A stretch of 64,000 bases of DNA. It comes from Thermomonas paludicola (lineage in GTDB: Bacteria > Pseudomonadota > Gammaproteobacteria > Xanthomonadales > Xanthomonadaceae). Location: the NCBI RefSeq assembly GCF_024498955.1, contig NZ_CP093311.1, positions 1,984,001-2,048,000 of the forward strand, given 5' to 3'. A program made the translations under genes and the position numbers. This document shows positions 1 to 64,000 of this stretch, in pieces; position 1 is the first letter of the stretch, and each line of letters opens with the position of its first letter. The notes beneath the pieces are model-generated. The model did no database searches, was not told the origin of the DNA, and saw only the letters and a program-made list of their open reading frames with translations.

Positions 1-624
1 GGCCAGCAGGGTCTTGCCGGTGCCGGGTGGCCCCACCATCAGCACGCCGCGCGGGATCTTGCCGCCCAGCTTCTGGAACTTGGACGGGTCCCGCAGGAAT
101 TCGACCAGTTCGGACACTTCCTCCTTGGCCTCGTCGCAACCGGCAACGTCGGCAAAGGTGATCTTGGTCTGATCCTCATTCAGCAACTTGGCACGCGAAC
201 GCCCGAACGACATGGCGCCCTTGCCGGCGCCCCCGCCCTGCATCTGCCGCATCATGAACAGCCAGAAACCGATGATCAGCAGCACCGGCAGGAAATTCAG
301 CACCAGCGACCAGAACGAAATCCCCGATTCCGGCGGCGCCTGGCGGATCTCGACCTTGTGTTCGATCAAATCGTTGATCAGGTCCTTGTCGCGCACCGGC
401 GCGGTGGTGCTGCCCTTGCTGCCATCGGCGCGCTCGAAGCTGATGCCACGCTCGTTGCTGGCGATATCGACCGCCTTGATGCGATCGGCTTCCACGTCAC
501 TCACGAATTGCGAATAGACCACGTCCTGGCTGGCGGCCAGCTTCGGGGAGAAGCTCTGGAAGACCACCATCAGCACGACGGCGACCACCACCCAGAGCAG
601 CAAATTCTTCGCGAGATCGTTCAT
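1..624 (-). CDS. ftsH: ATP-dependent zinc metalloprotease FtsH (N-terminal part, cut by window edge)
   Basis: Membrane-anchored AAA+ protease that degrades misfolded and short-lived membrane proteins and tunes lipid A synthesis. The visible 208 residues hold a first membrane helix right after the start (MNDLAKNLLLWVVVAVV), a periplasmic FtsH-extracellular domain, a second helix near residues 107-125, and the beginning of the AAA module ending at the Walker A motif GPPGTGKT. The rest, including Walker B, the HEXXH zinc site and the stop, lies beyond base 1, so the truncation is only the window edge. The ATG at 624 is 21 bp after the rlmE stop, so rlmE and ftsH are probably co-transcribed, as in E. 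coli. The identification is secure. Confidence 0.97.
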   Translation of the reverse strand, partial: MNDLAKNLLLWVVVAVVLMVVFQSFSPKLAASQDVVYSQFVSDVEADRIKAVDIASNERGISFERADGSKGSTTAPVRDKDLINDLIEHKVEIRQAPPESGISFWSLVLNFLPVLLIIGFWLFMMRQMQGGGAGKGAMSFGRSRAKLLNEDQTKITFADVAGCDEAKEEVSELVEFLRDPSKFQKLGGKIPRGVLMVGPPGTGKTLLA

Positions 625-645
625 GTCGTCCTTATGTCGCCTTCG

Positions 646-1293
646 TCACTTCAGTTGTGCCAGCTTGCCCTGCGCCAGCGCGTACACCTCCGGCGAGCGC
701 TTGCGCGATGCCGCCGGTTTGCGGATCACCACCTTGGCATAGCGCCGCCGCAGTTCCCGCACGAACTCGTCGAATCCCGTTCCCTGAAACAGCTTGATCA
801 GGAACGTACCACCGGGACGCAGCTGGCCATCGGCGAATTCCATGGCCAACTCGGCCAGATGCATCGCGCGCGGCTGATCCACCGCATCCATACCACTCTT
901 ATTGGGGGCCATATCGGAAAGCACAAGATCCACCGGCTGCCCGCCAAGCATGTGCAGCACTTGGGATAGGACGGCATCGTCCCTGAAGTCTCCATGAAGG
1001 AACTCGACCCCGGCCAGCGAGGGCATTTCCAGAATGTCGCTGGCGATCACCCGCCCGGGCTTGCCCGGATCAAGGCGGTCCAGCTCCTGGCGGATCCATT
1101 GCGACCAGCCACCAGGCGCCGCGCCCAGATCCACCACCACCATGCCCGGCTTGAGCAGGCGATCGCGCTCCACCAGCTCCTCCAGCTTGTAGGCCGCGCG
1201 CGAGCGCATGCCTTCGGCTTGCGCCTTTTTCACGTAGGGATCGGAGAAATGTTCCTTCAGCCAGCGCTGGCTGGATTTACTGCGGGTGGCCAT
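646..1293 (-). CDS. rlmE: 23S rRNA (uridine-2552-2'-O)-methyltransferase RlmE
   Basis: SAM-dependent methyltransferase (FtsJ/RrmJ) that 2'-O-methylates U2552 in the A-loop of 23S rRNA late in 50S assembly. The 215-residue length is normal for the family. The SAM motif [12 protein letters not shown] lies at 55-66, and the K-D-K-E catalytic set is intact: K36, D127 (SDMAPN), K167 (LIKLFQG) and E202 (SPEVY). It sits directly upstream of ftsH on the same strand and is divergent from yhbY, the arrangement also seen in E. coli. A GC-rich palindromic repeat lies between this start and yhbY. Confidence 0.97.
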
Positions 1294-1302
1294 GCCTGTC
1301 GT

Positions 1303-1337
1303 CCCCCTCGCCGCAAGGGGGAGGGTTGGGGTGGGAT
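1303..1337. repeat. GC-rich dispersed palindromic repeat, copy A
   Basis: The core is CCCCCT-cgccgca-AGGGGG, followed by AGGGTTGGGGTGGG. It lies between the divergent rlmE and yhbY starts. The same plan (C-rich arm, short CGC-containing loop, G-rich arm, then a GGGTGGG-like tail in one orientation) recurs near 19017, 32022 and 32107, so it is a dispersed extragenic element of this genome. Confidence 0.6.
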
Positions 1338-1412
1338 CCGGATATCAGCCGCGGGCGGCATCCGGCCCCTGCATGATACCCTGCTGCCCCCCATGATTCC
1401 GCTGCGTGACGT

Positions 1413-1718
1413 ATGCCCATCGCCCTGACCAATGCCCAGATCCGCTTCCTGCGCGGGCAGGCACACGACCTGAAAGCGATGCTGCAGGTGGGTGGCAAGG
1501 GCATCACGGACGCGCTGGTGGCCGAGGTCGACGGCGCCCTGGAACATCACGAACTGATCAAGATCAAGGTGGCCGCCAGCGATCGCGAGCTGCGCGATGC
1601 GATGATCGCCGACTTGGCGGAACGCAGCGATGCGGCGCTGGTGCAACGCATCGGCAATGTCGCGGTGCTCTACCGTCCGGCCAAGGACAAGCGGCAGATC
1701 GTGCTGCCCCGCACCTGA
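1413..1718 (+). CDS. yhbY: Ribosome-associated RNA-binding protein YhbY (CRM domain)
   Basis: A single-domain CRM protein of 101 residues, the usual size. The family binds pre-50S particles and group II intron-like RNA. The N-terminal pattern LTNAQIRFLRGQAHDLK, the loop GGKG (residues 28-31) and the stretch HELIKIKV are the family signature. It is transcribed divergently from rlmE-ftsH, a conserved neighbourhood that links it to ribosome maturation. The next gene begins 5 bases after its stop, so the two probably share a transcript. Confidence 0.93.
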   Translation: MPIALTNAQIRFLRGQAHDLKAMLQVGGKGITDALVAEVDGALEHHELIKIKVAASDRELRDAMIADLAERSDAALVQRIGNVAVLYRPAKDKRQIVLPRT

Positions 1719-1723
1719 CCGCC

Positions 1724-2101
1724 ATGCAACTGAACCTGGAACATCCGGATTACCGGTATTTCCTGCGCGGGGCAAACGGCCACGGGGCGCTGGTCAACAC
1801 CCGCCAGCTGGCCAGCAGCTTCGTGATCGCGCCCGATGCCTTGATCGAACATTGGCCGGTGCAGGATGCGGCGGACATGGCGCCGGCCGACCTTGATCCG
1901 CTGTTGGCCCTGCAGCCGGAGATGATCCTGCTCGGCACGGGGGCCGTCCAGCGCTTTCCGTCGGGCGCCGTGATGGCCGCCTGCCTGCAACGGGGCGTAG
2001 GTCTGGAAGTGATGAACAACGCGGCAGCCGCGCGCACCTACTCGGTGCTGGCTGGCGAAGGCCGCCGGGTGGTGGCGGGGTTCCTGATCGCCGCGGGCTG
2101 A
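1724..2101 (+). CDS. Mth938-like domain protein (DUF498/NDUFAF3-type)
   Basis: A 125-residue protein of the Mth938/DUF498 fold, related to the eukaryotic complex I assembly factor NDUFAF3. The bacterial role is unknown. The typical core is visible: LVNTRQLASSFVIAP (about residues 25-39), the ILLGTG motif near 67-72, and a C-terminal block ending in VLAGEGRRVVAGFLIAAG. The ATG at 1724 follows the yhbY stop by 5 bases, which suggests coupled translation. No signal peptide is seen, so it should be cytoplasmic. Confidence 0.85.
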   Translation: MQLNLEHPDYRYFLRGANGHGALVNTRQLASSFVIAPDALIEHWPVQDAADMAPADLDPLLALQPEMILLGTGAVQRFPSGAVMAACLQRGVGLEVMNNAAAARTYSVLAGEGRRVVAGFLIAAG

Positions 2102-2234
2102 ACACCACCCCTGCCGCCCGCGCAGCCTGGTTGCCGCCGCGTTGATTCGCGGCTAATGTTTCCCCATCTCACTGATATTCGCGGGCGACGCGCCAGCCGC
2201 GCCGCCCGTATTGCTTTGCAGGAGTTTTGCCGAC

Positions 2235-2663
2235 ATGAGCGCCACCAACCAACACCCCGCCCTGCTGCTGTCCCGCGTGGACGTGGAGCGCATCGAGGAT
2301 CTGCTGGAGCTGCCGCAGTTCCGCGCGCTGAATACCGCCGCGCTGCGTCAGGAACTGGCGCGTGCGGAACTGGTGGAGCCGCAGGACGTGCCGGCCGACG
2401 TGATCACCATGAATTCCACCGCCAAGGTGCGGGTGATCAGCGAAGATCAGGGCGAGCACGAGTACGAGTTGACGCTGGTCTATCCGCGCGACGCCGACGG
2501 TAGCGGCGAAAAGGTGTCGATCCTGGCGCCCGTCGGCAGCGCACTGCTGGGCTTGCGCGTGGGCAGCAGCATTGACTGGCCGATGCCAGGCGGCCGCAGC
2601 GCCCGCCTGCATGTGCTGGCGATCCACTACCAGCCGGAAGCTGCAGGCAGTCTGCACCGCTGA
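2235..2663 (+). CDS. rnk: Nucleoside diphosphate kinase regulator (Rnk, GreA/GreB family)
   Basis: A 142-residue protein resembling Rnk: a short N-terminal coiled segment (VERIEDLLELPQFRAL) and a GreA/GreB-type C-terminal domain with MNSTAKVRVI, YELTLVYP and a VLAIHYQPE ending. Rnk binds RNA polymerase in the secondary-channel region and affects nucleoside diphosphate kinase in Pseudomonas and E. coli. I chose the ATG at 2235 because an AGGAG at 2220-2224 sits about ten bases upstream and matches family N-termini; an in-frame ATG 24 bases earlier lacks this. A 133-bp gap precedes it, so it probably has its own promoter. Confidence 0.85.
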   Translation: MSATNQHPALLLSRVDVERIEDLLELPQFRALNTAALRQELARAELVEPQDVPADVITMNSTAKVRVISEDQGEHEYELTLVYPRDADGSGEKVSILAPVGSALLGLRVGSSIDWPMPGGRSARLHVLAIHYQPEAAGSLHR

Positions 2664-2717
2664 GGGCCTTGCCTGCGCTTTGCGCACCGGCGAGGTTGCG
2701 GCGCGGGGTGTGGTGGC

Positions 2718-3452
2718 TCACGTGCGGCTGGCCACCAATCGCCCCAACTCGCCCAGCATGTCCCACGACGCCAGGCCGCGCCCGTCCAGATGGTGCAGAA
2801 AGACCATGCGCAGCGGCACGCGCAGGCTGGCCAGCTCGTCCGGGAACGCGGGCGGCACGTCCCGCCCCAGCGCGAGCAACGCGCTGCCGGTTGCACTCAA
2901 CCGCCGCTCATCAGCGCGCTCAGTGAGCACCCGCAGCGCCCCGCGTTCCGCCTCCAGCCGATAGCGCGCCGCCGCATCGATTGCCTGCCCGTCGGCGTCC
3001 GCCGAGAAGTCCAGCCCCAGGCCCAGGGCCTGCAGCACGTCGCGCTCGAAGCGACGCAACGTCCACGCCAAGGGCTCGCCCCGGCGCAGGCGCTCGCGCA
3101 CGTCGGCATACACTGCGACCAATTCCGGCTGCGGCACGTGACGCGGCGCCAGCCGCAGGCACAGTTCATTGACATAAAACGCCGCCATCGCGGCATCACC
3201 CTGCAACAGCGGGGCGGCATCCGTCGCTTCGGCCATCCTCAGCTGCGCCAGCTCGCCGCGCTGCACCGCATCGAAACGGATCGACTGCAGCGGTTGCAGC
3301 GCCGCCCGCAATGCATGCCGTTTGGGCCCCTGCACGCCGCGCGCCACCAGCCCGACGCGGCCATGTTCGGCGCTCAACACCTCCACCAGCAGGCTGGTTT
3401 CGCGCCAGAGGCGCGCGTGCAGGACGAAAGCGGGTTCGCCCGTGAACTGCAT
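2718..3452 (-). CDS. recO: DNA repair protein RecO
   Basis: RecO helps RecR load RecA on SSB-coated single-stranded DNA in the RecFOR pathway. The 244 residues fit the family. The N-terminal OB-fold start ([20 protein letters not shown]) and the VARGVQGPK segment are typical, followed by a helical C-terminal domain. The four-Cys zinc finger found in some RecO proteins is absent, as is common in gammaproteobacteria. The ATG at 3452 lies 2 bases after the era stop, so it is the last gene of the lepA-lepB-rnc-era-recO run. pdxJ, which follows in E. coli, is not here; rnk converges from the other side. Confidence 0.95.
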
Positions 3453-3454
3453 CG

Positions 3455-4378
3455 TCAGTCGTGATAACCCAGCGCGCGCAGGGCGGCTTCGTCGTCGCTC
3501 CAGCCTTCGCGCACGCGCACCCAGGTTTGCAGGAAGACCTTGGCATCGAACAGGCGCTCCATCTGCAGCCGGGCGCGGCTGCCGATCTCGCGCAGGCGCT
3601 CGCCCCCCTTGCCGATGACGATGGCCTTCTGGCCGTCCCGCTCCACCCAGATCACGGCATCGATGCGGTACATCACGCCGGCCTTGGGCGAAGGCTCTTC
3701 CTCGAACTTTTCCACTTCCACCGTCGTGGCATACGGCAGCTCTTCGCCGAGCTGGCGCATCAACTGCTCGCGGACCAGCTCGCCGGCGAGGAAGCGCTGG
3801 CTCTTGTCGGTGATTTCGTCCTCGCCGTACATCGGCTCGGCCTCGGGCACCAGGTCGAACAACGTCGCCACCAGCGCCTCCAGGCCGCTGCGCTTGAGCG
3901 CCGACAACGGGTGCACGGCGGCGAACTCGCGCCCTTCCGCCACCTTCGCGATGAACGGCAGCAGTGCGCCCTTGTCCTTGAACTTGTCCACCTGGTTGAC
4001 CACCAGCACCACCGGCAAGCCTGCATCGCGCATCGCATCGAAGGCCAGCGCGTCCTCGGCGTCCCAGCGCCCGGCTTCGATGACCAGCAGCGCCACGTCC
4101 ACGCCCTCCAGCGCACCGCGCGCCGCGCGGTTCATCATTCGGTTCATCGCCTTGCCCGAGCGCTTGCCTTGCTCGCCGTGGATGCCGGGTGTATCCACCA
4201 GTTGCAGCTGCCCGCCGGGGAACGTGGCGATGCCCAGCAGCCGGTGCCGGGTGGTCTGCGGACGGTTGGAGGTGATGCTGATCTTGGCCCCCACCAGTGC
4301 ATTGACCAAGGTGGATTTGCCGACGTTGGGCCGACCGATCACGGCGACCGCACCGCTGCGCTGGGCTGGAGCATTCAT
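3455..4378 (-). CDS. era: GTPase Era
   Basis: An essential GTPase that binds the 3' end of 16S rRNA during 30S maturation. The G motifs are clear: G1 GRPNVGKST (15-23), G3 DTPG and G4 NQVD. The C-terminal KH domain carries [15 protein letters not shown]. The 307 residues are normal. The start overlaps the rnc stop by 4 bases (ATGA), giving translational coupling with RNase III, whose product is also needed for rRNA processing. Confidence 0.98.
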
Positions 4379-5055
4379 GCTTCGATTTCCTTGAGCGCGG
4401 CCTCGGCCGCCTGTTGTTCCGCCGCGCGCCGCGAACTGCCTTCACCCTCGGTGCACAGTGCCGGGGTGGCCAGCGTGCAGCGGATCCGGAACACCCGTGC
4501 GTGATCTTCACCGCCTTCGTGCAGCAGCGCATACACCGGCAGCGGGTGCTGCCGGCCCTGCAGCCATTCCTGCAGGCGCGTCTTGGCATCCTTGCCCACC
4601 TTGTTCGGCGCCGGCAGCGCGGCGAGCAGCGGCTCGAACCACGGCAGCACGGCGGCGCGGCAGGCGTCAAAGCCAGCGTCGAGATAAATCGCTGCCACCA
4701 AAGCCTCGACCGCATCGGCCAGGATGGAATCCCGGCGATGACCGCCCGTCTTCATTTCGCCCGGCCCCAGCACCAGCTTCGGGCCGATGTCCAGCGTGCG
4801 GGCAATGCCGGCCAGCGCGGATTCGCGCACCAGCTCGGCGCGCGCGCGGGTCAGGGCACCTTCGTCGGCACCGGGCCAGCACCGATACAGCACCTCGGCG
4901 ACGAACTGGCTGACCAGCGCGTCGCCGAGGAATTCCAGACGCTCGTTGTGCGGGCTGCCGGCACTGCGGTGAGTCAGCGCCTGCCGCAGCAGCGCAGGCT
5001 CCGCGAATTCGTGGCCGGCAAAGGCGTTCAGGACGCCATCACTCCGCACCGGCAC
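4375..5055 (-). CDS. rnc: Ribonuclease III
   Basis: A double-strand-specific endoribonuclease that processes rRNA precursors and structured mRNAs. The signature [13 protein letters not shown] is at 37-49, with acidic residues E38, E41 and D45, and D114 and E117 in [12 protein letters not shown], numbered as in E. coli. A dsRNA-binding domain fills the C-terminus ([11 protein letters not shown] to [11 protein letters not shown]). Length is 226 residues. Its start overlaps the end of the DUF4845 gene by 17 bp and its stop overlaps era by 4 bp, so it lies inside a tight operon. Confidence 0.98.
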
Positions 5056-5416
5056 CGCGCGCCAGCTTCTGCTCCGCGTGGAACTTGCCGACCACGTCGA
5101 GGTTGGCCATCAACGACTCGCGGCGCTCGTAGTCCATCACCAGGTTATAGCCGCCATCGGTGCTTTCGATCTTCAGCATCTCCGGCTTGATGACCTTGAC
5201 GTAGTCGATCTGCAGGCTCCGGGCAAACAGGCTGCGGATCTTGTCCTTGCCGCTTGCGGCTTCCGGGTTGTTTGCGACAGTCGCCATGATCTTCTTCACC
5301 GAATAGAACTCGATGTACATCGGCACGATCTTCATCGCCACGAAGGCAAAAAAGATCAGCAGGGTCAGGGTGAGCAAAAACCCCACCATGGTCATTCCGC
5401 GCTGCGACTTCTTCAT
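5039..5416 (-). CDS. DUF4845 membrane protein
   Basis: A protein of 125 residues with one N-terminal membrane helix ([20 protein letters not shown]) and a small periplasmic domain. The twin Gly-Met/Thr start resembles a pseudopilin-like leader, but no processing site is certain. The family is conserved between lepB and rnc in many proteobacteria; its function is unknown. I chose the ATG at 5416 (MKKSQRG), which has an AGAGGGG about nine bases upstream, over an in-frame start 93 bases earlier. It lies 37 bases after the lepB stop and overlaps rnc. Confidence 0.85.
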
Positions 5417-5453
5417 TCGTGCATCCCCTCTTGGTTGGACTGACTGGACTTGA

Positions 5454-6239
5454 TCAAGGAATACGCGTTCCGATGCGGGAAACGTCCACCCAATGGTCGG
5501 CGCTGGCATCGAAATTCATCCACACCATGAACGCCTTGCCGCGCAGGTTGGCTTCCGGCAGGAAGCCCCAAAACCGGCTGTCTTCGCTGTTGCCGCGGTT
5601 GTCGCCCATCACGAAATAATGCCCCGCCGGAACCGCCCAGTCACCATCGGCCATGCTGAACTCGCGCTCCAGCACGAAATGCGGGTGCCCCGGCAGGCCT
5701 TCGGTCAGTTGGTTGTCGCCGGTTTCCCCCTGGCCCTGGCCAACCCCGGTGTACACGCCTTCCACCCGGTAGGGCAGCACTTGCCCATTCACGCTGACCT
5801 TGTGGTCGTGGTAGCCGATGTGGTCGCCAGGCAGTCCGATCACCCGCTTGATCCAATCCTCGCGCGGGTGCTGCGGCGGACGGAACACCACCACGTCGCC
5901 GCGCTGCGGCTCGCCGATGGCGAAAAACTTTTTATTGTTGATCGGCAGCCGCAGGCCGTAGGAAAACTTGTTGACCAGGATGAAGTCGCCGATCAGCAGG
6001 GTCGGCATCATCGAACTGGACGGGATCCGGAACGGCTCGGCGACGAAGCTGCGCAACCCCAGCACCAGCGCCAGCACCGGGAAGAAGGATTTCGCGTAAT
6101 CGACGAGCGCCGGATCCTTCGCTTCGCCGGCCGCCGCTGCGGCGGCGCGACGTTTGGCGAAGAACAGCCTGTCCAGCAGCCAGATCAAACCGGTCAGCAG
6201 GGTCAGCAACACCAGAATCGTTTCAAACCACACCATCAT
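5454..6239 (-). CDS. lepB: Signal peptidase I
   Basis: A membrane-bound Ser/Lys protease that removes signal peptides from Sec and Tat substrates on the periplasmic face. Two N-terminal helices are seen (about residues 4-24 and 51-66). The catalytic serine is S76 in PSSSMMPT, the general-base lysine is K131 in WIKRVIGLPGD, and the GDNRGNSEDSRFWGF box is present near the C-terminus. The 261 residues are a little shorter than in E. coli (324), mostly by smaller periplasmic insertions. It lies between lepA and DUF4845; 105 non-coding bases separate it from lepA. Confidence 0.97.
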   Translation of the reverse strand: MMVWFETILVLLTLLTGLIWLLDRLFFAKRRAAAAAAGEAKDPALVDYAKSFFPVLALVLGLRSFVAEPFRIPSSSMMPTLLIGDFILVNKFSYGLRLPINNKKFFAIGEPQRGDVVVFRPPQHPREDWIKRVIGLPGDHIGYHDHKVSVNGQVLPYRVEGVYTGVGQGQGETGDNQLTEGLPGHPHFVLEREFSMADGDWAVPAGHYFVMGDNRGNSEDSRFWGFLPEANLRGKAFMVWMNFDASADHWVDVSRIGTRIP

Positions 6240-6344
6240 GCGATGCTCTCCCTTTGCCCCTCATGCGTTCCCGGCCGACGCGCCCGGTGCGCCCGTGCGG
6301 GGACAAGAAAAACGAATTCTCCCCGCTTGGCGGGAAGGCGAAAA

Positions 6345-8153
6345 TCACTTGTTGTCCACCTGCAGCACCGCCAGGAAGGCTTCCTGCGGGATTTCCACGC
6401 GCCCGACCTGCTTCATCCGCTTCTTGCCTTCCTTCTGCTTCTCCAGCAGCTTTTTCTTGCGCGTGGCGTCGCCACCGTAGCACTTGGCCAGCACGTTCTT
6501 GCGCATCGCCTTGACCGTGGTGCGGGCGATGATCTGGCCACCGACGGCCGCCTGGATCGCCACGTCGAACATCTGCCGCGGGATCAATTCCTTCATCTTT
6601 TCGGTCAGCTCCCGCCCACGGCGATCCGCGTGCGAGCGATGAACGATGATGGACAACGCATCCACCCGGTCGCCGTTGATCAGCGTATCCACGCGCACGA
6701 ACGGGCCGGCATCGAAGCGCAGGAAATGGTAGTCCAGCGAGGCGTAGCCGCGACTGACCGACTTCAGCTTGTCGAAGAAGTCCAGCACCACCTCGGCCAT
6801 CGGCAATTCGTAACTCACCTGCACCTGGCTGGCCATGTAGGTGATGCCGACCTGCACGCCGCGCTTGTCCTCGCACAGCTTGATCACGCTGCCGATGTAG
6901 TCGGGCGGGGTGAGGATATTGGCGCGGATGATGGGTTCGCGGATTTCCTGCACCTGGTTGATCGGCGGCAGTTTCGCCGGGTTGTCCATCGGCACGATGC
7001 TGCCGTCGGTCTTGAGCACCTCGTAGATCACCGTCGGTGCGGTACTGATGAGGTTGAGGTTGTACTCGCGCTCCAGCCGCTCCTGCACGATCTCCATGTG
7101 CAGCATGCCGAGGAAGCCGCAGCGGAAGCCGAAGCCCATCGCCTCCGAGCTTTCCGGCTCGAAGCGCAGCGCGGCGTCGTTCAGGCGCAGCTTGTCGAGC
7201 GCCTCGCGCAGGTCCGGATAATCCTCTGCATCCACCGGGAACAGGCCAGCGAACACGCGCGGCTGCATTTCCTGGAAGCCGGGCAACGGCTCCGGCGCAG
7301 GGTCGGCCAGCAGGGTCAACGTATCGCCCACCGGCGCGCCGTGGACATCCTTGATGCTGGCGTTGATCCAGCCCACCTCACCCGCACGCAACGCGGGCAT
7401 CTCCTTGCGCTTGGGGGTGAACACGCCGACCTTGTCGACCAGGTGCCAGCGCCCGGTGGACATCACCAGGATCTTGTCGCCGGGCTTGATCTCGCCCTGC
7501 ATCACCCGCACCAGCGACACCACGCCCAGGTAGTTGTCGAACCAGGAGTCGATGATCAGCGCCTGCAGCTTGTCGGAGCCGCGCGGCGTGGGCGGCGGGA
7601 TGCGCTGGACGATCGCTTCCAGCACGTCGCCGACGTTGAGCCCGGTCTTGGCGCTGATCGCCACCGCGTCGGTGGCGTCGATGCCGATCACGGCCTCGAT
7701 CTCTTCCTTCACCTTGTCGATGTCGGCCGTCGGCAAATCGATCTTGTTCAGGACCGGCACCACTTCCAGCCCCTGCTCCACTGCGGTGTAGCAGTTGGCC
7801 ACCGATTGCGCTTCCACGCCCTGCGCCGCATCCACCACCAGCAATGCGCCTTCGCAAGCCGCCAGCGAGCGGCTGACCTCGTAACTGAAATCGACGTGGC
7901 CGGGGGTGTCGATGAAATTCAGGTAATAGGTATTGCCGTCTTTGGCCGTGTACGGCAAAGAAACCGACTGCGCCTTGATGGTGATGCCGCGCTCGCGCTC
8001 GATCGGATTGTTGTCGAGCACCTGCGCCTCCATCTCGCGCGCGGTCAGGCCGCCGCACAGCTGGATGATGCGATCCGCCAAGGTCGATTTGCCGTGATCG
8101 ACGTGGGCGATGATGGAGAAGTTGCGGATGAACCGCATCGAGTCGTGCTGCAT
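6345..8153 (-). CDS. lepA: Elongation factor 4 (LepA)
   Basis: A translational GTPase that acts on ribosomes in late initiation and 30S biogenesis. The G1 motif AHVDHGKST lies near residue 16, with G3 DTPGHVDF and G4 NKIDLP. The unique LepA C-terminal domain is intact ([40 protein letters not shown]). The 602 residues assume the upstream ATG; a second ATG five codons in (MRFIRNFS) matches most homologues and is equally possible. It is followed by lepB, as in most proteobacteria. Confidence 0.98.
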
Positions 8154-8234
8154 GGGGGCTGTGCTGTAGGCGGCGACGGCAGCGGGAGCGCAGCCTGTCT
8201 GGAAGTTAGCCGTTCATTATCGCACAGCCCCGCC

Positions 8235-8257
8235 TCCGCCTTGCCGGCGAAGGCGGA
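8235..8257. repeat. Small extragenic palindrome between mucD and lepA
   Basis: A perfect 8-bp stem TCCGCCTT/AAGGCGGA closes a 7-base loop (GCCGGCG). No T-run follows on either strand, so a simple intrinsic terminator is unlikely. It sits 13 bases below the mucD stop and may stabilise the mucD 3' end or represent a REP-like element. Confidence 0.4.
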
Positions 8258-8270
8258 ACCACGCATTGCT

Positions 8271-9821
8271 TCAGTCCTGCACCGGGTTCACCGCGACGTA
8301 GCGGGTGCCACCCCCGCGCTGGACCAGCAGCATCACCGGCTTGCCGGCACCCGCCGCCTTGAGCTGCGCATCCAGTGCGCTGGCGCTGCCGACATCACTG
8401 CGCCCCACCGCCAGGATCACGTCGCCGGACTGCAGCCCGGCTTCGCGCGCCGCCTGCCCGTTGATCCGCGCGATCAACACGCCCTCGCCTTTCTGCAAGC
8501 CCAGGCGCGTGCGCTGTTCGGCACTGAGATCCTGCCCGATGATTCCCAGCGGATTGCCCGGCGCGCTGGCCGCTGGCTTGCCCGCCGCGTGCGGCACGCC
8601 ATCGGCACCGGCAACGGCGTCATCCAGCGCGTTCAAGGTGGCGCTGAGGGTGCGCGGCTTGCCGTCGCGAACCACGTCGATGCTGACCCGGGTGCCCGGC
8701 GCCATCGCGCCGATGATCGGCGGCAGGTCGCTCGCGTCATACACCGCCTGCCCGTTGACGCTGCGGATCACGTCCTGGCGCTGGATACCGGCCCGCTCGG
8801 CCGGACTGCCCGGCTCCACCTTCGCCACCAGCGCACCGGCGGCGTCGCCAAGCCCCAGTGCCTTGGCTGCATCGCGATCCATGCCCTGGATCTGCACGCC
8901 CAACTGCCCACGGGTGACCTTGCCGGTAGCCTTGAGTTGCTTGACCGCGTTCATCGCCACGTCAATCGGGATGGCGAAGCTCACCCCCATGTAACCACCG
9001 GAGTTGCTGAAAATCTGCGAATTGATGCCCACCACCTGGCCGCGGGTGTCCAGCAGCGGGCCACCGGAATTGCCGCGGTTGATCGCCACGTCGGTCTGGA
9101 TGAACGGCACGTAGCGCTGGTCGGCGCCGGGATTGGCGCGACCGACCGCGCTGACGATGCCGGCGGTCACCGAATGATCCAGTCCGAACGGCGAACCGAT
9201 CGCCACCACCCATTGGCCGGGCTTGAGCAGGCGCGAATCACCCACGCGCATGACCGGCAGGCCCGTGGCGTTGATCTTGAGCAGGGCCACGTCGGACTGC
9301 TCGTCGCTGCCCACCACCTTGGCGGTGAATTCGCGGCGGTCGGCCAGGCGGATGCGCACGGTGTCGGCGCCATCGATCACATGGTGGTTGGTCAGCACAT
9401 AGCCATCGCCGGAGATGATGAAACCGGTGCCCAGCGACGTACCGCGCGGGCGCATCGCCGGTGCTCCGGGACCGCCGGGCAGCGGCCCCATGCCCGGGCC
9501 GAAGAAGCGCCGGAAAAACTCCGGGATCTGCTCGTCGCCGCCCTCATCGTCATCGTTCTGCGGCATCGGGCTGCTGCGCGCCACCTGCGGCTTGCTGCCG
9601 ATCTCCGCCTGCACGCTGACCACCGCCGGCCCCACCTGCTCCACCAGCCGGGTGAAATCCGGCAACCCGGCCACCAGATCGGGGGCCGGTGCGATTGCCG
9701 GCGCCGCGGTTGGTGATTGCGCTTGCGCGGTGTTCTGGCCGCTGCAGGCCCCCACGCCCGCCACGGCCAGCGCCGTGGTCAACAACAGGGGACGAAGAAC
9801 CGAAAGTTTGGTCACGGGCAT
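8271..9821 (-). CDS. mucD: Periplasmic serine protease MucD (DegP/HtrA, Do family)
   Basis: A trypsin-fold chaperone-protease of the periplasm that removes misfolded envelope proteins and damps the sigma-E response. The 516-residue product has an N-terminal export signal ending near VAGVGAC, possibly a lipobox with C26. The catalytic triad is H147 (TNHHVID), D177 (SDVALL) and S252 (GNSGGP). Two PDZ domains follow (about 290-390 and 425-515). The linker at 85-125 is rich in Pro, Gly and Asp. I chose the ATG at 9821 because AGAGGA lies nine bases upstream. Its place after rpoE-rseA is typical of Xanthomonas, where rseB and rseC are missing. Confidence 0.95.
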   Translation of the reverse strand: MPVTKLSVLRPLLLTTALAVAGVGACSGQNTAQAQSPTAAPAIAPAPDLVAGLPDFTRLVEQVGPAVVSVQAEIGSKPQVARSSPMPQNDDDEGGDEQIPEFFRRFFGPGMGPLPGGPGAPAMRPRGTSLGTGFIISGDGYVLTNHHVIDGADTVRIRLADRREFTAKVVGSDEQSDVALLKINATGLPVMRVGDSRLLKPGQWVVAIGSPFGLDHSVTAGIVSAVGRANPGADQRYVPFIQTDVAINRGNSGGPLLDTRGQVVGINSQIFSNSGGYMGVSFAIPIDVAMNAVKQLKATGKVTRGQLGVQIQGMDRDAAKALGLGDAAGALVAKVEPGSPAERAGIQRQDVIRSVNGQAVYDASDLPPIIGAMAPGTRVSIDVVRDGKPRTLSATLNALDDAVAGADGVPHAAGKPAASAPGNPLGIIGQDLSAEQRTRLGLQKGEGVLIARINGQAAREAGLQSGDVILAVGRSDVGSASALDAQLKAAGAGKPVMLLVQRGGGTRYVAVNPVQD

Positions 9822-9882
9822 GCGAACGAATCCTCTCTTCGTGGATCGGGAGTACGAACCTGGCTTGCGTGCAGATGCAGCG

Positions 9883-10755
9883 TCAGGGCGACGGCTCGGC
9901 TGGCGTCTGCGGTACGGGCGCCGGCGCGTCCGTATGTTCCTCCTCGTCGCGCAGCAGCTTGGGCGGCGCGGAAAACACCGGTGGCGCAAAGGGATTGGTG
10001 GCTGCAGCGCGCGAGACGTGCTCGCCGAAGCCCACGGTGAGCCCATTGCTGCCGCTGTATTGCGGCAGGATCGAGCGTGGCCACGGGCGCGTGGCAATGG
10101 CGGACACCAGCGGCGTGGCTGCGGGAAGCTCGACCGCAAGCCTGTCAGCGGGTGCAACGACGTCGGCGGCAGCCGGCACAGTCGCCGCTGGCTGCGGGCG
10201 CAAGGCCGCGCGCCGCACGGGCTTGGCCACCGCCACCGCCGCAGTGGCGGCAAGCATGGCAGGCGCATCCATCCGCGATGCGGGCGCTGGTGCGGGCACC
10301 TGCGGCATCGGGCCCGGCGCGGACACCGGCACGCTTGCCACGTCCTGCGCGGCAGGCACAGCGACCGGCTGGCTGCCGCCCTGCAATGCCGGCCGTGCCA
10401 TCAGCGCCACGACGGCAAGCGCCGCCGCCATGCCGACACCACCGCCCCAGCGCAGCCAGCCCGGGTTGCGGACCGCCTGCTGCGCCGCAGCTGCAGCGCT
10501 GTCGCCATGCAGTGCAGCGGATACGCGCAGCGCAAAATCCGCAGGCAGATGCCGAGCCGGCGCCAACCCGCGCATGGCCTCGGCCGCAATGCGCCAGCGA
10601 TCCCAGCTGTCGGCCAGTTCGGTGTCGTGCTGCAAGCGGCGCAGCAGGAACCGGGTCTGGTCTTCCGGCAGTGCGCCGTCCATCAGCGCGGACAGTTGCT
10701 CGCGGCTGCTGAGTTGGGTGAGGTCGATGCAGTGGCGGTCGGTGTCAGTGTTCAT
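9883..10755 (-). CDS. rseA: Anti-sigma-E factor RseA
   Basis: An inner-membrane anti-sigma factor that holds sigma-E inactive until regulated proteolysis. The 290-residue protein begins with an RseA/MucA-type N-terminal domain (SSREQLSALMDGALPEDQ, about 16-33). A membrane helix follows near residues 102-122 (GMAAALAVVALMA). The long periplasmic tail is rich in Ala and Pro and low in recognisable motifs, as in Xanthomonas homologues. Its ATG overlaps the rpoE stop by 4 bases, so the sigma factor and its inhibitor are made in step. Confidence 0.9.
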   Translation of the reverse strand: MNTDTDRHCIDLTQLSSREQLSALMDGALPEDQTRFLLRRLQHDTELADSWDRWRIAAEAMRGLAPARHLPADFALRVSAALHGDSAAAAAQQAVRNPGWLRWGGGVGMAAALAVVALMARPALQGGSQPVAVPAAQDVASVPVSAPGPMPQVPAPAPASRMDAPAMLAATAAVAVAKPVRRAALRPQPAATVPAAADVVAPADRLAVELPAATPLVSAIATRPWPRSILPQYSGSNGLTVGFGEHVSRAAATNPFAPPVFSAPPKLLRDEEEHTDAPAPVPQTPAEPSP

Positions 10756-11369
10756 GCGTGCGAGCGCTTCGGCGTTTGGTCGTGGTCCAACAGGGGGCGC
10801 ATGCGGGCATCGATGACTTCGCGTGCGCGGAAGATGCGCGAACGCACCGTGCCGATCGGGCAGCCCATGCGTTCGGCGATCTCCTCGTAACTCATGCCTT
10901 CCACTTCGCGGAAGGTGATCGCGTCGCGCAAGTCGGGCGGCAAGGCTTCGACCGCGGCCAGCACGGTTTGTTCCAGTTGCTGGCGCATCAGTTCGCGCTC
11001 GGGCGTGTCGTTGTCGCGCAGGCGCAGGCCGGACTCGAACTGCTCGGCGTCCTCGAGTTCGATGTCGTCGCCCGGCGGGCGGCGGTTATGCGATGAAAGA
11101 TGGTTCTTGGCGGTATTCACCGCGATGCGGTGCAACCACGTGGAGAACTGGGCATCGCCGCGAAAACTGCGGATCGCGCGATAGGCGCGGATGAAGGTGT
11201 CCTGCGCCACGTCCTGCACCTCGGACCAATCGCGTATGTAGCGCGAAATGATGGCGGCGACGCGATGCTGGTACTTGCGCACCAGCAGGTCGAAGGCAGC
11301 GGTGTCACCGCGTTGCACGCGCGCCACCAAGTCCTGATCCAGCGATTGCGACACCTTGTCCTCCATCAT
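10752..11369 (-). CDS. rpoE: RNA polymerase sigma-E factor (extracytoplasmic stress)
   Basis: A group 4 (ECF) sigma factor for envelope stress. Region 2 is clear (DLLVRKYQHRVAAIISRYI; DVAQDTFIRAYRAI), as is region 4 with its helix-turn-helix (EGMSYEEIAERMGCPIGTVR). The product is 205 residues from the ATG at 11369; GAGG lies about ten bases upstream. The in-frame ATG at 11405 would fall at the expected transcription start of the promoter described upstream, which argues against it. The operon order is rpoE-rseA-mucD. Confidence 0.95.
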   Translation of the reverse strand: MMEDKVSQSLDQDLVARVQRGDTAAFDLLVRKYQHRVAAIISRYIRDWSEVQDVAQDTFIRAYRAIRSFRGDAQFSTWLHRIAVNTAKNHLSSHNRRPPGDDIELEDAEQFESGLRLRDNDTPERELMRQQLEQTVLAAVEALPPDLRDAITFREVEGMSYEEIAERMGCPIGTVRSRIFRAREVIDARMRPLLDHDQTPKRSHA

Positions 11370-11413
11370 TTGCGCCGCAGCCTCGAAGGTGGGGCCCGAA
11401 CGCATCCGGGCAG

Positions 11414-11441
11414 TGTGACCAGCATGTGCCGGCAAAGTTCC
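11414..11441 (-). promoter_or_regulatory. Putative sigma-E autoregulatory promoter of rpoE
   Basis: On the minus strand GGAACTT (11435-11441) is followed after 16 bases by TCACA (11414-11418). The -35 half equals the sigma-E/AlgU consensus GGAACTT; the -10 half is a weaker match to TCTGA. The predicted start near 11407 gives a leader of about 40 bases before the rpoE ATG. Autoregulation of rpoE by sigma-E is established in E. coli and Pseudomonas; here it is an inference from the motif. Confidence 0.6.
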
Positions 11442-11520
11442 ACGCGGTGGAAACCCGTCGCTGGCGATTAGACAAATATTCAATGTCTGGCGGGCTACGA
11501 TACCCGCATCCTTCGATCGC

Positions 11521-13626
11521 ATGGATGGCATGTACATGGCAGGCTCCCCCGCAACTATTTTCGACGGGCTTCACCTTCGCCACTGGCATCCGCAGGGTCG
11601 CGAGGATGGCGTGCTGGTGCTGCATTTCGACCGTGCCGATGCACCGGTCAATGCGTTCTCGCAGGATGCGCTGATCGAACTGGGCGAAGCGCTGGAGCGC
11701 ATCGCCATCGAACCACCGAAGGCGCTGGTGATCGCCTCCGGCAAGAGCAGCGGCTTCATCGCGGGCGCCGACCTCAAGGAATTCCAGGAATTCGACCGCA
11801 AAGGCACCGTCAACGACGCGATCCGCCGCGGCCAGGACACCTTCCAGCAACTGGCGACACTGCCCTGCCCCACCGTCGCCGCCATCCACGGCTTCTGCAT
11901 GGGCGGCGGCACCGAGATCTCGCTGGCCTGCCGCTACCGGGTCGCCAGCAGCGATGCCTCGACCCGCATCGGCCTGCCGGAAGTGCAGCTGGGCATCTTC
12001 CCGGGCTGGGGCGGCAGCGCCCGCCTGCCGCGGCTGGTCGGCGCGCCGGCGGCGATGGACATGATGCTGACCGGCCGCGCGCTGGGCGCAAAGGCCGCAC
12101 GCGGGATTGGCCTCGTGGACAAGGTGGTGGAGCCCGCGCTGCTGATCGACGCCGCCGCCGCGCTGGCGCTGAAGGGCACCGTGCGCCCGTTCAAGCAGCG
12201 CGCGTTGGGCTGGCTGACCAATACCTTCGCGGCGCGCAAGCTGCTGGCGCCGCAGATGGCCAAGCAGGTCGCGCGCAAGGCGCCGAAGGCCTTCTATCCC
12301 GCGCCCTACGCGCTGATCTCCACCTGGGAACGCAGCGGCGGCGCAGGCATCCGCGCGCGCCTCGACGCCGAACGCCGCGCGGTGGTGAAGCTGGCCGGCA
12401 CCCCGACCGCGCGCAACCTGATCCGCATCTTCTTCCTCACCGAGCGGCTGAAGGCGCTGGGCAAGGGCGAGTCCGGCATCGCCCGCGTGCACGTGATCGG
12501 CGCCGGCGTGATGGGCGGCGACATCGCCGCGTTCGCCGCCTACAAGGGCTTCGAGGTGACGCTGCAGGACCGCGAACAGCGCTTCATCGACGGCGCCCTG
12601 CAACGCGCGCAGGCCTTGTTCGAGAAGAAGGTGAAGGACGAGAGCAAGCGCCCGGCAGTGGCGGCGCGGCTGAAGTCCGACCTCGACGGTGCTGGCGTGT
12701 CCGAGGCCGACCTGATCATCGAAGCGATCATCGAGAACCCGGAAGCCAAGCGCGACCTGTACCAGTCGGTGGAGCCACGCATGAAGGCCGACGCGCTGCT
12801 GACCACCAACACCTCGTCGATCCCGCTCGATGAACTGCGCGGCCATATCGCACGCCCGGCGCAGTTCGCCGGCCTGCACTACTTCAACCCGGTGGCGCAG
12901 ATGCCGCTGGTCGAGATCATCCGCCACGACGGCATGGCCGCCGAGACCGAGCGCCGCCTGGCCGCGTTCTGCAAGGCGCTGGGCAAGTTCCCGGTGCCGG
13001 TGGCCGGCACGCCCGGCTTCCTGGTCAACCGCGTGCTGTTCCCGTACATGCTGGAAGCCGCCACCGCCTACGCCGAGGGCATCCCCGGCCCGGCGATCGA
13101 CAAGGCGGCAACCAAGTTCGGCATGCCGATGGGGCCGATCGAGCTACTCGACACCGTGGGCCTGGACGTGGCCGCCAGCGTGGGCAAGGAACTGGCCCCC
13201 TTCCTCGGCCTGGAGGTGCCGGCGGCGCTGGCGACGGTGGAAGCCGGCAAGCGCGGCAAGAAGGACGGCCAGGGCCTCTACAAATGGGAGAACGGCAAGG
13301 CCGTCAAGCCCGAGCTGCCGGCCGGCTTCGTGGCACCGGACGACCTGGAGGATCGCCTGGTCCTGCCGCTGCTCAACGAAGCCGTGGCCTGCCTGCACGA
13401 CGGCGTGGTCAGCGACGCCGACCTGCTGGACGCCGGGGTGATCTTCGGCACCGGCTTCGCCCCGTTCCGCGGCGGCCCGATCCAGCACATCCGCGCCACC
13501 GGCGCCGACGCGCTGCTGGCGCGGCTGGAAGCGTTGCGCGCGAAGTACGGCGAGCGCTTCGCGCCACGCAAGGGCTGGGACAGCGCGGTGCTGCGCGAAC
13601 CGGTTCTGCAGGAAAAAGGGCCATGA
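11521..13626 (+). CDS. Fused enoyl-CoA hydratase/3-hydroxyacyl-CoA dehydrogenase (FadB/FadJ-type)
   Basis: Two consecutive beta-oxidation activities in one 701-residue chain. The N-terminal crotonase half carries the oxyanion loop HGFCMGGGTEISLACRYR and the second catalytic glutamate in GLPEVQLGIFPGWGG. The C-terminal half has the NAD-binding loop GAGVMGGDIA and the dehydrogenase signature LHYFNPVAQMPLVEII. A thiolase (fadA) usually follows fadB, but none is adjacent. In-frame ATG codons at 11521, 11530 and 11536 compete; none has a strong ribosome site. It is divergent from rpoE and convergent with pilZ. FadB and FadJ cannot be told apart from sequence alone. Confidence 0.9.
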   Translation: MDGMYMAGSPATIFDGLHLRHWHPQGREDGVLVLHFDRADAPVNAFSQDALIELGEALERIAIEPPKALVIASGKSSGFIAGADLKEFQEFDRKGTVNDAIRRGQDTFQQLATLPCPTVAAIHGFCMGGGTEISLACRYRVASSDASTRIGLPEVQLGIFPGWGGSARLPRLVGAPAAMDMMLTGRALGAKAARGIGLVDKVVEPALLIDAAAALALKGTVRPFKQRALGWLTNTFAARKLLAPQMAKQVARKAPKAFYPAPYALISTWERSGGAGIRARLDAERRAVVKLAGTPTARNLIRIFFLTERLKALGKGESGIARVHVIGAGVMGGDIAAFAAYKGFEVTLQDREQRFIDGALQRAQALFEKKVKDESKRPAVAARLKSDLDGAGVSEADLIIEAIIENPEAKRDLYQSVEPRMKADALLTTNTSSIPLDELRGHIARPAQFAGLHYFNPVAQMPLVEIIRHDGMAAETERRLAAFCKALGKFPVPVAGTPGFLVNRVLFPYMLEAATAYAEGIPGPAIDKAATKFGMPMGPIELLDTVGLDVAASVGKELAPFLGLEVPAALATVEAGKRGKKDGQGLYKWENGKAVKPELPAGFVAPDDLEDRLVLPLLNEAVACLHDGVVSDADLLDAGVIFGTGFAPFRGGPIQHIRATGADALLARLEALRAKYGERFAPRKGWDSAVLREPVLQEKGP

Positions 13627-13697
13627 AGAACGAGTCATCGCTCGCGGAACATATCCCTGTGGGACGCTGCCTCCGCGCCAACGCGCAACGCGCACGC

Positions 13698-14057
13698 CTA
13701 CATCGTCTGCGTTGACTGATCGCCGCCCAAGGTTCCCGCCAGCGTGGTTTCGATCTTGCTGCGCACGGCTTCGCCTTCGGAGGTATCGGCGAATTGCACG
13801 CCGATACCCGCCGTGCGGTTGCCCTGCGCACCAGTGGGCGTGACCCACACTACCTTGCCGGCCACCGGCAGCCGCTCCGACGAGTCCGGCAGGGTCAGCA
13901 GCAGGAATACTTCATCGCCCAGGAAATAGCGACGCGTGGTCGGCACGAAAATGCCGCCCTGCTTGATGAAGGGCATGTAGGCGTTGTACAGCGATGCTTT
14001 GTCCTTGATCGCCAGCGACAAGATGCCCTGCCGCGCGCCGCCCATCGGATTGCTCAT
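13698..14057 (-). CDS. pilZ: Type IV pilus assembly protein PilZ
   Basis: A 119-residue single PilZ domain, last gene of the fab-mltG-tmk-holB run. The N-terminal RxxxR and the DxSxxG motifs that bind cyclic di-GMP are missing, as in the PilZ orthologues of Xanthomonas and Pseudomonas, which act instead by protein contacts (with PilB and FimX in Xanthomonas). It starts 28 bases after the holB stop. Convergent with the beta-oxidation gene. Confidence 0.9.
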   Translation of the reverse strand: MSNPMGGARQGILSLAIKDKASLYNAYMPFIKQGGIFVPTTRRYFLGDEVFLLLTLPDSSERLPVAGKVVWVTPTGAQGNRTAGIGVQFADTSEGEAVRSKIETTLAGTLGGDQSTQTM

Positions 14058-14085
14058 TCCCGGTTCCCCATCGAACGTTGTGTAT

Positions 14086-15084
14086 TCAGCGCCACGCCAA
14101 CAGCGCCTCCATCACCGCCAAGTCGGCGCGCACCGTGCTGCGCAGCAGCTCGCGGGCGCGGTTGGCCGCATCGAAGCGCGCAGCCAGCGTGCGGGTTGCG
14201 GCAGGATCGGTCAAGCCCGTCGCCTCGCGCAAGGCCAATTCCGCCAGGTGGCGCAAGCGCACATCCGCCTGCCCATCGGCCACCCAGCGCTGCGCCACGT
14301 CGGCCGGTTCGGCCTGACCCCGCAGCAGCGCCTGCGCATCCGTGAGCGCATCGCGGCGCAATTGCAGCCCGCCATCGCCGATCCAGGCATCCGCCAGCCC
14401 TGGATGCCCGCGTGAGGCATCCAGGGCTTCGTTCGCCAGTGCCTCCGCATGCCCGCGGTCGCGCAGCCAGGCCAGTGCCTCGGCGCGCGGCGGCAGGTGC
14501 AACTCAAGGCGCTGGCAGCGACTGCGAATGGTGGCCGGCAGGCGCGCCGGATTGGACGCCAGCAGCCACAGATAACGCCCGGGCTGCGGTTCTTCCAGTG
14601 TTTTCAGCAGCGCGTTGAACGCGCTCCAATTGATGGCATCACAAGGATCGACGATGGCCACCTGGCCACCACCCAGCTGCGAGGTCAAATTCATTGCCCC
14701 GGACAGACTGCGGATTTGTTCGATCACGAGCTCGCCGCGCGGCTTGCCTGTTTTATGGTTGATCCCATAGCCAAGCAGCAGGAAATCCGGGTGCGCGCTG
14801 TGTCCCCACGGATGCGCAAGCGCGCCGTCCGGACGGACTTCCAGCGTTTCCATCTGCGCGCGCGACGCGAACAGCGTGCAGCTCTTGCAGGCGCCGCACG
14901 CTTCACCATCCGCACGCGGCGACAGGCACAACACGCGCCGCGCCAGATGTTCGGCCAGCAGGCGCTTGCCGATTTTTTCCGGCCCCACGATCAGCAGCGC
15001 ATGCCCGAAATGACCGGCCGCCATGGCATCCGCTGCCTGCGCGTAAGCACGCTGTTGCCACGGCGCCAGCGGCGGCAGGCTCAT
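14086..15084 (-). CDS. holB: DNA polymerase III subunit delta'
   Basis: The delta' clamp-loader subunit opens the sliding clamp together with delta and tau/gamma. The 332-residue protein has a degenerate P-loop ([13 protein letters not shown]), the four-Cys zinc segment starting [17 protein letters not shown], and sensor region [19 protein letters not shown] with the SRC box SRCQRLEL. Its start overlaps the tmk stop by 4 bases, the usual tmk-holB coupling. Confidence 0.95.
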
Positions 15085-15740
15085 GCCAGCGTCGCCCGAT
15101 AATCCGCCAGCGCTGCCAATGCGGCGGTCGCCACGCTGGCGGCGTCAGGACTGGCATCGATCACCCGAATGCGCCGTGGCTGCTGCGCCGCGCGCGCAAG
15201 AAACCCTGCGCGCACGCGCTCGAAGAAACCGTCGTGTTCCCGCTCGATCCGGTCCGGCGCCGAGCCATCGAGAAGGTCGCGGCCGCGCGTGCGTTCGCGC
15301 GCATGCGCCACCCCCAGATCCAGCAACAGGGTCAGGCCCGGCTCGATGCCCACCACGTTGCGCTCCAGCGACGCAATGAAGTCATGATCAAGCCCGCGCG
15401 CAGCGCCTTGGTAGGCATAGCTGGAATCGGTAAAGCGGTCACTGATGACCCATGCACCGCGCGCCAGCGCCGGCAACATCACCTGCTGCACGTGCTGCGC
15501 GCGCGCGGCGAACATCAACAGCAGCTCGGTCTGCGCATGCACCGGCTCGTCGCCGGCAGACAACAGCAGATCGCGAATGCGCTCGGCCAGCGGCGTGCCG
15601 CCCGGCTCGCGGGTGCTGACCACCTCGAACCCGTCGGCCAGCAGCGCCCCGCGCAGTGCCGACAACACGGTGCTTTTTCCGGCTCCCTCGCCACCTTCGA
15701 TGGTCACCAGCCGTTGCCGGCATTGCAGGATTGCACTCAC
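15081..15740 (-). CDS. tmk: Thymidylate kinase
   Basis: Phosphorylates dTMP to dTDP. The P-loop [10 protein letters not shown] is near residue 20, the DR(F/Y) motif is [17 protein letters not shown], and a LID follows (ARERTRGRD). Length is 219 residues, normal. Its start overlaps the mltG stop by 4 bases and its stop overlaps holB by 4 bases, so mltG-tmk-holB are translationally coupled. Confidence 0.97.
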
Positions 15741-16789
15741 TTCGATGCCGCCCCTTCACGCTCGGCGCGGGCCTGGGCGCGGTAGCGCTGCACGTAGTCG
15801 CGCACCGCCGTGTTGTGGGCATCCAGGCTGGCGCTGAAGGCATGCCGGCCGCTGCCGTCACCCAGCGCCACGAAATACAGCGCGTCCCCCGCTGCCGGAT
15901 GCGTGGCCGCGTGCAGTGCCGCCTTGCCCGGCATGGCGATGGGTGTAGGCGGCAGGCCGTTGCGGGTATAGGTGTTGTAGGGCGTGTCGGTCTGCAAATC
16001 GCTGCGGCGGATGTTGCCGGCGTAGCTGGAGCCCATGCCGTAGATGACCGTCGGGTCGGTTTGCAGGCGCATGCCGATCTTCAGGCGGCGCACGAACACG
16101 CCGGCGATTTGCGCCCGCTCCGCCGCAACGCCGGTTTCTTTCTCGACGATCGAAGCCAGCGTCAACGCGGCGTCTGGATTGTCCAGCGGCAGATCCTCGG
16201 CCCGCGACAACCATGCGGCCTCCAGCGCCGTGTCCATCGCCGCATGGGCGCGCTTGAGGAGGTCGAGGTCACTGTCGCCGCGCACCCAGGCATAGGTCTC
16301 CGGAAGGAAGCGCCCTTCCGGATGCTGGCCGGCATGCCCCAGCGCCTGCATCAACGCCGCATCACTCATCGTTTCGGTGGTTTGCGCCAGCAGCGGCACC
16401 TTGCGCAAGGCTGCGCGCAGGTCGCGGATGTTCCAGCCTTCCACAACGGTGAACTTGCGGCGCACCACCTTGCCGTCGCGCATCGCCAGCAGCAGTTCGC
16501 GCGGCGTGATGCCAGCGCCCAGCGCGTACTCGCCCACCTGCAGCCTGCCAGCCGCGCCGGTCTGCCGGGCCAGCAGTTGCCAGTACAAACGGTCGCCAGT
16601 GGCAATCCGCTGCGCCCGCAGCGTGCGCAGCACCTTGTCGAGGTTGTCGCCACGGTCGACCACCAGGCTCGCGTCCGCCGCAACGCCGGCCAGCGGCGCG
16701 TCCGCGAACGACTGGAATCGCTGCCAGTACCAGCCGCCCGCGACGACGGCCGCCAGCACCACGAGCAGCAGCAAGCGACGCGCGTTCAT
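15737..16789 (-). CDS. mltG: Endolytic murein transglycosylase MltG
   Basis: An inner-membrane lytic transglycosylase (YceG family) that cuts nascent glycan strands and sets their length. An N-terminal membrane helix spans about residues 5-21. The LysM-like subdomain is at 40-130, and the catalytic glutamate is E216 in [10 protein letters not shown], matching E218 of E. coli. The [18 protein letters not shown] motif is intact. Length is 350 residues. The ATG overlaps the pabC stop by 4 bases. Confidence 0.95.
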
Positions 16790-17613
16790 GCCGCCATCCC
16801 CGGGTTGGAAAACATCGGATACGCCATCGCCAGTCGCGCCTGCAAGTCGGGGATCGCCGGGTGCGCCGCCCAGGTGCGGGCGCCCAGCATCAAGACCGGC
16901 AGGATACCGCGCACGGCGGTGCACAGCGCCACGGCATCGGCATCGCGCACGTCCTCCTGCGCCAGCGCCGCCACCTCCACCAGCCCCTGCTCCAGCAGCC
17001 AGCCGCGCAGCACCCCGGCAACGCCGCAGCGTTCCAGCGGCGGCGTCAGCCAACGGCCGAGGCGGTACACCAGCAGGTTGGCCGACGTTGCGCAGACCGG
17101 GCGCCCGTCGGTGTCGCGCACCAGGCCTTCGTCGCAGCCGGCGCGCTCGACTTCCGCGCGCGCCAGCACCTGTTCCAGCCGGTTGCAATGCTTGATGCCC
17201 GCCAGCGCGGGCTGGATCGCCAGCCGGGTATCGCAAGCGTGCAGGCGCAGCGTCGCCGGCATCGGCGGCAGCGAATGCAGGGCCAGTGTCCACACAGGCG
17301 GCGCATCAATTGGCGGCGCATAACCGCGCCCGCCGTCGCCACGGGTCAGCAGCAGCTTGAGCACGCCGGCATCGATGCCGGCAATGGCGTCGGCAATGCG
17401 CGCTTCGATGAACGCCTGCTCGGGCAATGCGATGCCGAGGCGCAGCGCGCCTTCGCGCAGCCGCGCGAGATGGCGTGGCCACAGCGGCAACGCGCCGCGA
17501 TGCACGCGCATGGTTTCGAACAGGCCGTCGCCGTAGGCAAGGCCGCGATTGGAGGCGGAAACGCCGTCCACAGGCGCAGACCCCTCGAACGACGCGGATG
17601 CCGCGGGGCTCAA
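16786..17613 (-). CDS. pabC: Aminodeoxychorismate lyase
   Basis: A PLP fold-type IV enzyme that splits 4-amino-4-deoxychorismate into p-aminobenzoate and pyruvate for folate. The 275-residue protein has RGLAYGDGLFETM near the start and the PLP lysine K141 in GIKHCNRLEQVL. It follows pabB by 43 bases and overlaps mltG by 4 bases. Pairing with pabB supports a p-aminobenzoate role rather than branched-chain or D-amino-acid transamination. Confidence 0.93.
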   Translation of the reverse strand: MSPAASASFEGSAPVDGVSASNRGLAYGDGLFETMRVHRGALPLWPRHLARLREGALRLGIALPEQAFIEARIADAIAGIDAGVLKLLLTRGDGGRGYAPPIDAPPVWTLALHSLPPMPATLRLHACDTRLAIQPALAGIKHCNRLEQVLARAEVERAGCDEGLVRDTDGRPVCATSANLLVYRLGRWLTPPLERCGVAGVLRGWLLEQGLVEVAALAQEDVRDADAVALCTAVRGILPVLMLGARTWAAHPAIPDLQARLAMAYPMFSNPGMAA

Positions 17614-17656
17614 CGCAGTCGCTCCCCGATCGTCGCGGTGTGCGTCGAACCCGACA

Positions 17657-19006
17657 TCATTCGACCCCCAACGCCCGCAGCATGCCGCGCGCCTTCGCCC
17701 GCGTTTCGTCCAGTTCGCGCTGCGGATCGGAGTCGATCACGATGCCCGCACCGGTGCGGAACCGCAGCGCGCTTCCCTCGACCTCCGCGCTGCGGATCAG
17801 GATGTTGGTATCCATGTCGCCGTCCAGGTTCAGCCACCCCATCGCGCCGGTGTAGGCACCGCGCCCCTCGCCTTCCAGCTCGGCAATGATCTGCATGCAG
17901 CGCACCTTCGGGCAACCGGTGATCGTGCCGCCCGGAAATACCGCCGCAAGCACCTGTCCCGGGGTCACCCCGGCACGCAGCTCGCCACGCACATTGCTGA
18001 CGATGTGATGCACGTGCGCGTAGCTTTCCACCGACATCAGCTCATCCACGCGAACGCTTCCCGCCCGGCATATCCGCCCCAGGTCATTGCGCTCCAGGTC
18101 GATCAGCATCACGTGCTCGGCGCGCTCCTTCGGGTTGCCTGCCAATTCGCCGATCCGGGCGGCATCATCATCGCCGGCGAATCGCGGCCTGGTGCCGGCG
18201 ATCGGCCGCGTTTCGACCGTGCCGGCGCGCACCGACACCAGCCGCTCCGGAGACGCACTGACCACGCTGCCAGCCGGAAGGCGGAAGATGCCGGCGAACG
18301 GCGCGGGGTTGTGCGTGCGCAGGCGCTGGAACAGCGCCGCGGCATCCAGCGGGCGGTCGAACGCCGCGCGCCAGCCGCGCGAGAGATTGACCTGGAAGAC
18401 ATCACCTGCCGACAGATACTCCAACACGCGCTGCACGCCTTCGACATACCGCTGCGGCAGGTCTTCATCGATACGCAGCGGCGCCTGCCATGCAGGCAGC
18501 GGCGGCAGCGCGGCGGCACGCCCGACGTCGCCCTCGATCCGATCCAGCCAATCCGCGAACGCGTGCTCGGCCACGCTGGAACAACGGCCGCTGGCGCGAT
18601 CGCGCAGGATGGCCGCAGGGCAGCGCAGCGCCACCGCGATCGGCAACGACCCGCCAGGTGGCGGAAGCCGCAGCACCGGCTCGACCTGCCGGGCCAGCTC
18701 GTAGCCCAGGAACAACGCCCAGCCACCACGGAACGGCAGCGCGCTGTCGGCGGGCCGCTGCACTTGAACCGCCTGCCACTGCGCGTCCAGCACATCGAGG
18801 AAGCGGCCTTCGATGCGCTCGCCCGCCAGCGTGCGCACGACGCCATCGCGATGCAGGGCAAAACCTTCGCCGGCATGCGCCAGCAGCATGTCCACGCGCC
18901 CATGCGCGCCAGCCGCACTGGATTCCAGCAGCACCGGATAGCGCGCCGGGTCGAGCCGATGCAGGGCGAGCAGGTCGACGTCGGCGGGAAGGGTTGCGGC
19001 AATCAT
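17657..19006 (-). CDS. pabB: Aminodeoxychorismate synthase component I
   Basis: A chorismate-binding enzyme that aminates chorismate to 4-amino-4-deoxychorismate. The 449 residues show the family core (GDVFQVNLSRGW, SPERLVSV, FPGGTITGCPK, RTGAGIVIDSD). The motif at 268-272 reads PIAGT. E. coli PabB has PIKGT, whose lysine forms a covalent adduct, while anthranilate synthase has PIAGT. The adjacent pabC still argues for p-aminobenzoate synthesis. I chose the ATG at 19006 (MIAATLP) over one 18 bases upstream inside a repeat. Confidence 0.87.
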   Translation of the reverse strand: MIAATLPADVDLLALHRLDPARYPVLLESSAAGAHGRVDMLLAHAGEGFALHRDGVVRTLAGERIEGRFLDVLDAQWQAVQVQRPADSALPFRGGWALFLGYELARQVEPVLRLPPPGGSLPIAVALRCPAAILRDRASGRCSSVAEHAFADWLDRIEGDVGRAAALPPLPAWQAPLRIDEDLPQRYVEGVQRVLEYLSAGDVFQVNLSRGWRAAFDRPLDAAALFQRLRTHNPAPFAGIFRLPAGSVVSASPERLVSVRAGTVETRPIAGTRPRFAGDDDAARIGELAGNPKERAEHVMLIDLERNDLGRICRAGSVRVDELMSVESYAHVHHIVSNVRGELRAGVTPGQVLAAVFPGGTITGCPKVRCMQIIAELEGEGRGAYTGAMGWLNLDGDMDTNILIRSAEVEGSALRFRTGAGIVIDSDPQRELDETRAKARGMLRALGVE

Positions 19007-19016
19007 TGGTGAAGTG

Positions 19017-19060
19017 CACCCCACCCCAGCCCTCCCCTGCTGCGCAAGGGAGGGAGTGGG
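19017..19060. repeat. GC-rich dispersed palindromic repeat, copy B
   Basis: The core CCCTCCCCT-gctgcgca-AGGGAGGG is preceded by CCACCCCAG, the reverse complement of the GGGTGGG-like tail of copy A, so this copy lies in the opposite orientation. It fills almost the whole gap between fabF and pabB, two genes that appear to be in one operon. Confidence 0.6.
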
Positions 19061-19063
19061 CGG

Positions 19064-20302
19064 TCAGATCCGCTTGAACACCAGCGTGCCATTGGTGCCG
19101 CCAAAGCCGAAGCCGTTGGACACCACCACGTCCACCTTCGCTTCACGCGCGGTGTTCGGCACGTAATCCAGATCGCAGCCCTCGCCCGGATGTTCCAGAT
19201 TGATGGTGGGCGGAATGATGCCGGTTTCCAGCGCCTTGATCGAATAGATCGCCTCCACCCCGCCCGCTGCACCCAACAGGTGGCCGGTCATCGACTTGGT
19301 GGAACTGATCATCGTCTTGTAGGCGTGCTCACCCAACGCACGCTTGATCGCCAGCGTCTCGGCCAGGTCGCCCAGCGGGGTGCTGGTGCCGTGCGCATTG
19401 AGATAGCCCACCTCGTCGGCATTGATGCCGGCATCGCGGAACGCCATCGCCATGCAGCGCGCCGGGCCTTCGCCGTTCTCGCTGGGCGCGGTCATGTGGA
19501 AGGCGTCCGAGGTGGCGCCGAAGCCGACCAGCTCGCAGTAGATGCGCGCGCCACGCGCCTTGGCGTGCTCGTATTCCTCCAGCACCAGGATGCCGGCGCC
19601 GTCGCCCAGCACGAAGCCGTCGCGGCCGGCGTCCCACGGCCGCGAGGCGCGGGCGGGATCGTCGTTGCGGGTGCTCATCGCCTTCATCGCGCAGAAGCCG
19701 CCCATCGCGGTCGGCGAACTGCCGCGCTCGGCGCCACCGGCGAACATCACGTCGGCATCGCCGTACTGGATCATGCGCATCGCCATGCCGATGGAATGGT
19801 TGGCGGTGGCGCAGGCGGACACGGCCGAAAAGGTCGGGCCCTTGATCCCGGTGGCCAGCGACAGCTGGCCCGGCATCATGTTGATGATGGTGCTGGGGAT
19901 GTAGAACGGGCTGATCTTGCGCACCCCGCCTTCATGCAGCTTGATCGCGGTTTCCTCGATGCCCCAGATGCCGCCGATGCCGGCGCCCACCAGCGCGCCG
20001 ATGCGCTCGGCGTTGGCCTCGTTCACCTCCAACCCGGCGTCGTCCCTGGCCATCAGCGCAGCGGCCATGCCGTAGTGGATGAAGTGGTCCATCTTCCTGG
20101 CGTCCTTCGGGCTCACCCAGCGGGTGATGTCGAAATCACGCACTTCGCCTGCGATGCGGGTGGGATACGTGGACGCATCGAAGCCCTCGACCATGCTGAT
20201 GCCGGAACGGCCGTTGACGATGCCGTCCCAGTTGCTGGCCAAATCGTGGCCCAGCGGCGAGACGATGCCCATTCCGGTCACAACAACGCGTCGCTTCGAC
20301 AT
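19064..20302 (-). CDS. fabF: 3-oxoacyl-ACP synthase II (FabF)
   Basis: The condensing enzyme that elongates acyl-ACP with malonyl-ACP and makes cis-vaccenate. The Cys-His-His triad is C164 (SACATANH), H304 (NAHGTSTPLGD) and H341 (KSMTGHLLGAAGG). The 412 residues start at the ATG at 20302, which has GGAGGAG seven bases upstream; longer in-frame extensions have no support. It is the last elongation gene of the fab cluster and is followed by the folate genes pabB-pabC. Confidence 0.97.
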   Translation of the reverse strand: MSKRRVVVTGMGIVSPLGHDLASNWDGIVNGRSGISMVEGFDASTYPTRIAGEVRDFDITRWVSPKDARKMDHFIHYGMAAALMARDDAGLEVNEANAERIGALVGAGIGGIWGIEETAIKLHEGGVRKISPFYIPSTIINMMPGQLSLATGIKGPTFSAVSACATANHSIGMAMRMIQYGDADVMFAGGAERGSSPTAMGGFCAMKAMSTRNDDPARASRPWDAGRDGFVLGDGAGILVLEEYEHAKARGARIYCELVGFGATSDAFHMTAPSENGEGPARCMAMAFRDAGINADEVGYLNAHGTSTPLGDLAETLAIKRALGEHAYKTMISSTKSMTGHLLGAAGGVEAIYSIKALETGIIPPTINLEHPGEGCDLDYVPNTAREAKVDVVVSNGFGFGGTNGTLVFKRI

Positions 20303-20348
20303 GGTGGCTCCTCCATCAATTACCGGGTTGCGGTGGTGCATAACACGC

Positions 20349-20368
20349 GGGGCCGCAGAAGCGGCCCC
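20349..20368 (-). other. Stem-loop in the acpP-fabF intergenic region
   Basis: GGGGCCGC-agaa-GCGGCCCC forms an 8-bp perfect stem. No T-run follows on the minus strand, so it is not a classic terminator. It may pause polymerase or protect the 3' end of acpP mRNA, which must be made in large excess over fabF. The 134-base gap holds no gene. Confidence 0.5.
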
Positions 20369-20437
20369 GGTGCTGCTGCAGGGATGCGCCGGCCGTGTGC
20401 CGGGCACCCCGCAGAGTTGTCCCCGCGGGGACGACCA

Positions 20438-20677
20438 TCAGGCCTTGACGTGGGCCTTGATGTAGTCGATCGCGGCCTGCACGGTGCTGATCTTCTCGGC
20501 GTCTTCGTCCGGGATCTCGCACTCGAATTCTTCTTCAAGCGCCATCACCAGCTCCACGGTGTCCAGCGAGTCCGCGCCAAGGTCGTCCACGAACGACGCA
20601 CTGATGGTGACGTCTTCTTCCTTGACGCCCAATTGTTCGACGACGATCTTCTTGACGCGCTCTTCGATGCTGCTCAT
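20438..20677 (-). CDS. acpP: Acyl carrier protein
   Basis: The 79-residue acidic carrier of fatty-acid synthesis. The phosphopantetheine site is S37 in [12 protein letters not shown]. The sequence is highly acidic ([16 protein letters not shown]), as expected. The ATG at 20677 is preceded by GGAGGAGCAACCAG, an excellent ribosome site. It lies between fabG and fabF; the long gaps on both sides (88 and 135 bases) fit the separate, strong acpP expression known in E. coli. Confidence 0.98.
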
Positions 20678-20765
20678 GTCTGGTTGCTCCTCCCGGGAAT
20701 CGGGTTCAATTGACAAGTTTACGTGAAAGCCAGGCGCTGCCAACAGCCGCCGCCCGGCGGGGAAA

Positions 20766-21527
20766 TCAAGGCATGTACATGCCGCCGTTGACGTGCAGGG
20801 TCTCGCCGGTGATGTAGGCCGCCGACGGGCCGACCAAGAACGCCACCGCGCGGGCAATGTCGGCAGGCGCGCCGAGGCGGCCCAGCGCGATCTGCCCCAG
20901 CAACGCATCGCGCGCGGCGTCCGGCAAATCGGCGGTCATGTCGGTGGCGATGAAGCCTGGCGCGACCACATTGACGGTGATCCCGCGCGAACCGATTTCC
21001 TTCGCCAGCGACTTGCTGAACGCGATGATGCCGGCCTTGGCCGCGGCATAGTTGGCCTGGCCGGCGTTGCCGGTCACGCCGATCACCGAGGCGATGTTGA
21101 CGATGCGACCCTTGCGCGCCTTCATCATGCCGCGCAGCACCGCCTTCGAGGCGCGATAAACGGAAGTCAGGTTGGTGTCGAGGACGGCCTGCCAGTCCTC
21201 GTCCTTCATCCGCATCAGCAGGTTGTCGCGGGTGATGCCGGCGTTGTTGACCAGGATGGACACCGGGCCGAACTCGCTGGACACCGCGTCCACCAGCGCC
21301 TCGATGGCGCCGGCCTCGTTCACGTTCAAGCGGCGCCCGTGCCCGCCCCTGGCAGCCAAACGCGCGCCGATCGCCTGCGCGCCGGCATCCGAGGTCGCGG
21401 TGCCGATGACTGTTGCGCCCAGCGCAGCCAACTCATCGGCAATCGCCGCGCCGATCCCGCGCGAGGCGCCGGTGACCAGCACCACTTCGTCCTTCAAAAC
21501 CGCACTATTCGACATCTGCTCGCTCAT
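20766..21527 (-). CDS. fabG: 3-oxoacyl-ACP reductase (FabG)
   Basis: An NADPH-dependent reductase of the elongation cycle. Rossmann motif VTGASRGIG (18-26), NNAG (94-97), and the catalytic S147, Y160 and K164 (YAAAK) are present. Three in-frame ATG codons exist: 21539, 21527 and 21515. I chose 21527 because its ATGA overlaps the fabD stop by 4 bases, the usual coupling; this gives 253 residues. Substrate handling by ACP is inferred from the cluster. Confidence 0.95.
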
Positions 21528-22483
21528 GCGTTTTTCCAATCCTCAATGGCGCCGGCAAACTCTCCGGGCGTGCCCAACGCGCGTGCGTCGAGTGTCTTGT
21601 CGATGCGCTTGGCCAACCCGGCCAGCACCTTGCCCGGCCCGCATTCGCCGATGCGCGCGACGCCATGCCCGGCCAATGCCTGCACGCAGCGCGTCCACTG
21701 CACCGGCAAATACAGCTGGCGCACCAGTGCGTCACGAATGGCATCAAGGCTGTCATGCACCCGCGCATCCACGTTCTGCACCACCGGCAGCGCGGGCATG
21801 CGCCAGTCCAGGCCGGCCATGGTGTCGGCCAGGCGATTGCCGGCTTCGCGCATCAAGGGCGTGTGCGACGGCACGCTGACGGCCAGCTTGACCGCCTTGC
21901 GCACGCCCCGCTCCTGCAGCAGCGCCAGCGCGCGATCCACCGCCGCGGCGTCACCGCCGATCACGATCTGCCCGGGCGAGTTGTAATTGGCCGGCACCAC
22001 CACCTGCGCGCCCGAGGCCTCGACGCAGACGGCTTCCACCAGCACATCCTCCGCACCGAGCACGGCGGCCATCGCGCCAGTGCCGGCCGGGGCCGCGTCC
22101 TGCATCAGCTGACCACGGATGCGCACCAGATGCGCGCCATCACGCAAGGACAACGCGCCCGCCGCAACCAGTGCGGTGTATTCACCAAGGCTGTGTCCCG
22201 CCAGCACGGCCGGCTGCACGCCCCCCTGCGCCTGCCACAGCCGCCAGACCGCCACGCCGGCGGCCAGCAATGCGGGCTGTGTGTATTCGGTGCGATTCAG
22301 CATGTCCTCGGGGCCGCCCTGCGACAGCGCCCACAAATCGGCGCCGGCGCCGTCCGAGGCTTCCTGGAAGGTCGCCTTGACCGACGGATGCAGCTCCGCC
22401 AGTTCGGCCAGCATGCCGATCGACTGTGAACCTTGCCCCGGGAACAGCAGGGCAAGTTGTGGGGATGCGCTGGTTTCGCTCAC
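21524..22483 (-). CDS. fabD: Malonyl-CoA:ACP transacylase (FabD)
   Basis: Loads malonyl units on ACP. The N-terminal LLFPGQGSQ (12-20), the nucleophile S98 in AGHSLGEY and the later SVPSHTPLM histidine are present. I chose the GTG at 22483 (319 residues), which has GGGA upstream and matches family starts. An ATG at 22528 would add 15 residues with no ribosome site and no counterpart in homologues. It overlaps fabG by 4 bases. Confidence 0.95.
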   Translation of the reverse strand: MSETSASPQLALLFPGQGSQSIGMLAELAELHPSVKATFQEASDGAGADLWALSQGGPEDMLNRTEYTQPALLAAGVAVWRLWQAQGGVQPAVLAGHSLGEYTALVAAGALSLRDGAHLVRIRGQLMQDAAPAGTGAMAAVLGAEDVLVEAVCVEASGAQVVVPANYNSPGQIVIGGDAAAVDRALALLQERGVRKAVKLAVSVPSHTPLMREAGNRLADTMAGLDWRMPALPVVQNVDARVHDSLDAIRDALVRQLYLPVQWTRCVQALAGHGVARIGECGPGKVLAGLAKRIDKTLDARALGTPGEFAGAIEDWKNA

Positions 22484-22618
22484 GTGGTTCCCGATGCGAC
22501 CAAAGGCCTGCCCAAAATGGTCGGACATGATACGAGCAATAGCTCTAACGTGTCTGTACCGAGGCGTATGCGGGCGCCTTGCTCCCGCTTCGCCCGACCG
22601 CAGTCGGGCCCGCCCGGA

Positions 22619-23611
22619 TCAATAGCGCAGCAGCGCGGAGCCCCACGTAAAGCCGCCGCCGAAGGCTTCCAGCAGGACCAACTGGCCGCGCTGGATCTTG
22701 CCGGAGCGCACCGCTTCGTCCAGCGCCAGCGGCACCGAGCCGGAAGACGTGTTGCCATGCCGATCCACGGTGACGATCACCCGCTCCATCGGCATCGCCA
22801 AACGCTTGGCAGTGGCCTCGATGATGCGCAGATTGGCCTGGTGCGGAACCAGCCAATCCAGCGCGGAGCGATCCAGGCCATTGGCCAGCAACGCCTCGTC
22901 CACTACCGCGTCCAGCGCCTTGACCGCGTGCTTGAACACCTCGTTGCCCGCCATCTGCACGCGCACCCCGGCGTTCTTCTCCCCGGGCTTGAAGCCGACC
23001 GAGACGCCCACCGGGTTCCACAGCAGTTCCTTCTTGCTGCCATCGGCGTGCATGTGCGTGCTGAGGATGCCGGGCTCGGCAGCGGCCTTGAGCACCACCG
23101 CGCCCGCACCGTCGCCAAACAGCACGCAGGTGCCGCGATCCTCCCAATCCAGCATCCGGGTCAGCGTCTCCGCGCCGATCACCAGTGCGGTTTTCGCCGC
23201 ACCCGAGCGGATGAACTTGTCGGCGATGGTCAGCCCGTAGATGAACCCCGAGCACGCCGCGTTGACATCGAATGCGGGACATCCCGCCACGCCCAGCTTG
23301 TGCTGGATCATGCAGGCGGTGGACGGGAAGATCAGGTCGGGCGTGGTGGTGCCGACCACGATCAGGTCGATCTCCGCTGCCTCCACCCCGGCGGCTTCCA
23401 GCGCTCGCAGCGCGGCACGGTAGCCCAGGTCACTGGTGGTCTCGCCCTCTGCGGCGACATGCCGCTGGCGGATGCCAGTGCGCGTGGCGATCCATTCGTC
23501 GCTGGTCTCCACCCCGCGCTTCACCAGGTCATCGTTGGTCAGCACCTGCTGTGGCAGGTAACTGCCGGTGCCGGCAATGCGGGCGAAAACGCGGCTATCG
23601 GACTGGCTCAT
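22619..23611 (-). CDS. fabH: 3-oxoacyl-ACP synthase III (FabH)
   Basis: Starts fatty-acid synthesis by condensing an acyl-CoA with malonyl-ACP. The active Cys is C120 in [11 protein letters not shown], with His in [11 protein letters not shown] and Asn in [12 protein letters not shown]. The 330 residues start at the ATG at 23611 with AGGGAG about 11 bases upstream. The gap to rpmF holds a clear terminator and no plsX, unlike E. coli where plsX sits between rpmF and fabH. A 135-base gap to fabD follows. Confidence 0.96.
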
Positions 23612-23716
23612 GCGCTTGCAAACTCCCTGGCGAATCCGGCAAGGGTAGCCGATCGCGACCACGGCACGCAGCCGCAGGGCGCAACGCACGACTCACCTGC
23701 CCCGATTCCTGAACGA

Positions 23717-23758
23717 CAAAAACGCCAACGGCCGCGCTGTCTGGCGCGGCCGGGCGTC
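23717..23758 (-). terminator. Intrinsic terminator downstream of rpmF
   Basis: On the minus strand GACGCC-c-GGCCGCGC-cagaca-GCGCGGCC-gtt-GGCGT is followed by TTTTTG. This is a strong hairpin plus T-run 31 bases after the rpmF stop. It should separate the yceD-rpmF transcript from the fab cluster. Confidence 0.8.
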
Positions 23759-23788
23759 ATGCGGATAGCGCAGCCTTGCGGGCTGCGA

Positions 23789-23983
23789 TCACTCCTGGTC
23801 GGCGACCGAGGTCTTCGGCGCGATGACCTGCTTGCCGCGGTAGTAACCGTCAGCAGTCACGTGATGACGCAAATGGGTCTCGCCACTGGTCGGGTCAGTC
23901 GCCAGCTGCTTGGCGGACAGGGTGTCGTGCGCACGGCGCATGCCGCGGCGGGACGGGGAAACGCGGGACTTCTGAACGGCCAT
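23789..23983 (-). CDS. rpmF: 50S ribosomal protein L32
   Basis: A 64-residue ribosomal protein of the large subunit. The start [20 protein letters not shown] is the L32 signature. The CXXC zinc pairs found in some L32 proteins are missing, as in other proteobacteria. It follows the yceD gene by 68 bases, the conserved yceD-rpmF pair. Confidence 0.97.
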
Positions 23984-24051
23984 GGGAACAACTCCAAGGA
24001 AATGCTTTGCAAAAGCGAAATGACGAACGACTCAACGCGACATTGTCGCAC

Positions 24052-24570
24052 TTATTCCAATGTCAGGCCCGACAACGCCGCGAACGGGTTGGCCTGGGCC
24101 ACTTCCTCCACGGTGGGCGCGAAATCGCGCTCAACCGCTTCGGCTTCGGGCGATACCGGCACCACCGGCAGCGCCAGGATCAACTCATCTTCCACCAGCT
24201 CGACAGGCTTCAGCATGCCGTCGGCGTCCACCAGCAACGCCTCGTAACCGGGCGGCAAGGCCGCTTCGCCAGCCTCGTCCTGAATCAGCCCGAGCCGCTG
24301 CACCAGTTGCACCGGCAGCAAGAACCGCTGCAGGCTGCGCTGGCATTCCAGCGGCAACTCGGCGTCGATGCGCAGCTCCGCGAACGGAACCTTCAGCGAA
24401 TCGGTGCCGAAGCTGATCGAAAAGCGCACCTCGCCTTCACAATCCACCAGGCTGCCGCGCAGCCGATCCAACGACGCCAGGGGAATTCGACCCTCGAACT
24501 CACGCTGCGCCGCGACCATGCGCCAAGCGTCAACGCTTTCTGGAACTCGGCTGATTGACGGTTCGGACAT
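24052..24570 (-). CDS. yceD: YceD/DUF177 family protein
   Basis: A 172-residue protein of the DUF177 family, almost always next to rpmF. The family is linked to 23S rRNA accumulation in plants and E. coli; its molecular role is not settled. The family's usual EVRFSISFG, CQRSLQRFLLPV and ANPFAALSGL blocks are visible. The sequence is acidic and has no membrane segment. It begins the yceD-rpmF transcript. Confidence 0.9.
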   Translation of the reverse strand: MSEPSISRVPESVDAWRMVAAQREFEGRIPLASLDRLRGSLVDCEGEVRFSISFGTDSLKVPFAELRIDAELPLECQRSLQRFLLPVQLVQRLGLIQDEAGEAALPPGYEALLVDADGMLKPVELVEDELILALPVVPVSPEAEAVERDFAPTVEEVAQANPFAALSGLTLE

Positions 24571-24671
24571 AGCCGGCGAATGTTAAAGATCCGCCGTGTC
24601 CGTGTCAAATCCATGCGCGAGGCAATCTGCCGGATTTGCACCCCCGCCACCGCCTCGCGCAGACTGACGGG

Positions 24672-25034
24672 ATGACACTCGCCCTGTTGATCGCTGCCGC
24701 GCTTGCCGCCCTGGCCCTGTGGCAGGGGCGGCGCCTGCTGCATGAGCGCCGCACCCGGCAGCTGGCCATCAGCCGCCTGCTGGATGCCGCTGATTCGCTT
24801 GAAGCAAGGCTGCGCGCTGCACGCAGCGAAATCGAGGCGATTGCCGGCGAGCACGAGAACCCGGTGCGCGCCGCCATGCAGGACCTCCTGCGCCAGCGCC
24901 TGTGGCTGCAGGAGCACGCCCACTCCGCCAGCATCGCGCAGCTGGACGGCGTGCGTGACGCACTGCAGGTCGCCAGCAGCCGCCTCGACCAGCAACTGCG
25001 GCAGCTCGAACAAGCACGCAGCGCAACACCATGA
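24672..25034 (+). CDS. Hypothetical small membrane-anchored coiled-coil protein
   Basis: I do not recognise a family. The 120-residue protein has one N-terminal hydrophobic helix (LALLIAAALAALALW, 3-17), then a charged, Leu-rich region rich in Arg, Glu and Gln that should form a coiled coil (LLDAADSLEARLRAARSEIE; RLDQQLRQLEQARSA). Its stop overlaps the maf start by 4 bases (ATGA), so the two are coupled. The ATG at 24672 places the helix at the very N-terminus; an ATG at 24636 would add 12 residues. A membrane-tethered scaffold is a guess only. Confidence 0.7.
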   Translation: MTLALLIAAALAALALWQGRRLLHERRTRQLAISRLLDAADSLEARLRAARSEIEAIAGEHENPVRAAMQDLLRQRLWLQEHAHSASIAQLDGVRDALQVASSRLDQQLRQLEQARSATP

Positions 25035-25612
25035 CCATGACGCCACTGATCCTCGCCTCCACCTCGCCCTATCGGCGCGGGCTGCTGCAACGCTTGCGGC
25101 TGCCGTTCGACGTCGCCCGTCCCGAGGTGGATGAAACTGCGCTGCCCGGCGAAGCGCCACGGGCGCTGGCCATCCGCCTGGCCCAGGCCAAGGCCCGGGC
25201 GATTGTCCAGCGCGGCACTGGGGCATGGGCGCTGGGTTCGGATCAGGTGGCCGAATGCGCGGGGCAGGCCCTTGGCAAGCCGGGCCGGCGCGAGGTCGCC
25301 ATCGCGCAGCTGCGGGCGATGTCCGGCAAGATCGTGCGTTTCCACACCGCCCTGTGCCTGGCGCATGCCGATGGCCGCCTGCTGGCCGACGTTGACCTGA
25401 CCGAAGTGCACTTCCGCACGCTTGGCCAGGCCGAGATCGAACGCTATGTCGATGCCGAACAGCCGTTCGACTGCGCCGGCAGCTTCAAGTCGGAGGGCTT
25501 GGGCATCAGCCTGTTCGAGGCCATCGACAATCGCGACCCTACCGCGCTGGTCGGGCTGCCATTGATCGCGACCGCGCGCCTGCTGCGCCGAGCCGGCTTC
25601 AGCCTGCCGTGA
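25031..25612 (+). CDS. Maf family nucleotide pyrophosphatase (YceF-like)
   Basis: Hydrolyses non-canonical nucleoside triphosphates to monophosphates. The 193-residue protein has the Maf start ILASTSPYRRGLLQ (7-20), RLAQAKARA, the acidic GSDQVAE, and FDCAGSFKSEGLG near the C-terminus. The last block is closest to the YceF subgroup, which prefers m7GTP; the exact substrate is an inference. E. coli yceF is also near yceD-rpmF, but divergent. The last 14 bases overlap the convergent GT39-type gene. Confidence 0.9.
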   Translation: MTMTPLILASTSPYRRGLLQRLRLPFDVARPEVDETALPGEAPRALAIRLAQAKARAIVQRGTGAWALGSDQVAECAGQALGKPGRREVAIAQLRAMSGKIVRFHTALCLAHADGRLLADVDLTEVHFRTLGQAEIERYVDAEQPFDCAGSFKSEGLGISLFEAIDNRDPTALVGLPLIATARLLRRAGFSLP

Positions 25613-27104
25613 TCGGCGCGTCCAGCACGAACAACCAGAAACGCTTGCGACCGCCGTCAATCTCCAGCACCTGCGGCGGCGGCAACGGCCCAAGCTGCTG
25701 CTGCAACCGGCGCAGATAGGCCGGCGGATCATCGAAGCCCGCGTGTGACGGGCTGGCCACCAGCAACAGCGGCGCGCCACCACCCAGCTGGGCGCGCGAA
25801 TCGCGCTGCAGCTGCCATCGCTGCAACTGCGCCGCCCGACCGTGCTTGTCATTGAGCGGATGCGCCAACACCGGGATGTCTGGCTCGCCCAGCGCAAAAC
25901 CCAGCTCGGCGCCGATCTTGAAATCCCCGGCCAGCAGCCGCGTGCCCGGCGGCAGCGCGCCGCGCCGCGCCCGCACGGCATCGGCCAACGCGCTCCAGCC
26001 CGCGAAGTTGGACGGATATACGCCGCCGCGTGATGCTTGCAGGCGCAACCCCGGCAGCGCGGCCATCGTCAGATAGCCCAGCGCCAGCGCCAGCCCAAGC
26101 GCTGTCGTCGCCAGCGTGGCCATGCGCCAACCGCGCCTCCAGCCCGCCAACTGCATTGCCACCAGAGGCAGCAGCGCCACCATGCCGGGCAAGGGCCAGT
26201 GGAAACTGACGCGCTGCCGGTCTGCAAAGAAGCCGAGCACGAGGAATGCAGCCAGCACCAGCGCACCGTTCAATGCCAGATAGCGCGATGCCGGGCGCGC
26301 ATCACGCAGGCCAGCGCGCGCCGCCAACGCCATCGCCAGCAACAGCAGCGGCGTCGCCGGCAATAGCTGCAACAGCCCCAAGCGAAGCCCCTGCGCACTG
26401 AAGCTCCACGGATGCCGGTCCAGCAACTGGAAGCGCAGCCCGGCATCGGCGTTTTGCAGGTTCCACAGCAGCAGCGGCGCCCACGCCACGGCGCCAATGG
26501 CAATCGCCAACCATGGCAGCGGACCGCGCAGCGCGCGCCGCCCATCGCGCAACGCCAGCAGCGCGGCGAAACCAATCACGATCACGGCGGCGAAGCGGTA
26601 GTGGGCCAGCCCGCCCAGCGCCAGCCCCAACGCCAGTTCGCCCGCAGCCCAGGCATCCACCTTGCGCAGCATCCGCAGACCGGCGTCCAGGCACAGCACG
26701 CTTGCCAGCAGCAGCGGCACATCGGGCAGCGCCATCAGTCCCAACGTGCCGGACAGCGGCAGCAGCAGGCAGAGCGCGCCCGCCCACCAGCCGGCCCAGG
26801 CATCGAACTCGCGCGCGCCCAGCCGAACCAGCAGCCACGGAATCAGCGCCGCCAGCAACAGGAACGGCAGCCGCAGCGCCAGCAGGCTGCCGGGCGCCAG
26901 CGCATCGCCCAATCGCGCCAGCCACGCGGTCAAGCCGGGCAGGTCGGAATAGGCCCAGTCCAGGTGACGGCCTTCCTGCCAGTAGAACGCCTCATCGACG
27001 AACAGCGGCAAGTGCGCCGCCAGCGCCAGTTTCAGCACCAGTAGCACAAGCCACAGGCCGATGAACGCGCGCCTGGCGCTGTTTGCATCCCGTCCATCCC
27101 GCAT
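25599..27104 (-). CDS. GT39-type (ArnT/PMT_2-like) membrane glycosyltransferase
   Basis: A 501-residue polytopic protein with about 11-12 hydrophobic helices and a soluble C-terminal third. The N-terminal pattern PLFVDEAFYWQEGRHLDWAY holds the conserved Asp-Glu (D37, E38) of the PMT/ArnT family, which transfers sugars from polyprenyl-phosphate donors on the periplasmic side. DLPGLTAWL and ALPDVPLLL also match. The acceptor is unknown; lipid A, lipopolysaccharide or a protein are possible. It is divergent from moxR, with 46 bases between the starts, and it overlaps the maf gene at the 3' ends. Confidence 0.82.
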   Translation of the reverse strand: MRDGRDANSARRAFIGLWLVLLVLKLALAAHLPLFVDEAFYWQEGRHLDWAYSDLPGLTAWLARLGDALAPGSLLALRLPFLLLAALIPWLLVRLGAREFDAWAGWWAGALCLLLPLSGTLGLMALPDVPLLLASVLCLDAGLRMLRKVDAWAAGELALGLALGGLAHYRFAAVIVIGFAALLALRDGRRALRGPLPWLAIAIGAVAWAPLLLWNLQNADAGLRFQLLDRHPWSFSAQGLRLGLLQLLPATPLLLLAMALAARAGLRDARPASRYLALNGALVLAAFLVLGFFADRQRVSFHWPLPGMVALLPLVAMQLAGWRRGWRMATLATTALGLALALGYLTMAALPGLRLQASRGGVYPSNFAGWSALADAVRARRGALPPGTRLLAGDFKIGAELGFALGEPDIPVLAHPLNDKHGRAAQLQRWQLQRDSRAQLGGGAPLLLVASPSHAGFDDPPAYLRRLQQQLGPLPPPQVLEIDGGRKRFWLFVLDAPITAG

Positions 27105-27150
27105 CGACTTGCGACCTCGCTACACTGGCTTGAACCTGACCGAGGCCCCC

Positions 27151-28101
27151 ATGTCCAAATCCCCGGCAATCGACGCGATGCTACCCGACGCCCTGCAACA
27201 AGCCCTGCGCGAGGCGCAGGCGCAGGTGAACACCCTGGTGCTGGGCAAACCGATGCAGGTGCGCCTGGCCTTCGTCGCACTGCTGGCCGACGGCCACCTG
27301 CTGATCGAAGACCTGCCCGGGCTGGGCAAGACCACGCTGGCGCACGCGATGGCCGCCACGCTGGGGCTGGGATTCGCGCGCGTGCAGTTCACCTCGGACC
27401 TGCTGCCATCGGACATCCTCGGCGTCTCGATTTACGAAGCGCAGGCGCGGCGTTTCGAATTCCACCCCGGCCCGGTGTTCACCCACGTGCTGCTGGCCGA
27501 CGAGATCAACCGCGCGCCGCCGCGCACGCAGAGCGCGCTGCTGGAAGCCATGGCCGAACACCAGGTGAGCATCGACGGGCAGACCCGGCCACTGCCCGAT
27601 CCGTTCCTGGTCATCGCCACGCAGAACCCGGTGGACCTGTCCGGCACCTATCCGCTGCCCGATTCGCAGCTCGACCGCTTCCTGCTGCGGCTGGCGCTGG
27701 GCTATCCCGACGCCGCGGCGGAACGTGCGCTGCTGGCAGGCGTCGACCGGCGTGACCTGATTGCACAGGCATCGCCGCTGCTGGATGCGCCGCGCATCCT
27801 GGCGCTGCGCCAGGCGGCACTGGCGGTGCATGCAAATGCCGCCCTGCTGGATTACGTGCAGGCGCTGATCGGGCGCAGCCGCAAACAGCCGGGCGTGCGC
27901 GTGGGGTTGTCGCCGCGCGCCGGGCTGGCGCTGCTGCGCGCCGCGCGGGCGCATGCGCTGCTGCTGGGACGCAGCCATGTCGTTCCCGAAGACGTGCAGG
28001 CGCTGTTCCCGGCGGTGGCCGAACATCGTCTGGTGGCGGACGCGGATACCCCGCCCGAGAGCCTGGCGAAGGCGATCCTGCACGCGGTCGCGGTGGACTG
28101 A
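27151..28101 (+). CDS. MoxR family AAA+ ATPase
   Basis: An AAA+ ATPase of the MoxR class, thought to act as a chaperone on neighbouring gene products. Walker A DLPGLGKTT (54-62), Walker B LLADEINRAPPR and sensor region ATQNPVDLSGTYPLPDSQLD are all present. Length is 316 residues. The next gene starts one base after its stop. The trio moxR, DUF58 and TgpA-type transglutaminase is conserved in many proteobacteria; its substrate is unknown. Confidence 0.93.
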   Translation: MSKSPAIDAMLPDALQQALREAQAQVNTLVLGKPMQVRLAFVALLADGHLLIEDLPGLGKTTLAHAMAATLGLGFARVQFTSDLLPSDILGVSIYEAQARRFEFHPGPVFTHVLLADEINRAPPRTQSALLEAMAEHQVSIDGQTRPLPDPFLVIATQNPVDLSGTYPLPDSQLDRFLLRLALGYPDAAAERALLAGVDRRDLIAQASPLLDAPRILALRQAALAVHANAALLDYVQALIGRSRKQPGVRVGLSPRAGLALLRAARAHALLLGRSHVVPEDVQALFPAVAEHRLVADADTPPESLAKAILHAVAVD

Positions 28102-28102
28102 G

Positions 28103-29059
28103 ATGCTGGCGGCGTTGCGTCGACGCACCCAGGCGTGGATGCGCCCGCGCGCACCGGAACCACTGCCGGCGCAGATGACGCGCAACCGGATCTACGTGCT
28201 GCCCACCGCCAGCGGGCTGTTCTTCGGGCTGCTGCTGGGCACCATGCTGCTGGGCGCGCTCAACTTCAACAACAATCCAGCCCTGTTGCTGGCGCTGCTG
28301 CTGGCCGGCGCGGTGCAGGCCAGCCTGATCGCCGCGCACCTGCAGCTGTCGGGGCTGCGCGTCAACGCCATCGCCGCCGAACCGGTGGCCGCCGGCGAGG
28401 AGCTGCGCCTGCGCATCGCGCTGGATGCGGTGGATGCCCGCGTCCGCCGCGGCTTGCGCATCGCGCATGCCGGCAATTGCACGCACGCCCGGGTCGATGC
28501 GCATGGCGCCACCATCGAGCTGCGCCTCCCCACCACCCGGCGCGGCCTGTTGCCACTCCCGCGGCTGCAGCTGTCCACCGTGCAACCGCTGGGGCTGGCG
28601 CGCGCCTGGGCCTACGTGTGGCCGGCACAGGCGCTGCTGGTGTATCCGGCGCCGGAAACGCAGGCACCGCCACTGCCGGTTCCGATCGGCGGCCAGGGGC
28701 ATCCGCAGGTCACTCGTGCCGGCGAGGACCCGCATCACCTTCGCGGCTACCGTCCTGGCGATGCGCCGCGCTCGGTTGCATGGAAAGCGTCCGCCCGCCA
28801 CGACAACCTGCTGGTGCGCGACTACGAACAGCAGCGCAGCGGCGAATTGCTGCTGGACTGGCAACACACCAGCGGCCTGCCGCACGAGCAGCGCATCCGC
28901 CGGCTGGCGCGCTGGGTTGACGATGCCGAGCGCGATGGCCGCCGCTACGCGCTGCAGCTTCCCGCCCACCCGCTCATTGCCACCGGCCAGGGCGAGCAGC
29001 ACCGCCATCGCTGCCTGCGCGCTCTGGCGCTGCTTCCGGGCGAGGCCGGCCATGGCTGA
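28103..29059 (+). CDS. DUF58 domain protein
   Basis: A 318-residue protein with two membrane helices near 34-72 (LFFGLLLGTMLLGAL; ALLLALLLAGAVQASLI) and a cytoplasmic DUF58 domain (GEDPHHLRGYRPGDAPRSV; WKASARHDNLLVRDYE), which is related to von Willebrand factor A folds. The family nearly always accompanies MoxR. It starts immediately after moxR and overlaps the transglutaminase gene by 8 bases, showing one operon. Confidence 0.9.
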   Translation: MLAALRRRTQAWMRPRAPEPLPAQMTRNRIYVLPTASGLFFGLLLGTMLLGALNFNNNPALLLALLLAGAVQASLIAAHLQLSGLRVNAIAAEPVAAGEELRLRIALDAVDARVRRGLRIAHAGNCTHARVDAHGATIELRLPTTRRGLLPLPRLQLSTVQPLGLARAWAYVWPAQALLVYPAPETQAPPLPVPIGGQGHPQVTRAGEDPHHLRGYRPGDAPRSVAWKASARHDNLLVRDYEQQRSGELLLDWQHTSGLPHEQRIRRLARWVDDAERDGRRYALQLPAHPLIATGQGEQHRHRCLRALALLPGEAGHG

Positions 29060-31010
29060 CACACCATCGCCAGCGATGACGCCCGCCACCCGCACGCAGG
29101 TCCGGCTGGCCGCAGCAGCCTGCCTGCTGCCGCTGTTGCTGCAGTTGCCAGCCACGCTGGGAATCGGCTTCGGCATCGGCGCGCTGGCGGTGACCGCCGC
29201 GGCCTGGCGCAACCCGCTGCCCAGTGTGTTGCGGCTGCTGCTGGGCGTGTGCGCGCTGCTCGCGGTGGCAGCGGTGGCGCCCGGCATCGGCCGCGACACC
29301 GCCTGTGCGGTCCTGGCAGCGATGCTGGCGCTGAAGCCCGTCGAGACCTTCTCCCTGCGCGACGGCCGCAGCCTGGTCGGCTTCGGCCTGTTCGCGCCGT
29401 TCGCCACCTTCCTGCTCGACCAAGGCCCGCTGAGCCTGGTGCTGGCACTGCTGGCGGTGCTGCTGGCGCTGCTGGCGCTGCAACGCCTGGCCGCCGAAGA
29501 AGGCGAGATCATGGCGGCGGCGGACCACCCGCACTGGTTGGCCGCCAAGGGCGTGCTGCGACTGGTCGCGCTGGGCCTGCCGCTGGCGCTGTCCGCGTTC
29601 TGGCTGTTCCCGCGCCTGCCAACGCCGCTGTGGGGGCTGCCCGGGCGCAGCATCGCCACGCCGGGGCTGTCCGACACGATGACGCCGGGCGGCATGGCCG
29701 ATCTGCTGCTGGACGACAGCCCGGCCGCGCGCGTGCAGTTCTTCGGCGCCGTGCCTGCTCCCGAGCAGATGTACTGGCGCGGCCCGGTGCTGTGGGATTT
29801 TGATGGCAGCAGCTGGCGACAGGCGCGCGGCCTGCAGGCGCTCCCGGCGGCACCCATGCGCCCGGCCGGTCCCGGCTGGGAGTATCGAATCGACCTTGAG
29901 CCAACCGAGGACCGCCAGCTGATCGCGCTGGACCTGCCCACCCGGCTGCCAGACGGCGCGCATCTCAGCATCGACTACACGACGACCACGGACGCGCCGC
30001 AGTACAACGTCTCCCGTTGGCGGATGCATTCGGCGCCGGCGGCCGCCTTCGAGCCGGAGCTGCCGCAGCAACTGCGGCAGCGCGCACTGGCGCTTCCGCA
30101 GGGCTACAACCCGCGCACCCTCGCGCTGGGCCGGCAATGGCGACGCGCCGCCGGACACGATGCCGAGGGCCGCGCAGACGCCGCCATCGCCGCGCGCGCA
30201 CTGGGCATGATTCACGACAGCTTTGCCTACACGTTGAACGTGCCGCTGGCCAGCCGCAACGAAATCGATGATTTCCTGTTTGATCGCAGGCAAGGCTATT
30301 GCGAGCATTTCAGTTCCGCCTTCGTGGTGCTGATGCGCGCGGCCGGCATTCCGGCGCGGGTGGTCACCGGCTATGCCGGCGCCTATCGCAACCCGATCGG
30401 CGGTTACTGGCTGGTGCGCAGGTCCGATGCCCATGCGTGGGCGGAACTGTGGCTGCCCAAGCGCGGCTGGGTACGTTTCGACCCCACCGCCGCGGTGGCG
30501 CCCGAGCGCGTCTATGACACCATCGCCGACCGCCAGCCGGGCAGGATTGGCGGATTCGACGGCTTGGTTTCGGTCTTCAACGCCAGCGACTGGCTGCGCC
30601 GGGGCTGGAATGATTTCGTGCTGGGCTTCAACGCGCAGCGCCAGCAGGACCTGCTCAAGCCGCTAGGGCTGGGCGCGCTGGGCGCCAGCGCACTGGTCGT
30701 GCTGTTTGCCGCCATCGCCGCACTGGCGCTGGGCTGGATGGCGTGGTGGATCGCGCGCGGCGAGCGCCAGCGCGACCCGCTGCTGCGAGCGTGGCATGCG
30801 CTGGACGCGCGCTATCGCACACTGGGGCGCGGCCGCGCGCAACACGAAACGGCACTGGCCTGGGCTGCACGGGTGGCTGCCGACCGCCCAAGCGCGGGCA
30901 GGCACCTGGCCGAACTCGGCCAGCGCTTTTCCGAAGCGCGCTACGCCTCGTCCCTGAGCCGCGAGCGATTGCGCGACCTGCTGCGCGACCTGCGCCAGCA
31001 TCGCCCCTGA
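29052..31010 (+). CDS. TgpA-type membrane transglutaminase (DUF3488-transglutaminase)
   Basis: A 652-residue inner-membrane protein. Several N-terminal helices (about 15-185, DUF3488) precede a large periplasmic transglutaminase-like domain with a Cys-His-Asp triad: C417 (GYCEHFSSAF), H461 (DAHAWAELWLP) and D477 (FDPTAAV). One more helix near 543-562 leads to a short cytoplasmic tail (DUF4129). In Pseudomonas aeruginosa the homologue TgpA (PA2873) is essential. The periplasmic acceptor is unknown. It ends the moxR operon. Confidence 0.92.
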   Translation: MADTPSPAMTPATRTQVRLAAAACLLPLLLQLPATLGIGFGIGALAVTAAAWRNPLPSVLRLLLGVCALLAVAAVAPGIGRDTACAVLAAMLALKPVETFSLRDGRSLVGFGLFAPFATFLLDQGPLSLVLALLAVLLALLALQRLAAEEGEIMAAADHPHWLAAKGVLRLVALGLPLALSAFWLFPRLPTPLWGLPGRSIATPGLSDTMTPGGMADLLLDDSPAARVQFFGAVPAPEQMYWRGPVLWDFDGSSWRQARGLQALPAAPMRPAGPGWEYRIDLEPTEDRQLIALDLPTRLPDGAHLSIDYTTTTDAPQYNVSRWRMHSAPAAAFEPELPQQLRQRALALPQGYNPRTLALGRQWRRAAGHDAEGRADAAIAARALGMIHDSFAYTLNVPLASRNEIDDFLFDRRQGYCEHFSSAFVVLMRAAGIPARVVTGYAGAYRNPIGGYWLVRRSDAHAWAELWLPKRGWVRFDPTAAVAPERVYDTIADRQPGRIGGFDGLVSVFNASDWLRRGWNDFVLGFNAQRQQDLLKPLGLGALGASALVVLFAAIAALALGWMAWWIARGERQRDPLLRAWHALDARYRTLGRGRAQHETALAWAARVAADRPSAGRHLAELGQRFSEARYASSLSRERLRDLLRDLRQHRP

Positions 31011-31041
31011 GCCGCCCCGAGCCACCGATGGACGGCGCCGG

Positions 31042-31389
31042 TCACGGCGTGCCGAAGCGTCCCAGCGGCGCACCGGCAAGCAGGTGCAAATGGATCTGGA
31101 ACACGGTCTGGCCCGCGTCGGCATTGCAATTCATGACGATGCGATAGCCAGCCTCGGCCAGCCCCTGCGCCTTGGCGTAACGCGCTGCGGCAGTGGCAAG
31201 TCGGCCGACCACGATGGCGCTGTCCTCACCGACATCGTTGAGCGTGGCGAAGTCCTGCTTTGGCACGAACAGCACGTGCACCGGCGCCTGCGGCGCGATG
31301 TCGCGGAATGCAATCAAATGCTCGTCTTCGTACACCACATCCGCGGGAATTTCGCGGCGCATGATCTTGTGGAAAATCGTCTCGCTCAT
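31042..31389 (-). CDS. HIT family purine nucleoside phosphoramidase (HinT-like)
   Basis: A 115-residue histidine-triad hydrolase of adenosine phosphoramidates. The start SETIFHKIMRREIPADVVYE and the triad QIHLHLLAG near the C-terminus are typical of HinT. It is convergent with the transglutaminase gene and lies 23 bases after... upstream of recR on the same strand, so HIT and recR may share a promoter region. Confidence 0.93.
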   Translation of the reverse strand: MSETIFHKIMRREIPADVVYEDEHLIAFRDIAPQAPVHVLFVPKQDFATLNDVGEDSAIVVGRLATAAARYAKAQGLAEAGYRIVMNCNADAGQTVFQIHLHLLAGAPLGRFGTP

Positions 31390-31412
31390 CGGGCGGGCTC
31401 CAGGGCTGCAAT

Positions 31413-32012
31413 TCAGGAAGGGATTTCGATGCGGCTGCCGAACGCGTGTGACAGCGTGCCGCGATCCACGTATTCCAGCTCACCACCCAGCGGCACGCCG
31501 TGTGCCAAGCGACTGGGCTGGACGCCGCGCGCGCGCGCCAGCTGTGCCAGGTAGTGCGCGGTGGCCTCGCCTTCCACGGTGGGATTGGTGGCCACGATCA
31601 GTTCGCGCACCTCACCCTCCTCCAGCCGCTGCGCCAGGAGATCCAGGCCCAGCTCGCGCGGGCCAATGCCGTCCAGCGGGCTGAGCCGGCCCTGCAACAC
31701 GAAGTACAGGCCACGAAAGCCGGTGGCCTGTTCGATGACAAGCCGGTCCGCCGGGGTTTCCACCACGCACAGCAATTGCGCGTCGCGCGCGCTGCTGCCG
31801 CAGGTGGAACACAGCTCGGTTTCGCTGAAGTCGCGGCAACGCTTGCAGTGGCCGATGCGCTGCATCGCCTGCGCCAGTGCATCGGACAGCCTGCGCCCGC
31901 CATCACGCTGGCGCTCCAGCAAGTGATAGGCCATCCGCTGCGCCGACTTCTGGCCCACGCCGGGCAATACGCGCAAGGCGTCGATGAGTTGTTCGAGGAG
32001 GGAGACGGTCAT
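31413..32012 (-). CDS. recR: Recombination protein RecR
   Basis: Works with RecO (and RecF) to load RecA at gaps. The 199-residue protein has the helix-hairpin-helix start [17 protein letters not shown], a zinc finger with C56, C59, C68 and C71 (CKRC...CSTC), and a Toprim domain ([30 protein letters not shown]). I chose the ATG at 32012; an ATG 27 bases earlier would start inside a repeat. Order dnaX-ybaB-recR is conserved with E. coli. Confidence 0.96.
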
Positions 32013-32021
32013 CGCTTCATG

Positions 32022-32068
32022 CCCCTCCCCTTGCGCCAAGCGCAGGGGGAGGCTGGGTGGGGGTTGTC
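32022..32068. repeat. GC-rich dispersed palindromic repeat, copy C
   Basis: CCCCTCCCCTTGCG-ccaag-CGCAGGGGGAGG followed by CTGGGTGGGGG. Same orientation as copy A. It lies between ybaB and recR, which are otherwise expected to be co-transcribed. Confidence 0.65.
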
Positions 32069-32106
32069 CGGAGAAGCATGCGCGCCAGGAACCGCATCGA
32101 GCACCT

Positions 32107-32144
32107 TCCCCGGCCCTCCCCTTCGCTGCGCGAAAGGGAGGGAG
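32107..32144. repeat. GC-rich dispersed palindromic repeat, copy D
   Basis: CCCTCCCCTTCGC-tgc-GCGAAAGGGAGGG is a nearly perfect 13-bp stem. It is preceded by TCCCCGG and ends 5 bases from the ybaB stop. Copies C and D are only about 40 bases apart, an apparent tandem pair. Confidence 0.65.
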
Positions 32145-32148
32145 AAAA

Positions 32149-32469
32149 TCAGAACGGCAGCTTCATGCCGGGCGGCAACTGCATGCCGGCGGTGGCGGCA
32201 GCCATCTTTTCCTGCGAGGCGGCATTGATCTTGTTGACCGCGTCGTTGAACGCTGCGGCGATCAGGTCTTCAGCCATCTCCGGGTCGGCCAGCGCGGCCG
32301 GGTCGATGCGCACCTTGCGGCAGTCCATGCGCCCGCCCAGGGTGACGCTGACCATGCCGCCCCCGGCACTGCCGGTGGCTTCCAGCGCAGCCACTTCTTC
32401 CTGTGCGCGCTGCACGTTTTCCTGCATCTTCTGCGCCTGCTGCATCAGCTGGGCAATGTTTCCACGCAT
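32149..32469 (-). CDS. ybaB: Nucleoid-associated protein YbaB/EbfC
   Basis: A 106-residue DNA-binding protein that forms dimers shaped like tweezers. The N-terminal helix [20 protein letters not shown] and the core [20 protein letters not shown] are typical. The ATG at 32469 has GGAAG about eight bases upstream. It sits between dnaX (51 bases upstream) and recR, the widely conserved trio. Confidence 0.95.
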
Positions 32470-32520
32470 GTCGTTGCTTCCATTGTTGCGGTGCTGCAAA
32501 GGTTGATGGAACCCGGGTAA

Positions 32521-34278
32521 TCAGGGTGCGTCGAGCGGACGGATGGACTCCGGCACGATCTGCGCACCGTGTGACTGCACCAGGCGCTGGATGCCGGGAT
32601 CGGTGACGAAACCGCTTTCGGCCTCGCTCTGGCGAACATCGCGATTGCGCGCGTTGCGCGCATTGGCGGTCTCGCTGCGCGGCTGGCCGGCTTCGAAGCG
32701 AATCTGCACATCCCCTCCCAGCTGCCGCCCCACCGCATCGCAAAGCTGCAGTACCAGGCTTGGCGAGCGCAAGTGCTCCTGTTCCGGCGCCAGCGCCAGC
32801 CGCAGCACGCCGTCGGTGTGTGCCACGAACGCGGCGTTTTCCGCCAGCAACTTTGGGGCGCCACGCAGCCCACAGCGCGCCACCAGCTCCAGCCAGTGTT
32901 CGCTATCGGTGACCAGCAGCGCGCTGCCCACAAAGGCGTTGGCGTTGGGCGCCGGCACTGCATCCACCACGCGTGGCGTGGCGGGCGGCGACGTTTCCAC
33001 GCGCGCGGGTGCCGTATCGGGCGCAGGGGCCGGCATCGGCGGCGGCACCTGCTGCGGTTCTGGCGTCGCCTCCGCCATCGTCGCACGTGCGCGGGCGGCG
33101 GCATCGGCACGCGCCTGCGAAGGCTGCGGCGCACGGTGCGCGGCAGCGGGGTGCGGACGCGGGGCAGCCTGCTGCGACGCGTCGCCGTCGGGCCGGAACG
33201 CCAGCATCCGCAACAGGGTCATCTCGAAGCCGCTGCGCGGACTTGGCGCATAGCCCAGGTCACGACGACCGTTCAGCGCCATCTGGTACCAAAGCTGGAC
33301 CAGCTCGGGGCGCAGCTCCGCCGCCAGTGCATCGACGTCGATGGCATCGCTGCCGACATCCGCAGCGGGCACCAGCTGTTTGACCTGGATGCGGTGCAGC
33401 GCCTGCGAGAACGCATCCAGCACGCCGCCCCAGTCCGGTGAAAAGTCCGCCAACTGCGCGGCCTCGTCCAGCAGACGCGCGCCATCGCCAGCCGCCAGTG
33501 CCGCGAGCAGTGCCTGCACGCGACTGCGATCCACCGTGCCCAGCATCGCCGCCACCGAGATGCCGTCCAGCCCGCCGCCGCCCGCCGCCGAACCGCAATA
33601 GGCAATCGCCTGATCCAGCAGCGACAAGCCGTCGCGCAGGCTGCCATCGGCGGCGCGCGCCAACTGCGCTATCGCATCCTCATCGCAGTCAATGCCTTCC
33701 GCAATCAGGATCCTGCTGATCTGCCCGCGGATCTGCTGCTCATCCAGACGCTTGAGATTGAACTGCAAACAGCGGCTGAGCACCGTGACCAGGAGCTTTT
33801 CCGGATCGGTGGTGGCGAACAGGAACTTGACGTGTTCCGGCGGCTCTTCCAGTGTCTTCAGCAGCGCATTGAACGCCGCCTTCGACAACATGTGCACTTC
33901 GTCGATCAGGTAGACCTTGTAGCGGCCGCGCGACGGCATGTACTGCGCGTTTTCGATCAGCTCGCGGACATTGTCCACGCCGGTATTGGAGGCGGCGTCG
34001 ATCTCCAGCAGGTCGATATAGCGGCCGGCGTCGATGGCCTGGCAGGTCTCGCACTCACCGCAGGGCTCGGCGGAGGTGCCGCGCTCGCAGTTCAGCGACT
34101 TGGCGAAGATGCGGGCAATGGTGGTCTTGCCCACGCCGCGGGTGCCGGTGAACAGGAAGGCGTGATGCACGCGGCCGGTTTCCAGCGCGTTGGTGAGCGC
34201 GCGCACCACGTGCTCCTGCCCGACCAATTCGGCGAAACGCTTGGGGCGCCACTTGCGGGCGAGGACGAGATAGGACAT
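32521..34278 (-). CDS. dnaX: DNA polymerase III subunit tau (gamma/tau)
   Basis: The clamp-loader ATPase that ties the replisome together. Walker A GTRGVGKTT (45-53), zinc ligands C64, C73, C76 and C79, and [22 protein letters not shown] are present. A Pro/Ala-rich linker (about 385-450) leads to the C-terminal tau domains. Length is 585 residues. I see no A-rich slippery heptamer like the E. coli A-AAA-AAG, so a separate gamma protein is not evident. The start MSYLVLARKWRPKRF is the family consensus. Confidence 0.96.
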   Translation of the reverse strand: MSYLVLARKWRPKRFAELVGQEHVVRALTNALETGRVHHAFLFTGTRGVGKTTIARIFAKSLNCERGTSAEPCGECETCQAIDAGRYIDLLEIDAASNTGVDNVRELIENAQYMPSRGRYKVYLIDEVHMLSKAAFNALLKTLEEPPEHVKFLFATTDPEKLLVTVLSRCLQFNLKRLDEQQIRGQISRILIAEGIDCDEDAIAQLARAADGSLRDGLSLLDQAIAYCGSAAGGGGLDGISVAAMLGTVDRSRVQALLAALAAGDGARLLDEAAQLADFSPDWGGVLDAFSQALHRIQVKQLVPAADVGSDAIDVDALAAELRPELVQLWYQMALNGRRDLGYAPSPRSGFEMTLLRMLAFRPDGDASQQAAPRPHPAAAHRAPQPSQARADAAARARATMAEATPEPQQVPPPMPAPAPDTAPARVETSPPATPRVVDAVPAPNANAFVGSALLVTDSEHWLELVARCGLRGAPKLLAENAAFVAHTDGVLRLALAPEQEHLRSPSLVLQLCDAVGRQLGGDVQIRFEAGQPRSETANARNARNRDVRQSEAESGFVTDPGIQRLVQSHGAQIVPESIRPLDAP

Positions 34279-34352
34279 GCCCCATTCTGCCACGCCGCCG
34301 CGACTCGCCCCGGCCCTTGCCCAGGCCAAACCGGCAAGCCCTCACGACTCCC

Positions 34353-34381
34353 TTGTGGCACCGCCCCGCGATGGATAGAAT
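34353..34381 (+). promoter_or_regulatory. Sigma-70 promoter of tRNA-Ser(GGA)
   Basis: TTGTGG (34353-34358), a 17-base spacer, then TAGAAT (34376-34381). The predicted start near 34388 lies only about four bases before the tRNA. The GC-rich discriminator (GCGCGG) fits stringent control of stable RNA. Confidence 0.75.
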
Positions 34382-34391
34382 GCGCGGTTCC

Positions 34392-34484
34392 GGAGAGGTG
34401 TCCGAGCGGTTGAAGGAGCACGCCTGGAAAGTGTGTAAGCGTCTAAACCGCGCTTCGGGGGTTCGAATCCCCCTCTCTCCGCCA
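34392..34484 (+). tRNA. tRNA-Ser(GGA)
   Basis: A complete cloverleaf with the CCA encoded. Acceptor GGAGAGG/CCTCTCC, anticodon stem CACGC/GTGTG, loop CTGGAAA with anticodon GGA at 34426-34428, a long variable arm (class II) and T-arm GGGGGTTCGAATCCCCC. It decodes UCC and UCU. Its own promoter lies just upstream. Confidence 0.97.
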
Positions 34485-34536
34485 GACATGAAAAACGCCC
34501 CCTTGCGGGGCGTTTTTCATGTCTGGCGGAGAGAGG
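34472..34536 (+). terminator. Perfect 30-bp inverted repeat: tRNA-Ser 3' end plus terminator
   Basis: The arm 34472-34501 is exactly complementary to 34507-34536, with a 5-base loop (CTTGC). The inner part AACGCCCC/GGGGCGTT with TTTTT on the far side is a normal intrinsic terminator. The outer part is unusual: the left arm includes the last 13 bases of the mature tRNA (3' acceptor strand and CCA), and the right arm repeats them in inverse order. Confidence 0.85.
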
Positions 34537-34568
34537 CTGGATGAGTAGTCCCCCGCCGGGGTTCGACA

Positions 34569-34633
34569 CATCGGCAGTCCTGCCGATGCGGACAGCCGCA
34601 GGCTGCCCGCAGGGCGAGGGCCATGGATGGCCC
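34569..34633. repeat. Three consecutive extragenic hairpins
   Basis: CATCGGCA-gtcc-TGCCGATG (34569-34588), CAGCC-gca-GGCTG (34593-34605) and GGGCCA-tgga-TGGCCC (34618-34633) follow one another between tRNA-Ser and the PLP-enzyme gene. No open frame is supported here. They look like a composite REP-type element and could also end the minus-strand redox operon. Confidence 0.5.
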
Positions 34634-34675
34634 GAGTCTATCCCCCGGATCGCGATGCCCCGCTCGCGCTTCCGC

Positions 34676-35947
34676 CTACGCCGCAAACACCGGCCATCGA
34701 TCCACGATTCTGCCGCCGCGCACGATCACCAGGTCGCCGAACTGCAGCAATACCCCTTCGCTGATCTGCGGGCGGAAAAAAACCTGATCGTCCACGCCAA
34801 GCCCGACGCTTGGCGCTGCGTTGACGATCTCCTGATTGGCGCTGTGCCCGAACAGTTCGTTGAACTGCAGGCCTTTTGGCGACGCGTAATCGGCAAGCCA
34901 CCAGCCGCCGTAGATGAAGAAGGTTTCGCGCTGGTTCGGGTCCCACCACGACATCACGCGCGAGCGGTCATCCAGCGCCGGCAGTTCGATCGGGCCGGTC
35001 TTCTTCAGCACCGGGGTGGCGATGAATGCGGCCGGCACGTGCTCCTTCAGCGTCTCGATGTCGTAATGGGTGGGCTTGAGCAGCGCGGTGCCCACGCTGA
35101 TGTCGTTGCTCACGGTTTCGTGCGCGTGCAGGGCGTAGCTGGGGCTGCCGCCGGAATTCAATGTCAGGTCGTCGCGCCATAGCGACGGGTAATCGCGCCG
35201 CGCGACATCGACGAAACCGCGATAGCGCGCCATGGCCTTGCCCAGCAATTCCTGCGCCGAGCCGAGCATCGACGGCACGCCCATGCCCACGTGCGCGTCG
35301 TAGCCCATGAATCCGCTGAATTCCAATTGCTGCGGGTGCGCCGCAATCACGTCCAGCATCGCCTTCAATTCGCGATTGCCGCGTGCGCCGCCACGGTGCA
35401 GGCCGACGTCGATCTCCAGGCTGGCGCGCATTCGCGTGCCCAGCCCGCGCGCCAGTTCGGCGTACTCGCGCAGGCGCTGTGGCGTATCGAACAACCACTG
35501 CAGCTGCCGCGCCGGGTTGAACGGGCCCTTCAGCCCGCGGTAGAAGCGCGCGGCCGCCGCCGCCGGCAGCGGCTTGCCCATCAGCACATCGAATTGCGGA
35601 AACAACGCGGCATCATGGTTGAGGAACGGCTGGTGGAACGACATCAGCCGGTTGCTTTGCGCGCGGCGTGCGATGTACTCGATCAGCATCGGCGACGGCA
35701 ATGATTTTTCGACGATGCGGTATTGCTTGCCGGCAACGCGCAGGGTGCGGGTGACGCGCTCCAGGTTGGCGTCGAGCCGGTCGAGGTCGATCACCATCGC
35801 CGGCTGCATCGGCCCGTTGCGCCTCAGCTCCGCGTTCAGCGCGCGGAAGTATGCCGAATAGGGTTCGCCATGGTCGCCAGGCTTTGCCCACCACAGCGCC
35901 ATCGCCCCCAGACCCAGCGCGCCAGCCACGAACTTGCGACGCTTCAT
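34676..35947 (-). CDS. Tat-exported PLP enzyme of the alanine racemase/D-threonine aldolase fold
   Basis: A 423-residue protein with a twin-arginine-like leader (MKRRKFVAGALGLGAMALWW) and a fold-type III PLP barrel. The N-terminal strand MVIDLDRLDANLERV matches the family; the candidate PLP lysine is K81 in YRIVEKSLPSP, which differs from the usual RPHxKTHK motif. The C-terminal part has HSANQEIVN and GDLVIVRGGRI, as in D-threonine aldolase-like metal and PLP sites. It is annotated in relatives as alanine racemase-like or amino acid deaminase/aldolase. The substrate is unknown. It lies 75 bases after the FAD oxidase gene. Confidence 0.75.
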   Translation of the reverse strand: MKRRKFVAGALGLGAMALWWAKPGDHGEPYSAYFRALNAELRRNGPMQPAMVIDLDRLDANLERVTRTLRVAGKQYRIVEKSLPSPMLIEYIARRAQSNRLMSFHQPFLNHDAALFPQFDVLMGKPLPAAAAARFYRGLKGPFNPARQLQWLFDTPQRLREYAELARGLGTRMRASLEIDVGLHRGGARGNRELKAMLDVIAAHPQQLEFSGFMGYDAHVGMGVPSMLGSAQELLGKAMARYRGFVDVARRDYPSLWRDDLTLNSGGSPSYALHAHETVSNDISVGTALLKPTHYDIETLKEHVPAAFIATPVLKKTGPIELPALDDRSRVMSWWDPNQRETFFIYGGWWLADYASPKGLQFNELFGHSANQEIVNAAPSVGLGVDDQVFFRPQISEGVLLQFGDLVIVRGGRIVDRWPVFAA

Positions 35948-36022
35948 TCCACCTCCCTTCGCGCCATCACGGCACACTGCGCGCCGCAAGCCATCGGCCA
36001 CTGCGCCCGTGAGCGCCGGCCA

Positions 36023-37393
36023 TCAACCCACGCCCAGCACGGAACGCAAGTGTGCGTTGAGGAACTTGCCGGCCGGGTCCAGCGACTCGCGCACGGCCAG
36101 GAACTCCTTCCATCGCGGATACAACGGCGCCAGCAGGCGCGCATTGAGCGTGTGCAGCTTGCCCCAGTGCGGGCGACCGTCGTATTTCCAGAAAATCGGC
36201 TCGATCCGGGCGAAAAAATCATGGTGGTCCATCCGATAGTACTGATGCACCGAAATCGCGCAGGCATCGCGCCCCTGGAACATGGACAGCATCGCGTCGT
36301 CGCGCTTGACGTAGCGATATTCGATGGGGAAAAAGCTGTCCAGCTTTTCGTCGCGGATCTTCTTCATGATCTCGCGCAGGCAGGCAGGCCCCGCCTCGGC
36401 CGGAACCTCGTACTCCATTTCGTTGAAGCGCACGTCGCGCACGTTGGCGAACACCCTGTATGAAGCGTCGATGACATCGGGGAACGACACCGCGTACTTG
36501 ACCAGGAAATTGAGCATTCGCGCATACACGCGCGGCGAATTTTGCCACTCGAGATGGACGCGCTGCAGCAGCGCGACCTTGTCCACATCGCCGCCGGGCT
36601 GCTTGGACAACACGCGCGGGTCGGCGGTTTCATCCATGGTCATCGCCACCGCCACATCCGAATGCAGCAGCACATTCATTTCGAAATGATCGTGCTCGCG
36701 GAGCAGGCGCGGCATGTCCTCCAGCAGTTCTTCGTAGCGTTGCACCCACTCCCGGCGATGCAGCTTGAACGCCGCGCGATTCTGCAGGCGTACCCGCGTC
36801 ACCACGCCGAGCGCGCCCAGCGAGCAGCGCGCAGCGTCGAACACGTGCGGATAGCGCTGCGCGTCGCAGTCAATGGCATCGCCGCTCGCGGTCAGCAGGC
36901 GCAGGCCCACCACCTGGTCGGAGTACGAGCCGAAACGTGGCCCGGTGCCGTGTGTCGAGGTGGCAATGGCGCCGGCCAGCGTCTGGTAGTCGATGTCGGC
37001 CATGTTTGGCAATGCCAAGCCCGCCTGCGCCAACGGGGCGCCCATCTGCGACATCGGCGTGCCTGCCCACCATTCCGACTGCCGGGACTGGGCGTCGTGG
37101 CGAAGCATTCCCTGCAGGTTGCCGAGCGACAGCACGGTGTCGTCGGTGGGCACCAGCGCACTGAACGAATGGCCGGACCCCACTGGCCGCACTGTGCCGG
37201 GGGCGTTGCGCAAGGCGTCGGCCAGCTGCGCCTCGGTGGCCGGTGCGATTCGCGCTGCCGGCAGGCAGGACTGCGCGCCCGACCAGTTGCGCCACGGTAT
37301 CGGCCGGGCCGCGTTCGCCTTCCCCGGCCCCAGGAGACCCAACAGCCCCAGGGCTCCCAATCCTTTGATCAACTCCCGGCGCGTCGATTTCAT
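36023..37393 (-). CDS. Tat-exported FAD-linked oxidase (D-arabinono-1,4-lactone oxidase family)
   Basis: A 456-residue flavoprotein of the VAO family with a twin-arginine leader (STRRELIKGLGALGLLGLLG). The FAD-binding motif RPVGSGHSFSAL (69-80) includes H75, the probable covalent flavin anchor. GALGVVTRVRLQ and the C-terminal HWGKLHTLNARLLAPLYPRW match sugar-lactone and alditol oxidases. It starts 4 bases after the cytochrome c gene, so its electrons may pass to that cytochrome rather than to oxygen. The substrate is unknown; an aldonolactone or alditol is the family-based guess. Confidence 0.82.
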   Translation of the reverse strand: MKSTRRELIKGLGALGLLGLLGPGKANAARPIPWRNWSGAQSCLPAARIAPATEAQLADALRNAPGTVRPVGSGHSFSALVPTDDTVLSLGNLQGMLRHDAQSRQSEWWAGTPMSQMGAPLAQAGLALPNMADIDYQTLAGAIATSTHGTGPRFGSYSDQVVGLRLLTASGDAIDCDAQRYPHVFDAARCSLGALGVVTRVRLQNRAAFKLHRREWVQRYEELLEDMPRLLREHDHFEMNVLLHSDVAVAMTMDETADPRVLSKQPGGDVDKVALLQRVHLEWQNSPRVYARMLNFLVKYAVSFPDVIDASYRVFANVRDVRFNEMEYEVPAEAGPACLREIMKKIRDEKLDSFFPIEYRYVKRDDAMLSMFQGRDACAISVHQYYRMDHHDFFARIEPIFWKYDGRPHWGKLHTLNARLLAPLYPRWKEFLAVRESLDPAGKFLNAHLRSVLGVG

Positions 37394-37397
37394 CAGG

Positions 37398-37763
37398 TCA
37401 CTGCTCCAGCCGCGTGCCGGACATGTAGCCGATCAAGGCGGCGTATTGTTCCTCGCTGCAGTCTGCGCATGCGCCCATTGGCGGCATCCCGTTGAACCCG
37501 TTGATGGTGTGTTCCAGCAGCATCTCGCGCCCCTTGCCCATGCGCGGCGCCCACGCGCCACGATCACCCGCCAGCGGCGCACCGCTCGCCGGATTGGCGT
37601 GGCAGGTGGCGCAGCTTCGCGCATAGATCGGTTGCAGTTCGGCCGCAAGCGCCGGCGGGGCCTGCGCCGCGACTGCCGTTTTTTCCTGGCACCCCGTCAC
37701 TGGCAGCAGCAACGCCCACACCATCGCGAGCGCAAACAAGGGGCGGTTGAAGAATGGCAGCAT
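37398..37763 (-). CDS. Cytochrome c5-like lipoprotein
   Basis: A 121-residue c-type cytochrome. The signal peptide ends in VTGC, giving a lipidated C25. The haem site is CATCH (51-55) and the axial Met is M93 or M96 in NGMPPMGAC. C99 and C102 should form the disulfide typical of cytochrome c5. The start at 37763 puts the hydrophobic segment at the N-terminus; an ATG 39 bases earlier is possible. The tight link to the FAD oxidase suggests that it is the electron acceptor. Confidence 0.87.
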   Translation of the reverse strand: MLPFFNRPLFALAMVWALLLPVTGCQEKTAVAAQAPPALAAELQPIYARSCATCHANPASGAPLAGDRGAWAPRMGKGREMLLEHTINGFNGMPPMGACADCSEEQYAALIGYMSGTRLEQ

Positions 37764-37856
37764 CAGAGAGAAGCCCGGACAGCGTTGGCCGTACTTCACC
37801 ATGCACCGCAGCGAAGGGACAGGGGCTTGCGGCGGCCAATTCCGGCGACATGGCGC

Positions 37857-38876
37857 CTAGCGTGCCTGGCGCAGCGCGCCCGGCGCCTGGCCAAGCCAGC
37901 GCTTGCACGCACGTCGGAACGCCCGAGCATCGGAAAACCCGAGGCGTCGGCTGGCTTCGGCGACGGTCACCCCCGCGTTCTCCAGCAGGTCGCGCGCCGC
38001 CTGTGCACGCACACGGTCGCGAATCCCGCGAAACGAGGCACCCGCTTCGCTCAACCGCCGACGCAGGGTCCTGGGGCTGAGTTCCAGCGCGCGCGCCAAC
38101 TGCTCGACCGACAGCCGCTGCTGGCCCGGCCGCAGCAGCAGCTGCTCGACAGCGGCCACCGTGCCCAGCGCCTCCAGCTGTGCGTGCCGCTCCAGTTGCG
38201 CGCACAACTGCGCCGACAGGGCGGCGTCGTGACGCGGCATCGGCCTGTCCAGCCAGCCGGGGGCAATCACGAGCACATTGCGACGGCTGCCGAAGCGCGG
38301 CTCGCAGCCAAACAGCTCACGGTAACGGTGGAGGTGGTCAGGCGCCGGGTAGGCGAGCTCCAGCGACTGCAGCACCACCGGCTCGCCCAGCTCGACGCGA
38401 AACAACTCCAGCACGCTGGCGAGCAGCTCCTCGATCAAGAACATCGCCACCTGCGCGTCTCGCAGGCGCGGTCGGACTTCCAGCATCGCGCCGGACGCCG
38501 ACGGCACCAGTTCGATATCGACCAGCGCGCCGCCGGCGGGGTAATACCGCCCCCCCAGCTGCACCGCTTCGCCAACGGTCGCCGCAGTCACGAATGCCTG
38601 CCCCAGCAGCCCGAAGCTGGCCAAGCCCTGCCCCAGCCCAATCTCCAACCCCAGATCGGCCCGCGCAGTCAGCTGCAGCGCGCGACGGATCATCCTCCAC
38701 GCCTGCCGGTTGGACACCAGCGCGCCCGCGCGCAACGCCTGCACGTCCAGCCCAAGCCCTGCGTACAGGCGCTCGGGTGCGATGCCGAAGGCGGCGACTC
38801 GCTCGCACAGCGTGACCAGCAGGTAGGGAATGACGTCCGGTGCGAACTGGCTGGAATCAAGCTTGTGCCGCGACAT
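37857..38876 (-). CDS. AraC-type transcriptional regulator (OruR/ArgR-like)
   Basis: A 339-residue regulator with an N-terminal ligand-binding domain of the Arabinose_bd type (about 20-200) and a C-terminal double helix-turn-helix (LSVEQLARALELSPRTLRRR; VTVAEASRRLGFSDARAFRR). It is the first gene of the minus-strand group and lies 93 bases before the cytochrome gene. A role in controlling the oxidase-PLP cluster is likely from position, but not shown. An in-frame ATG 66 bases upstream would start outside the conserved region. The upstream gap 38877-39068 holds an AT-rich patch near 38950-38972, a possible promoter or operator. Confidence 0.87.
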   Translation of the reverse strand: MSRHKLDSSQFAPDVIPYLLVTLCERVAAFGIAPERLYAGLGLDVQALRAGALVSNRQAWRMIRRALQLTARADLGLEIGLGQGLASFGLLGQAFVTAATVGEAVQLGGRYYPAGGALVDIELVPSASGAMLEVRPRLRDAQVAMFLIEELLASVLELFRVELGEPVVLQSLELAYPAPDHLHRYRELFGCEPRFGSRRNVLVIAPGWLDRPMPRHDAALSAQLCAQLERHAQLEALGTVAAVEQLLLRPGQQRLSVEQLARALELSPRTLRRRLSEAGASFRGIRDRVRAQAARDLLENAGVTVAEASRRLGFSDARAFRRACKRWLGQAPGALRQAR

Positions 38877-39068
38877 CGGACGAAAACCTCCCGCAATGCT
38901 CGCCGTCGTGCGAATCCGACCCCGCATCCACCGGGGCTGCACGCGCCGAAAACATGTAAACTAACACTTCGCGACGTAGCGCCATGCGCCCGCCGCAGAC
39001 TCGCAAGAGTCGCCCAAGCGCCGCGTGCGCGGGAGTTCGCGACATGCGGCTCTGCAACACCGTCTATG

Positions 39069-39175
39069 GTGGCCCCGTCGGCCCCTCGCGACGCTAGGTC
39101 GAAAATCCCGCCAGGGCCGGAAGGCAGCAACGGTATCGACTGATGCGGGCGCCGAGGTCAGCCGGCGGGGCCGCC
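39069..39175 (+). ncRNA. ffs: Signal recognition particle 4.5S RNA
   Basis: A bacterial small SRP RNA. The 15-bp terminal helix pairs 39069-39083 with 39161-39175, allowing G-U pairs. The apical Ffh-binding site reads CAGGGCCGGAAGGCAGCAACGG, here given in part: the GGAA tetraloop with its AGCA internal loop at about 39113-39133. Ffh binds it to target membrane proteins. In E. coli-like genomes ffs is often near dnaX; here dnaX is 4.8 kb away. Ends are judged from pairing and may shift a few bases. Confidence 0.9.
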
Positions 39176-39232
39176 ACCTTTCCAGCCAGGCACTTTTGAC
39201 CGGCGCGGCCAGGCCGGACGAGCTGGATGGCG

Positions 39233-39964
39233 CTAGTACCCCAGCTTCCAGGCAGCGTCGTACGCCGCGCGCAACTGCTCGAACCCTGCCTCCGCCTGCT
39301 GCCCGCGCAGCTTGCGCAGTGAACGCAGCAGGCGTTGCAGGTTGCCCTCGCGCCAGCCTGTCGCGGGAATGCGCAAGCAGGACTGGTCGAAGTCGATCAT
39401 CCAGCCGCGCCCGTGTTCGTCGAACAAGATGTTGTAGGCATTGAGGTCGGCGTGGTCCAGCCCGCCGCGATGGAAACGGGCAATCAGTTGGCCTGTCGCC
39501 TCCCACGGCGCCTCACCCGCGTCTGCCAGCGCCGCCAGCGAGCGCACGCCATGCAGGCGCTGCATCAAGATCGCAGCGCGATAATGCATGCCTTCGCGGC
39601 GATACCAGGCCGCGAATGGCATTGGCACCGGCAAGTTCTTCGCCCGCAACACGCGCAGCAGGCGAAACTCGGCAAAGCTGCGGACCCGGTTGATCCCGCG
39701 CCACAGGTGCGCGTCCCGGCTGAACTTCGCCGCCAGCCCGCCGCGCAAATAGTGGCGCAGCAGCGCATCCCCCTGGCCAAAATCGATGAACCACGCGCCA
39801 CCGCGCCCGCCTTCGGAGACCGGCTGCGCCGCGCCCCCCCAGTGCTGCAAGTCGAACCAGGCAGATTCGGGTTGCCGCAACTGGGTGCGGTCGAACAGAA
39901 TCGCACCATAGCCGCGCGTGTCGCGGAACGGCGTCAGGTGCTCGTTGGCGTCGAATCCTGTCAT
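39233..39964 (-). CDS. kdkA: 3-deoxy-D-manno-octulosonic acid kinase
   Basis: A protein-kinase-like enzyme that phosphorylates Kdo in the lipopolysaccharide inner core. The 243-residue protein has a catalytic loop [15 protein letters not shown] and metal site [10 protein letters not shown] Xanthomonas-type core with one phosphorylated Kdo fits this gene. I chose the ATG at 39964; one at 40000 would overlap the divergent glycosyltransferase. Only 21 bases separate the two start codons, so each promoter must lie within the other gene or be shared. Confidence 0.87.
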
Positions 39965-39985
39965 TTCTGCGAGTGTAGCAATCGC

Positions 39986-41038
39986 GTGCAAAAAGCCCAT
40001 GCCCCGCGCTCCATCTGCCTGCTGCGCCTATCGGCATTGGGCGACGTCACCCACGTGCTGCCGTTGCTGCACACCCTGCGCGACGCTTGGCCCAACGTGG
40101 CACTGAGCTGGATCATCGGCAAGGCCGAGCACCGCCTGCTGGCGGGCTTGCCCGGCGTGCGCTTCGTCGAATACGACAAGGCTTCGGGCTTTGCCGGCAT
40201 GCGCACCCTTCGCCGCGAACTGGGCCAGCGCTTCGATGCCTTGCTGCAGCTGCAGGTGTCGGCACGCGCCAACCTGCTGTCCGCATTCGTCCCTGCGCAA
40301 CGGCGGATCGGCTACGACCGCGCGCGCAGCAAGGAAGGCCACGGCCTGTTCATCAACGAGCGCATTCCCGACCGGTCCGGCGGTCACGTGCTGGATGCGA
40401 TCGGCAGCTTCTGCGAGCCGCTGGGGCTGACCCGCACGCATGTCAGCTGGAAACTGCCCGTCCCCGAAGCGGCGCATGCGTGGGCGCACGCGCAGTGGGA
40501 TGAGGACGGCCGGCACACGCTGATGGTGTCGCCCTGCTCCAGCCACGCGCTGCGCAACTGGCGGGCAGACCGCTACGCCGCGCTGGCCGACCATGCCATC
40601 GCCCAGGGCTGGCGGGTGGTGCTGTGCGGCGGGCGCAGCGAACTCGAACGGGCCACAGGCACTGCCATCCTGGCCGCCATGCGCGAGCATGGCCGCGTGC
40701 TTGACCTGATTGGCAAGGACACGCTGAAACAGTTGCCGGCACTGCTGGCCCGCGCCGACCTGCTGGTGACGCCGGACTCCGGCCCGATGCACATCGCCAA
40801 CGCGATGGGCAGCAAGGTGCTGGGCCTGCATGCCGCCACCAACCCGGAACGCAGCGGCCCCTACTCCGACCGCCGCTTCTGCGTGAACCGCTATGACGAC
40901 GCGGCGCGCAAGTACCGCGGCATGCCCGGCTCGGATCTGAAATGGGGAACCAAGATCGAAGCCGATGGCGTGATGGACCTGGTCACCGTGGCCGATGCGA
41001 TCGCCGCGTTCGAACGCTTCCGCGCGCGCCACGCCTGA
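39986..41038 (+). CDS. Glycosyltransferase family 9 (lipopolysaccharide heptosyltransferase-like)
   Basis: A 350-residue GT-B enzyme. The N-terminal [15 protein letters not shown] is the GT9 signature. The C-terminal nucleotide-sugar site contains [20 protein letters not shown] and the [12 protein letters not shown] loop. It probably adds heptose or a related sugar to the inner core after KdkA. The only fitting start is a GTG at 39986; the ATG at 39999 is in another frame. Its stop is directly followed by that of DUF6165 on the other strand. Confidence 0.87.
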
Positions 41039-41446
41039 TCAGGCACCGCTTCCCGAACCGTAGTCCTGATACGACTTCTCCTCGACGTAGGCCGAGCCCA
41101 GCGCCAGGTTGATGTCCTTCTTGATCCGCGCGCGGGTGTCGTTCTCGAAATACACGCTGCGTGCCAGCCGGATGAAGTCGGCATCGAACGCCTGCGCCCG
41201 CTCCTGCAGGCGGATCTCGTCTTCGATCACCCACAACCGTTCGTTGACCGCCTTCAACCCGGCGCGCAACCCGGCAATATCCTGCTGCGAGGCCGGATGC
41301 GCCGCCCAGGTGCGCTCCAGCGCCTCCAGCTCCGCGCGCACATTGGCCAGCTTGGCGGCATCGCTCATGCGCTCCGACTTGATCTGCAGGATCGCGATCT
41401 TGTCCAGAAGTTCGCCGAAAGAGACGGGGACGAGGATTTCGGACAT
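41039..41446 (-). CDS. DUF6165 family protein
   Basis: A 135-residue cytoplasmic protein that starts MSEILVPVSFGELLDKIAIL and continues with helical, charged sequence (KSERMSDAAKLANVRAELEA). Such proteins are common in Xanthomonadaceae and other proteobacteria, often near glycosyltransferases, and are described as DUF6165. No function is known. Here it is convergent with the heptosyltransferase with no spacing between the stops. No signal or membrane segment. Confidence 0.8.
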   Translation of the reverse strand: MSEILVPVSFGELLDKIAILQIKSERMSDAAKLANVRAELEALERTWAAHPASQQDIAGLRAGLKAVNERLWVIEDEIRLQERAQAFDADFIRLARSVYFENDTRARIKKDINLALGSAYVEEKSYQDYGSGSGA

Positions 41447-41486
41447 CGGGGCACCGGGCTGAGGACGGGCCTTCAGTGTAGCCGCC

Positions 41487-41515
41487 TTGCTCGCACACCT
41501 GCCGCCCCGTATGAT
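41487..41515 (+). promoter_or_regulatory. Sigma-70 promoter of tRNA-Ser(CGA)
   Basis: TTGCTC (41487-41492), a 17-base spacer and TATGAT (41510-41515). The predicted start near 41522 gives a leader of about 20 bases. Confidence 0.7.
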
Positions 41516-41542
41516 GTGCGGCCGCTGTACACCCAGGTTTTC

Positions 41543-41632
<90 letters not shown>

Positions 41633-41635
41633 GAT

Positions 41636-41664
41636 ACGAAAAACGCCCCTTGCGGGCGTTTTTC
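41636..41664 (+). terminator. Intrinsic terminator after tRNA-Ser(CGA)
   Basis: ACGAAAAACGCCC-cttg-CGGGCGTTTTTCGT is a perfect hairpin with a T-run. The stem can extend, with gaps, into the tRNA CGCCA end (mirrored by TGTGCGGG), a weaker version of the arrangement after tRNA-Ser(GGA). The rest of the gap up to 41863 shows no gene. Confidence 0.85.
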
Positions 41665-41863
41665 GTCTGTGCGGGACGCAACGCAGGGCGCCTTCCAGTC
41701 CAGCCACGGCAGCGCCCAAGTCGAGACATCCATCAACCTTTGCTGGACTTTCGACACAGGCCGAAGCCGCTTGCGCTGCGGCATCATGGCCCATCAGGCC
41801 ACTGCGTCCGGTTTGCCCGCATCCCTGCGTTTCCTTCCACAAGCCACGACGATTGCCGCACGC

Positions 41864-42568
41864 ATGATCGAATTCGGACACCTGACCCACGTCGGCCTGC
41901 GCCGCGAGCTGAACGAAGACACGTACTACGGCGACAGCGAGCTTGGCCTGTGGCTGGTCGCCGACGGCATGGGCGGTCATGAATATGGCGAGGTCGCCAG
42001 CGCGCTGGCGCGCGAGACCATCGTCCGCGAGGTGCGCGCCGGCAACAGCCTGGCCGGCGCAATCCGGGTGGCCGACGAAGAAATCATCCATTGCTCCAAG
42101 CGTCGCGGCGACAGCCTGCCGATGGGCACCACCGTGGTGGCCGCGCGGGTGAACGGCAATCGCTTCGAGGTGGCGTGGGTGGGCGATAGCCGGGTCTATC
42201 TGTGGCGCGACGCTGCGCTCACCCAGATTTCCCACGATCACAGCTATGTGCAGGAACTGATTGCACAGGGCGCGATCAGCGCCGACCAGGCGCGCAGCCA
42301 CCCGCACCGCAACGTGGTGACCCAGGCGCTGGGCGTGACCGACCCGCAGCAGCTGAATGTGGAAACCCTGGCCGGCGAGCTGCGTCCCGGCATGCAGCTG
42401 TTGCTGTGCAGCGATGGCCTGACCGAGGAAGTCGATGACCACCACATCGCGCAAGTGCTGGCCCACTGCGAATGCAGCGCGCAGGAATGCGTCGATGGCC
42501 TGGTGGCTGCCGCGCTGGATGGTGGCGGCTCCGACAACGTGACCGTCATCCTGGTGCGCCGGCACTGA
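41864..42568 (+). CDS. PP2C-type serine/threonine phosphatase
   Basis: A 234-residue, metal-dependent phosphatase with all PP2C motifs: RRELNEDTYYG, LVADGMGGHEYGE, MGTTVVAARV, SDGLTEEV and GGSDNVTVILV. No partner kinase, FHA protein or type VI secretion gene is nearby, so its target is not evident. I chose the ATG at 41864 because the conserved domain begins directly there. It is convergent with dnaQ. Confidence 0.92.
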   Translation: MIEFGHLTHVGLRRELNEDTYYGDSELGLWLVADGMGGHEYGEVASALARETIVREVRAGNSLAGAIRVADEEIIHCSKRRGDSLPMGTTVVAARVNGNRFEVAWVGDSRVYLWRDAALTQISHDHSYVQELIAQGAISADQARSHPHRNVVTQALGVTDPQQLNVETLAGELRPGMQLLLCSDGLTEEVDDHHIAQVLAHCECSAQECVDGLVAAALDGGGSDNVTVILVRRH

Positions 42569-42587
42569 TTGCAGCCGGCCGGGTGAC

Positions 42588-43304
42588 TCACCCTCCGCTG
42601 ACGTCCAGTTCCAGCCACGCGCAGCGACCCGCCTTCTTCTGCAACGCCGCCAGCCTCGCGGCATGCGCCTCCGCTTCACCCTCCCCGATGCGCACGCGCG
42701 GGCGCGATGCGACATCGCCAACCCGTACCGCGATCCGTTCTGCAGCCGCCACCGTCGCCGCCGACTCAGTGCCAAAGCCGATCTCCCCCTGGCCCGAAGT
42801 CAGCGCCAGATAGACATCGGTCAGGATCTGCGCATCCAGCAGCGCGCCGTGCAACTGGCGCTGCGAGTTGTCCACCCCCAGCCGCCTGCACAGCGCATCC
42901 AGTGAATTGCGTTGCCCCGGGTAGCGCTGCCGGGCAAGCTGCAGGGTGTCCTCCACCGTGCAGCGATCAAGCACTTTCCCGCGCCCCTCCAGCCGCGCCA
43001 ACTCGGCATCCAGAAAACCCAGATCGAATGCGGCGTTGTGGATGATCAGTTCGCTGCCTTCGATGAAGTCCAGGAATTCGCCGGCGATGTCGGCAAAGCG
43101 CGGCTTGTCGGCCAGGAACTCCAGGCTGAGCCCGGTGACTTCCTGTGCGCCCTGCTCGAACGCACGATCGGGATTGAGGTAGCGATGGAACGTGCGCCCG
43201 GTTGGTCGACGCTCCAGCAATTCCACGCAGCCGATCTCGACGACGCGATTGCCCTTTCTCCACTCCAGCCCGGTGGTTTCGGTATCCAGAACGATTTGCC
43301 GCAT
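42588..43304 (-). CDS. dnaQ: DNA polymerase III epsilon subunit
   Basis: The 3'-5' proofreading exonuclease of the replicase. The DEDDh residues are D7 and E9 (LDTETTG), D94 (HNAAFDLGF), H152 and D157 (LHGALLDAQ). The C-terminal stretch that binds the polymerase subunit is present. Length is 238 residues. Its ATG shares one base with the rnhA stop (TGATG), giving tight coupling. In E. coli the two genes are adjacent but divergent. Confidence 0.96.
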   Translation of the reverse strand: MRQIVLDTETTGLEWRKGNRVVEIGCVELLERRPTGRTFHRYLNPDRAFEQGAQEVTGLSLEFLADKPRFADIAGEFLDFIEGSELIIHNAAFDLGFLDAELARLEGRGKVLDRCTVEDTLQLARQRYPGQRNSLDALCRRLGVDNSQRQLHGALLDAQILTDVYLALTSGQGEIGFGTESAATVAAAERIAVRVGDVASRPRVRIGEGEAEAHAARLAALQKKAGRCAWLELDVSGG

Positions 43305-43762
43305 CAGCCTGCCTGCCCCTTGTATGCCGTTGCCTGATCGCGCGCCAGCGCGTCCACGCGCTCGTTGTCGGGGTCGCCGCTGTGACCCTTGACCCAGCGC
43401 CAGTCCACCACGTGCCTGGATGCCGCAGCATGCAGGCGCTCCCACAAGTCACGGTTTTTCACCGGGGCGCCACCTGCGGTTTTCCAGCCACGCCGGATCC
43501 AGCCTGCCATCCACTCCAGAATGCCCTGGCGGACGTACTGCGAATCGGTGGTGAGCACCACTTCGCAGGGTTCGCGCAGTGTTTCCAGGGCCGCGATCGC
43601 CGCCATCAACTCCATGCGATTGTTGGTGGTCTGGGCGTCGCCGCCCACCAGCTCGCGCTCGATCCCGCGCCAGCGCAGCAGCGCAGCCCAGCCACCCGGC
43701 CCCGGATTCCCCAGGCAGGCGCCATCAGTATGGATTTCGACCCGCTTTTGCGACGCATTCAT
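43304..43762 (-). CDS. rnhA: Ribonuclease HI
   Basis: Degrades RNA in RNA-DNA hybrids. The catalytic D13 ([15 protein letters not shown]), E51 (NNRMELMAA), D73 (TTDSQYV), H127 and D137 ([16 protein letters not shown]) are all intact. Length is 152 residues. It overlaps the upstream methyltransferase-like gene by 4 bases and dnaQ by 1 base. Confidence 0.97.
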
Positions 43763-44427
43763 GCCGGTGTTCCTGCCTGCCAGCCAAGCACGCGCGGCGT
43801 CGGCAACGGCGTCAGTGGCCACCTGCGTTTTTCGGCACGCAGCAGGAACGCTGCCCGCAGCCCGACCCCTGCCTGCAAGCGCGGCACCGGGGTGACGTTC
43901 CAGCTTGGCCCCAGCCCCTGCGAGATGGCTTCCGGCAGCAGCCCGGCACTGCGCAGCAGCCGTCGCCATGTCACCGGCTCACGCGCGCGCAGGGCGTGGC
44001 CGCGCCAACGCAGCCGATACGGGGTGATCGGGTTGAGTGCCAACAGCCACAGCCAGCCGCCCGGGAGCAACACCCGTGCGCCCTCCTCAAGCAGCGCGCG
44101 CGGGTCGCAGCCGGCATCCCCCGCATGCTGGACCACGACAATCGCGCAGGACTCGCTGGCCACCGGCAGCGGCAGGGTGCAGCGCAGGCCGCCACCCAAG
44201 GTCGCCCCCTCCGCCCAGTGCAGGCGCAGCACCGCCGCACCGCCCATCTGCCCGGGAAGCGCCATCGAGGCCGGCCCCAGCCACAGGCTCGGCTGCCCCG
44301 GCCGCTGCCGCAGCGCTTCGCCGATGCAGCCGGCCTCACTGGCCAACACGGCTTGTCCGGCAGCACCGGCAAACCAGGCATCGGCTGCCACGGCATCGGG
44401 TTGTGATCTGGTCGAGGACAGCGGCAT
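43759..44427 (-). CDS. YafS-like class I methyltransferase-fold protein
   Basis: A 222-residue protein in the place of E. coli yafS, between gloB and rnhA. The C-terminal half resembles YafS ([35 protein letters not shown]). The normal SAM-binding GxGxG loop is not visible; the corresponding stretch reads [14 protein letters not shown]. It may be an inactive or divergent methyltransferase. Start at ATG 44427 is inferred; it could begin upstream, into the gloB promoter. Overlaps rnhA by 4 bases. Confidence 0.75.
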
Positions 44428-44473
44428 GATCGGCAGTTTGCGGGAAACCTCGCGCGCCGTCACGGCTGGACAA

Positions 44474-45238
44474 ATGGATCTACTGCCGATTCCCGCCTTG
44501 CAGGACAATTACATCTGGCTGCTGCGCGATGCCGGCGGCCGCGCGCTGGTGGTTGATCCGGGCGATGCAGGTCCGGTATTGGCGGCACTGGATGATGGCC
44601 CGCCGCCACATGCCATCCTGTTGACCCATCATCATCACGATCACATTGGCGGCGTGCCCGCATTGCTGGCGCGCTGGCCGGGCACCCCCGTCATCGCGCC
44701 ACGCGACGAGCGCATCGCTCGCGCCAGCGTGCGCGTGGACGACGGCGAGCGGATCAAGATCGGCGCATGGCGGTTCGATGTGATCGCCGTTCCCGGCCAT
44801 ACCCGCAGCCACCTCGCCTATCACGGCGAAGGCCTGCTGTTCTGCGGCGACACGCTGTTCAGCCTCGGCTGCGGGCGGATGTTCGAAGGCACGCCTGCGC
44901 AAATGCACGCATCCCTGCAACGCCTGGCCGCCCTGCCCGACGCGACGTGGGTCTGCTGCGCGCACGAATACACGCAGGCCAATGCCGCATTCGCGCACGC
45001 CGTTGATCCAGACAATCCCTCCCTGCAGGCGCGCGTGCGGGAAGTCCTCGCGCTGCATCAGGCGCAGGTCCCCACGCTGCCCACACGGCTGGTGGACGAA
45101 CGCGCCTGCAACCCGTTCCTGCGTTGTTTTGCGCCCTCCGTGCGCGCGGCGGCGCAGCACCAGACCCGCCAGCCGCTGCTGGACGACAGCATGGTGTTCG
45201 GCGCGCTGCGTGCCTGGAAGGATGGCTTTCGCGCCTGA
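44474..45238 (+). CDS. gloB: Hydroxyacylglutathione hydrolase (glyoxalase II)
   Basis: Hydrolyses S-D-lactoylglutathione in methylglyoxal detoxification. The metal motif THHHHDHIGG (51-60), PGHTRSHLAY, FCGDTLFSLGCGR and CCAHEYTQAN complete the binuclear site. The 254 residues match the family. It is divergent from the yafS-like gene with 46 bases between starts, the same arrangement as E. coli gloB-yafS. Confidence 0.96.
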   Translation: MDLLPIPALQDNYIWLLRDAGGRALVVDPGDAGPVLAALDDGPPPHAILLTHHHHDHIGGVPALLARWPGTPVIAPRDERIARASVRVDDGERIKIGAWRFDVIAVPGHTRSHLAYHGEGLLFCGDTLFSLGCGRMFEGTPAQMHASLQRLAALPDATWVCCAHEYTQANAAFAHAVDPDNPSLQARVREVLALHQAQVPTLPTRLVDERACNPFLRCFAPSVRAAAQHQTRQPLLDDSMVFGALRAWKDGFRA

Positions 45239-45332
45239 TTGCCGGCCGCGCCACACTGGCCGCAAACCCGCGCGCAAGGCACACTAGAGCATTCGCTCGA
45301 AGCGCCCCACGCGCATCATTCAAGGAGACACC

Positions 45333-46121
45333 ATGGGATTCCTGCAGGGCAAACGCGCGCTGGTCACCGGCATCGCCAGCCAGCGTTCAATCGCAACCGG
45401 CATCGCCGATGCCATGCACCGCGAAGGTGCGGAACTGGCGCTGACCTACCAGAACGAAAAGCTCAAGTCGCGCGTCGAGGACGCCGCCGCCGGGTACGGC
45501 AGCAGCATCGTGTTGCCGCTGGACGTGGCCGATGACGCGCAGATCGACAACTGCTTCGCCGAACTGGGCAAGCACTGGAGCGACGGCTTCGACATCCTCG
45601 TGCACTGCATCGCGTTCGCCCCGCGCGAAGCGATTGAGGGCGATTTCCTCGACGGCATCAACCGCGAGCGCTACCACATCGCCCACGACATCAGCGCCTA
45701 CTCGCTGGCCGCGCTGGGCAAGGCCGCGCGCCCGCTGATGAAAGGCCGCAACGGCAGCATCCTCACCCTGTCCTACCTCGGCGCCGAACGCGCACTGGCC
45801 AACTACAACACGATGGGCGTGGCCAAGGCCTCGCTGGAAGCCACCGTGCGCTACATGGCGATGGCGCTGGGCCCGGAGGGCACCCGCGTGAACGCGATCT
45901 CGGCCGGCCCGATCCGCACCCTGGCGGCGTCCGGCGTGGCCAATTTCCGCAAGATGCTCAGCCAGTTCGAGACCGCGGCGCCACTGCGCCGGGTGGTGAC
46001 CATCGAGGACGTGGGCAACGCCGCCGCGTTCCTGTGTTCAGACCTGGCCGCAGGCATCACCGGCGAAGTGACCTACGTCGATGCCGGCTACAACATCATG
46101 GGCATGAGCGGCATCGACTGA
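45333..46121 (+). CDS. fabI: Enoyl-ACP reductase (FabI)
   Basis: The NADH-dependent last step of each fatty-acid elongation cycle. The 262-residue protein has [13 protein letters not shown] and the catalytic Y148, Y158 and K165 ([11 protein letters not shown]), equal to E. coli Y146, Y156 and K163. AAGGAGAC lies just before the ATG. It is away from the main fab cluster. FabI is the triclosan target; no fabV or fabK is seen in the window. Confidence 0.97.
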
Positions 46122-46140
46122 CCGCAACGCGCGTTGCCGC

Positions 46141-46176
46141 AACGAAAAACGCCCGGCACTGCCGGGCGTTTTCGTT
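46141..46176. terminator. Bidirectional terminator between fabI and ppiD
   Basis: AACGAAAAACGCCCGGC-act-GCCGGGCGTTTTCGTT gives a stem of about 16 bp with A- and T-runs on both sides, so it can stop both convergent genes. Confidence 0.9.
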
Positions 46177-46193
46177 GCCTGGGCCGAAGCAAC

Positions 46194-48161
46194 CTACAGC
46201 CGGTCTTCCGCCACTTCGATTTTGTAATTGCCGCGCATGGCGCGCACGAAGGCATCCTGCGCGAACTGGCCTGTCATGTCCGACGCTTCCTTGCGCTGCT
46301 TGGCACGAATTTGCGGGGTGATCTGGGTCAGGTCGCCATCACGCACCGCACGCACGGCGAACACCAGGTAACCGCCGCCAGCGCGGGTCATGCCAACCGG
46401 CAGCACGCCACCGCGCGCGCGCGGCAGGTTGAAAAACGCGGCCACGGCCTCTGCCGATGGTGCCTGGCTGCGCCGATCAAGGTCGTTGACCTCGTTGACC
46501 GCCAGTCCGGATTCCCGCGCAGCCGCGTCCAACCCCTTCGCCTGCGCTGCCTTGACCAGTGCTTCGGCTGCCGCTTGCGCCGCTTTCTGCTGCCTGTCCG
46601 CGTGAATCGATGCCACGACTGCGTCACGCACCTGTGCCAGCGGCATCGCCTGCTCCGGCTTGTGCTCGATCACCCGGATCAGCACCGTGCGCAGCGGGCC
46701 AACTTCGATGGGATCACTGGCGGTACCGTCCTGCATCAACGCCTCGGAAAACGCGGCGCGGAGCACCTTCTGTTCGGACGCAATGCCGGGGGCGCCGGCC
46801 CGACTGAACACCGGCGTCGTCTGCACCGCCAGGCCCAGCGCCTTGGCAGCCGGCACCAACGAGGTGGGGTTCTTGTACACCGCGTCCACCAGCTTGCCGG
46901 TCAACTCGTTGAACGCCTGCTCGCGCCCACCTTCCTGCACTTCCTTCTCGAGCTCGGCGCGCACATCCTCGAACGAACGCTGGGCACCGGCCTGCACCTG
47001 GTTGAGCTTGATGACGTGCCAGCCGAAGTCGGACTTCACCGGCCCGCGCACTTCACCCGCCTGCATCGCGAACGCGGCCGCATCGAATGCCCCTGGCATG
47101 CTGCCCTTGCCAATCCAGCCCAGGTCTCCGCCATTGGCCTTGGAGCCGGCATCGTCGGAATTGGCACGCGCCAGCGCGGCGAAATCCGCGCCCGGTGCCT
47201 GCGCCTCGGCAGCCAGCTGCTTGGCCTTGGCCTCGGCTGCCTTCTTCTGCACTTCACTGGCATTCGCCGGCACCGCGACCAGAATATGCGCGACCTCGCG
47301 CCGTTCCGCGGTGGAGTACTTGGAAATCTGGTCCTGGTAGCGCTTGCGCAGGGCGGCCTCGTCGGTGGCAGGCGCCGGCAGCTTGCTGCCATCCACCTCC
47401 ACGTATTCCAGACGCACGGTTTCCGGGCTGCGGTACTGGCCCTGATGGGTCTTGTACCAGGCCTCGATCTGCGCCGGCGTCACCTCCGCCGTATCTGCCG
47501 CAGGCGGCGGCAACAGCACGAAGCCGACGTCGCGACGCTCGAACAGCAGACGGGTCAGGCGATCGAGCTCGGCATCGGTCACGAACGCGGACGCGGCAAC
47601 GCCCACCGGGATCAATGCGGTCTTCAGGCTCTCGCGGACCTTGCTTTCGTACTGCGTTGGCGCCATCGGCGGACGCCCACCCGCCAGCTGCATCTGGTAA
47701 CGCTCGGCATTGAACGCGCCGTCCACCTGGAACGCCGGCGTGCTCTGGATGTTGTCCCGCACCTCGGCATCGCTGACCACGACGTTGGCGCGATCGGCAG
47801 CGAGCAGCATCAGCTGTTCATCCACCATCGCATCCACGATCCGGCGCTTGTTTTCAACCGACTCGAACGCCTTGGGATCGAAGTTCTCGCCCTGCTGCGC
47901 GCGCATGCGCATGCGCGCATCCTCAAGACGCTCCCGGTACGCCTGCGAATCGATGTCATGGACATCCCACAGGTAGGTGACCGGCCACACCTGCGGTGCC
48001 GACTTCCACCACGAGGGCGGCTGTGCGATGCGGGCCACGTAGGTGTCCACCCGCTGCGACATGTACGACTCCATCCCGAAGAAGGCGAATGGAACGATCA
48101 ACAAGCCAAGGATGACGGTGGCAACCCAACCGGAGGTCTTTTCGCGAAGTTTATGCAGCAT
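46194..48161 (-). CDS. ppiD: Periplasmic folding chaperone PpiD (SurA N-terminal/parvulin)
   Basis: An inner-membrane-anchored chaperone at the SecYEG exit. It has one membrane helix (WVATVILGLLIVPFAFFG, 12-29), a SurA-like N-terminal domain (about 35-190), a parvulin domain (about 250-390; VAHILVAVP, GGDLGWIGKGSMPGAF, GWHVIKL) and a helical C-terminus. Length is 655 residues. Its position next to hupB-lon-clpX-clpP-tig is also that of E. coli. Confidence 0.95.
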   Translation of the reverse strand: MLHKLREKTSGWVATVILGLLIVPFAFFGMESYMSQRVDTYVARIAQPPSWWKSAPQVWPVTYLWDVHDIDSQAYRERLEDARMRMRAQQGENFDPKAFESVENKRRIVDAMVDEQLMLLAADRANVVVSDAEVRDNIQSTPAFQVDGAFNAERYQMQLAGGRPPMAPTQYESKVRESLKTALIPVGVAASAFVTDAELDRLTRLLFERRDVGFVLLPPPAADTAEVTPAQIEAWYKTHQGQYRSPETVRLEYVEVDGSKLPAPATDEAALRKRYQDQISKYSTAERREVAHILVAVPANASEVQKKAAEAKAKQLAAEAQAPGADFAALARANSDDAGSKANGGDLGWIGKGSMPGAFDAAAFAMQAGEVRGPVKSDFGWHVIKLNQVQAGAQRSFEDVRAELEKEVQEGGREQAFNELTGKLVDAVYKNPTSLVPAAKALGLAVQTTPVFSRAGAPGIASEQKVLRAAFSEALMQDGTASDPIEVGPLRTVLIRVIEHKPEQAMPLAQVRDAVVASIHADRQQKAAQAAAEALVKAAQAKGLDAAARESGLAVNEVNDLDRRSQAPSAEAVAAFFNLPRARGGVLPVGMTRAGGGYLVFAVRAVRDGDLTQITPQIRAKQRKEASDMTGQFAQDAFVRAMRGNYKIEVAEDRL

Positions 48162-48250
48162 GAGAAGGCGACTATGAGGCGTAGCCACGTAGTCTAACGC
48201 GAGCTGGCGCCAACGGCATGGACTCGCCGCATGCCGCTGCCCCTGAAAAA

Positions 48251-48284
48251 GCAAAAAGCCCTGCATCGCTGCAAGGCTTTTGCT
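48251..48284 (-). terminator. Terminator after tRNA-Asp
   Basis: Minus strand: GCAAAAGCC-ttgca-gcga-tgcag-GGCTTTTTGC, followed by TTTTTC. The hairpin begins six bases after the tRNA CCA and has a good T-run. Confidence 0.85.
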
Positions 48285-48289
48285 TCAAC

Positions 48290-48366
48290 TGGCGGAGTGG
48301 ACGGGACTCGAACCCGCGACCTCCGGCGTGACAGGCCAGCATTCTAACCGACTGAACTACCACTCC
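48290..48366 (-). tRNA. tRNA-Asp(GTC)
   Basis: A 77-base cloverleaf with CCA encoded. The minus strand starts GGAGTGGTAGTTCAGTCGG; the anticodon loop is CTGTCAC (GTC) and the T-arm is GCGGGTTCGAGTCCCGT. It is close to E. coli tRNA-Asp. It lies 54 bases after tRNA-Val and has no clear promoter of its own. Confidence 0.97.
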
Positions 48367-48420
48367 GCTGTGAGCCGACAATTGTACGTACCAATACTGG
48401 CGCGTGCAAGTTTTTTTTCC

Positions 48421-48495
48421 TGGTGGGCACTGAGGGGATCGAACCCCCGACCCGCTCCTTGTAAGGGAGCCGCTCTACCGCTGAGCTAAGTGCCC
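48421..48495 (-). tRNA. tRNA-Val(TAC)
   Basis: A 75-base cloverleaf with CCA. The minus strand starts GGGCACTTAGCTCAGCGG; the anticodon stem-loop is CTCC-CTTACAA-GGAG with anticodon TAC. It reads GUA and, with modification, other valine codons. Probably co-transcribed with tRNA-Asp. Confidence 0.97.
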
Positions 48496-48504
48496 GGGCC
48501 GGGC

Positions 48505-48533
48505 ATTATCGCAGCACAAAGCACCTGGAGGAA
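48505..48533 (-). promoter_or_regulatory. Probable promoter of the tRNA-Val/Asp transcript
   Basis: Minus strand TTCCTC (48528-48533), a 17-base spacer and GATAAT (48505-48510). The -10 is good and the -35 weak. The discriminator GCCCGG is GC-rich. The start near 48498 is just before the tRNA. Confidence 0.55.
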
Positions 48534-48542
48534 CAGGTTCCC

Positions 48543-48575
48543 AAGAAAAAGCCCGGCTTTTGGCCGGGCTTCTTG
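48543..48575 (-). terminator. Terminator downstream of hupB
   Basis: Minus strand: AAGCCCGGC-caaaa-GCCGGGCTT followed by TTTCTTGG. The 9-bp stem and T-rich tail lie about 20 bases after the hupB stop. Confidence 0.85.
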
Positions 48576-48594
48576 CAACACATGGCAACAACGA

Positions 48595-48867
48595 TCAGTT
48601 GACCGCGTCCTTCAGTGCCTTGCCGGCCTTGAACGCCGGGTTCTTGGAAGCCTTGATCTTGATGGTGTCGCCGGTGCGCGGGTTGCGGCCGGTACGGGCA
48701 GCACGCTTGCGAACCGAGAAGGTACCGAAGCCCACGAGGGTCACGGTATCGCCCTTCTTGAGGGCCTTGGTGATGGCGGCAACCATCGCGTCGACTGCGC
48801 GGCCGGCGTCGGCCTTGGTCAGTTCGGCGTTGTCGGCCACGGCTTCGATGAATTCGGCTTTGTTCAT
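48595..48867 (-). CDS. hupB: DNA-binding protein HU (HupB)
   Basis: A 90-residue nucleoid protein that bends DNA. The start [20 protein letters not shown] and the DNA-binding arm [20 protein letters not shown] are typical. GGAG is about eleven bases before the ATG at 48867. The order lon-hupB-ppiD matches E. coli. A strong promoter lies near 49000. Confidence 0.97.
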
Positions 48868-48991
48868 TTGCTTATTGGCTCCGTTGCGGGAAAGTGACGC
48901 AGAGAATTCATTGCCCGAAACCAACGGCGCTCCCCTGCCCTGGTTTCGGATGTGCCACGGCGGCTGTTCTGCAATCGCCGCGGTTGCCAAT

Positions 48992-49020
48992 CTTATACCA
49001 GTGCAATTTCCTCCATGCAA
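48992..49020 (-). promoter_or_regulatory. Sigma-70 promoter of hupB
   Basis: Minus strand TTGCAT (49015-49020), a 17-base spacer and TATAAG (48992-48997). The predicted start near 48985 gives a leader of about 118 bases. It lies in the 219-base gap after lon. Confidence 0.75.
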
Positions 49021-49086
49021 CACTGAAAACAAGCACTGGTGCGGCTTCCAGCCCAGTTCCGACGAATGGTTGCCAACCCCGGACTT

Positions 49087-51549
<2,463 letters not shown>

Positions 51550-51599
51550 GCGAAGACTCCAGATTGCGGCTGCGGCGCACCTGCGCCGCCGTGCTTGGT

Positions 51600-51628
51600 T
51601 TATGGGGCTGCCCGCAGCAGGTTGCAAG
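51600..51628 (-). promoter_or_regulatory. Heat-shock (sigma-32) promoter of lon
   Basis: Minus strand CTTGCAA (51622-51628), a 14-base spacer, then CCCCATAA (51600-51607). The consensus for sigma-32 is CTTGAAA-N(13-15)-CCCCATNT. The predicted start near 51592 leaves a leader of about 43 bases. lon is a known sigma-32 target in E. coli. Confidence 0.8.
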
Positions 51629-51689
51629 CGGCATTTCCAGCGCACGCGAAATCCGCAATGGAATCAGCAGGTTGCGAACGCCAGAATGC

Positions 51690-51711
51690 AAAAGCCGCCC
51701 GCAGGCGGCTT
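51690..51711 (-). terminator. Terminator downstream of clpX
   Basis: Minus strand: AGCCGCC-tgcg-GGCGGCT followed by TTTGC. It lies 23 bases after the clpX stop and upstream of the lon promoter, so it insulates the two units. Confidence 0.8.
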
Positions 51712-51733
51712 GTGCACTGGCACGACATCCGCC

Positions 51734-53023
51734 TCAGTCGGCGGCAGCGGCCTTGGCTGGCGCAGGCACGTTCTGGTAGATCAGGTACGGCTCGGACTTG
51801 TGTTCGATCACCGATTCATCCACCACCACCTTGCTGACGTTTTCCAGCGACGGCAGGTCGTACATCGTGTCCAGCAGCACGGATTCGACGATGGTGCGCA
51901 GGCCGCGCGCGCCAGTCTTGCGCTTGAGCGCCTTTTTCGCGATGGCCGAGAGCGCGTCCGGACGGATCTCCAGGTCCACGCCTTCCATCTCGAACAGCTT
52001 CCTGAACTGCTTGGTGATGGCGTTTTTCGGCTCGGTCAGGATCTTGATCAGCGCCGCTTCGTCCAGCTCTTCCAAGGTCGCCACCACCGGCAAGCGGCCG
52101 ACGAATTCCGGGATCAACCCATACTTGATCAAGTCTTCCGGCTCGACCTGGGCCAGCACCTGGCCGATGTCGGCCTTGCGTTCGGCGCTCTTGACCTTGG
52201 CACCGAAGCCGATCCCGCCGGAGTCGTTGGAACGCTGCTGGATGACCTTGTCCAACCCGGCGAACGCGCCGCCGACGATGAACAGGATGTTGCGGGTGTC
52301 GACCTGCAGGAACTCCTGCTGCGGATGCTTGCGCCCGCCCTGCGGCGGCACGCTGGCCAAGGTGCCTTCGATCAGCTTCAGCAGCGCCTGCTGCACGCCT
52401 TCACCGGACACGTCGCGGGTGATCGACGGGTTCTCGGACTTGCGGCTGATCTTGTCGATCTCGTCGATGTAGACGATGCCCTGCTGCGCCTTTTCGACGT
52501 CGTAGTCGCACTTCTGCAGCAGCTTCTGGATGATGTTTTCCACGTCCTCGCCGACGTAGCCGGCTTCGGTCAGCGTGGTGGCATCGGCCATGGTGAACGG
52601 CACGTTGAGCGTGCGCGCCAGCGTTTCCGCCAACAGCGTCTTGCCCGAGCCGGTGGGCCCGACCAGCAGGATGTTGGACTTGGCCAGCTCGATGTCGTCC
52701 GACTTCTGCCGGCTTTCGATGCGCTTGTAGTGGTTGTAAACCGCCACCGCGAGCGTCTTCTTCGCCCGCTGCTGGCCGATCACGTACTGGTCCAGTACCT
52801 CGAGGATTTCACGCGGCTTGGGCAGCGAGCTGCGGTTGGACTGCGCCTTTTCCTCGAGTTCCTCGCGGATGATGTCGTTGCACAGCTCGACGCATTCATC
52901 GCAAATGAACACGCTGGGGCCGGCAATCAGCTTGCGCACCTCATGCTGGCTCTTCCCGCAGAAGGAGCAATACAGGATCTTGCCATTGTCGCCGGTGTTG
53001 CGTCCCTGACGGTCTTCGCTCAT
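51734..53023 (-). CDS. clpX: ATP-dependent Clp protease, ATPase subunit ClpX
   Basis: The AAA+ unfoldase that feeds ClpP. The N-terminal zinc-binding domain has C19, C22, C41 and C44. Walker A GPTGSGKT is near 118, and the IGF-type loop that docks ClpP is [12 protein letters not shown]. Length is 429 residues. It follows clpP by 127 bases, so it may have its own promoter as well as read-through. Confidence 0.98.
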
Positions 53024-53150
53024 TCGCTACTCACTCGCCGCACTGCTGCGGCCATTGCCCGAGAATACCATAGCCCTCCGCCGGGCCAGCGGAAGGAACG
53101 TTCGTCTGGATCGCCCGCACAAGACCGGTAACGGCCATCGCGGGCAAGAC

Positions 53151-53774
53151 TCAAGCGGATTGAATGGACTCGTCCGGGCGCCGGCTCAGCACTTCATCCA
53201 CCAAGCCATATTCGCGGGCGGCTTCGGCCCCCTTGAAGTTGTCGCGGTCGGTGTCACGTGCGATCACGTCGATCGGCTGGCCGGTGTGGCGGGCCAGGAT
53301 TTCGTTGAGGCGCTCGCGCATTGCCAGGATCTCGCGCGCCTGGATGTCGATGTCGGTGGCCTGGCCCTGCGCGCCGCCCAGCGGCTGATGGATCATCACC
53401 CGCGAATTGGGCAGTGCATAGCGCTTGCCGGCCGCGCCTGCCGCCAGCAGCACCGCGCCCATCGAGCAGGCTTGGCCAACGCAGATCGTGCTGACGTCCG
53501 GCTTGATGTACTGCATGGTGTCGTAGATCGCCATGCCGGCGGTGACCACGCCACCCGGCGAGTTGATGTACAGGCTGATGTCCTTCTCGGGATTCTCGGC
53601 TTCCAGGAACAGCATCTGCGCAACGACCACGTTGGCCACGTGATCGTCGATGCCGCCCACCAGGAAGATGACCCGTTCCTTCAGCAGGCGCGAATAGATG
53701 TCGTACGCGCGCTCGCCGCGGCTGGTCTGTTCGACCACCATCGGCACCAGGTTGAGGGATTTGATCGGGTCCAT
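53151..53774 (-). CDS. clpP: ATP-dependent Clp protease, proteolytic subunit ClpP
   Basis: The serine protease barrel. The triad is S104 ([11 protein letters not shown]), H129 ([10 protein letters not shown]) and D178, equal to E. coli S111, H136 and D185 with the 7-residue shift from a shorter propeptide. Length is 207 residues. It lies 36 bases after tig and before clpX; tig-clpP-clpX-lon is conserved. Confidence 0.98.
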
Positions 53775-53810
53775 GGATTCTCGCTTTTGGCTGTGTGGGG
53801 CTGCCCCGGA

Positions 53811-55103
53811 TTACGGGCTGATCGCTTCCTGGAAGCTCAATGCCTGCTCGGTATGCTGGGCGCGCTCGGCGATCCAATCGATCACCTGCTCTTCCATCAC
53901 GCGATTCTGCAGACCCTGCATCAACTGGGGGTCGTTGCGGTACAACGCAATGACCTGCTCGGGCTGTTCATAGGTGGAGGCGATCAATCGCATGGTTTCG
54001 TTCAGGCGCTCTGGCTCCAGGCGCAGCTCGTTGCGGCGCGCGACCTCACCCACCAACAAGGCCATCAGCACGCGCTTGCGCGCTGCGTCCTGGAACGCCT
54101 CGGGGCCGGCGGTCAGCTGCTGGCCTTGGCGGCTCGCCTGCTCGGCCGCATTGGCCATCAACATGCGCGCCTCGTTCTCGACCAGCCGCGGTGGCAGCTC
54201 GACGTCCTTGTAGGCTTCGGTCAGCTGCTCACCCACTTCGCGGCGCAGGCGGTTCATCAGCGCACCCTTCAGCTCGCGCTCCAGGTTGCTGCGGATGTCG
54301 GCCTTGAACTGCTCGACATCGCCGCTGCGAACGCCGAAGCTGCGGATGAACGCGGCGTCGATTTCCGGCAACACCTGTTCCGCCACTTCCACCAGCTTGA
54401 AGGTCGAGGTCACCGTCTTGCCGGCGAACTGCTGGACGTGCCAATCGGCGGGCAGGGTGATGTCGAGGGTCTTTTCCTCGCCGGGCAGCATGCCGGCAAT
54501 CGCCGACTCCACTTCAGGGTAGATCGCGCTGGAACCCAGCACGGTGCTGGCCTTCTCCACGCCCTCGGCGGGCATGCGCACGCCATCGACGGTGCTGGTG
54601 GTTTCAATGCTGGCCAGGTCGCCGGCCTTGGCCGCACGCTCCACCTTGCTCCAGCTGCCGCGCTGCTGGCGGAGGTTTTCCAGCATCCGCTCGATGTCGG
54701 CATCGGCCACTTCCGCAGTGTGCCGCACGACCTGCAGCTTGCCCATGTCGAGATCACCGAACTCCGGCACCAACTCCACCGACGCCACGTACTTCAGCTC
54801 GCCCTCGGCCGCATCTTCGCCCGGCTTCACTTGCGGCATGCCCGCCACGCGCAGTTCGTTGTCGCGCACGGCCTGGTCCAGCGCCTGGCGCAGCAGGCCA
54901 TCCACGATCTCGGCGCGCACTTGGCCGCCATACCGCTGCTCGACCACCTTGGTCGGCACCTTGCCGGGACGGAAGCCCTTGATGCGCGCGGTATGCGCGA
55001 TCTCGCGCAGGCGGCTGCCGACCTGGGCATCCACGTCGCCCGCAGGCAGGCTGAGGGTAACGCGGCGCTCGAGGTTGCCGGTGGATTCGACCGAGACTTG
55101 CAT
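53811..55103 (-). CDS. tig: Trigger factor
   Basis: A ribosome-bound chaperone with prolyl isomerase activity. The ribosome-binding loop is [14 protein letters not shown] (about 42-55), a FKBP-like domain follows near 150-235, and a C-terminal arm region closes the 430-residue chain. I chose the ATG at 55103 because AGGAG lies ten bases upstream. It heads the tig-clpP-clpX run. Confidence 0.97.
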
Positions 55104-55238
55104 GAGGCGATGACTCCTGGGCGGGTTCGCGGGAACCCGGTAGCGGGAACAAGGGGTGATTCGAGCGCGACACGGCCGCGCGGAACGCACTAGTTTCCCC
55201 GATTTCGGCCACCGGTGCCAGCCACCCGCGTGAATGCG

Positions 55239-55267
55239 TTGACATGCGCTGCCCGGCGCCGGACAAT
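55239..55267 (+). promoter_or_regulatory. Promoter of the tRNA-Pro-Arg-His cluster
   Basis: A perfect TTGACA (55239-55244), a 17-base spacer and GACAAT (55262-55267). The GC-rich discriminator GCCCGGC fits stringent control. The leader before tRNA-Pro is about 79 bases. The rest of the gap from 55104 shows no gene. Confidence 0.75.
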
Positions 55268-55352
55268 GCCCGGCCTTTCGTAGCGCTGGCGTGCCACGGG
55301 AGACAGTGATCGCCGAGGTCAGGCGGCCGCTGGAATGTGTTGGTTCCATCGG

Positions 55353-55429
55353 CGGGGTATAGCGCAGTCTGGTAGCGCGCCTGCTTTGGGAGCAGGATGT
55401 CGGGGGTTCGAATCCCTCTACCCCGACCA
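55353..55429 (+). tRNA. tRNA-Pro(TGG)
   Basis: Starts CGGGGTATAGCGCAG and ends TACCCCGACCA. Anticodon stem-loop CCTGC-TTTGGGA-GCAGG, anticodon TGG at 55387-55389. It reads CCA and related proline codons. Confidence 0.97.
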
Positions 55430-55464
55430 TTCCGGCAATGCCCGATACACTGGTTCCGGATCGA

Positions 55465-55541
55465 GCGCCCGTAGCTCAACCGGATAGAGCACCGGCCTTC
55501 TAAGCCGGTGGTTGCAGGTTCGATTCCTGCCGGGCGCGCCA
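55465..55541 (+). tRNA. tRNA-Arg(TCT)
   Basis: Starts GCGCCCGTAGCTCAACCGG and ends CGGGCGCGCCA. Anticodon stem-loop CCGGC-CTTCTAA-GCCGG, anticodon TCT at 55499-55501. It reads AGA and AGG, rare codons in this GC-rich genome. Confidence 0.97.
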
Positions 55542-55566
55542 ATGTTCCAGAAGTTGAAGTTCCGTG

Positions 55567-55643
55567 GTGGCTGTAGCTCAGTTGGTTAGAGTCCTGGATT
55601 GTGATTCCAGTTGTCGGGGGTTCGAGTCCCCTCAGCCACCCCA
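55567..55643 (+). tRNA. tRNA-His(GTG)
   Basis: Starts GTGGCTGTAGCTCAG and ends CAGCCACCCCA. Anticodon GTG at 55601-55603. The extra 5' G(-1) typical of tRNA-His is encoded at 55566 opposite the C discriminator. Confidence 0.97.
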
Positions 55644-55663
55644 CCCTTGTCCGGGTCGGGATG

Positions 55664-55691
55664 TTGCATCGCGGAATTTGTCTGCTACAAT
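55664..55691 (+). promoter_or_regulatory. Separate promoter of tRNA-Lys(CTT)
   Basis: TTGCAT (55664-55669), a 16-base spacer and TACAAT (55686-55691), then a T-rich stretch. The start near 55698 lies right before the tRNA. So tRNA-Lys can be made apart from the upstream three tRNAs. Confidence 0.75.
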
Positions 55692-55700
55692 TTTTTTCTC

Positions 55701-55776
55701 GGGCCGTTAGCTCAGTTGGTAGAGCAGTTGACTCTTAATCAATAGGTCGAAGGTTCGAATCCTTCACGGCCCACCA
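55701..55776 (+). tRNA. tRNA-Lys(CTT)
   Basis: Starts GGGCCGTTAGCTCAG and ends ACGGCCCACCA. Anticodon stem-loop GTTGA-CTCTTAA-TCAAT, anticodon CTT at 55734-55736. It reads AAG. Its last 16 bases and its terminator are duplicated 181 bases downstream. Confidence 0.97.
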
Positions 55777-55820
55777 AATACCCGAGACGCCCGGCCATGT
55801 GCCGGGCGTTTTCGTTTCCC
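55761..55820 (+). repeat. 60-bp direct repeat, copy 1 (tRNA-Lys 3' end plus terminator)
   Basis: Bases 55761-55820 are identical to 55942-56001. The repeat starts inside the T-arm of tRNA-Lys, covers the acceptor 3' strand and CCA, and continues through the terminator. Both boundaries are sharp: T against C on the left, G against C on the right. Confidence 0.95.
55787..55813 (+). terminator. Terminator after tRNA-Lys
   Basis: ACGCCCGGC-catgt-GCCGGGCGT followed by TTTCG, a 9-bp stem. It begins eleven bases after the CCA. An identical copy lies at 55968-55994. Confidence 0.85.
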
Positions 55821-55941
55821 GGGCACCGATGTGCGCGGATTCGAACCTGCGGTTCGCCCGCTGCGCGGGCCCTGCCCTGCGCGAGGCAGCGCGCAGGGCG
55901 TTCGCGGGCTCGCAGCGGCGCTGCTCGAAAGCCCCGCTCAC
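55821..55941. other. 121-bp structured insert between the tRNA-Lys repeats
   Basis: Very GC-rich with no supported gene. It holds GCCCGC-tgc-GCGGGC (55856-55870) and CCCTGCGCG-aggcag-CGCGCAGGG (55875-55898). It also holds GGATTCGAACCT (55837-55848), a 12-base inverse match to the tRNA T-arm. It may be a REP-like element or a remnant of a larger insertion. Confidence 0.6.
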
Positions 55942-56001
55942 CCTTCACGGCCCACCAAATACCCGAGACGCCCGGCCATGTGCCGGGCGTTTTCGTTTCC
56001 C
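55942..56001 (+). repeat. 60-bp direct repeat, copy 2 (orphan tRNA-Lys 3' end plus terminator)
   Basis: Identical to 55761-55820 but without a tRNA 5' part. It directly joins the next terminator hairpin. Confidence 0.95.
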
Positions 56002-56037
56002 CACGAAAAAGCCCCGCAGGACGGGGCGTTTTCGTGG
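56001..56037. terminator. Bidirectional terminator next to ssb
   Basis: CCACGAAAAAGCCCC-gcagga-CGGGGCGTTTTCGTGG is a long stem with A- and T-runs. It lies 29 bases below the ssb stop on the minus strand and also after the tRNA-Lys repeat on the plus strand. Confidence 0.8.
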
Positions 56038-56065
56038 TTGCGCAGCGCTGGATGGCGCGCACCCG

Positions 56066-56590
56066 CTAGAACGGGATGTCATCGTCAAACGGCACGCTGC
56101 TGTCGAAATCAGCCGCCTTCCTGGCGGGCGCTGCCGCCGGCTCGCGGCGCTGGGCGGGCGCACGCTGCGCCCGATCTCCGCCGTAGCTGCCGCCTCCGCT
56201 GCCGCGCTGGTAGCGACCCTCATTGCCGTCTTCACTGCCACTGCGCGGACCGCCACCTTCACCGCCGCCGATCATCTGCATCTCGTCGGCAACAATGTCG
56301 GTGGTGTAATGCTTCACCCCGTCCTTCTCGTAGGAGCCGTACTCGATGCGGCCCTCGATATAGACCTGGCGGCCTTTCTTCAGGTACTCGCCGGCAATCT
56401 CGCCCAGCTTGCCGAACAGCTTGACCCGGTGCCATTCGGTCTTTTCGATCTGCTGGCCGTCCTTGTCCTTGCGAACGCTGGTGGTGGCCACGCTCAGCGT
56501 GGTGATCGCCATCCCGCCCTGCGTGTATTTCACGTCCGGGTCGTTGCCGAGGTTGCCGACCAGGATCACCTTGTTTACGCCGCGTGCCAT
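56066..56590 (-). CDS. ssb: Single-stranded DNA-binding protein
   Basis: A 174-residue SSB: OB fold (1-110; [39 protein letters not shown]), a Gly/Arg/Ala-rich linker and the acidic tip DDDIPF that binds RecO and other partners. The ATG at 56590 gives the standard MARGVNKV start. It is divergent from ispB with 132 bases between. Confidence 0.97.
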
Positions 56591-56722
56591 AGCTGCCTCT
56601 GTCTCGTTTCGTCCGGAGCGGACGATCACATTGAAGTATAGCCGGCAACCGGATGGCAGCCGGCACATGCCGTATCGCAGGGTCGGAAAATCCCTTCGCC
56701 GCTTATACTTCGTCATTCACCG

Positions 56723-57748
56723 ATGAGCCAGCTCATGACTGCTTCCAGCACCAGCAATGCCCTGCCCGACCTCAAGGCGATCCAGGCCCTGGCCTCGGCA
56801 GACATGGCCGCGCTGGATTCACTGATTCGCCAGCGGCTGGCCTCGGACGTGGTGCTGATCAACCAGATCGCCGAATACATCATCGGGGCGGGCGGCAAGC
56901 GGTTGCGACCGATGCTGCTGCTGCTGGCGGCCGGGGCGCTGGGCGACGCGCAGGGCAAGGGCGTCGGCGGCGACGCCCACCAGCTGGCGGCGGTGGTGGA
57001 GTTCATCCACACCTCCACCCTGTTGCATGACGACGTGGTCGATGAATCCGACCTGCGCCGCGGCCGCAAGACCGCCAATGCGGTATGGGGCAATGCGGCC
57101 AGCGTGCTGGTCGGCGATTTCCTGTACTCGCGCAGCTTCCAGCTGATGGTGGAGCTGGAGCGGATGGACGTGCAGAAAATCCTGGCCGACACCACCAACA
57201 CCATCGCCGAGGGCGAGGTGCTGCAGCTGCTGCACGTGCGCAACCCGGACACCGACGAAGCCGCCTACCTGCGGGTGATCGAACGCAAGACCGCGATCCT
57301 GTTCGCCGCCGCCACCCGCCTGGGCGCGCTGCTGGCCGGCGCCGACGCCGCCACCCAGCAGGCCCTGCACGACTACGGCCTGAACCTTGGCTATGCCTTC
57401 CAGATCGCCGACGACGTGCTGGACTACGCTTCCAATGCCGTCACGCTGGGCAAGAACCTGGGCGATGACCTCGCCGAAGGCAAGATGACCCTGCCGTTGA
57501 TTCACGCGATGGCGCACAGCGACGATGCCACCCGCGCCGAGCTGCGCCGGATCGTCGAACACGGCGACATCGACGGCATGCCGGCGGCACTGGCCGCCAT
57601 CGATGCCTGCAACAGCCTGGCCTACAGCCGCCAGCGCGCAATGGACTACGCGCGCGCCGCCGAGGACGCGCTGGCCGGGCTTGCACGCGGAAACCACACC
57701 GCAGCGCTGCTGGGGCTGGCGCACCACGCGGTCAATCGCGACCACTGA
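56723..57748 (+). CDS. ispB: Octaprenyl diphosphate synthase-type polyprenyl synthase
   Basis: Makes the long-chain prenyl tail of ubiquinone. The two aspartate-rich motifs are DDVVD (103-107) and DDVLD (230-234); GGKRLRP is at 57-63. Bulky residues are absent just before the first motif (HTSTLLH), which fits long products. Length is 341 residues from the first ATG; an ATG four codons in is also possible. Chain length (C40) is inferred from the family. Confidence 0.94.
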   Translation: MSQLMTASSTSNALPDLKAIQALASADMAALDSLIRQRLASDVVLINQIAEYIIGAGGKRLRPMLLLLAAGALGDAQGKGVGGDAHQLAAVVEFIHTSTLLHDDVVDESDLRRGRKTANAVWGNAASVLVGDFLYSRSFQLMVELERMDVQKILADTTNTIAEGEVLQLLHVRNPDTDEAAYLRVIERKTAILFAAATRLGALLAGADAATQQALHDYGLNLGYAFQIADDVLDYASNAVTLGKNLGDDLAEGKMTLPLIHAMAHSDDATRAELRRIVEHGDIDGMPAALAAIDACNSLAYSRQRAMDYARAAEDALAGLARGNHTAALLGLAHHAVNRDH

Positions 57749-57754
57749 CGCGGG

Positions 57755-58537
57755 TTACTCGCGCAGCGCAAATCGCCCGGCAAAGAAGCCGTGCATCATC
57801 GCGTAGGCGCGGCGTGCGGCACGCGGGTCGTACTTGCAGCCGGGCTTGTTGGCTGTCTCCAGCGCGAAGCAGTGCACCGCACCGCCGAAGTTGACGAACT
57901 GCCAATCCGCGCCCGCGCTGTCCATTTCATCTTCGAACGGCACGATCGCCGCCTTCTGGCTTTGGTCTGCGGCGCCGTTCAACACCAGGATGGGCGTCTT
58001 GATGGTGCCCGGCGTCGCCGGACGTTCGGTGTGCAGCCCGCCGTGGAAAGTCACGATGCCGGCCAGCTTGACGCCGCTGCGCGCCAGTTCCAGCACCGAT
58101 GAGCCGCCGAAGCAGAAGCCGAACGCACCGATTCGCGTGGCATCCAGCGGCACCACCGAGGCTTGCGCCTTGAAGGCATCCAGCGCTGCCTGCATGCGCG
58201 CGCGCATCAGCTCCGGCTTCGGATACAGCCCCTGCACCTGCGCCAGCGCCTGCTTGTCGTCGGCCGGGCGCACGCCCGCGCCGTACATGTCCACCACGAA
58301 CACCACGTAGTCGCTACCAGCCTGCTGCCTGGCCTTGTCCAGCGCGGCGGGGGTGACGCCGTACCAGTCCGGCACCATCAGCAAGCCGGGGCGCATCGCC
58401 TTCGATGCATCGTCATACACCACGTAGCCGCTGAAGCGATCCTTGCCCTGCGTCCATTCGACAGGCTTTGCCTGCATGGCGGCGAAGGCGGGGGCGGCGG
58501 CGAACAGCAGTCCGAAAGCGAGCAGGAGGCGGCGCAT
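57755..58537 (-). CDS. Exported dienelactone hydrolase family protein
   Basis: A 260-residue alpha/beta hydrolase with a signal peptide (MRRLLLAFGLLFAAAPAFAA). The triad matches dienelactone hydrolase: C142 (FGFCFGGSS), D191 (NGAADQSQ) and H222 (VHCFALE). A periplasmic location is predicted, which is unusual for chloroaromatic degradation, so the natural substrate is unknown. It is convergent with ispB, 6 bases between the stops. Confidence 0.87.
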   Translation of the reverse strand: MRRLLLAFGLLFAAAPAFAAMQAKPVEWTQGKDRFSGYVVYDDASKAMRPGLLMVPDWYGVTPAALDKARQQAGSDYVVFVVDMYGAGVRPADDKQALAQVQGLYPKPELMRARMQAALDAFKAQASVVPLDATRIGAFGFCFGGSSVLELARSGVKLAGIVTFHGGLHTERPATPGTIKTPILVLNGAADQSQKAAIVPFEDEMDSAGADWQFVNFGGAVHCFALETANKPGCKYDPRAARRAYAMMHGFFAGRFALRE

Positions 58538-58603
58538 GGGGATGGCTCCGGTGGCGATCTGCCTACGCTACCGGAGTTGGGTTTAGTTGGCGTGAACCTA
58601 TCC

Positions 58604-58635
58604 CCCGTCATTCCCGCGAAGGTGGGAATGACGGG
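58604..58635. repeat. Extragenic palindrome (GTCATTCCCGC type)
   Basis: CCCGTCATTCCCGC-gaag-GTGGGAATGACGGG is a 14-bp stem with one G-U type mismatch. This motif is common between genes in many proteobacteria. It lies 7 bases from the murD2 stop, upstream of the hydrolase gene. Confidence 0.7.
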
Positions 58636-58642
58636 CAAACGC

Positions 58643-60064
58643 TTAGGCGATGCCCATGCCCTGGATGCCGGAAATCGCGTCCGGATCGAAGCCGGCCAAT
58701 TCGGCGAAATGGCGGCCGCGCGCCACGTAGTTGCGGTACGGGCCGAAGCTGGGCGCGCCGGGCGACAGCAGCACCACGCCGCCGTCCGGCAGCGCGGCGC
58801 GGGCCTTGCCCATCGCCTCGGCCAGGTCGCCGGCGGCTGCCAGCGTGAAGCCGGCCTGCGCCGCAACGGGCGCCAGCAGCGCGTGGATGCGCGGGCCGTT
58901 CTGCCCCATCGTCACCACCGCGTCCGGCGCGCGCAGGCGCATCGCGTCGGCGAACGCGTCCCACGGCAGGCCGCGGTCGTGGCCGCCGACCAGCACCGCC
59001 ACCGGCCGATCCGCGTACAACTCGAGCGCGGCCAGCGTCGCCATCGGCGTGGTGCTGATCGAATCGTTGACGTAGAGGATGCCGTCGCGCTCGCCCAGCG
59101 GCTGCAAGCGATTGGGCAGCGGCTGGAAGCTGGCCGCGTGCGTGGCCAGTGCCGCCGCATCGAGGCCGAACGCGTCCAGCGCGGTCAGCACCGCGCACAG
59201 GTTGCTGCGGTTGTGGCGACCGGGCAGCGGCAACGTGGCGGTGTCCATCACGAAGGCATCGCCGCGATGCAGCGCATCGCCGCGCAGGTGCCAGCCGCGC
59301 GCGTCGCCATACCAATGAATCTCGCTGTCCGGCAGCTGCAGTTTCGCCAGCAGCGGATCGGCCGCATTCAACACGGCGATGCGCGGCTGCGCCTCCATCA
59401 CCAGCGCCAGCTTGTCGGCGATGTAGCGCGCCTCGCTGCCGTGCCAGTCCAGGTGCTCCGGGTGCAGGTTGGTGACGATGGCGATGTGCGGCCGGGCGCC
59501 TGCCGCGGCGACGTCGCGGGTCTGGTAGCTGGAGAGTTCGATGGCCCAGGCTTCGGCATCGCCGTCCAGCAGTTCCAGCAGCGGCACGCCGATGTTGCCG
59601 CACAGGGCGGTGCGCAGCCCGGCCGCACGCAGCAGGTGCGCCAGCAGCGACGTGGTGGTGCTCTTGCCCTTGGTGCCGGTGACGCAGATCGCGTTCGCCA
59701 CTTCGCCGCCGGCATCGGCACGCTCGGCGAACCACAGCGCGGTGCCGCCGAGGAAGCGGGTGCCGCGCTGCGCGGCGAATGCGGCCTCCGGCCTGTAGGG
59801 GCTGATGCCGGGCGACTTCACCACCACCTCGAACGCGGCGAGGCGCTCGCCGGTGGCGGCATGCTCGATGGACAGCAGCGGGTCGCCAAGACCGGCCGCT
59901 TCGGCCGCTTCCGCCTCGCTGCAGAACAACGTCAACGGCAGCGCAGACAGGCGCGCGCGCAAGGCCGTGTGGGCGGCGCGCCCTTCATGCCCCCAGCCCC
60001 ACAGCGCCACGCGGCGACCGGACAGGTCGTCGATGCGCAGCCGCTCAGGCAGCGAAGCGGACAC
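58643..60064 (-). CDS. murD2: UDP-N-acetylmuramoyl-L-alanine--L-glutamate ligase (MurD2)
   Basis: A Mur ligase of 473 residues with the P-loop GTKGKST (130-136), ELSSYQ and HNRSN motifs. In Xanthomonas oryzae MurD2 adds L-Glu, not D-Glu, to UDP-MurNAc-L-Ala, and MurL then epimerises it. I assign MurD2 because it overlaps murL by 20 bases and because this is not a division (dcw) cluster, where the normal murD resides. The start is GTG at 60064. Ordinary MurD is the alternative if the partner call is wrong. Confidence 0.87.
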
Positions 60065-61406
60065 GCAGGCGCTCCCACAGCGCGGCGGGAATGCGATGGT
60101 CGTTGTCCAGTGCCAGCAGCGGCTCGATGGCGAGCCCAGCCGCGTCCAGCTGCGGTTCGATCTGTTTTGCGAAGCGCTTCACCACCGCGTCCTCGCGCCA
60201 GTCCGGGCGCTGCGCCAGCGTCGCCATCGCCGCGCGCGACTCGCGGCCCTCGCCCACGCACTCGAACGGCTTGTGGTCGCCGTATTCCAGCAGCGCGTCG
60301 AAGCCGGGCACCTGCGCCGGATCGTCCAGCAGGTTGCGGCCGACGATGCCGACCAGCCGCAGCTTGGGCATGAACGGCGCCAGCGCCAGGAACACGAAGT
60401 GGCACTTCGGGCAGACCCCGCACCAGCGGCTGGTGGGGCGCTCGCCGAGGATGTGGAAGTTGCGGTTGCAGCTGGAGAAATACGCGTCGTAGCGGTCCGT
60501 CCTGGCGAACTGCCGCGCCACCGCCAGCTCGCTCAGCGGGCGCAACAGCGAGTAGTAGTGCAGGTCGGCGGCCACGTGCGACTGCAGGTAGTCGCCGAAC
60601 GCCGATTCGAACGCCCAGCCCTTGGACCACTGGTGGTTGACCTCGCCGGTGCCGGGGATCTGCGAGCCGTAGCTGGCCGAGCGCTCGTTGGAGAACACCA
60701 CCTGGTCGACGCCCAGCAGCACCGCGGCGAAGGCCATGATCGCCGAGTTCACCGCGGTCACCGGGATGTGGCCGTTCCACGCGCCCTGGCGGTTGAATTC
60801 GAACAGCTGCGGCGCCAGCTGGCGGCCGATGTTGAGCGTGGGGAGGCCGGTGTGCGCGGCGCAGGCGGCGATCAGCTGCGAACCGCCGATCCACGTCACC
60901 GTCTGGGCGACGCCCTCGGCGCACAGCGCCTCGATGCTGACCAGCGAGTCCTTGCCGCCGCCGATGGCGACCAGCGCGTGCGGGCGCAGGCCGAGCCCGG
61001 GTGCGGGCAGCGAGGGCGCGGCGTCAGCCGGAAAGCGGATCCTGCCGCGCAGGTCCAGCCCGTTGCGGTAGGCGAATTCGCCCAGCCCGTTGCGGTAGAC
61101 AGTCTGCAGCAACGCGGCGGTGTCGGCGTCGATGGCGTAATCGTCGAGGCGGATCTCGCCCGGCACCGCCGCCTTGTAGTAGCTCACGCCGGCGATCAGG
61201 TGCAGCAGGCGCAGCGCGCGCAGCGCAGCGGCGGCACGCGCTTCGTCCAGCGCGAACGGCGCGCCCGGCAAGGTGACCGTCTCGGTCAGTTCCGGGCCGT
61301 CGTCGAAGGCATACACCAATTGCGCCACGCCGGTCTGCGCGTCGAAGGCGCAGCGGACGAAGCGGAACGTGCGGATGGTGTCGCGGTTGAAAATCCAGTC
61401 GGTCAT
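60045..61406 (-). CDS. murL: UDP-MurNAc-L-Ala-L-Glu epimerase (MurL)
   Basis: A 453-residue enzyme that inverts the terminal L-Glu of UDP-MurNAc-L-Ala-L-Glu to D-Glu, with ATP and Mg, as described in Xanthomonas oryzae. Visible features are a PP-loop-like [15 protein letters not shown] (147-161) and a Cys cluster C313, C329, C332 and C335 (WCGVCPKC), which may hold a metal. This resembles QueC-type PP-loop proteins and fits an adenylated intermediate. It lies 27 bases after lysAC and overlaps murD2. Confidence 0.87.
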
Positions 61407-61433
61407 GGTTGCTCGATAGCTTTGCTGCGCGGT

Positions 61434-64000
61434 TCAACCCGCGTCCGGAAGGACGGCTTCCGCCGGCAGCGTGCGCAGATTGTAGGCGCTGGCCATGCTG
61501 AAGCCGTAGGCGCCGGCGTCGGCGATCAGCATCACGTCGTCCGGCGCGGTGGTGGCGGGCAGCTTGACCCGGTGGCCGAACACGTCGCTGGACTCGCAGA
61601 TCGGCCCGACCACGTCGAAATCGCGCTGCGCGCCATCGTCCAGCCGCGACAGGTTGTGGATGTCGTGCCACGCGTCGTACAGCGCCGGGCGGATCAGCGC
61701 GTTCATGCCGGCGTCCAGCCCGACCCGCAGCACCCCGTCCTTCTCCACCACCTGGGTCGCGCGCGCCAGCAGCACGCCGGCCTCGGCCACCAGGAAGCGG
61801 CCGGGCTCGATCGCCAGCTGGAAGGCCGGATGCACCGCCTTGATCGCGGCCAGTCCCGCCGCCCAGGTGTCGAGGTCGAACGGCTCGTCGTCGTCGGTGT
61901 AGGGAATCGGCAGGCCGCCGCCGATGTCCAGCACTTCCACGCTGCCGATGCGGCGGGCGAAGCCGGCCAGCTCGTCCACCACTTCCTGCCAGTGGCCGAC
62001 GGTTTCGATGCCGCTGCCCAGGTGCGCGTGCAGGCCGGTGATGCGCACGTCCAGCGCGCGCGCGGCCTGCGCGAACTCCTCCACCCGCTGCGCGGACAGG
62101 CCGAACTTGGCCTCCTTGCCGCCGGTGTTGACCTTCTCGTGGTGGCCATCGCCGTGGCCGAGGTCGATGCGCAGCCACAGCGCGCGGCCGCGGAACACCT
62201 CCGGCCAGCGGCGCAGCAGCTCCACGTTGTCCACGGTGACGGTGACGCCGCGCGCCAGCGCCGCCTCGTACTCGTTGATCGGCGCGAAGCTGGGCGTGAA
62301 CAGCACGCGCTGCGGATCGAAGTCCGGCAGCGCCGCGAACACGCGTTCGAGTTCACCCAGCGAGACGCATTCCAGCCCGAAGCCTTCCTCCGCCAGCGTG
62401 CGCAGGATGGCCGGGTGCGAGTTGGCCTTGATCGCGTAGTAGCAGCGATCCACCGCGGCGATCGCCTTGAGCTGGCGCGCGCGTTCGCGCACCGTGGGCA
62501 GGTGGTAGACGTAGCGCGGGGTGCCGGCCTGCGCCAGGTGCAGCAGCGCGTCGCGCTCGCCCGGCGCCTTCCACCACGGCGTCGGGCGCGGGCGCAGCGC
62601 ACCGATGATCTCGCGCCAGCGCGGGCCGAACACGGCGTCCTCGTACACCGGCATCGCGCCGGAATCGATCAGCGCGGCGTGCAGCTTCGGCAGCATGCCG
62701 TCGGCGGCGGCCTCGTCCACCACGAAGGTGAGGTTGAGGTCGTTCGAGGACTGCGAGATCAGGTGCACGTTCTCGCGCCCGAACATCGCCCACACGTCCT
62801 GCAACTTGTGCAGCAGCGAGCGCATGCCGCGCCCCACCAGCGTGATGGCGGCGCAGGGCACGATCACCTTGACCCGGCAGATCGCCGACAGGTCGGCCGA
62901 CAGCGCAGCCAGCACGTCGGTGTTGACCAGGTTCTCGGAGGGATCCAGCGAGACGGTGACGTTGGTTTCCGCCGAACCGATCAGATCCACCGACAGCCCA
63001 TGCTGCTTGAACAGCGCGAACACGTCGGCCAGGAAGCCCACCTGCTGCCACATGCCGATGCCTTCCATCGACACCAGCACGATGCCGTTGCGGCGGCTGA
63101 TCGCCTTCACCCCGGGGACGGGCTCCGCCGCATCATCAATGCTGGTGCCGGGCAGGTGCGGGCGCTCGGTATCGAGGATCGCCATCGGCACGCCGCTGTT
63201 GCGGCAGGGCCGCAGCGCGCGCGGGTGCAGCACCTTGGCGCCGGTAGTGGCGATTTCCTGCGCCTCGTAATAGTCCAGCCGGGTCAGCAGGCGCGCGTCC
63301 GGCACCTCGCGCGGATTGGCGCTGAACATGCCGGGCACGTCGGTCCAGATCTCCACCCGGCGGGCGCCGAGCAGCGCGCCGAAATAGGCGGCCGAGGTAT
63401 CCGAGCCGCCGCGCCCGAGGATCGCGGTGCCGCCGTCCTGGTGCCGGGAAATGAAACCTTGCGTGATGAGCAGGCGTGTGGGCTGCGATGCGAAATGCAC
63501 GCGCCAGTCTTCGCTGCCCTGCCAGCGGCAGTTCACCGACAGCCGCTGCGACCACGCGCTCTGGTTGGGCTGCGGCGGCAGCGCATCGAGCCAGTCGCGC
63601 GCATCCATCCAGCCGATGTCCAGGCCCTGCGCGCGCAGGTAGGCAGCCCCTATCGTGGACGACAGCAACTCGCCCTGCCCCAGCACCTCGGCCTGCCAGT
63701 CCAGCGTGCGCGTGGCCGCGCGCGGATCGTCCAGCAGCGCGCGCAGCGCGGACAGCCGCTCGCCCAGCACTGCATCGGCATCAAGCTCGAGCTCGGCGAG
63801 GAAGGCGCGATGCCGCGCATCGAGCCGGGCCACGCGCTCCGCGCCGTCGGCGGCACCGTCGGCAATCGCGGTCAGCTCGTTGGTGACGCCGGACAGCGCC
63901 GACACCACCACCAGCACCCGCGCATCGTTGTCCTTCGCCCTGCCCGCCACCAGCCGGCCGATGGTGTCCCAGCGCGTGCGTTTCGACACCGATGTTCCAC
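61434..64000 (-). CDS. lysAC: Bifunctional aspartate kinase/diaminopimelate decarboxylase (LysAC), 5' end outside window
   Basis: Two steps at opposite ends of the lysine/diaminopimelate pathway in one chain. The visible start GTSVSKRTRWDTIGRL is part of the kinase KFGGTSV motif, so the frame runs past base 64000. Kinase motif GRGGSDTSAAYFG and an ACT regulatory domain (ISRRNGIVLVSMEGIG) are followed by the PLP decarboxylase half: YYAIKANSHPAI, HLGSGIETV, EPGRFLVAEAG and CESSDVFG. The fusion is known in Xanthomonas and Xylella. It leads the lysAC-murL-murD2 run. Confidence 0.95.
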   Translation of the reverse strand, partial: GTSVSKRTRWDTIGRLVAGRAKDNDARVLVVVSALSGVTNELTAIADGAADGAERVARLDARHRAFLAELELDADAVLGERLSALRALLDDPRAATRTLDWQAEVLGQGELLSSTIGAAYLRAQGLDIGWMDARDWLDALPPQPNQSAWSQRLSVNCRWQGSEDWRVHFASQPTRLLITQGFISRHQDGGTAILGRGGSDTSAAYFGALLGARRVEIWTDVPGMFSANPREVPDARLLTRLDYYEAQEIATTGAKVLHPRALRPCRNSGVPMAILDTERPHLPGTSIDDAAEPVPGVKAISRRNGIVLVSMEGIGMWQQVGFLADVFALFKQHGLSVDLIGSAETNVTVSLDPSENLVNTDVLAALSADLSAICRVKVIVPCAAITLVGRGMRSLLHKLQDVWAMFGRENVHLISQSSNDLNLTFVVDEAAADGMLPKLHAALIDSGAMPVYEDAVFGPRWREIIGALRPRPTPWWKAPGERDALLHLAQAGTPRYVYHLPTVRERARQLKAIAAVDRCYYAIKANSHPAILRTLAEEGFGLECVSLGELERVFAALPDFDPQRVLFTPSFAPINEYEAALARGVTVTVDNVELLRRWPEVFRGRALWLRIDLGHGDGHHEKVNTGGKEAKFGLSAQRVEEFAQAARALDVRITGLHAHLGSGIETVGHWQEVVDELAGFARRIGSVEVLDIGGGLPIPYTDDDEPFDLDTWAAGLAAIKAVHPAFQLAIEPGRFLVAEAGVLLARATQVVEKDGVLRVGLDAGMNALIRPALYDAWHDIHNLSRLDDGAQRDFDVVGPICESSDVFGHRVKLPATTAPDDVMLIADAGAYGFSMASAYNLRTLPAEAVLPDAG

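Follow-up and report, generated by a model that had tools for sequence, protein, structure and literature searches.

A probable SphBCD operon with an SphR-like regulator, and sphingoid bases as its likely substrate class, in Thermomonas paludicola

Mammalian epithelia carry sphingoid bases as antimicrobial lipids, and plants release them into the rhizosphere (PMC11893366). Their destruction by bacteria is known in part, through the sph pathway (PMC3900636, PMC5150637, PMC11893366), a Pseudomonas gene set linked to detecting sphingosine lipids with antimicrobial action, and degrading them, outside the inner membrane. The operon is described as sphingosine-induced and required for sphingosine loss (PMC3900636, PMC11893366), and sphB, sphC and sphD are co-regulated in P. 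aeruginosa by microarray (PMC3900636, PMC5150637). Others have shown that SphR binds sphingosine in this species, and the Tat export of SphC has been demonstrated experimentally there (PMC6085387), in a report whose main text does not mention PA5326 (SphD). The SphC flavoprotein is proposed to pass electrons to the SphB cytochrome (PMC11893366). As described in the same paper, sphBC are needed for sphingosine loss and for growth in its presence in P. aeruginosa, with growth also affected in PA14, Pf-5 and Pf01, while sphD is dispensable and sphR is not required for growth under the conditions used. Deletion of sphBC gave no phenotype in P. fluorescens WCS365, described there as being without sphD (PMC11893366), so that a role cannot be read off from gene presence.

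Here, we propose, with high confidence, that a four-gene cluster of Thermomonas paludicola comprises an SphBCD operon and an SphR-like regulator gene, and that its substrate class is sphingoid bases. Gene set, homology, synteny and fold come from the present analysis. The cluster occupies 34676-38876 on the minus strand of the window (the whole stretch of 64,000 nucleotides that was analysed), and consists of genes for an AraC regulator, a c-type cytochrome lipoprotein, a FAD oxidase of the ALO family with a Tat leader, and a PLP enzyme with a Tat leader. The features are as follows:

37857..38876, minus strand: SphR-like AraC-family regulator, 339 aa (PF12625 and HTH_18)
37803..37838, minus strand: candidate regulatory element upstream of the cytochrome gene (resemblance to an SphR half-site)
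37398..37763, minus strand: SphB-like monohaem cytochrome c lipoprotein, 121 aa (PF13442)
36023..37393, minus strand: SphC-like FAD oxidase, ALO family, with Tat leader (PF04030 and PF01565)
34676..35947, minus strand: SphD-like fold-type III PLP enzyme with Tat-type N-terminus, 423 aa (PF01168)
34392..34484, plus strand: tRNA-Ser(gga), one flank of the cluster site
39075..39171, plus strand: bacterial small SRP RNA, other flank of the cluster site (RF00169)

The original prediction, made from the sequence alone, had placed four same-strand genes here, all of which are present with their domains confirmed, and its 4 bases between cytochrome and oxidase follow from the coordinates, which also give gaps of 93 bases (AraC to cytochrome) and 75 bases (oxidase to PLP enzyme). 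Its statement that no such pathway is described does not hold: the set is sphBCD of P. aeruginosa (PMC3900636, PMC5150637, PMC11893366). The gene set (sphR plus sphBCD) is already known from Pseudomonas, and the pathway is not new. The operon is present in an environmental genus outside Pseudomonas. In the literature on Lysobacter, Stenotrophomonas and Xanthomonas, the word sphBCD occurred, among the matches listed, only in two Pseudomonas papers, which does not prove that it is absent elsewhere.

Cytochrome, oxidase and PLP genes follow one another in that order on one strand in 73/80 loci, which are the best 80 of 246 relatives, mostly Pseudomonas, and hence not independent; the kept order places the set beyond chance. 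The co-occurrence proposed as a check on the cluster is strongly borne out for the three enzymes, though the regulator lies inside the fetched stretch in only 30/80 loci. At 43/80 loci the three enzymes have neither an SphR-like nor an SphA-like gene in that stretch. A Cupriavidus strain is reported to have no strong sphR homologue (PMC13293705). Joint transcription, also proposed as a check, has its counterpart in P. aeruginosa, in the co-regulation of sphB, sphC and sphD (PMC3900636, PMC5150637).

For SphC, the comparison was made with the real P. aeruginosa protein (P0165, whose leader is identical to that given for PA5327 in PMC6085387), and the window oxidase is 60% identical to it over 459 columns. 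P. otitidis sph-locus proteins were used as stand-ins for SphB, SphD and SphR, giving 59% identity over 94 columns for the cytochrome and 61% for the PLP enzyme. Could these proteins form a paralogous operon, with the same kinds of enzyme but a different inducer and substrate, the latter being another amphipathic amino-alcohol? Orthology of sphB and sphC homologues is acknowledged to be hard to judge, a Caulobacter SphC of 42% being regarded as doubtful (PMC11893366), but identities of 59-61% exceed that value and the gene order is kept. The regulator, only 36% identical to SphR, would suit a paralogous operon, as would our finding neither an SphA-family gene nor an SphR box here; in a tree, however, it groups with Pseudomonas SphR and apart from paralogues with support of 95/87 (midpoint-rooted, and with a program warning on long branches). 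We therefore consider a paralogous operon quite unlikely. Searched against the P. otitidis genome, the window regulator matches the sph-locus SphR best, and in the reverse direction it is the top own-genome match of P. otitidis SphR, with the second nearly tied (174.7 vs 167.6 bits). Judged by these comparisons, the regulator appears to share common descent with SphR.

The SphR box was sought as the double half-site TGNCCSNNRNNSNCC, 6-8 bases apart, expected upstream of sphB. Upstream of the cytochrome gene the best double box scored 14/18, a value reached by 201/400 random window stretches and so not above chance; elsewhere, scores were 16-18 in 7/7 Pseudomonas loci tried and 13-14 in 5/5 loci of other genera tried. 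In the element at 37803..37838, one half-site matches 8/9 specified bases of the SphR consensus and the second half does not. The stretch around this element is common to another Thermomonas locus (L002) at 35/45 positions, a suggestive likeness between two sequences. No promoter-like site was found in the cluster, and terminator-like sites were fewer than in shuffles, with one on the opposite strand inside the PLP gene. The SphA family (PF13557) had no match in the organism's own genome, with matches in two positive-control genomes (G119 and G454), and an SphA protein search of the genome was likewise empty. No neutral ceramidase gene (cerN) was found in it by a search that matched in 1/6 genomes (G455), three Pseudomonas genomes with sphBCD (G119, G451 and G452) also being without cerN. 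Own-genome candidates for sphingosine-1-phosphate lyase gave weak matches only (E 1.6e-11 and 1e-5, to L117/L118) and were not taken as lyases. The cluster is inserted between tRNA-Ser and SRP RNA in some members of the genus only, the two RNA genes being adjacent in same-genus genomes that are without it, and its GC content carries no mark of foreign origin.

Both enzymes have twin-arginine leaders by sequence motif (MKSTRRELIKG... in the oxidase and MKRRKFVAG... in the PLP enzyme), as had been predicted. A simple RR.[FLIVMA] pattern, for which no null was computed, is kept in 72/74 oxidase and 79/80 PLP-enzyme relatives; the two oxidases missing it (L004 and L074) retain the RR, with W replacing the hydrophobic residue. 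No cleavage site is obvious by eye in the PLP-enzyme leader, which may therefore stay as an anchor. The predicted Tat export has support by analogy for the oxidase, from SphC of P. aeruginosa (PMC6085387); the main text of that report is silent on PA5326, the counterpart of the PLP enzyme. The cytochrome carries a CATCH haem motif and an LPVTGC lipobox; among its relatives CxxCH occurs in 73/73 and a lipobox-like pattern in 57/73. By their motifs, the putative Tat leader of SphC and lipoprotein nature of SphB are as in the P. aeruginosa operon.

What might the substrate be? With sphingosine binding by SphR, export of SphC and sphBC-dependent sphingosine loss all known in P. aeruginosa, it is by analogy likely to be a sphingoid base here, rather than a sugar lactone or free D-amino acid. 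Since the described substrate class is sphingoid bases, the lactones, alditols, free D-amino acids and amino sugars suggested in the original prediction are wrong or unsupported, and a lactone, alditol or D-amino-acid pathway was rejected as the lead reading. A pathway in which the PLP enzyme comes first, and a sugar lactone, amino sugar or D-amino acid outside the cell is oxidised, would follow from Pfam and NCBIfam names taken at face value (ALO, lactone oxidase; Ala_racemase_N). Of the oxidase models, only the general TIGR01679 is above its cut-off, the sugar-lactone and GLDH models falling below theirs, and sphingosine is the inducer of the Pseudomonas operon, which is required for sphingosine to be lost (PMC3900636, PMC11893366); this makes such a pathway extremely improbable. 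A lactone-oxidase phrase gave no match among the literature matches listed; SphR surfaced by other words.

In the scheme we favour, direct action on sphingosine, the position of oxidation, the SphD reaction and the inducer in the Thermomonas organism are as we infer them. On reaching the cell, a sphingoid base such as sphingosine, sphinganine or phytosphingosine would act through the AraC protein to induce the operon. Tat would export SphC already folded with bound FAD, and SphC would oxidise the base, C1 (the primary alcohol) being the most likely position since the ALO/alditol oxidase family attacks terminal alcohols. The oxidase has a GSGHS motif with predicted His-linked FAD, and G[SA][GA]HS is present in 73/74 relatives. 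From SphC, electrons would go to SphB, the cytochrome anchored by lipid, and from there into the respiratory chain; that the flavoprotein reduces the lipidated cytochrome had been predicted, and agrees with the published SphC/SphB proposal (PMC11893366). Conversion of C1 to an aldehyde or acid would give a beta-hydroxy-alpha-amino acid with D (2R) configuration at C2, a configuration fitting a fold-type III PLP enzyme from the D-threonine aldolase (DTA) branch and matching the D-specific fold of SphD. Worked out by hand, C1 oxidation of (2S,3R)-sphingosine yields a 2R (D) beta-hydroxy amino acid in a (2R,3R) relation. Oxidation thus probably precedes the PLP step, the reverse of the order first suggested.

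The AlphaFold2 model of the PLP enzyme (mean pLDDT 89.5) has D-threonine aldolase and beta-hydroxyaspartate aldolase as its closest folds. An unusual or lost PLP lysine was rejected: VEKSLPSP, previously taken for a changed lysine motif, is the signature of the whole family, its K81 being invariant in 48/48 and 15/15 aligned sequences and aligning with the lysine of 4v15, 7dib, 3gwq and 3llx (alignments to 6qkb displace it by a gap). K81, R185 and Y216 are invariant in relatives and match Lys59, Arg157 and Tyr187 around the cofactor of AxDTA, whose residue roles are taken from PMC4401734. The position of the DTA base His193 is M222 in the window enzyme by alignment to 4v15, and M, L, K or R in other rows. 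Equivalents of the metal ligands His347 and Asp349 were read as I395 (most relatives having I or Q there) and an invariant E397, as placed by a weak C-terminal alignment to 6qkb (3.6 bits) and a conserved RP...E stretch in the relatives' alignment; the family seems to be without the ligand His347. With the base absent and His347 apparently so, the aldolase step could be wrong, and the syn-diastereospecificity of AxDTA, with docking favouring (2R,3S) over (2R,3R) (PMC4401734), counts against a plain DTA-like fit of SphD.

These same absences would suit a variant of our proposal in which operon and substrate class are unchanged but SphC attacks C3, an allylic secondary alcohol, giving a sphingoid base with a 3-keto group, and SphD performs not aldol cleavage but, for example, elimination or racemisation at C2. 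In one locus (L107), a short-chain dehydrogenase adjoins the PLP gene, with 3-ketodihydrosphingosine reductase as its best NCBIfam model (314.7 bits, cut-off of 400 unmet), and the reported dispensability of sphD (PMC11893366) points the same way. Aldehyde dehydrogenase genes beside the sph locus in two others (L112 and L105) fit aldehyde release better, and the ALO/alditol oxidases, with xylitol oxidase as a PDB relative here, act on terminal alcohols. Oxidation at C3 is accordingly possible, if doubtful, and we hold C1 oxidation followed by aldolase chemistry to be about evenly balanced between right and wrong.

A GH1 beta-glucosidase and an MFS transporter are encoded inside the operon in Thermomonas relatives and beside it in Rhodanobacteraceae. 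Some relatives have a form of the system without a detected cytochrome, and one locus (L109) has an S1P-lyase-like neighbour gene. Speculatively, the sph operon could be the core of a wider Lysobacterales sphingolipid-scavenging island including GH1 and MFS, with plant or fungal glucosylated sphingoid bases as natural substrate, SphD a new metal-independent PLP enzyme acting on a D-configured C1-oxidised sphingoid base, and perhaps a cytosolic, cytochrome-free form in Rhodanobacteraceae. The adjoining aldehyde dehydrogenases, the in-operon beta-glucosidase and transporter, the form without detected cytochrome and the D configuration that C1 oxidation would give are clues that make the chemistry testable.

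Compared with known systems, the oxidase resembles xylitol oxidase 2vfr and the FAD-binding protein 8ot8 (ALO family) in its FAD domain, with the GSGHS motif, and in a C-terminal stretch; the matches do not span its middle, and the window oxidase differs in having a Tat leader and a cytochrome partner. The PLP enzyme keeps the Lys, Tyr and Arg of D-threonine aldolase, but is 16-20% identical to this and to beta-hydroxyaspartate aldolase (both fold-type III PLP enzymes), does not conserve the His193 position and apparently not His347, and has a putative exported-type N-terminus. If SphD is an aldolase, a long-chain aldehyde would be the end product, as in the sphingosine-1-phosphate lyase pathway, whose lyase belongs to a different PLP family and acts on the phosphorylated base. 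From P. aeruginosa sphBCD (PA5328-PA5326) and SphR (PA5324), the Thermomonas cluster differs in its site between tRNA-Ser and SRP RNA, in having its regulator directly upstream rather than beyond sphA, in the lack of a detected SphA-family gene in its genome, and in having no significant SphR box. It has in common with them the order and strand of the three enzyme genes, the Tat leader on SphC, the lipoprotein cytochrome and an AraC regulator of the same clade, and so adds a non-Pseudomonas environmental case to what is known of the bacterial destruction of sphingoid bases.

Here, we propose from sequence comparison that the cluster belongs to a known pathway, being a sphBCD-type set. The oxidase shares 60% identity, across 459 columns, with P0165, a P. 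aeruginosa protein named FAD-linked oxidoreductase in the database, whose first 30 residues are those of the PA5327 leader printed in PMC6085387; this overturns the original prediction of a set with no described pathway. Against their counterparts in the P. otitidis sph locus (L064), identity is 59% (94 columns) for the cytochrome and 61% (425 columns) for the PLP enzyme; in that locus the enzyme genes are followed by genes for a PF13557 and an AraC protein, matching the published PAO1 arrangement. As first observed, the four genes share a strand (minus), with 4 bases between cytochrome and oxidase, and the cytochrome has the sequence motifs of a lipidated c-type protein; the remaining gaps are 93 bases (AraC to cytochrome) and 75 bases (oxidase to PLP enzyme). 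The cluster lies between tRNA-Ser(gga) and the small SRP RNA:

32521-34329, dnaX side of the frame
34392-34484, tRNA-Ser(gga), one flank of the cluster
34676-35947, minus strand, PLP enzyme, N-terminus MKRRKFVAG (read from sequence)
36023-37393, minus strand, oxidase, N-terminus MKSTRRELIKG (read from sequence)
37398-37763, minus strand, cytochrome c, haem motif CATCH and lipobox LPVTGC (read from sequence)
37857-38876, minus strand, AraC regulator
39075-39171, small SRP RNA, other flank of the cluster
39233-41038, kdkA (Kdo kinase) side of the frame, which by eye also has a heptosyltransferase-like gene

In P. aeruginosa, sphB, sphC and sphD are PA5328-PA5326. According to the available portions of the papers, the AraC regulator SphR (PA5324) has sphingosine as a ligand and switches on sphA, sphBCD and cerN (PMC3900636); sphBC is required for cultures to lose sphingosine and to grow normally when it is present, sphD is dispensable, and direct action of sphBC on sphingosine is a proposal only (PMC11893366). 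SphC is exported to the periplasm in a Tat-dependent manner, as given in the portion available of a paper whose main text does not mention PA5326 (SphD) (PMC6085387). By analogy with P. aeruginosa SphR, for which sensing has been shown, the AraC protein would sense a sphingoid base; SphC would then oxidise with FAD, probably attached via the histidine of GSGHS, and pass electrons to SphB, as proposed in the portion seen of PMC11893366. The enzyme family points to C1 as the likely site of oxidation, as is also suggested in the part available of PMC3900636. This scheme replaces the lactone, D-amino acid or amino-sugar substrates first suggested, and a reaction order in which the PLP enzyme acted first.

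Co-occurrence was borne out for the cytochrome, oxidase and PLP genes. Among the best 80 of 246 PLP-enzyme relatives in genome contigs (mostly Pseudomonas; neighbours scored by tblastn with fixed distance rules), 73 loci have the cytochrome, oxidase and PLP genes together and in order, 25 of them with SphA-like and SphR-like genes, five with an SphR-like gene but no SphA, and 43 with neither. L078 alone has the oxidase with the cytochrome undetected, and six loci (L003, on a short contig, L012, L014, L043, L053 and L081) have neither in the fetched stretch. The PLP gene of Stagnimonas aquatica is unlinked in L012, and an SphC homologue of this species (P0208) is in the protein database.

Some relatives carry additional genes. 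In L129/L141 and L002/L136, sphC and sphD are separated by genes for a GH1 beta-glucosidase and an MFS transporter (L129:726-3337; L002:5367-7987); the two genes precede sphD in L003 (L003:1-2087) and stand beside the locus on the opposite strand in genomes G226 (L142 with L105; L142:1919-4530) and G427 (L143:1456-4079), the carriers being Thermomonas relatives and Rhodanobacteraceae. Immediately 3' of the SphD-like PLP gene in L143 is an Exo_endo_phos protein (PF03372; L143:6796-8694), whose superfamily includes neutral sphingomyelinases. Loci L105-L108 have AraC, SphC-like and SphD-like genes, with the cytochrome undetected by tblastn with that of the window; no twin-arginine leader was seen by eye in the L105 frames, and this form is possibly a cytosolic variant. 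The window has neither the GH1-MFS pair, nor the Exo_endo_phos gene, nor the cytochrome-free arrangement. Separately, L105 has a divergent aldehyde dehydrogenase gene beside its regulator and L107 a candidate frame similar to it, and S1P-lyase-like, penicillin-amidase-family and aldehyde dehydrogenase proteins occur near distant SphD relatives (L109:534-1970, L109:6441-8849, L112:3940-5379, L112:6571-8937).

Searched against the P. otitidis genome, the window AraC has the sph-locus regulator as its top match (E 1.5e-51; second match 9.4e-37), and the reverse search of its own genome returns the window gene (2.2e-51), with a second hit, L091, near (3.4e-49). In a 48-row AraC tree (midpoint root; long branches flagged by the program), the window gene pairs with that of L002, from the same genus (100/99), within a seven-row same-order group (100/99); this group and 28 Pseudomonas rows together form a group of 35 (95/87), from which L091 and the seven paralogues from P. 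otitidis are excluded. Because five rows (L007, L010, L041, L057 and L078) are placed elsewhere, not every AraC near sph enzyme genes is SphR. The best SphR double site in the window scores 14 of 18 and is not convincing, at least 14 being reached by 201 of 400 random stretches; scores were 16-18 in all seven Pseudomonas loci tried and 13-14 in all five others (L002, L004, L005, L007 and L057). The window and L002 have in common a stretch upstream of the cytochrome gene.

The genus allows the site itself to be compared, kdkA being present in all 21 genomes (own included) and its region having been fetched for 12 of the other 20. The cluster adjoins the SRP RNA in three regions (L129, L136 and L135, whose contig stops within the oxidase gene). 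In L131, L133, L134 and L139 the cluster is absent, 40-71 bases separate tRNA-Ser from SRP RNA, and dnaX and kdkA flank the pair; L140 resembles these, but with kdkA 4.4 kb off. The cluster was not found in L130, L132, L137 and L138, where the stretch is rearranged or lacks one flank. The PLP gene occurs in 1 of 119 genomes of the family sample (the window's own) and 13 of 398 of the order sample (2 weak), with G459, G465 (the Thermomonas genome to which L002 belongs) and G467 not among the matches listed in either. From the clusterless sites and these counts, we therefore conclude that the cluster has inserted patchily at the tRNA-Ser/SRP RNA site, the conserved frame of which is dnaX on one flank and kdkA with the heptosyltransferase-like gene on the other. 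Integrase-family proteins are found near the tRNA in L141 (integrase score below the Pfam cut-off, DUF6538 score above it) and 3' of sphD in L002. About 7 kb separates tRNA-Ser from sphD in G467 (L141:1017-7625), beginning with the DUF6538/integrase-like protein and including genes resembling an arsR/arsC/aquaporin set (by eye). The window also has a perfect 30-base inverted repeat with a 5-base loop (34472-34536), its first arm taking in the tRNA-Ser(gga) 3' end; by eye, none was seen directly 3' of the tRNA in L131, L133, L134, L139 and L140.

What stays of interest is the chemistry of SphD and the link to the glucosidase. Compared with the known sphBCD sets, that of the window differs in its regulation and its neighbourhood.
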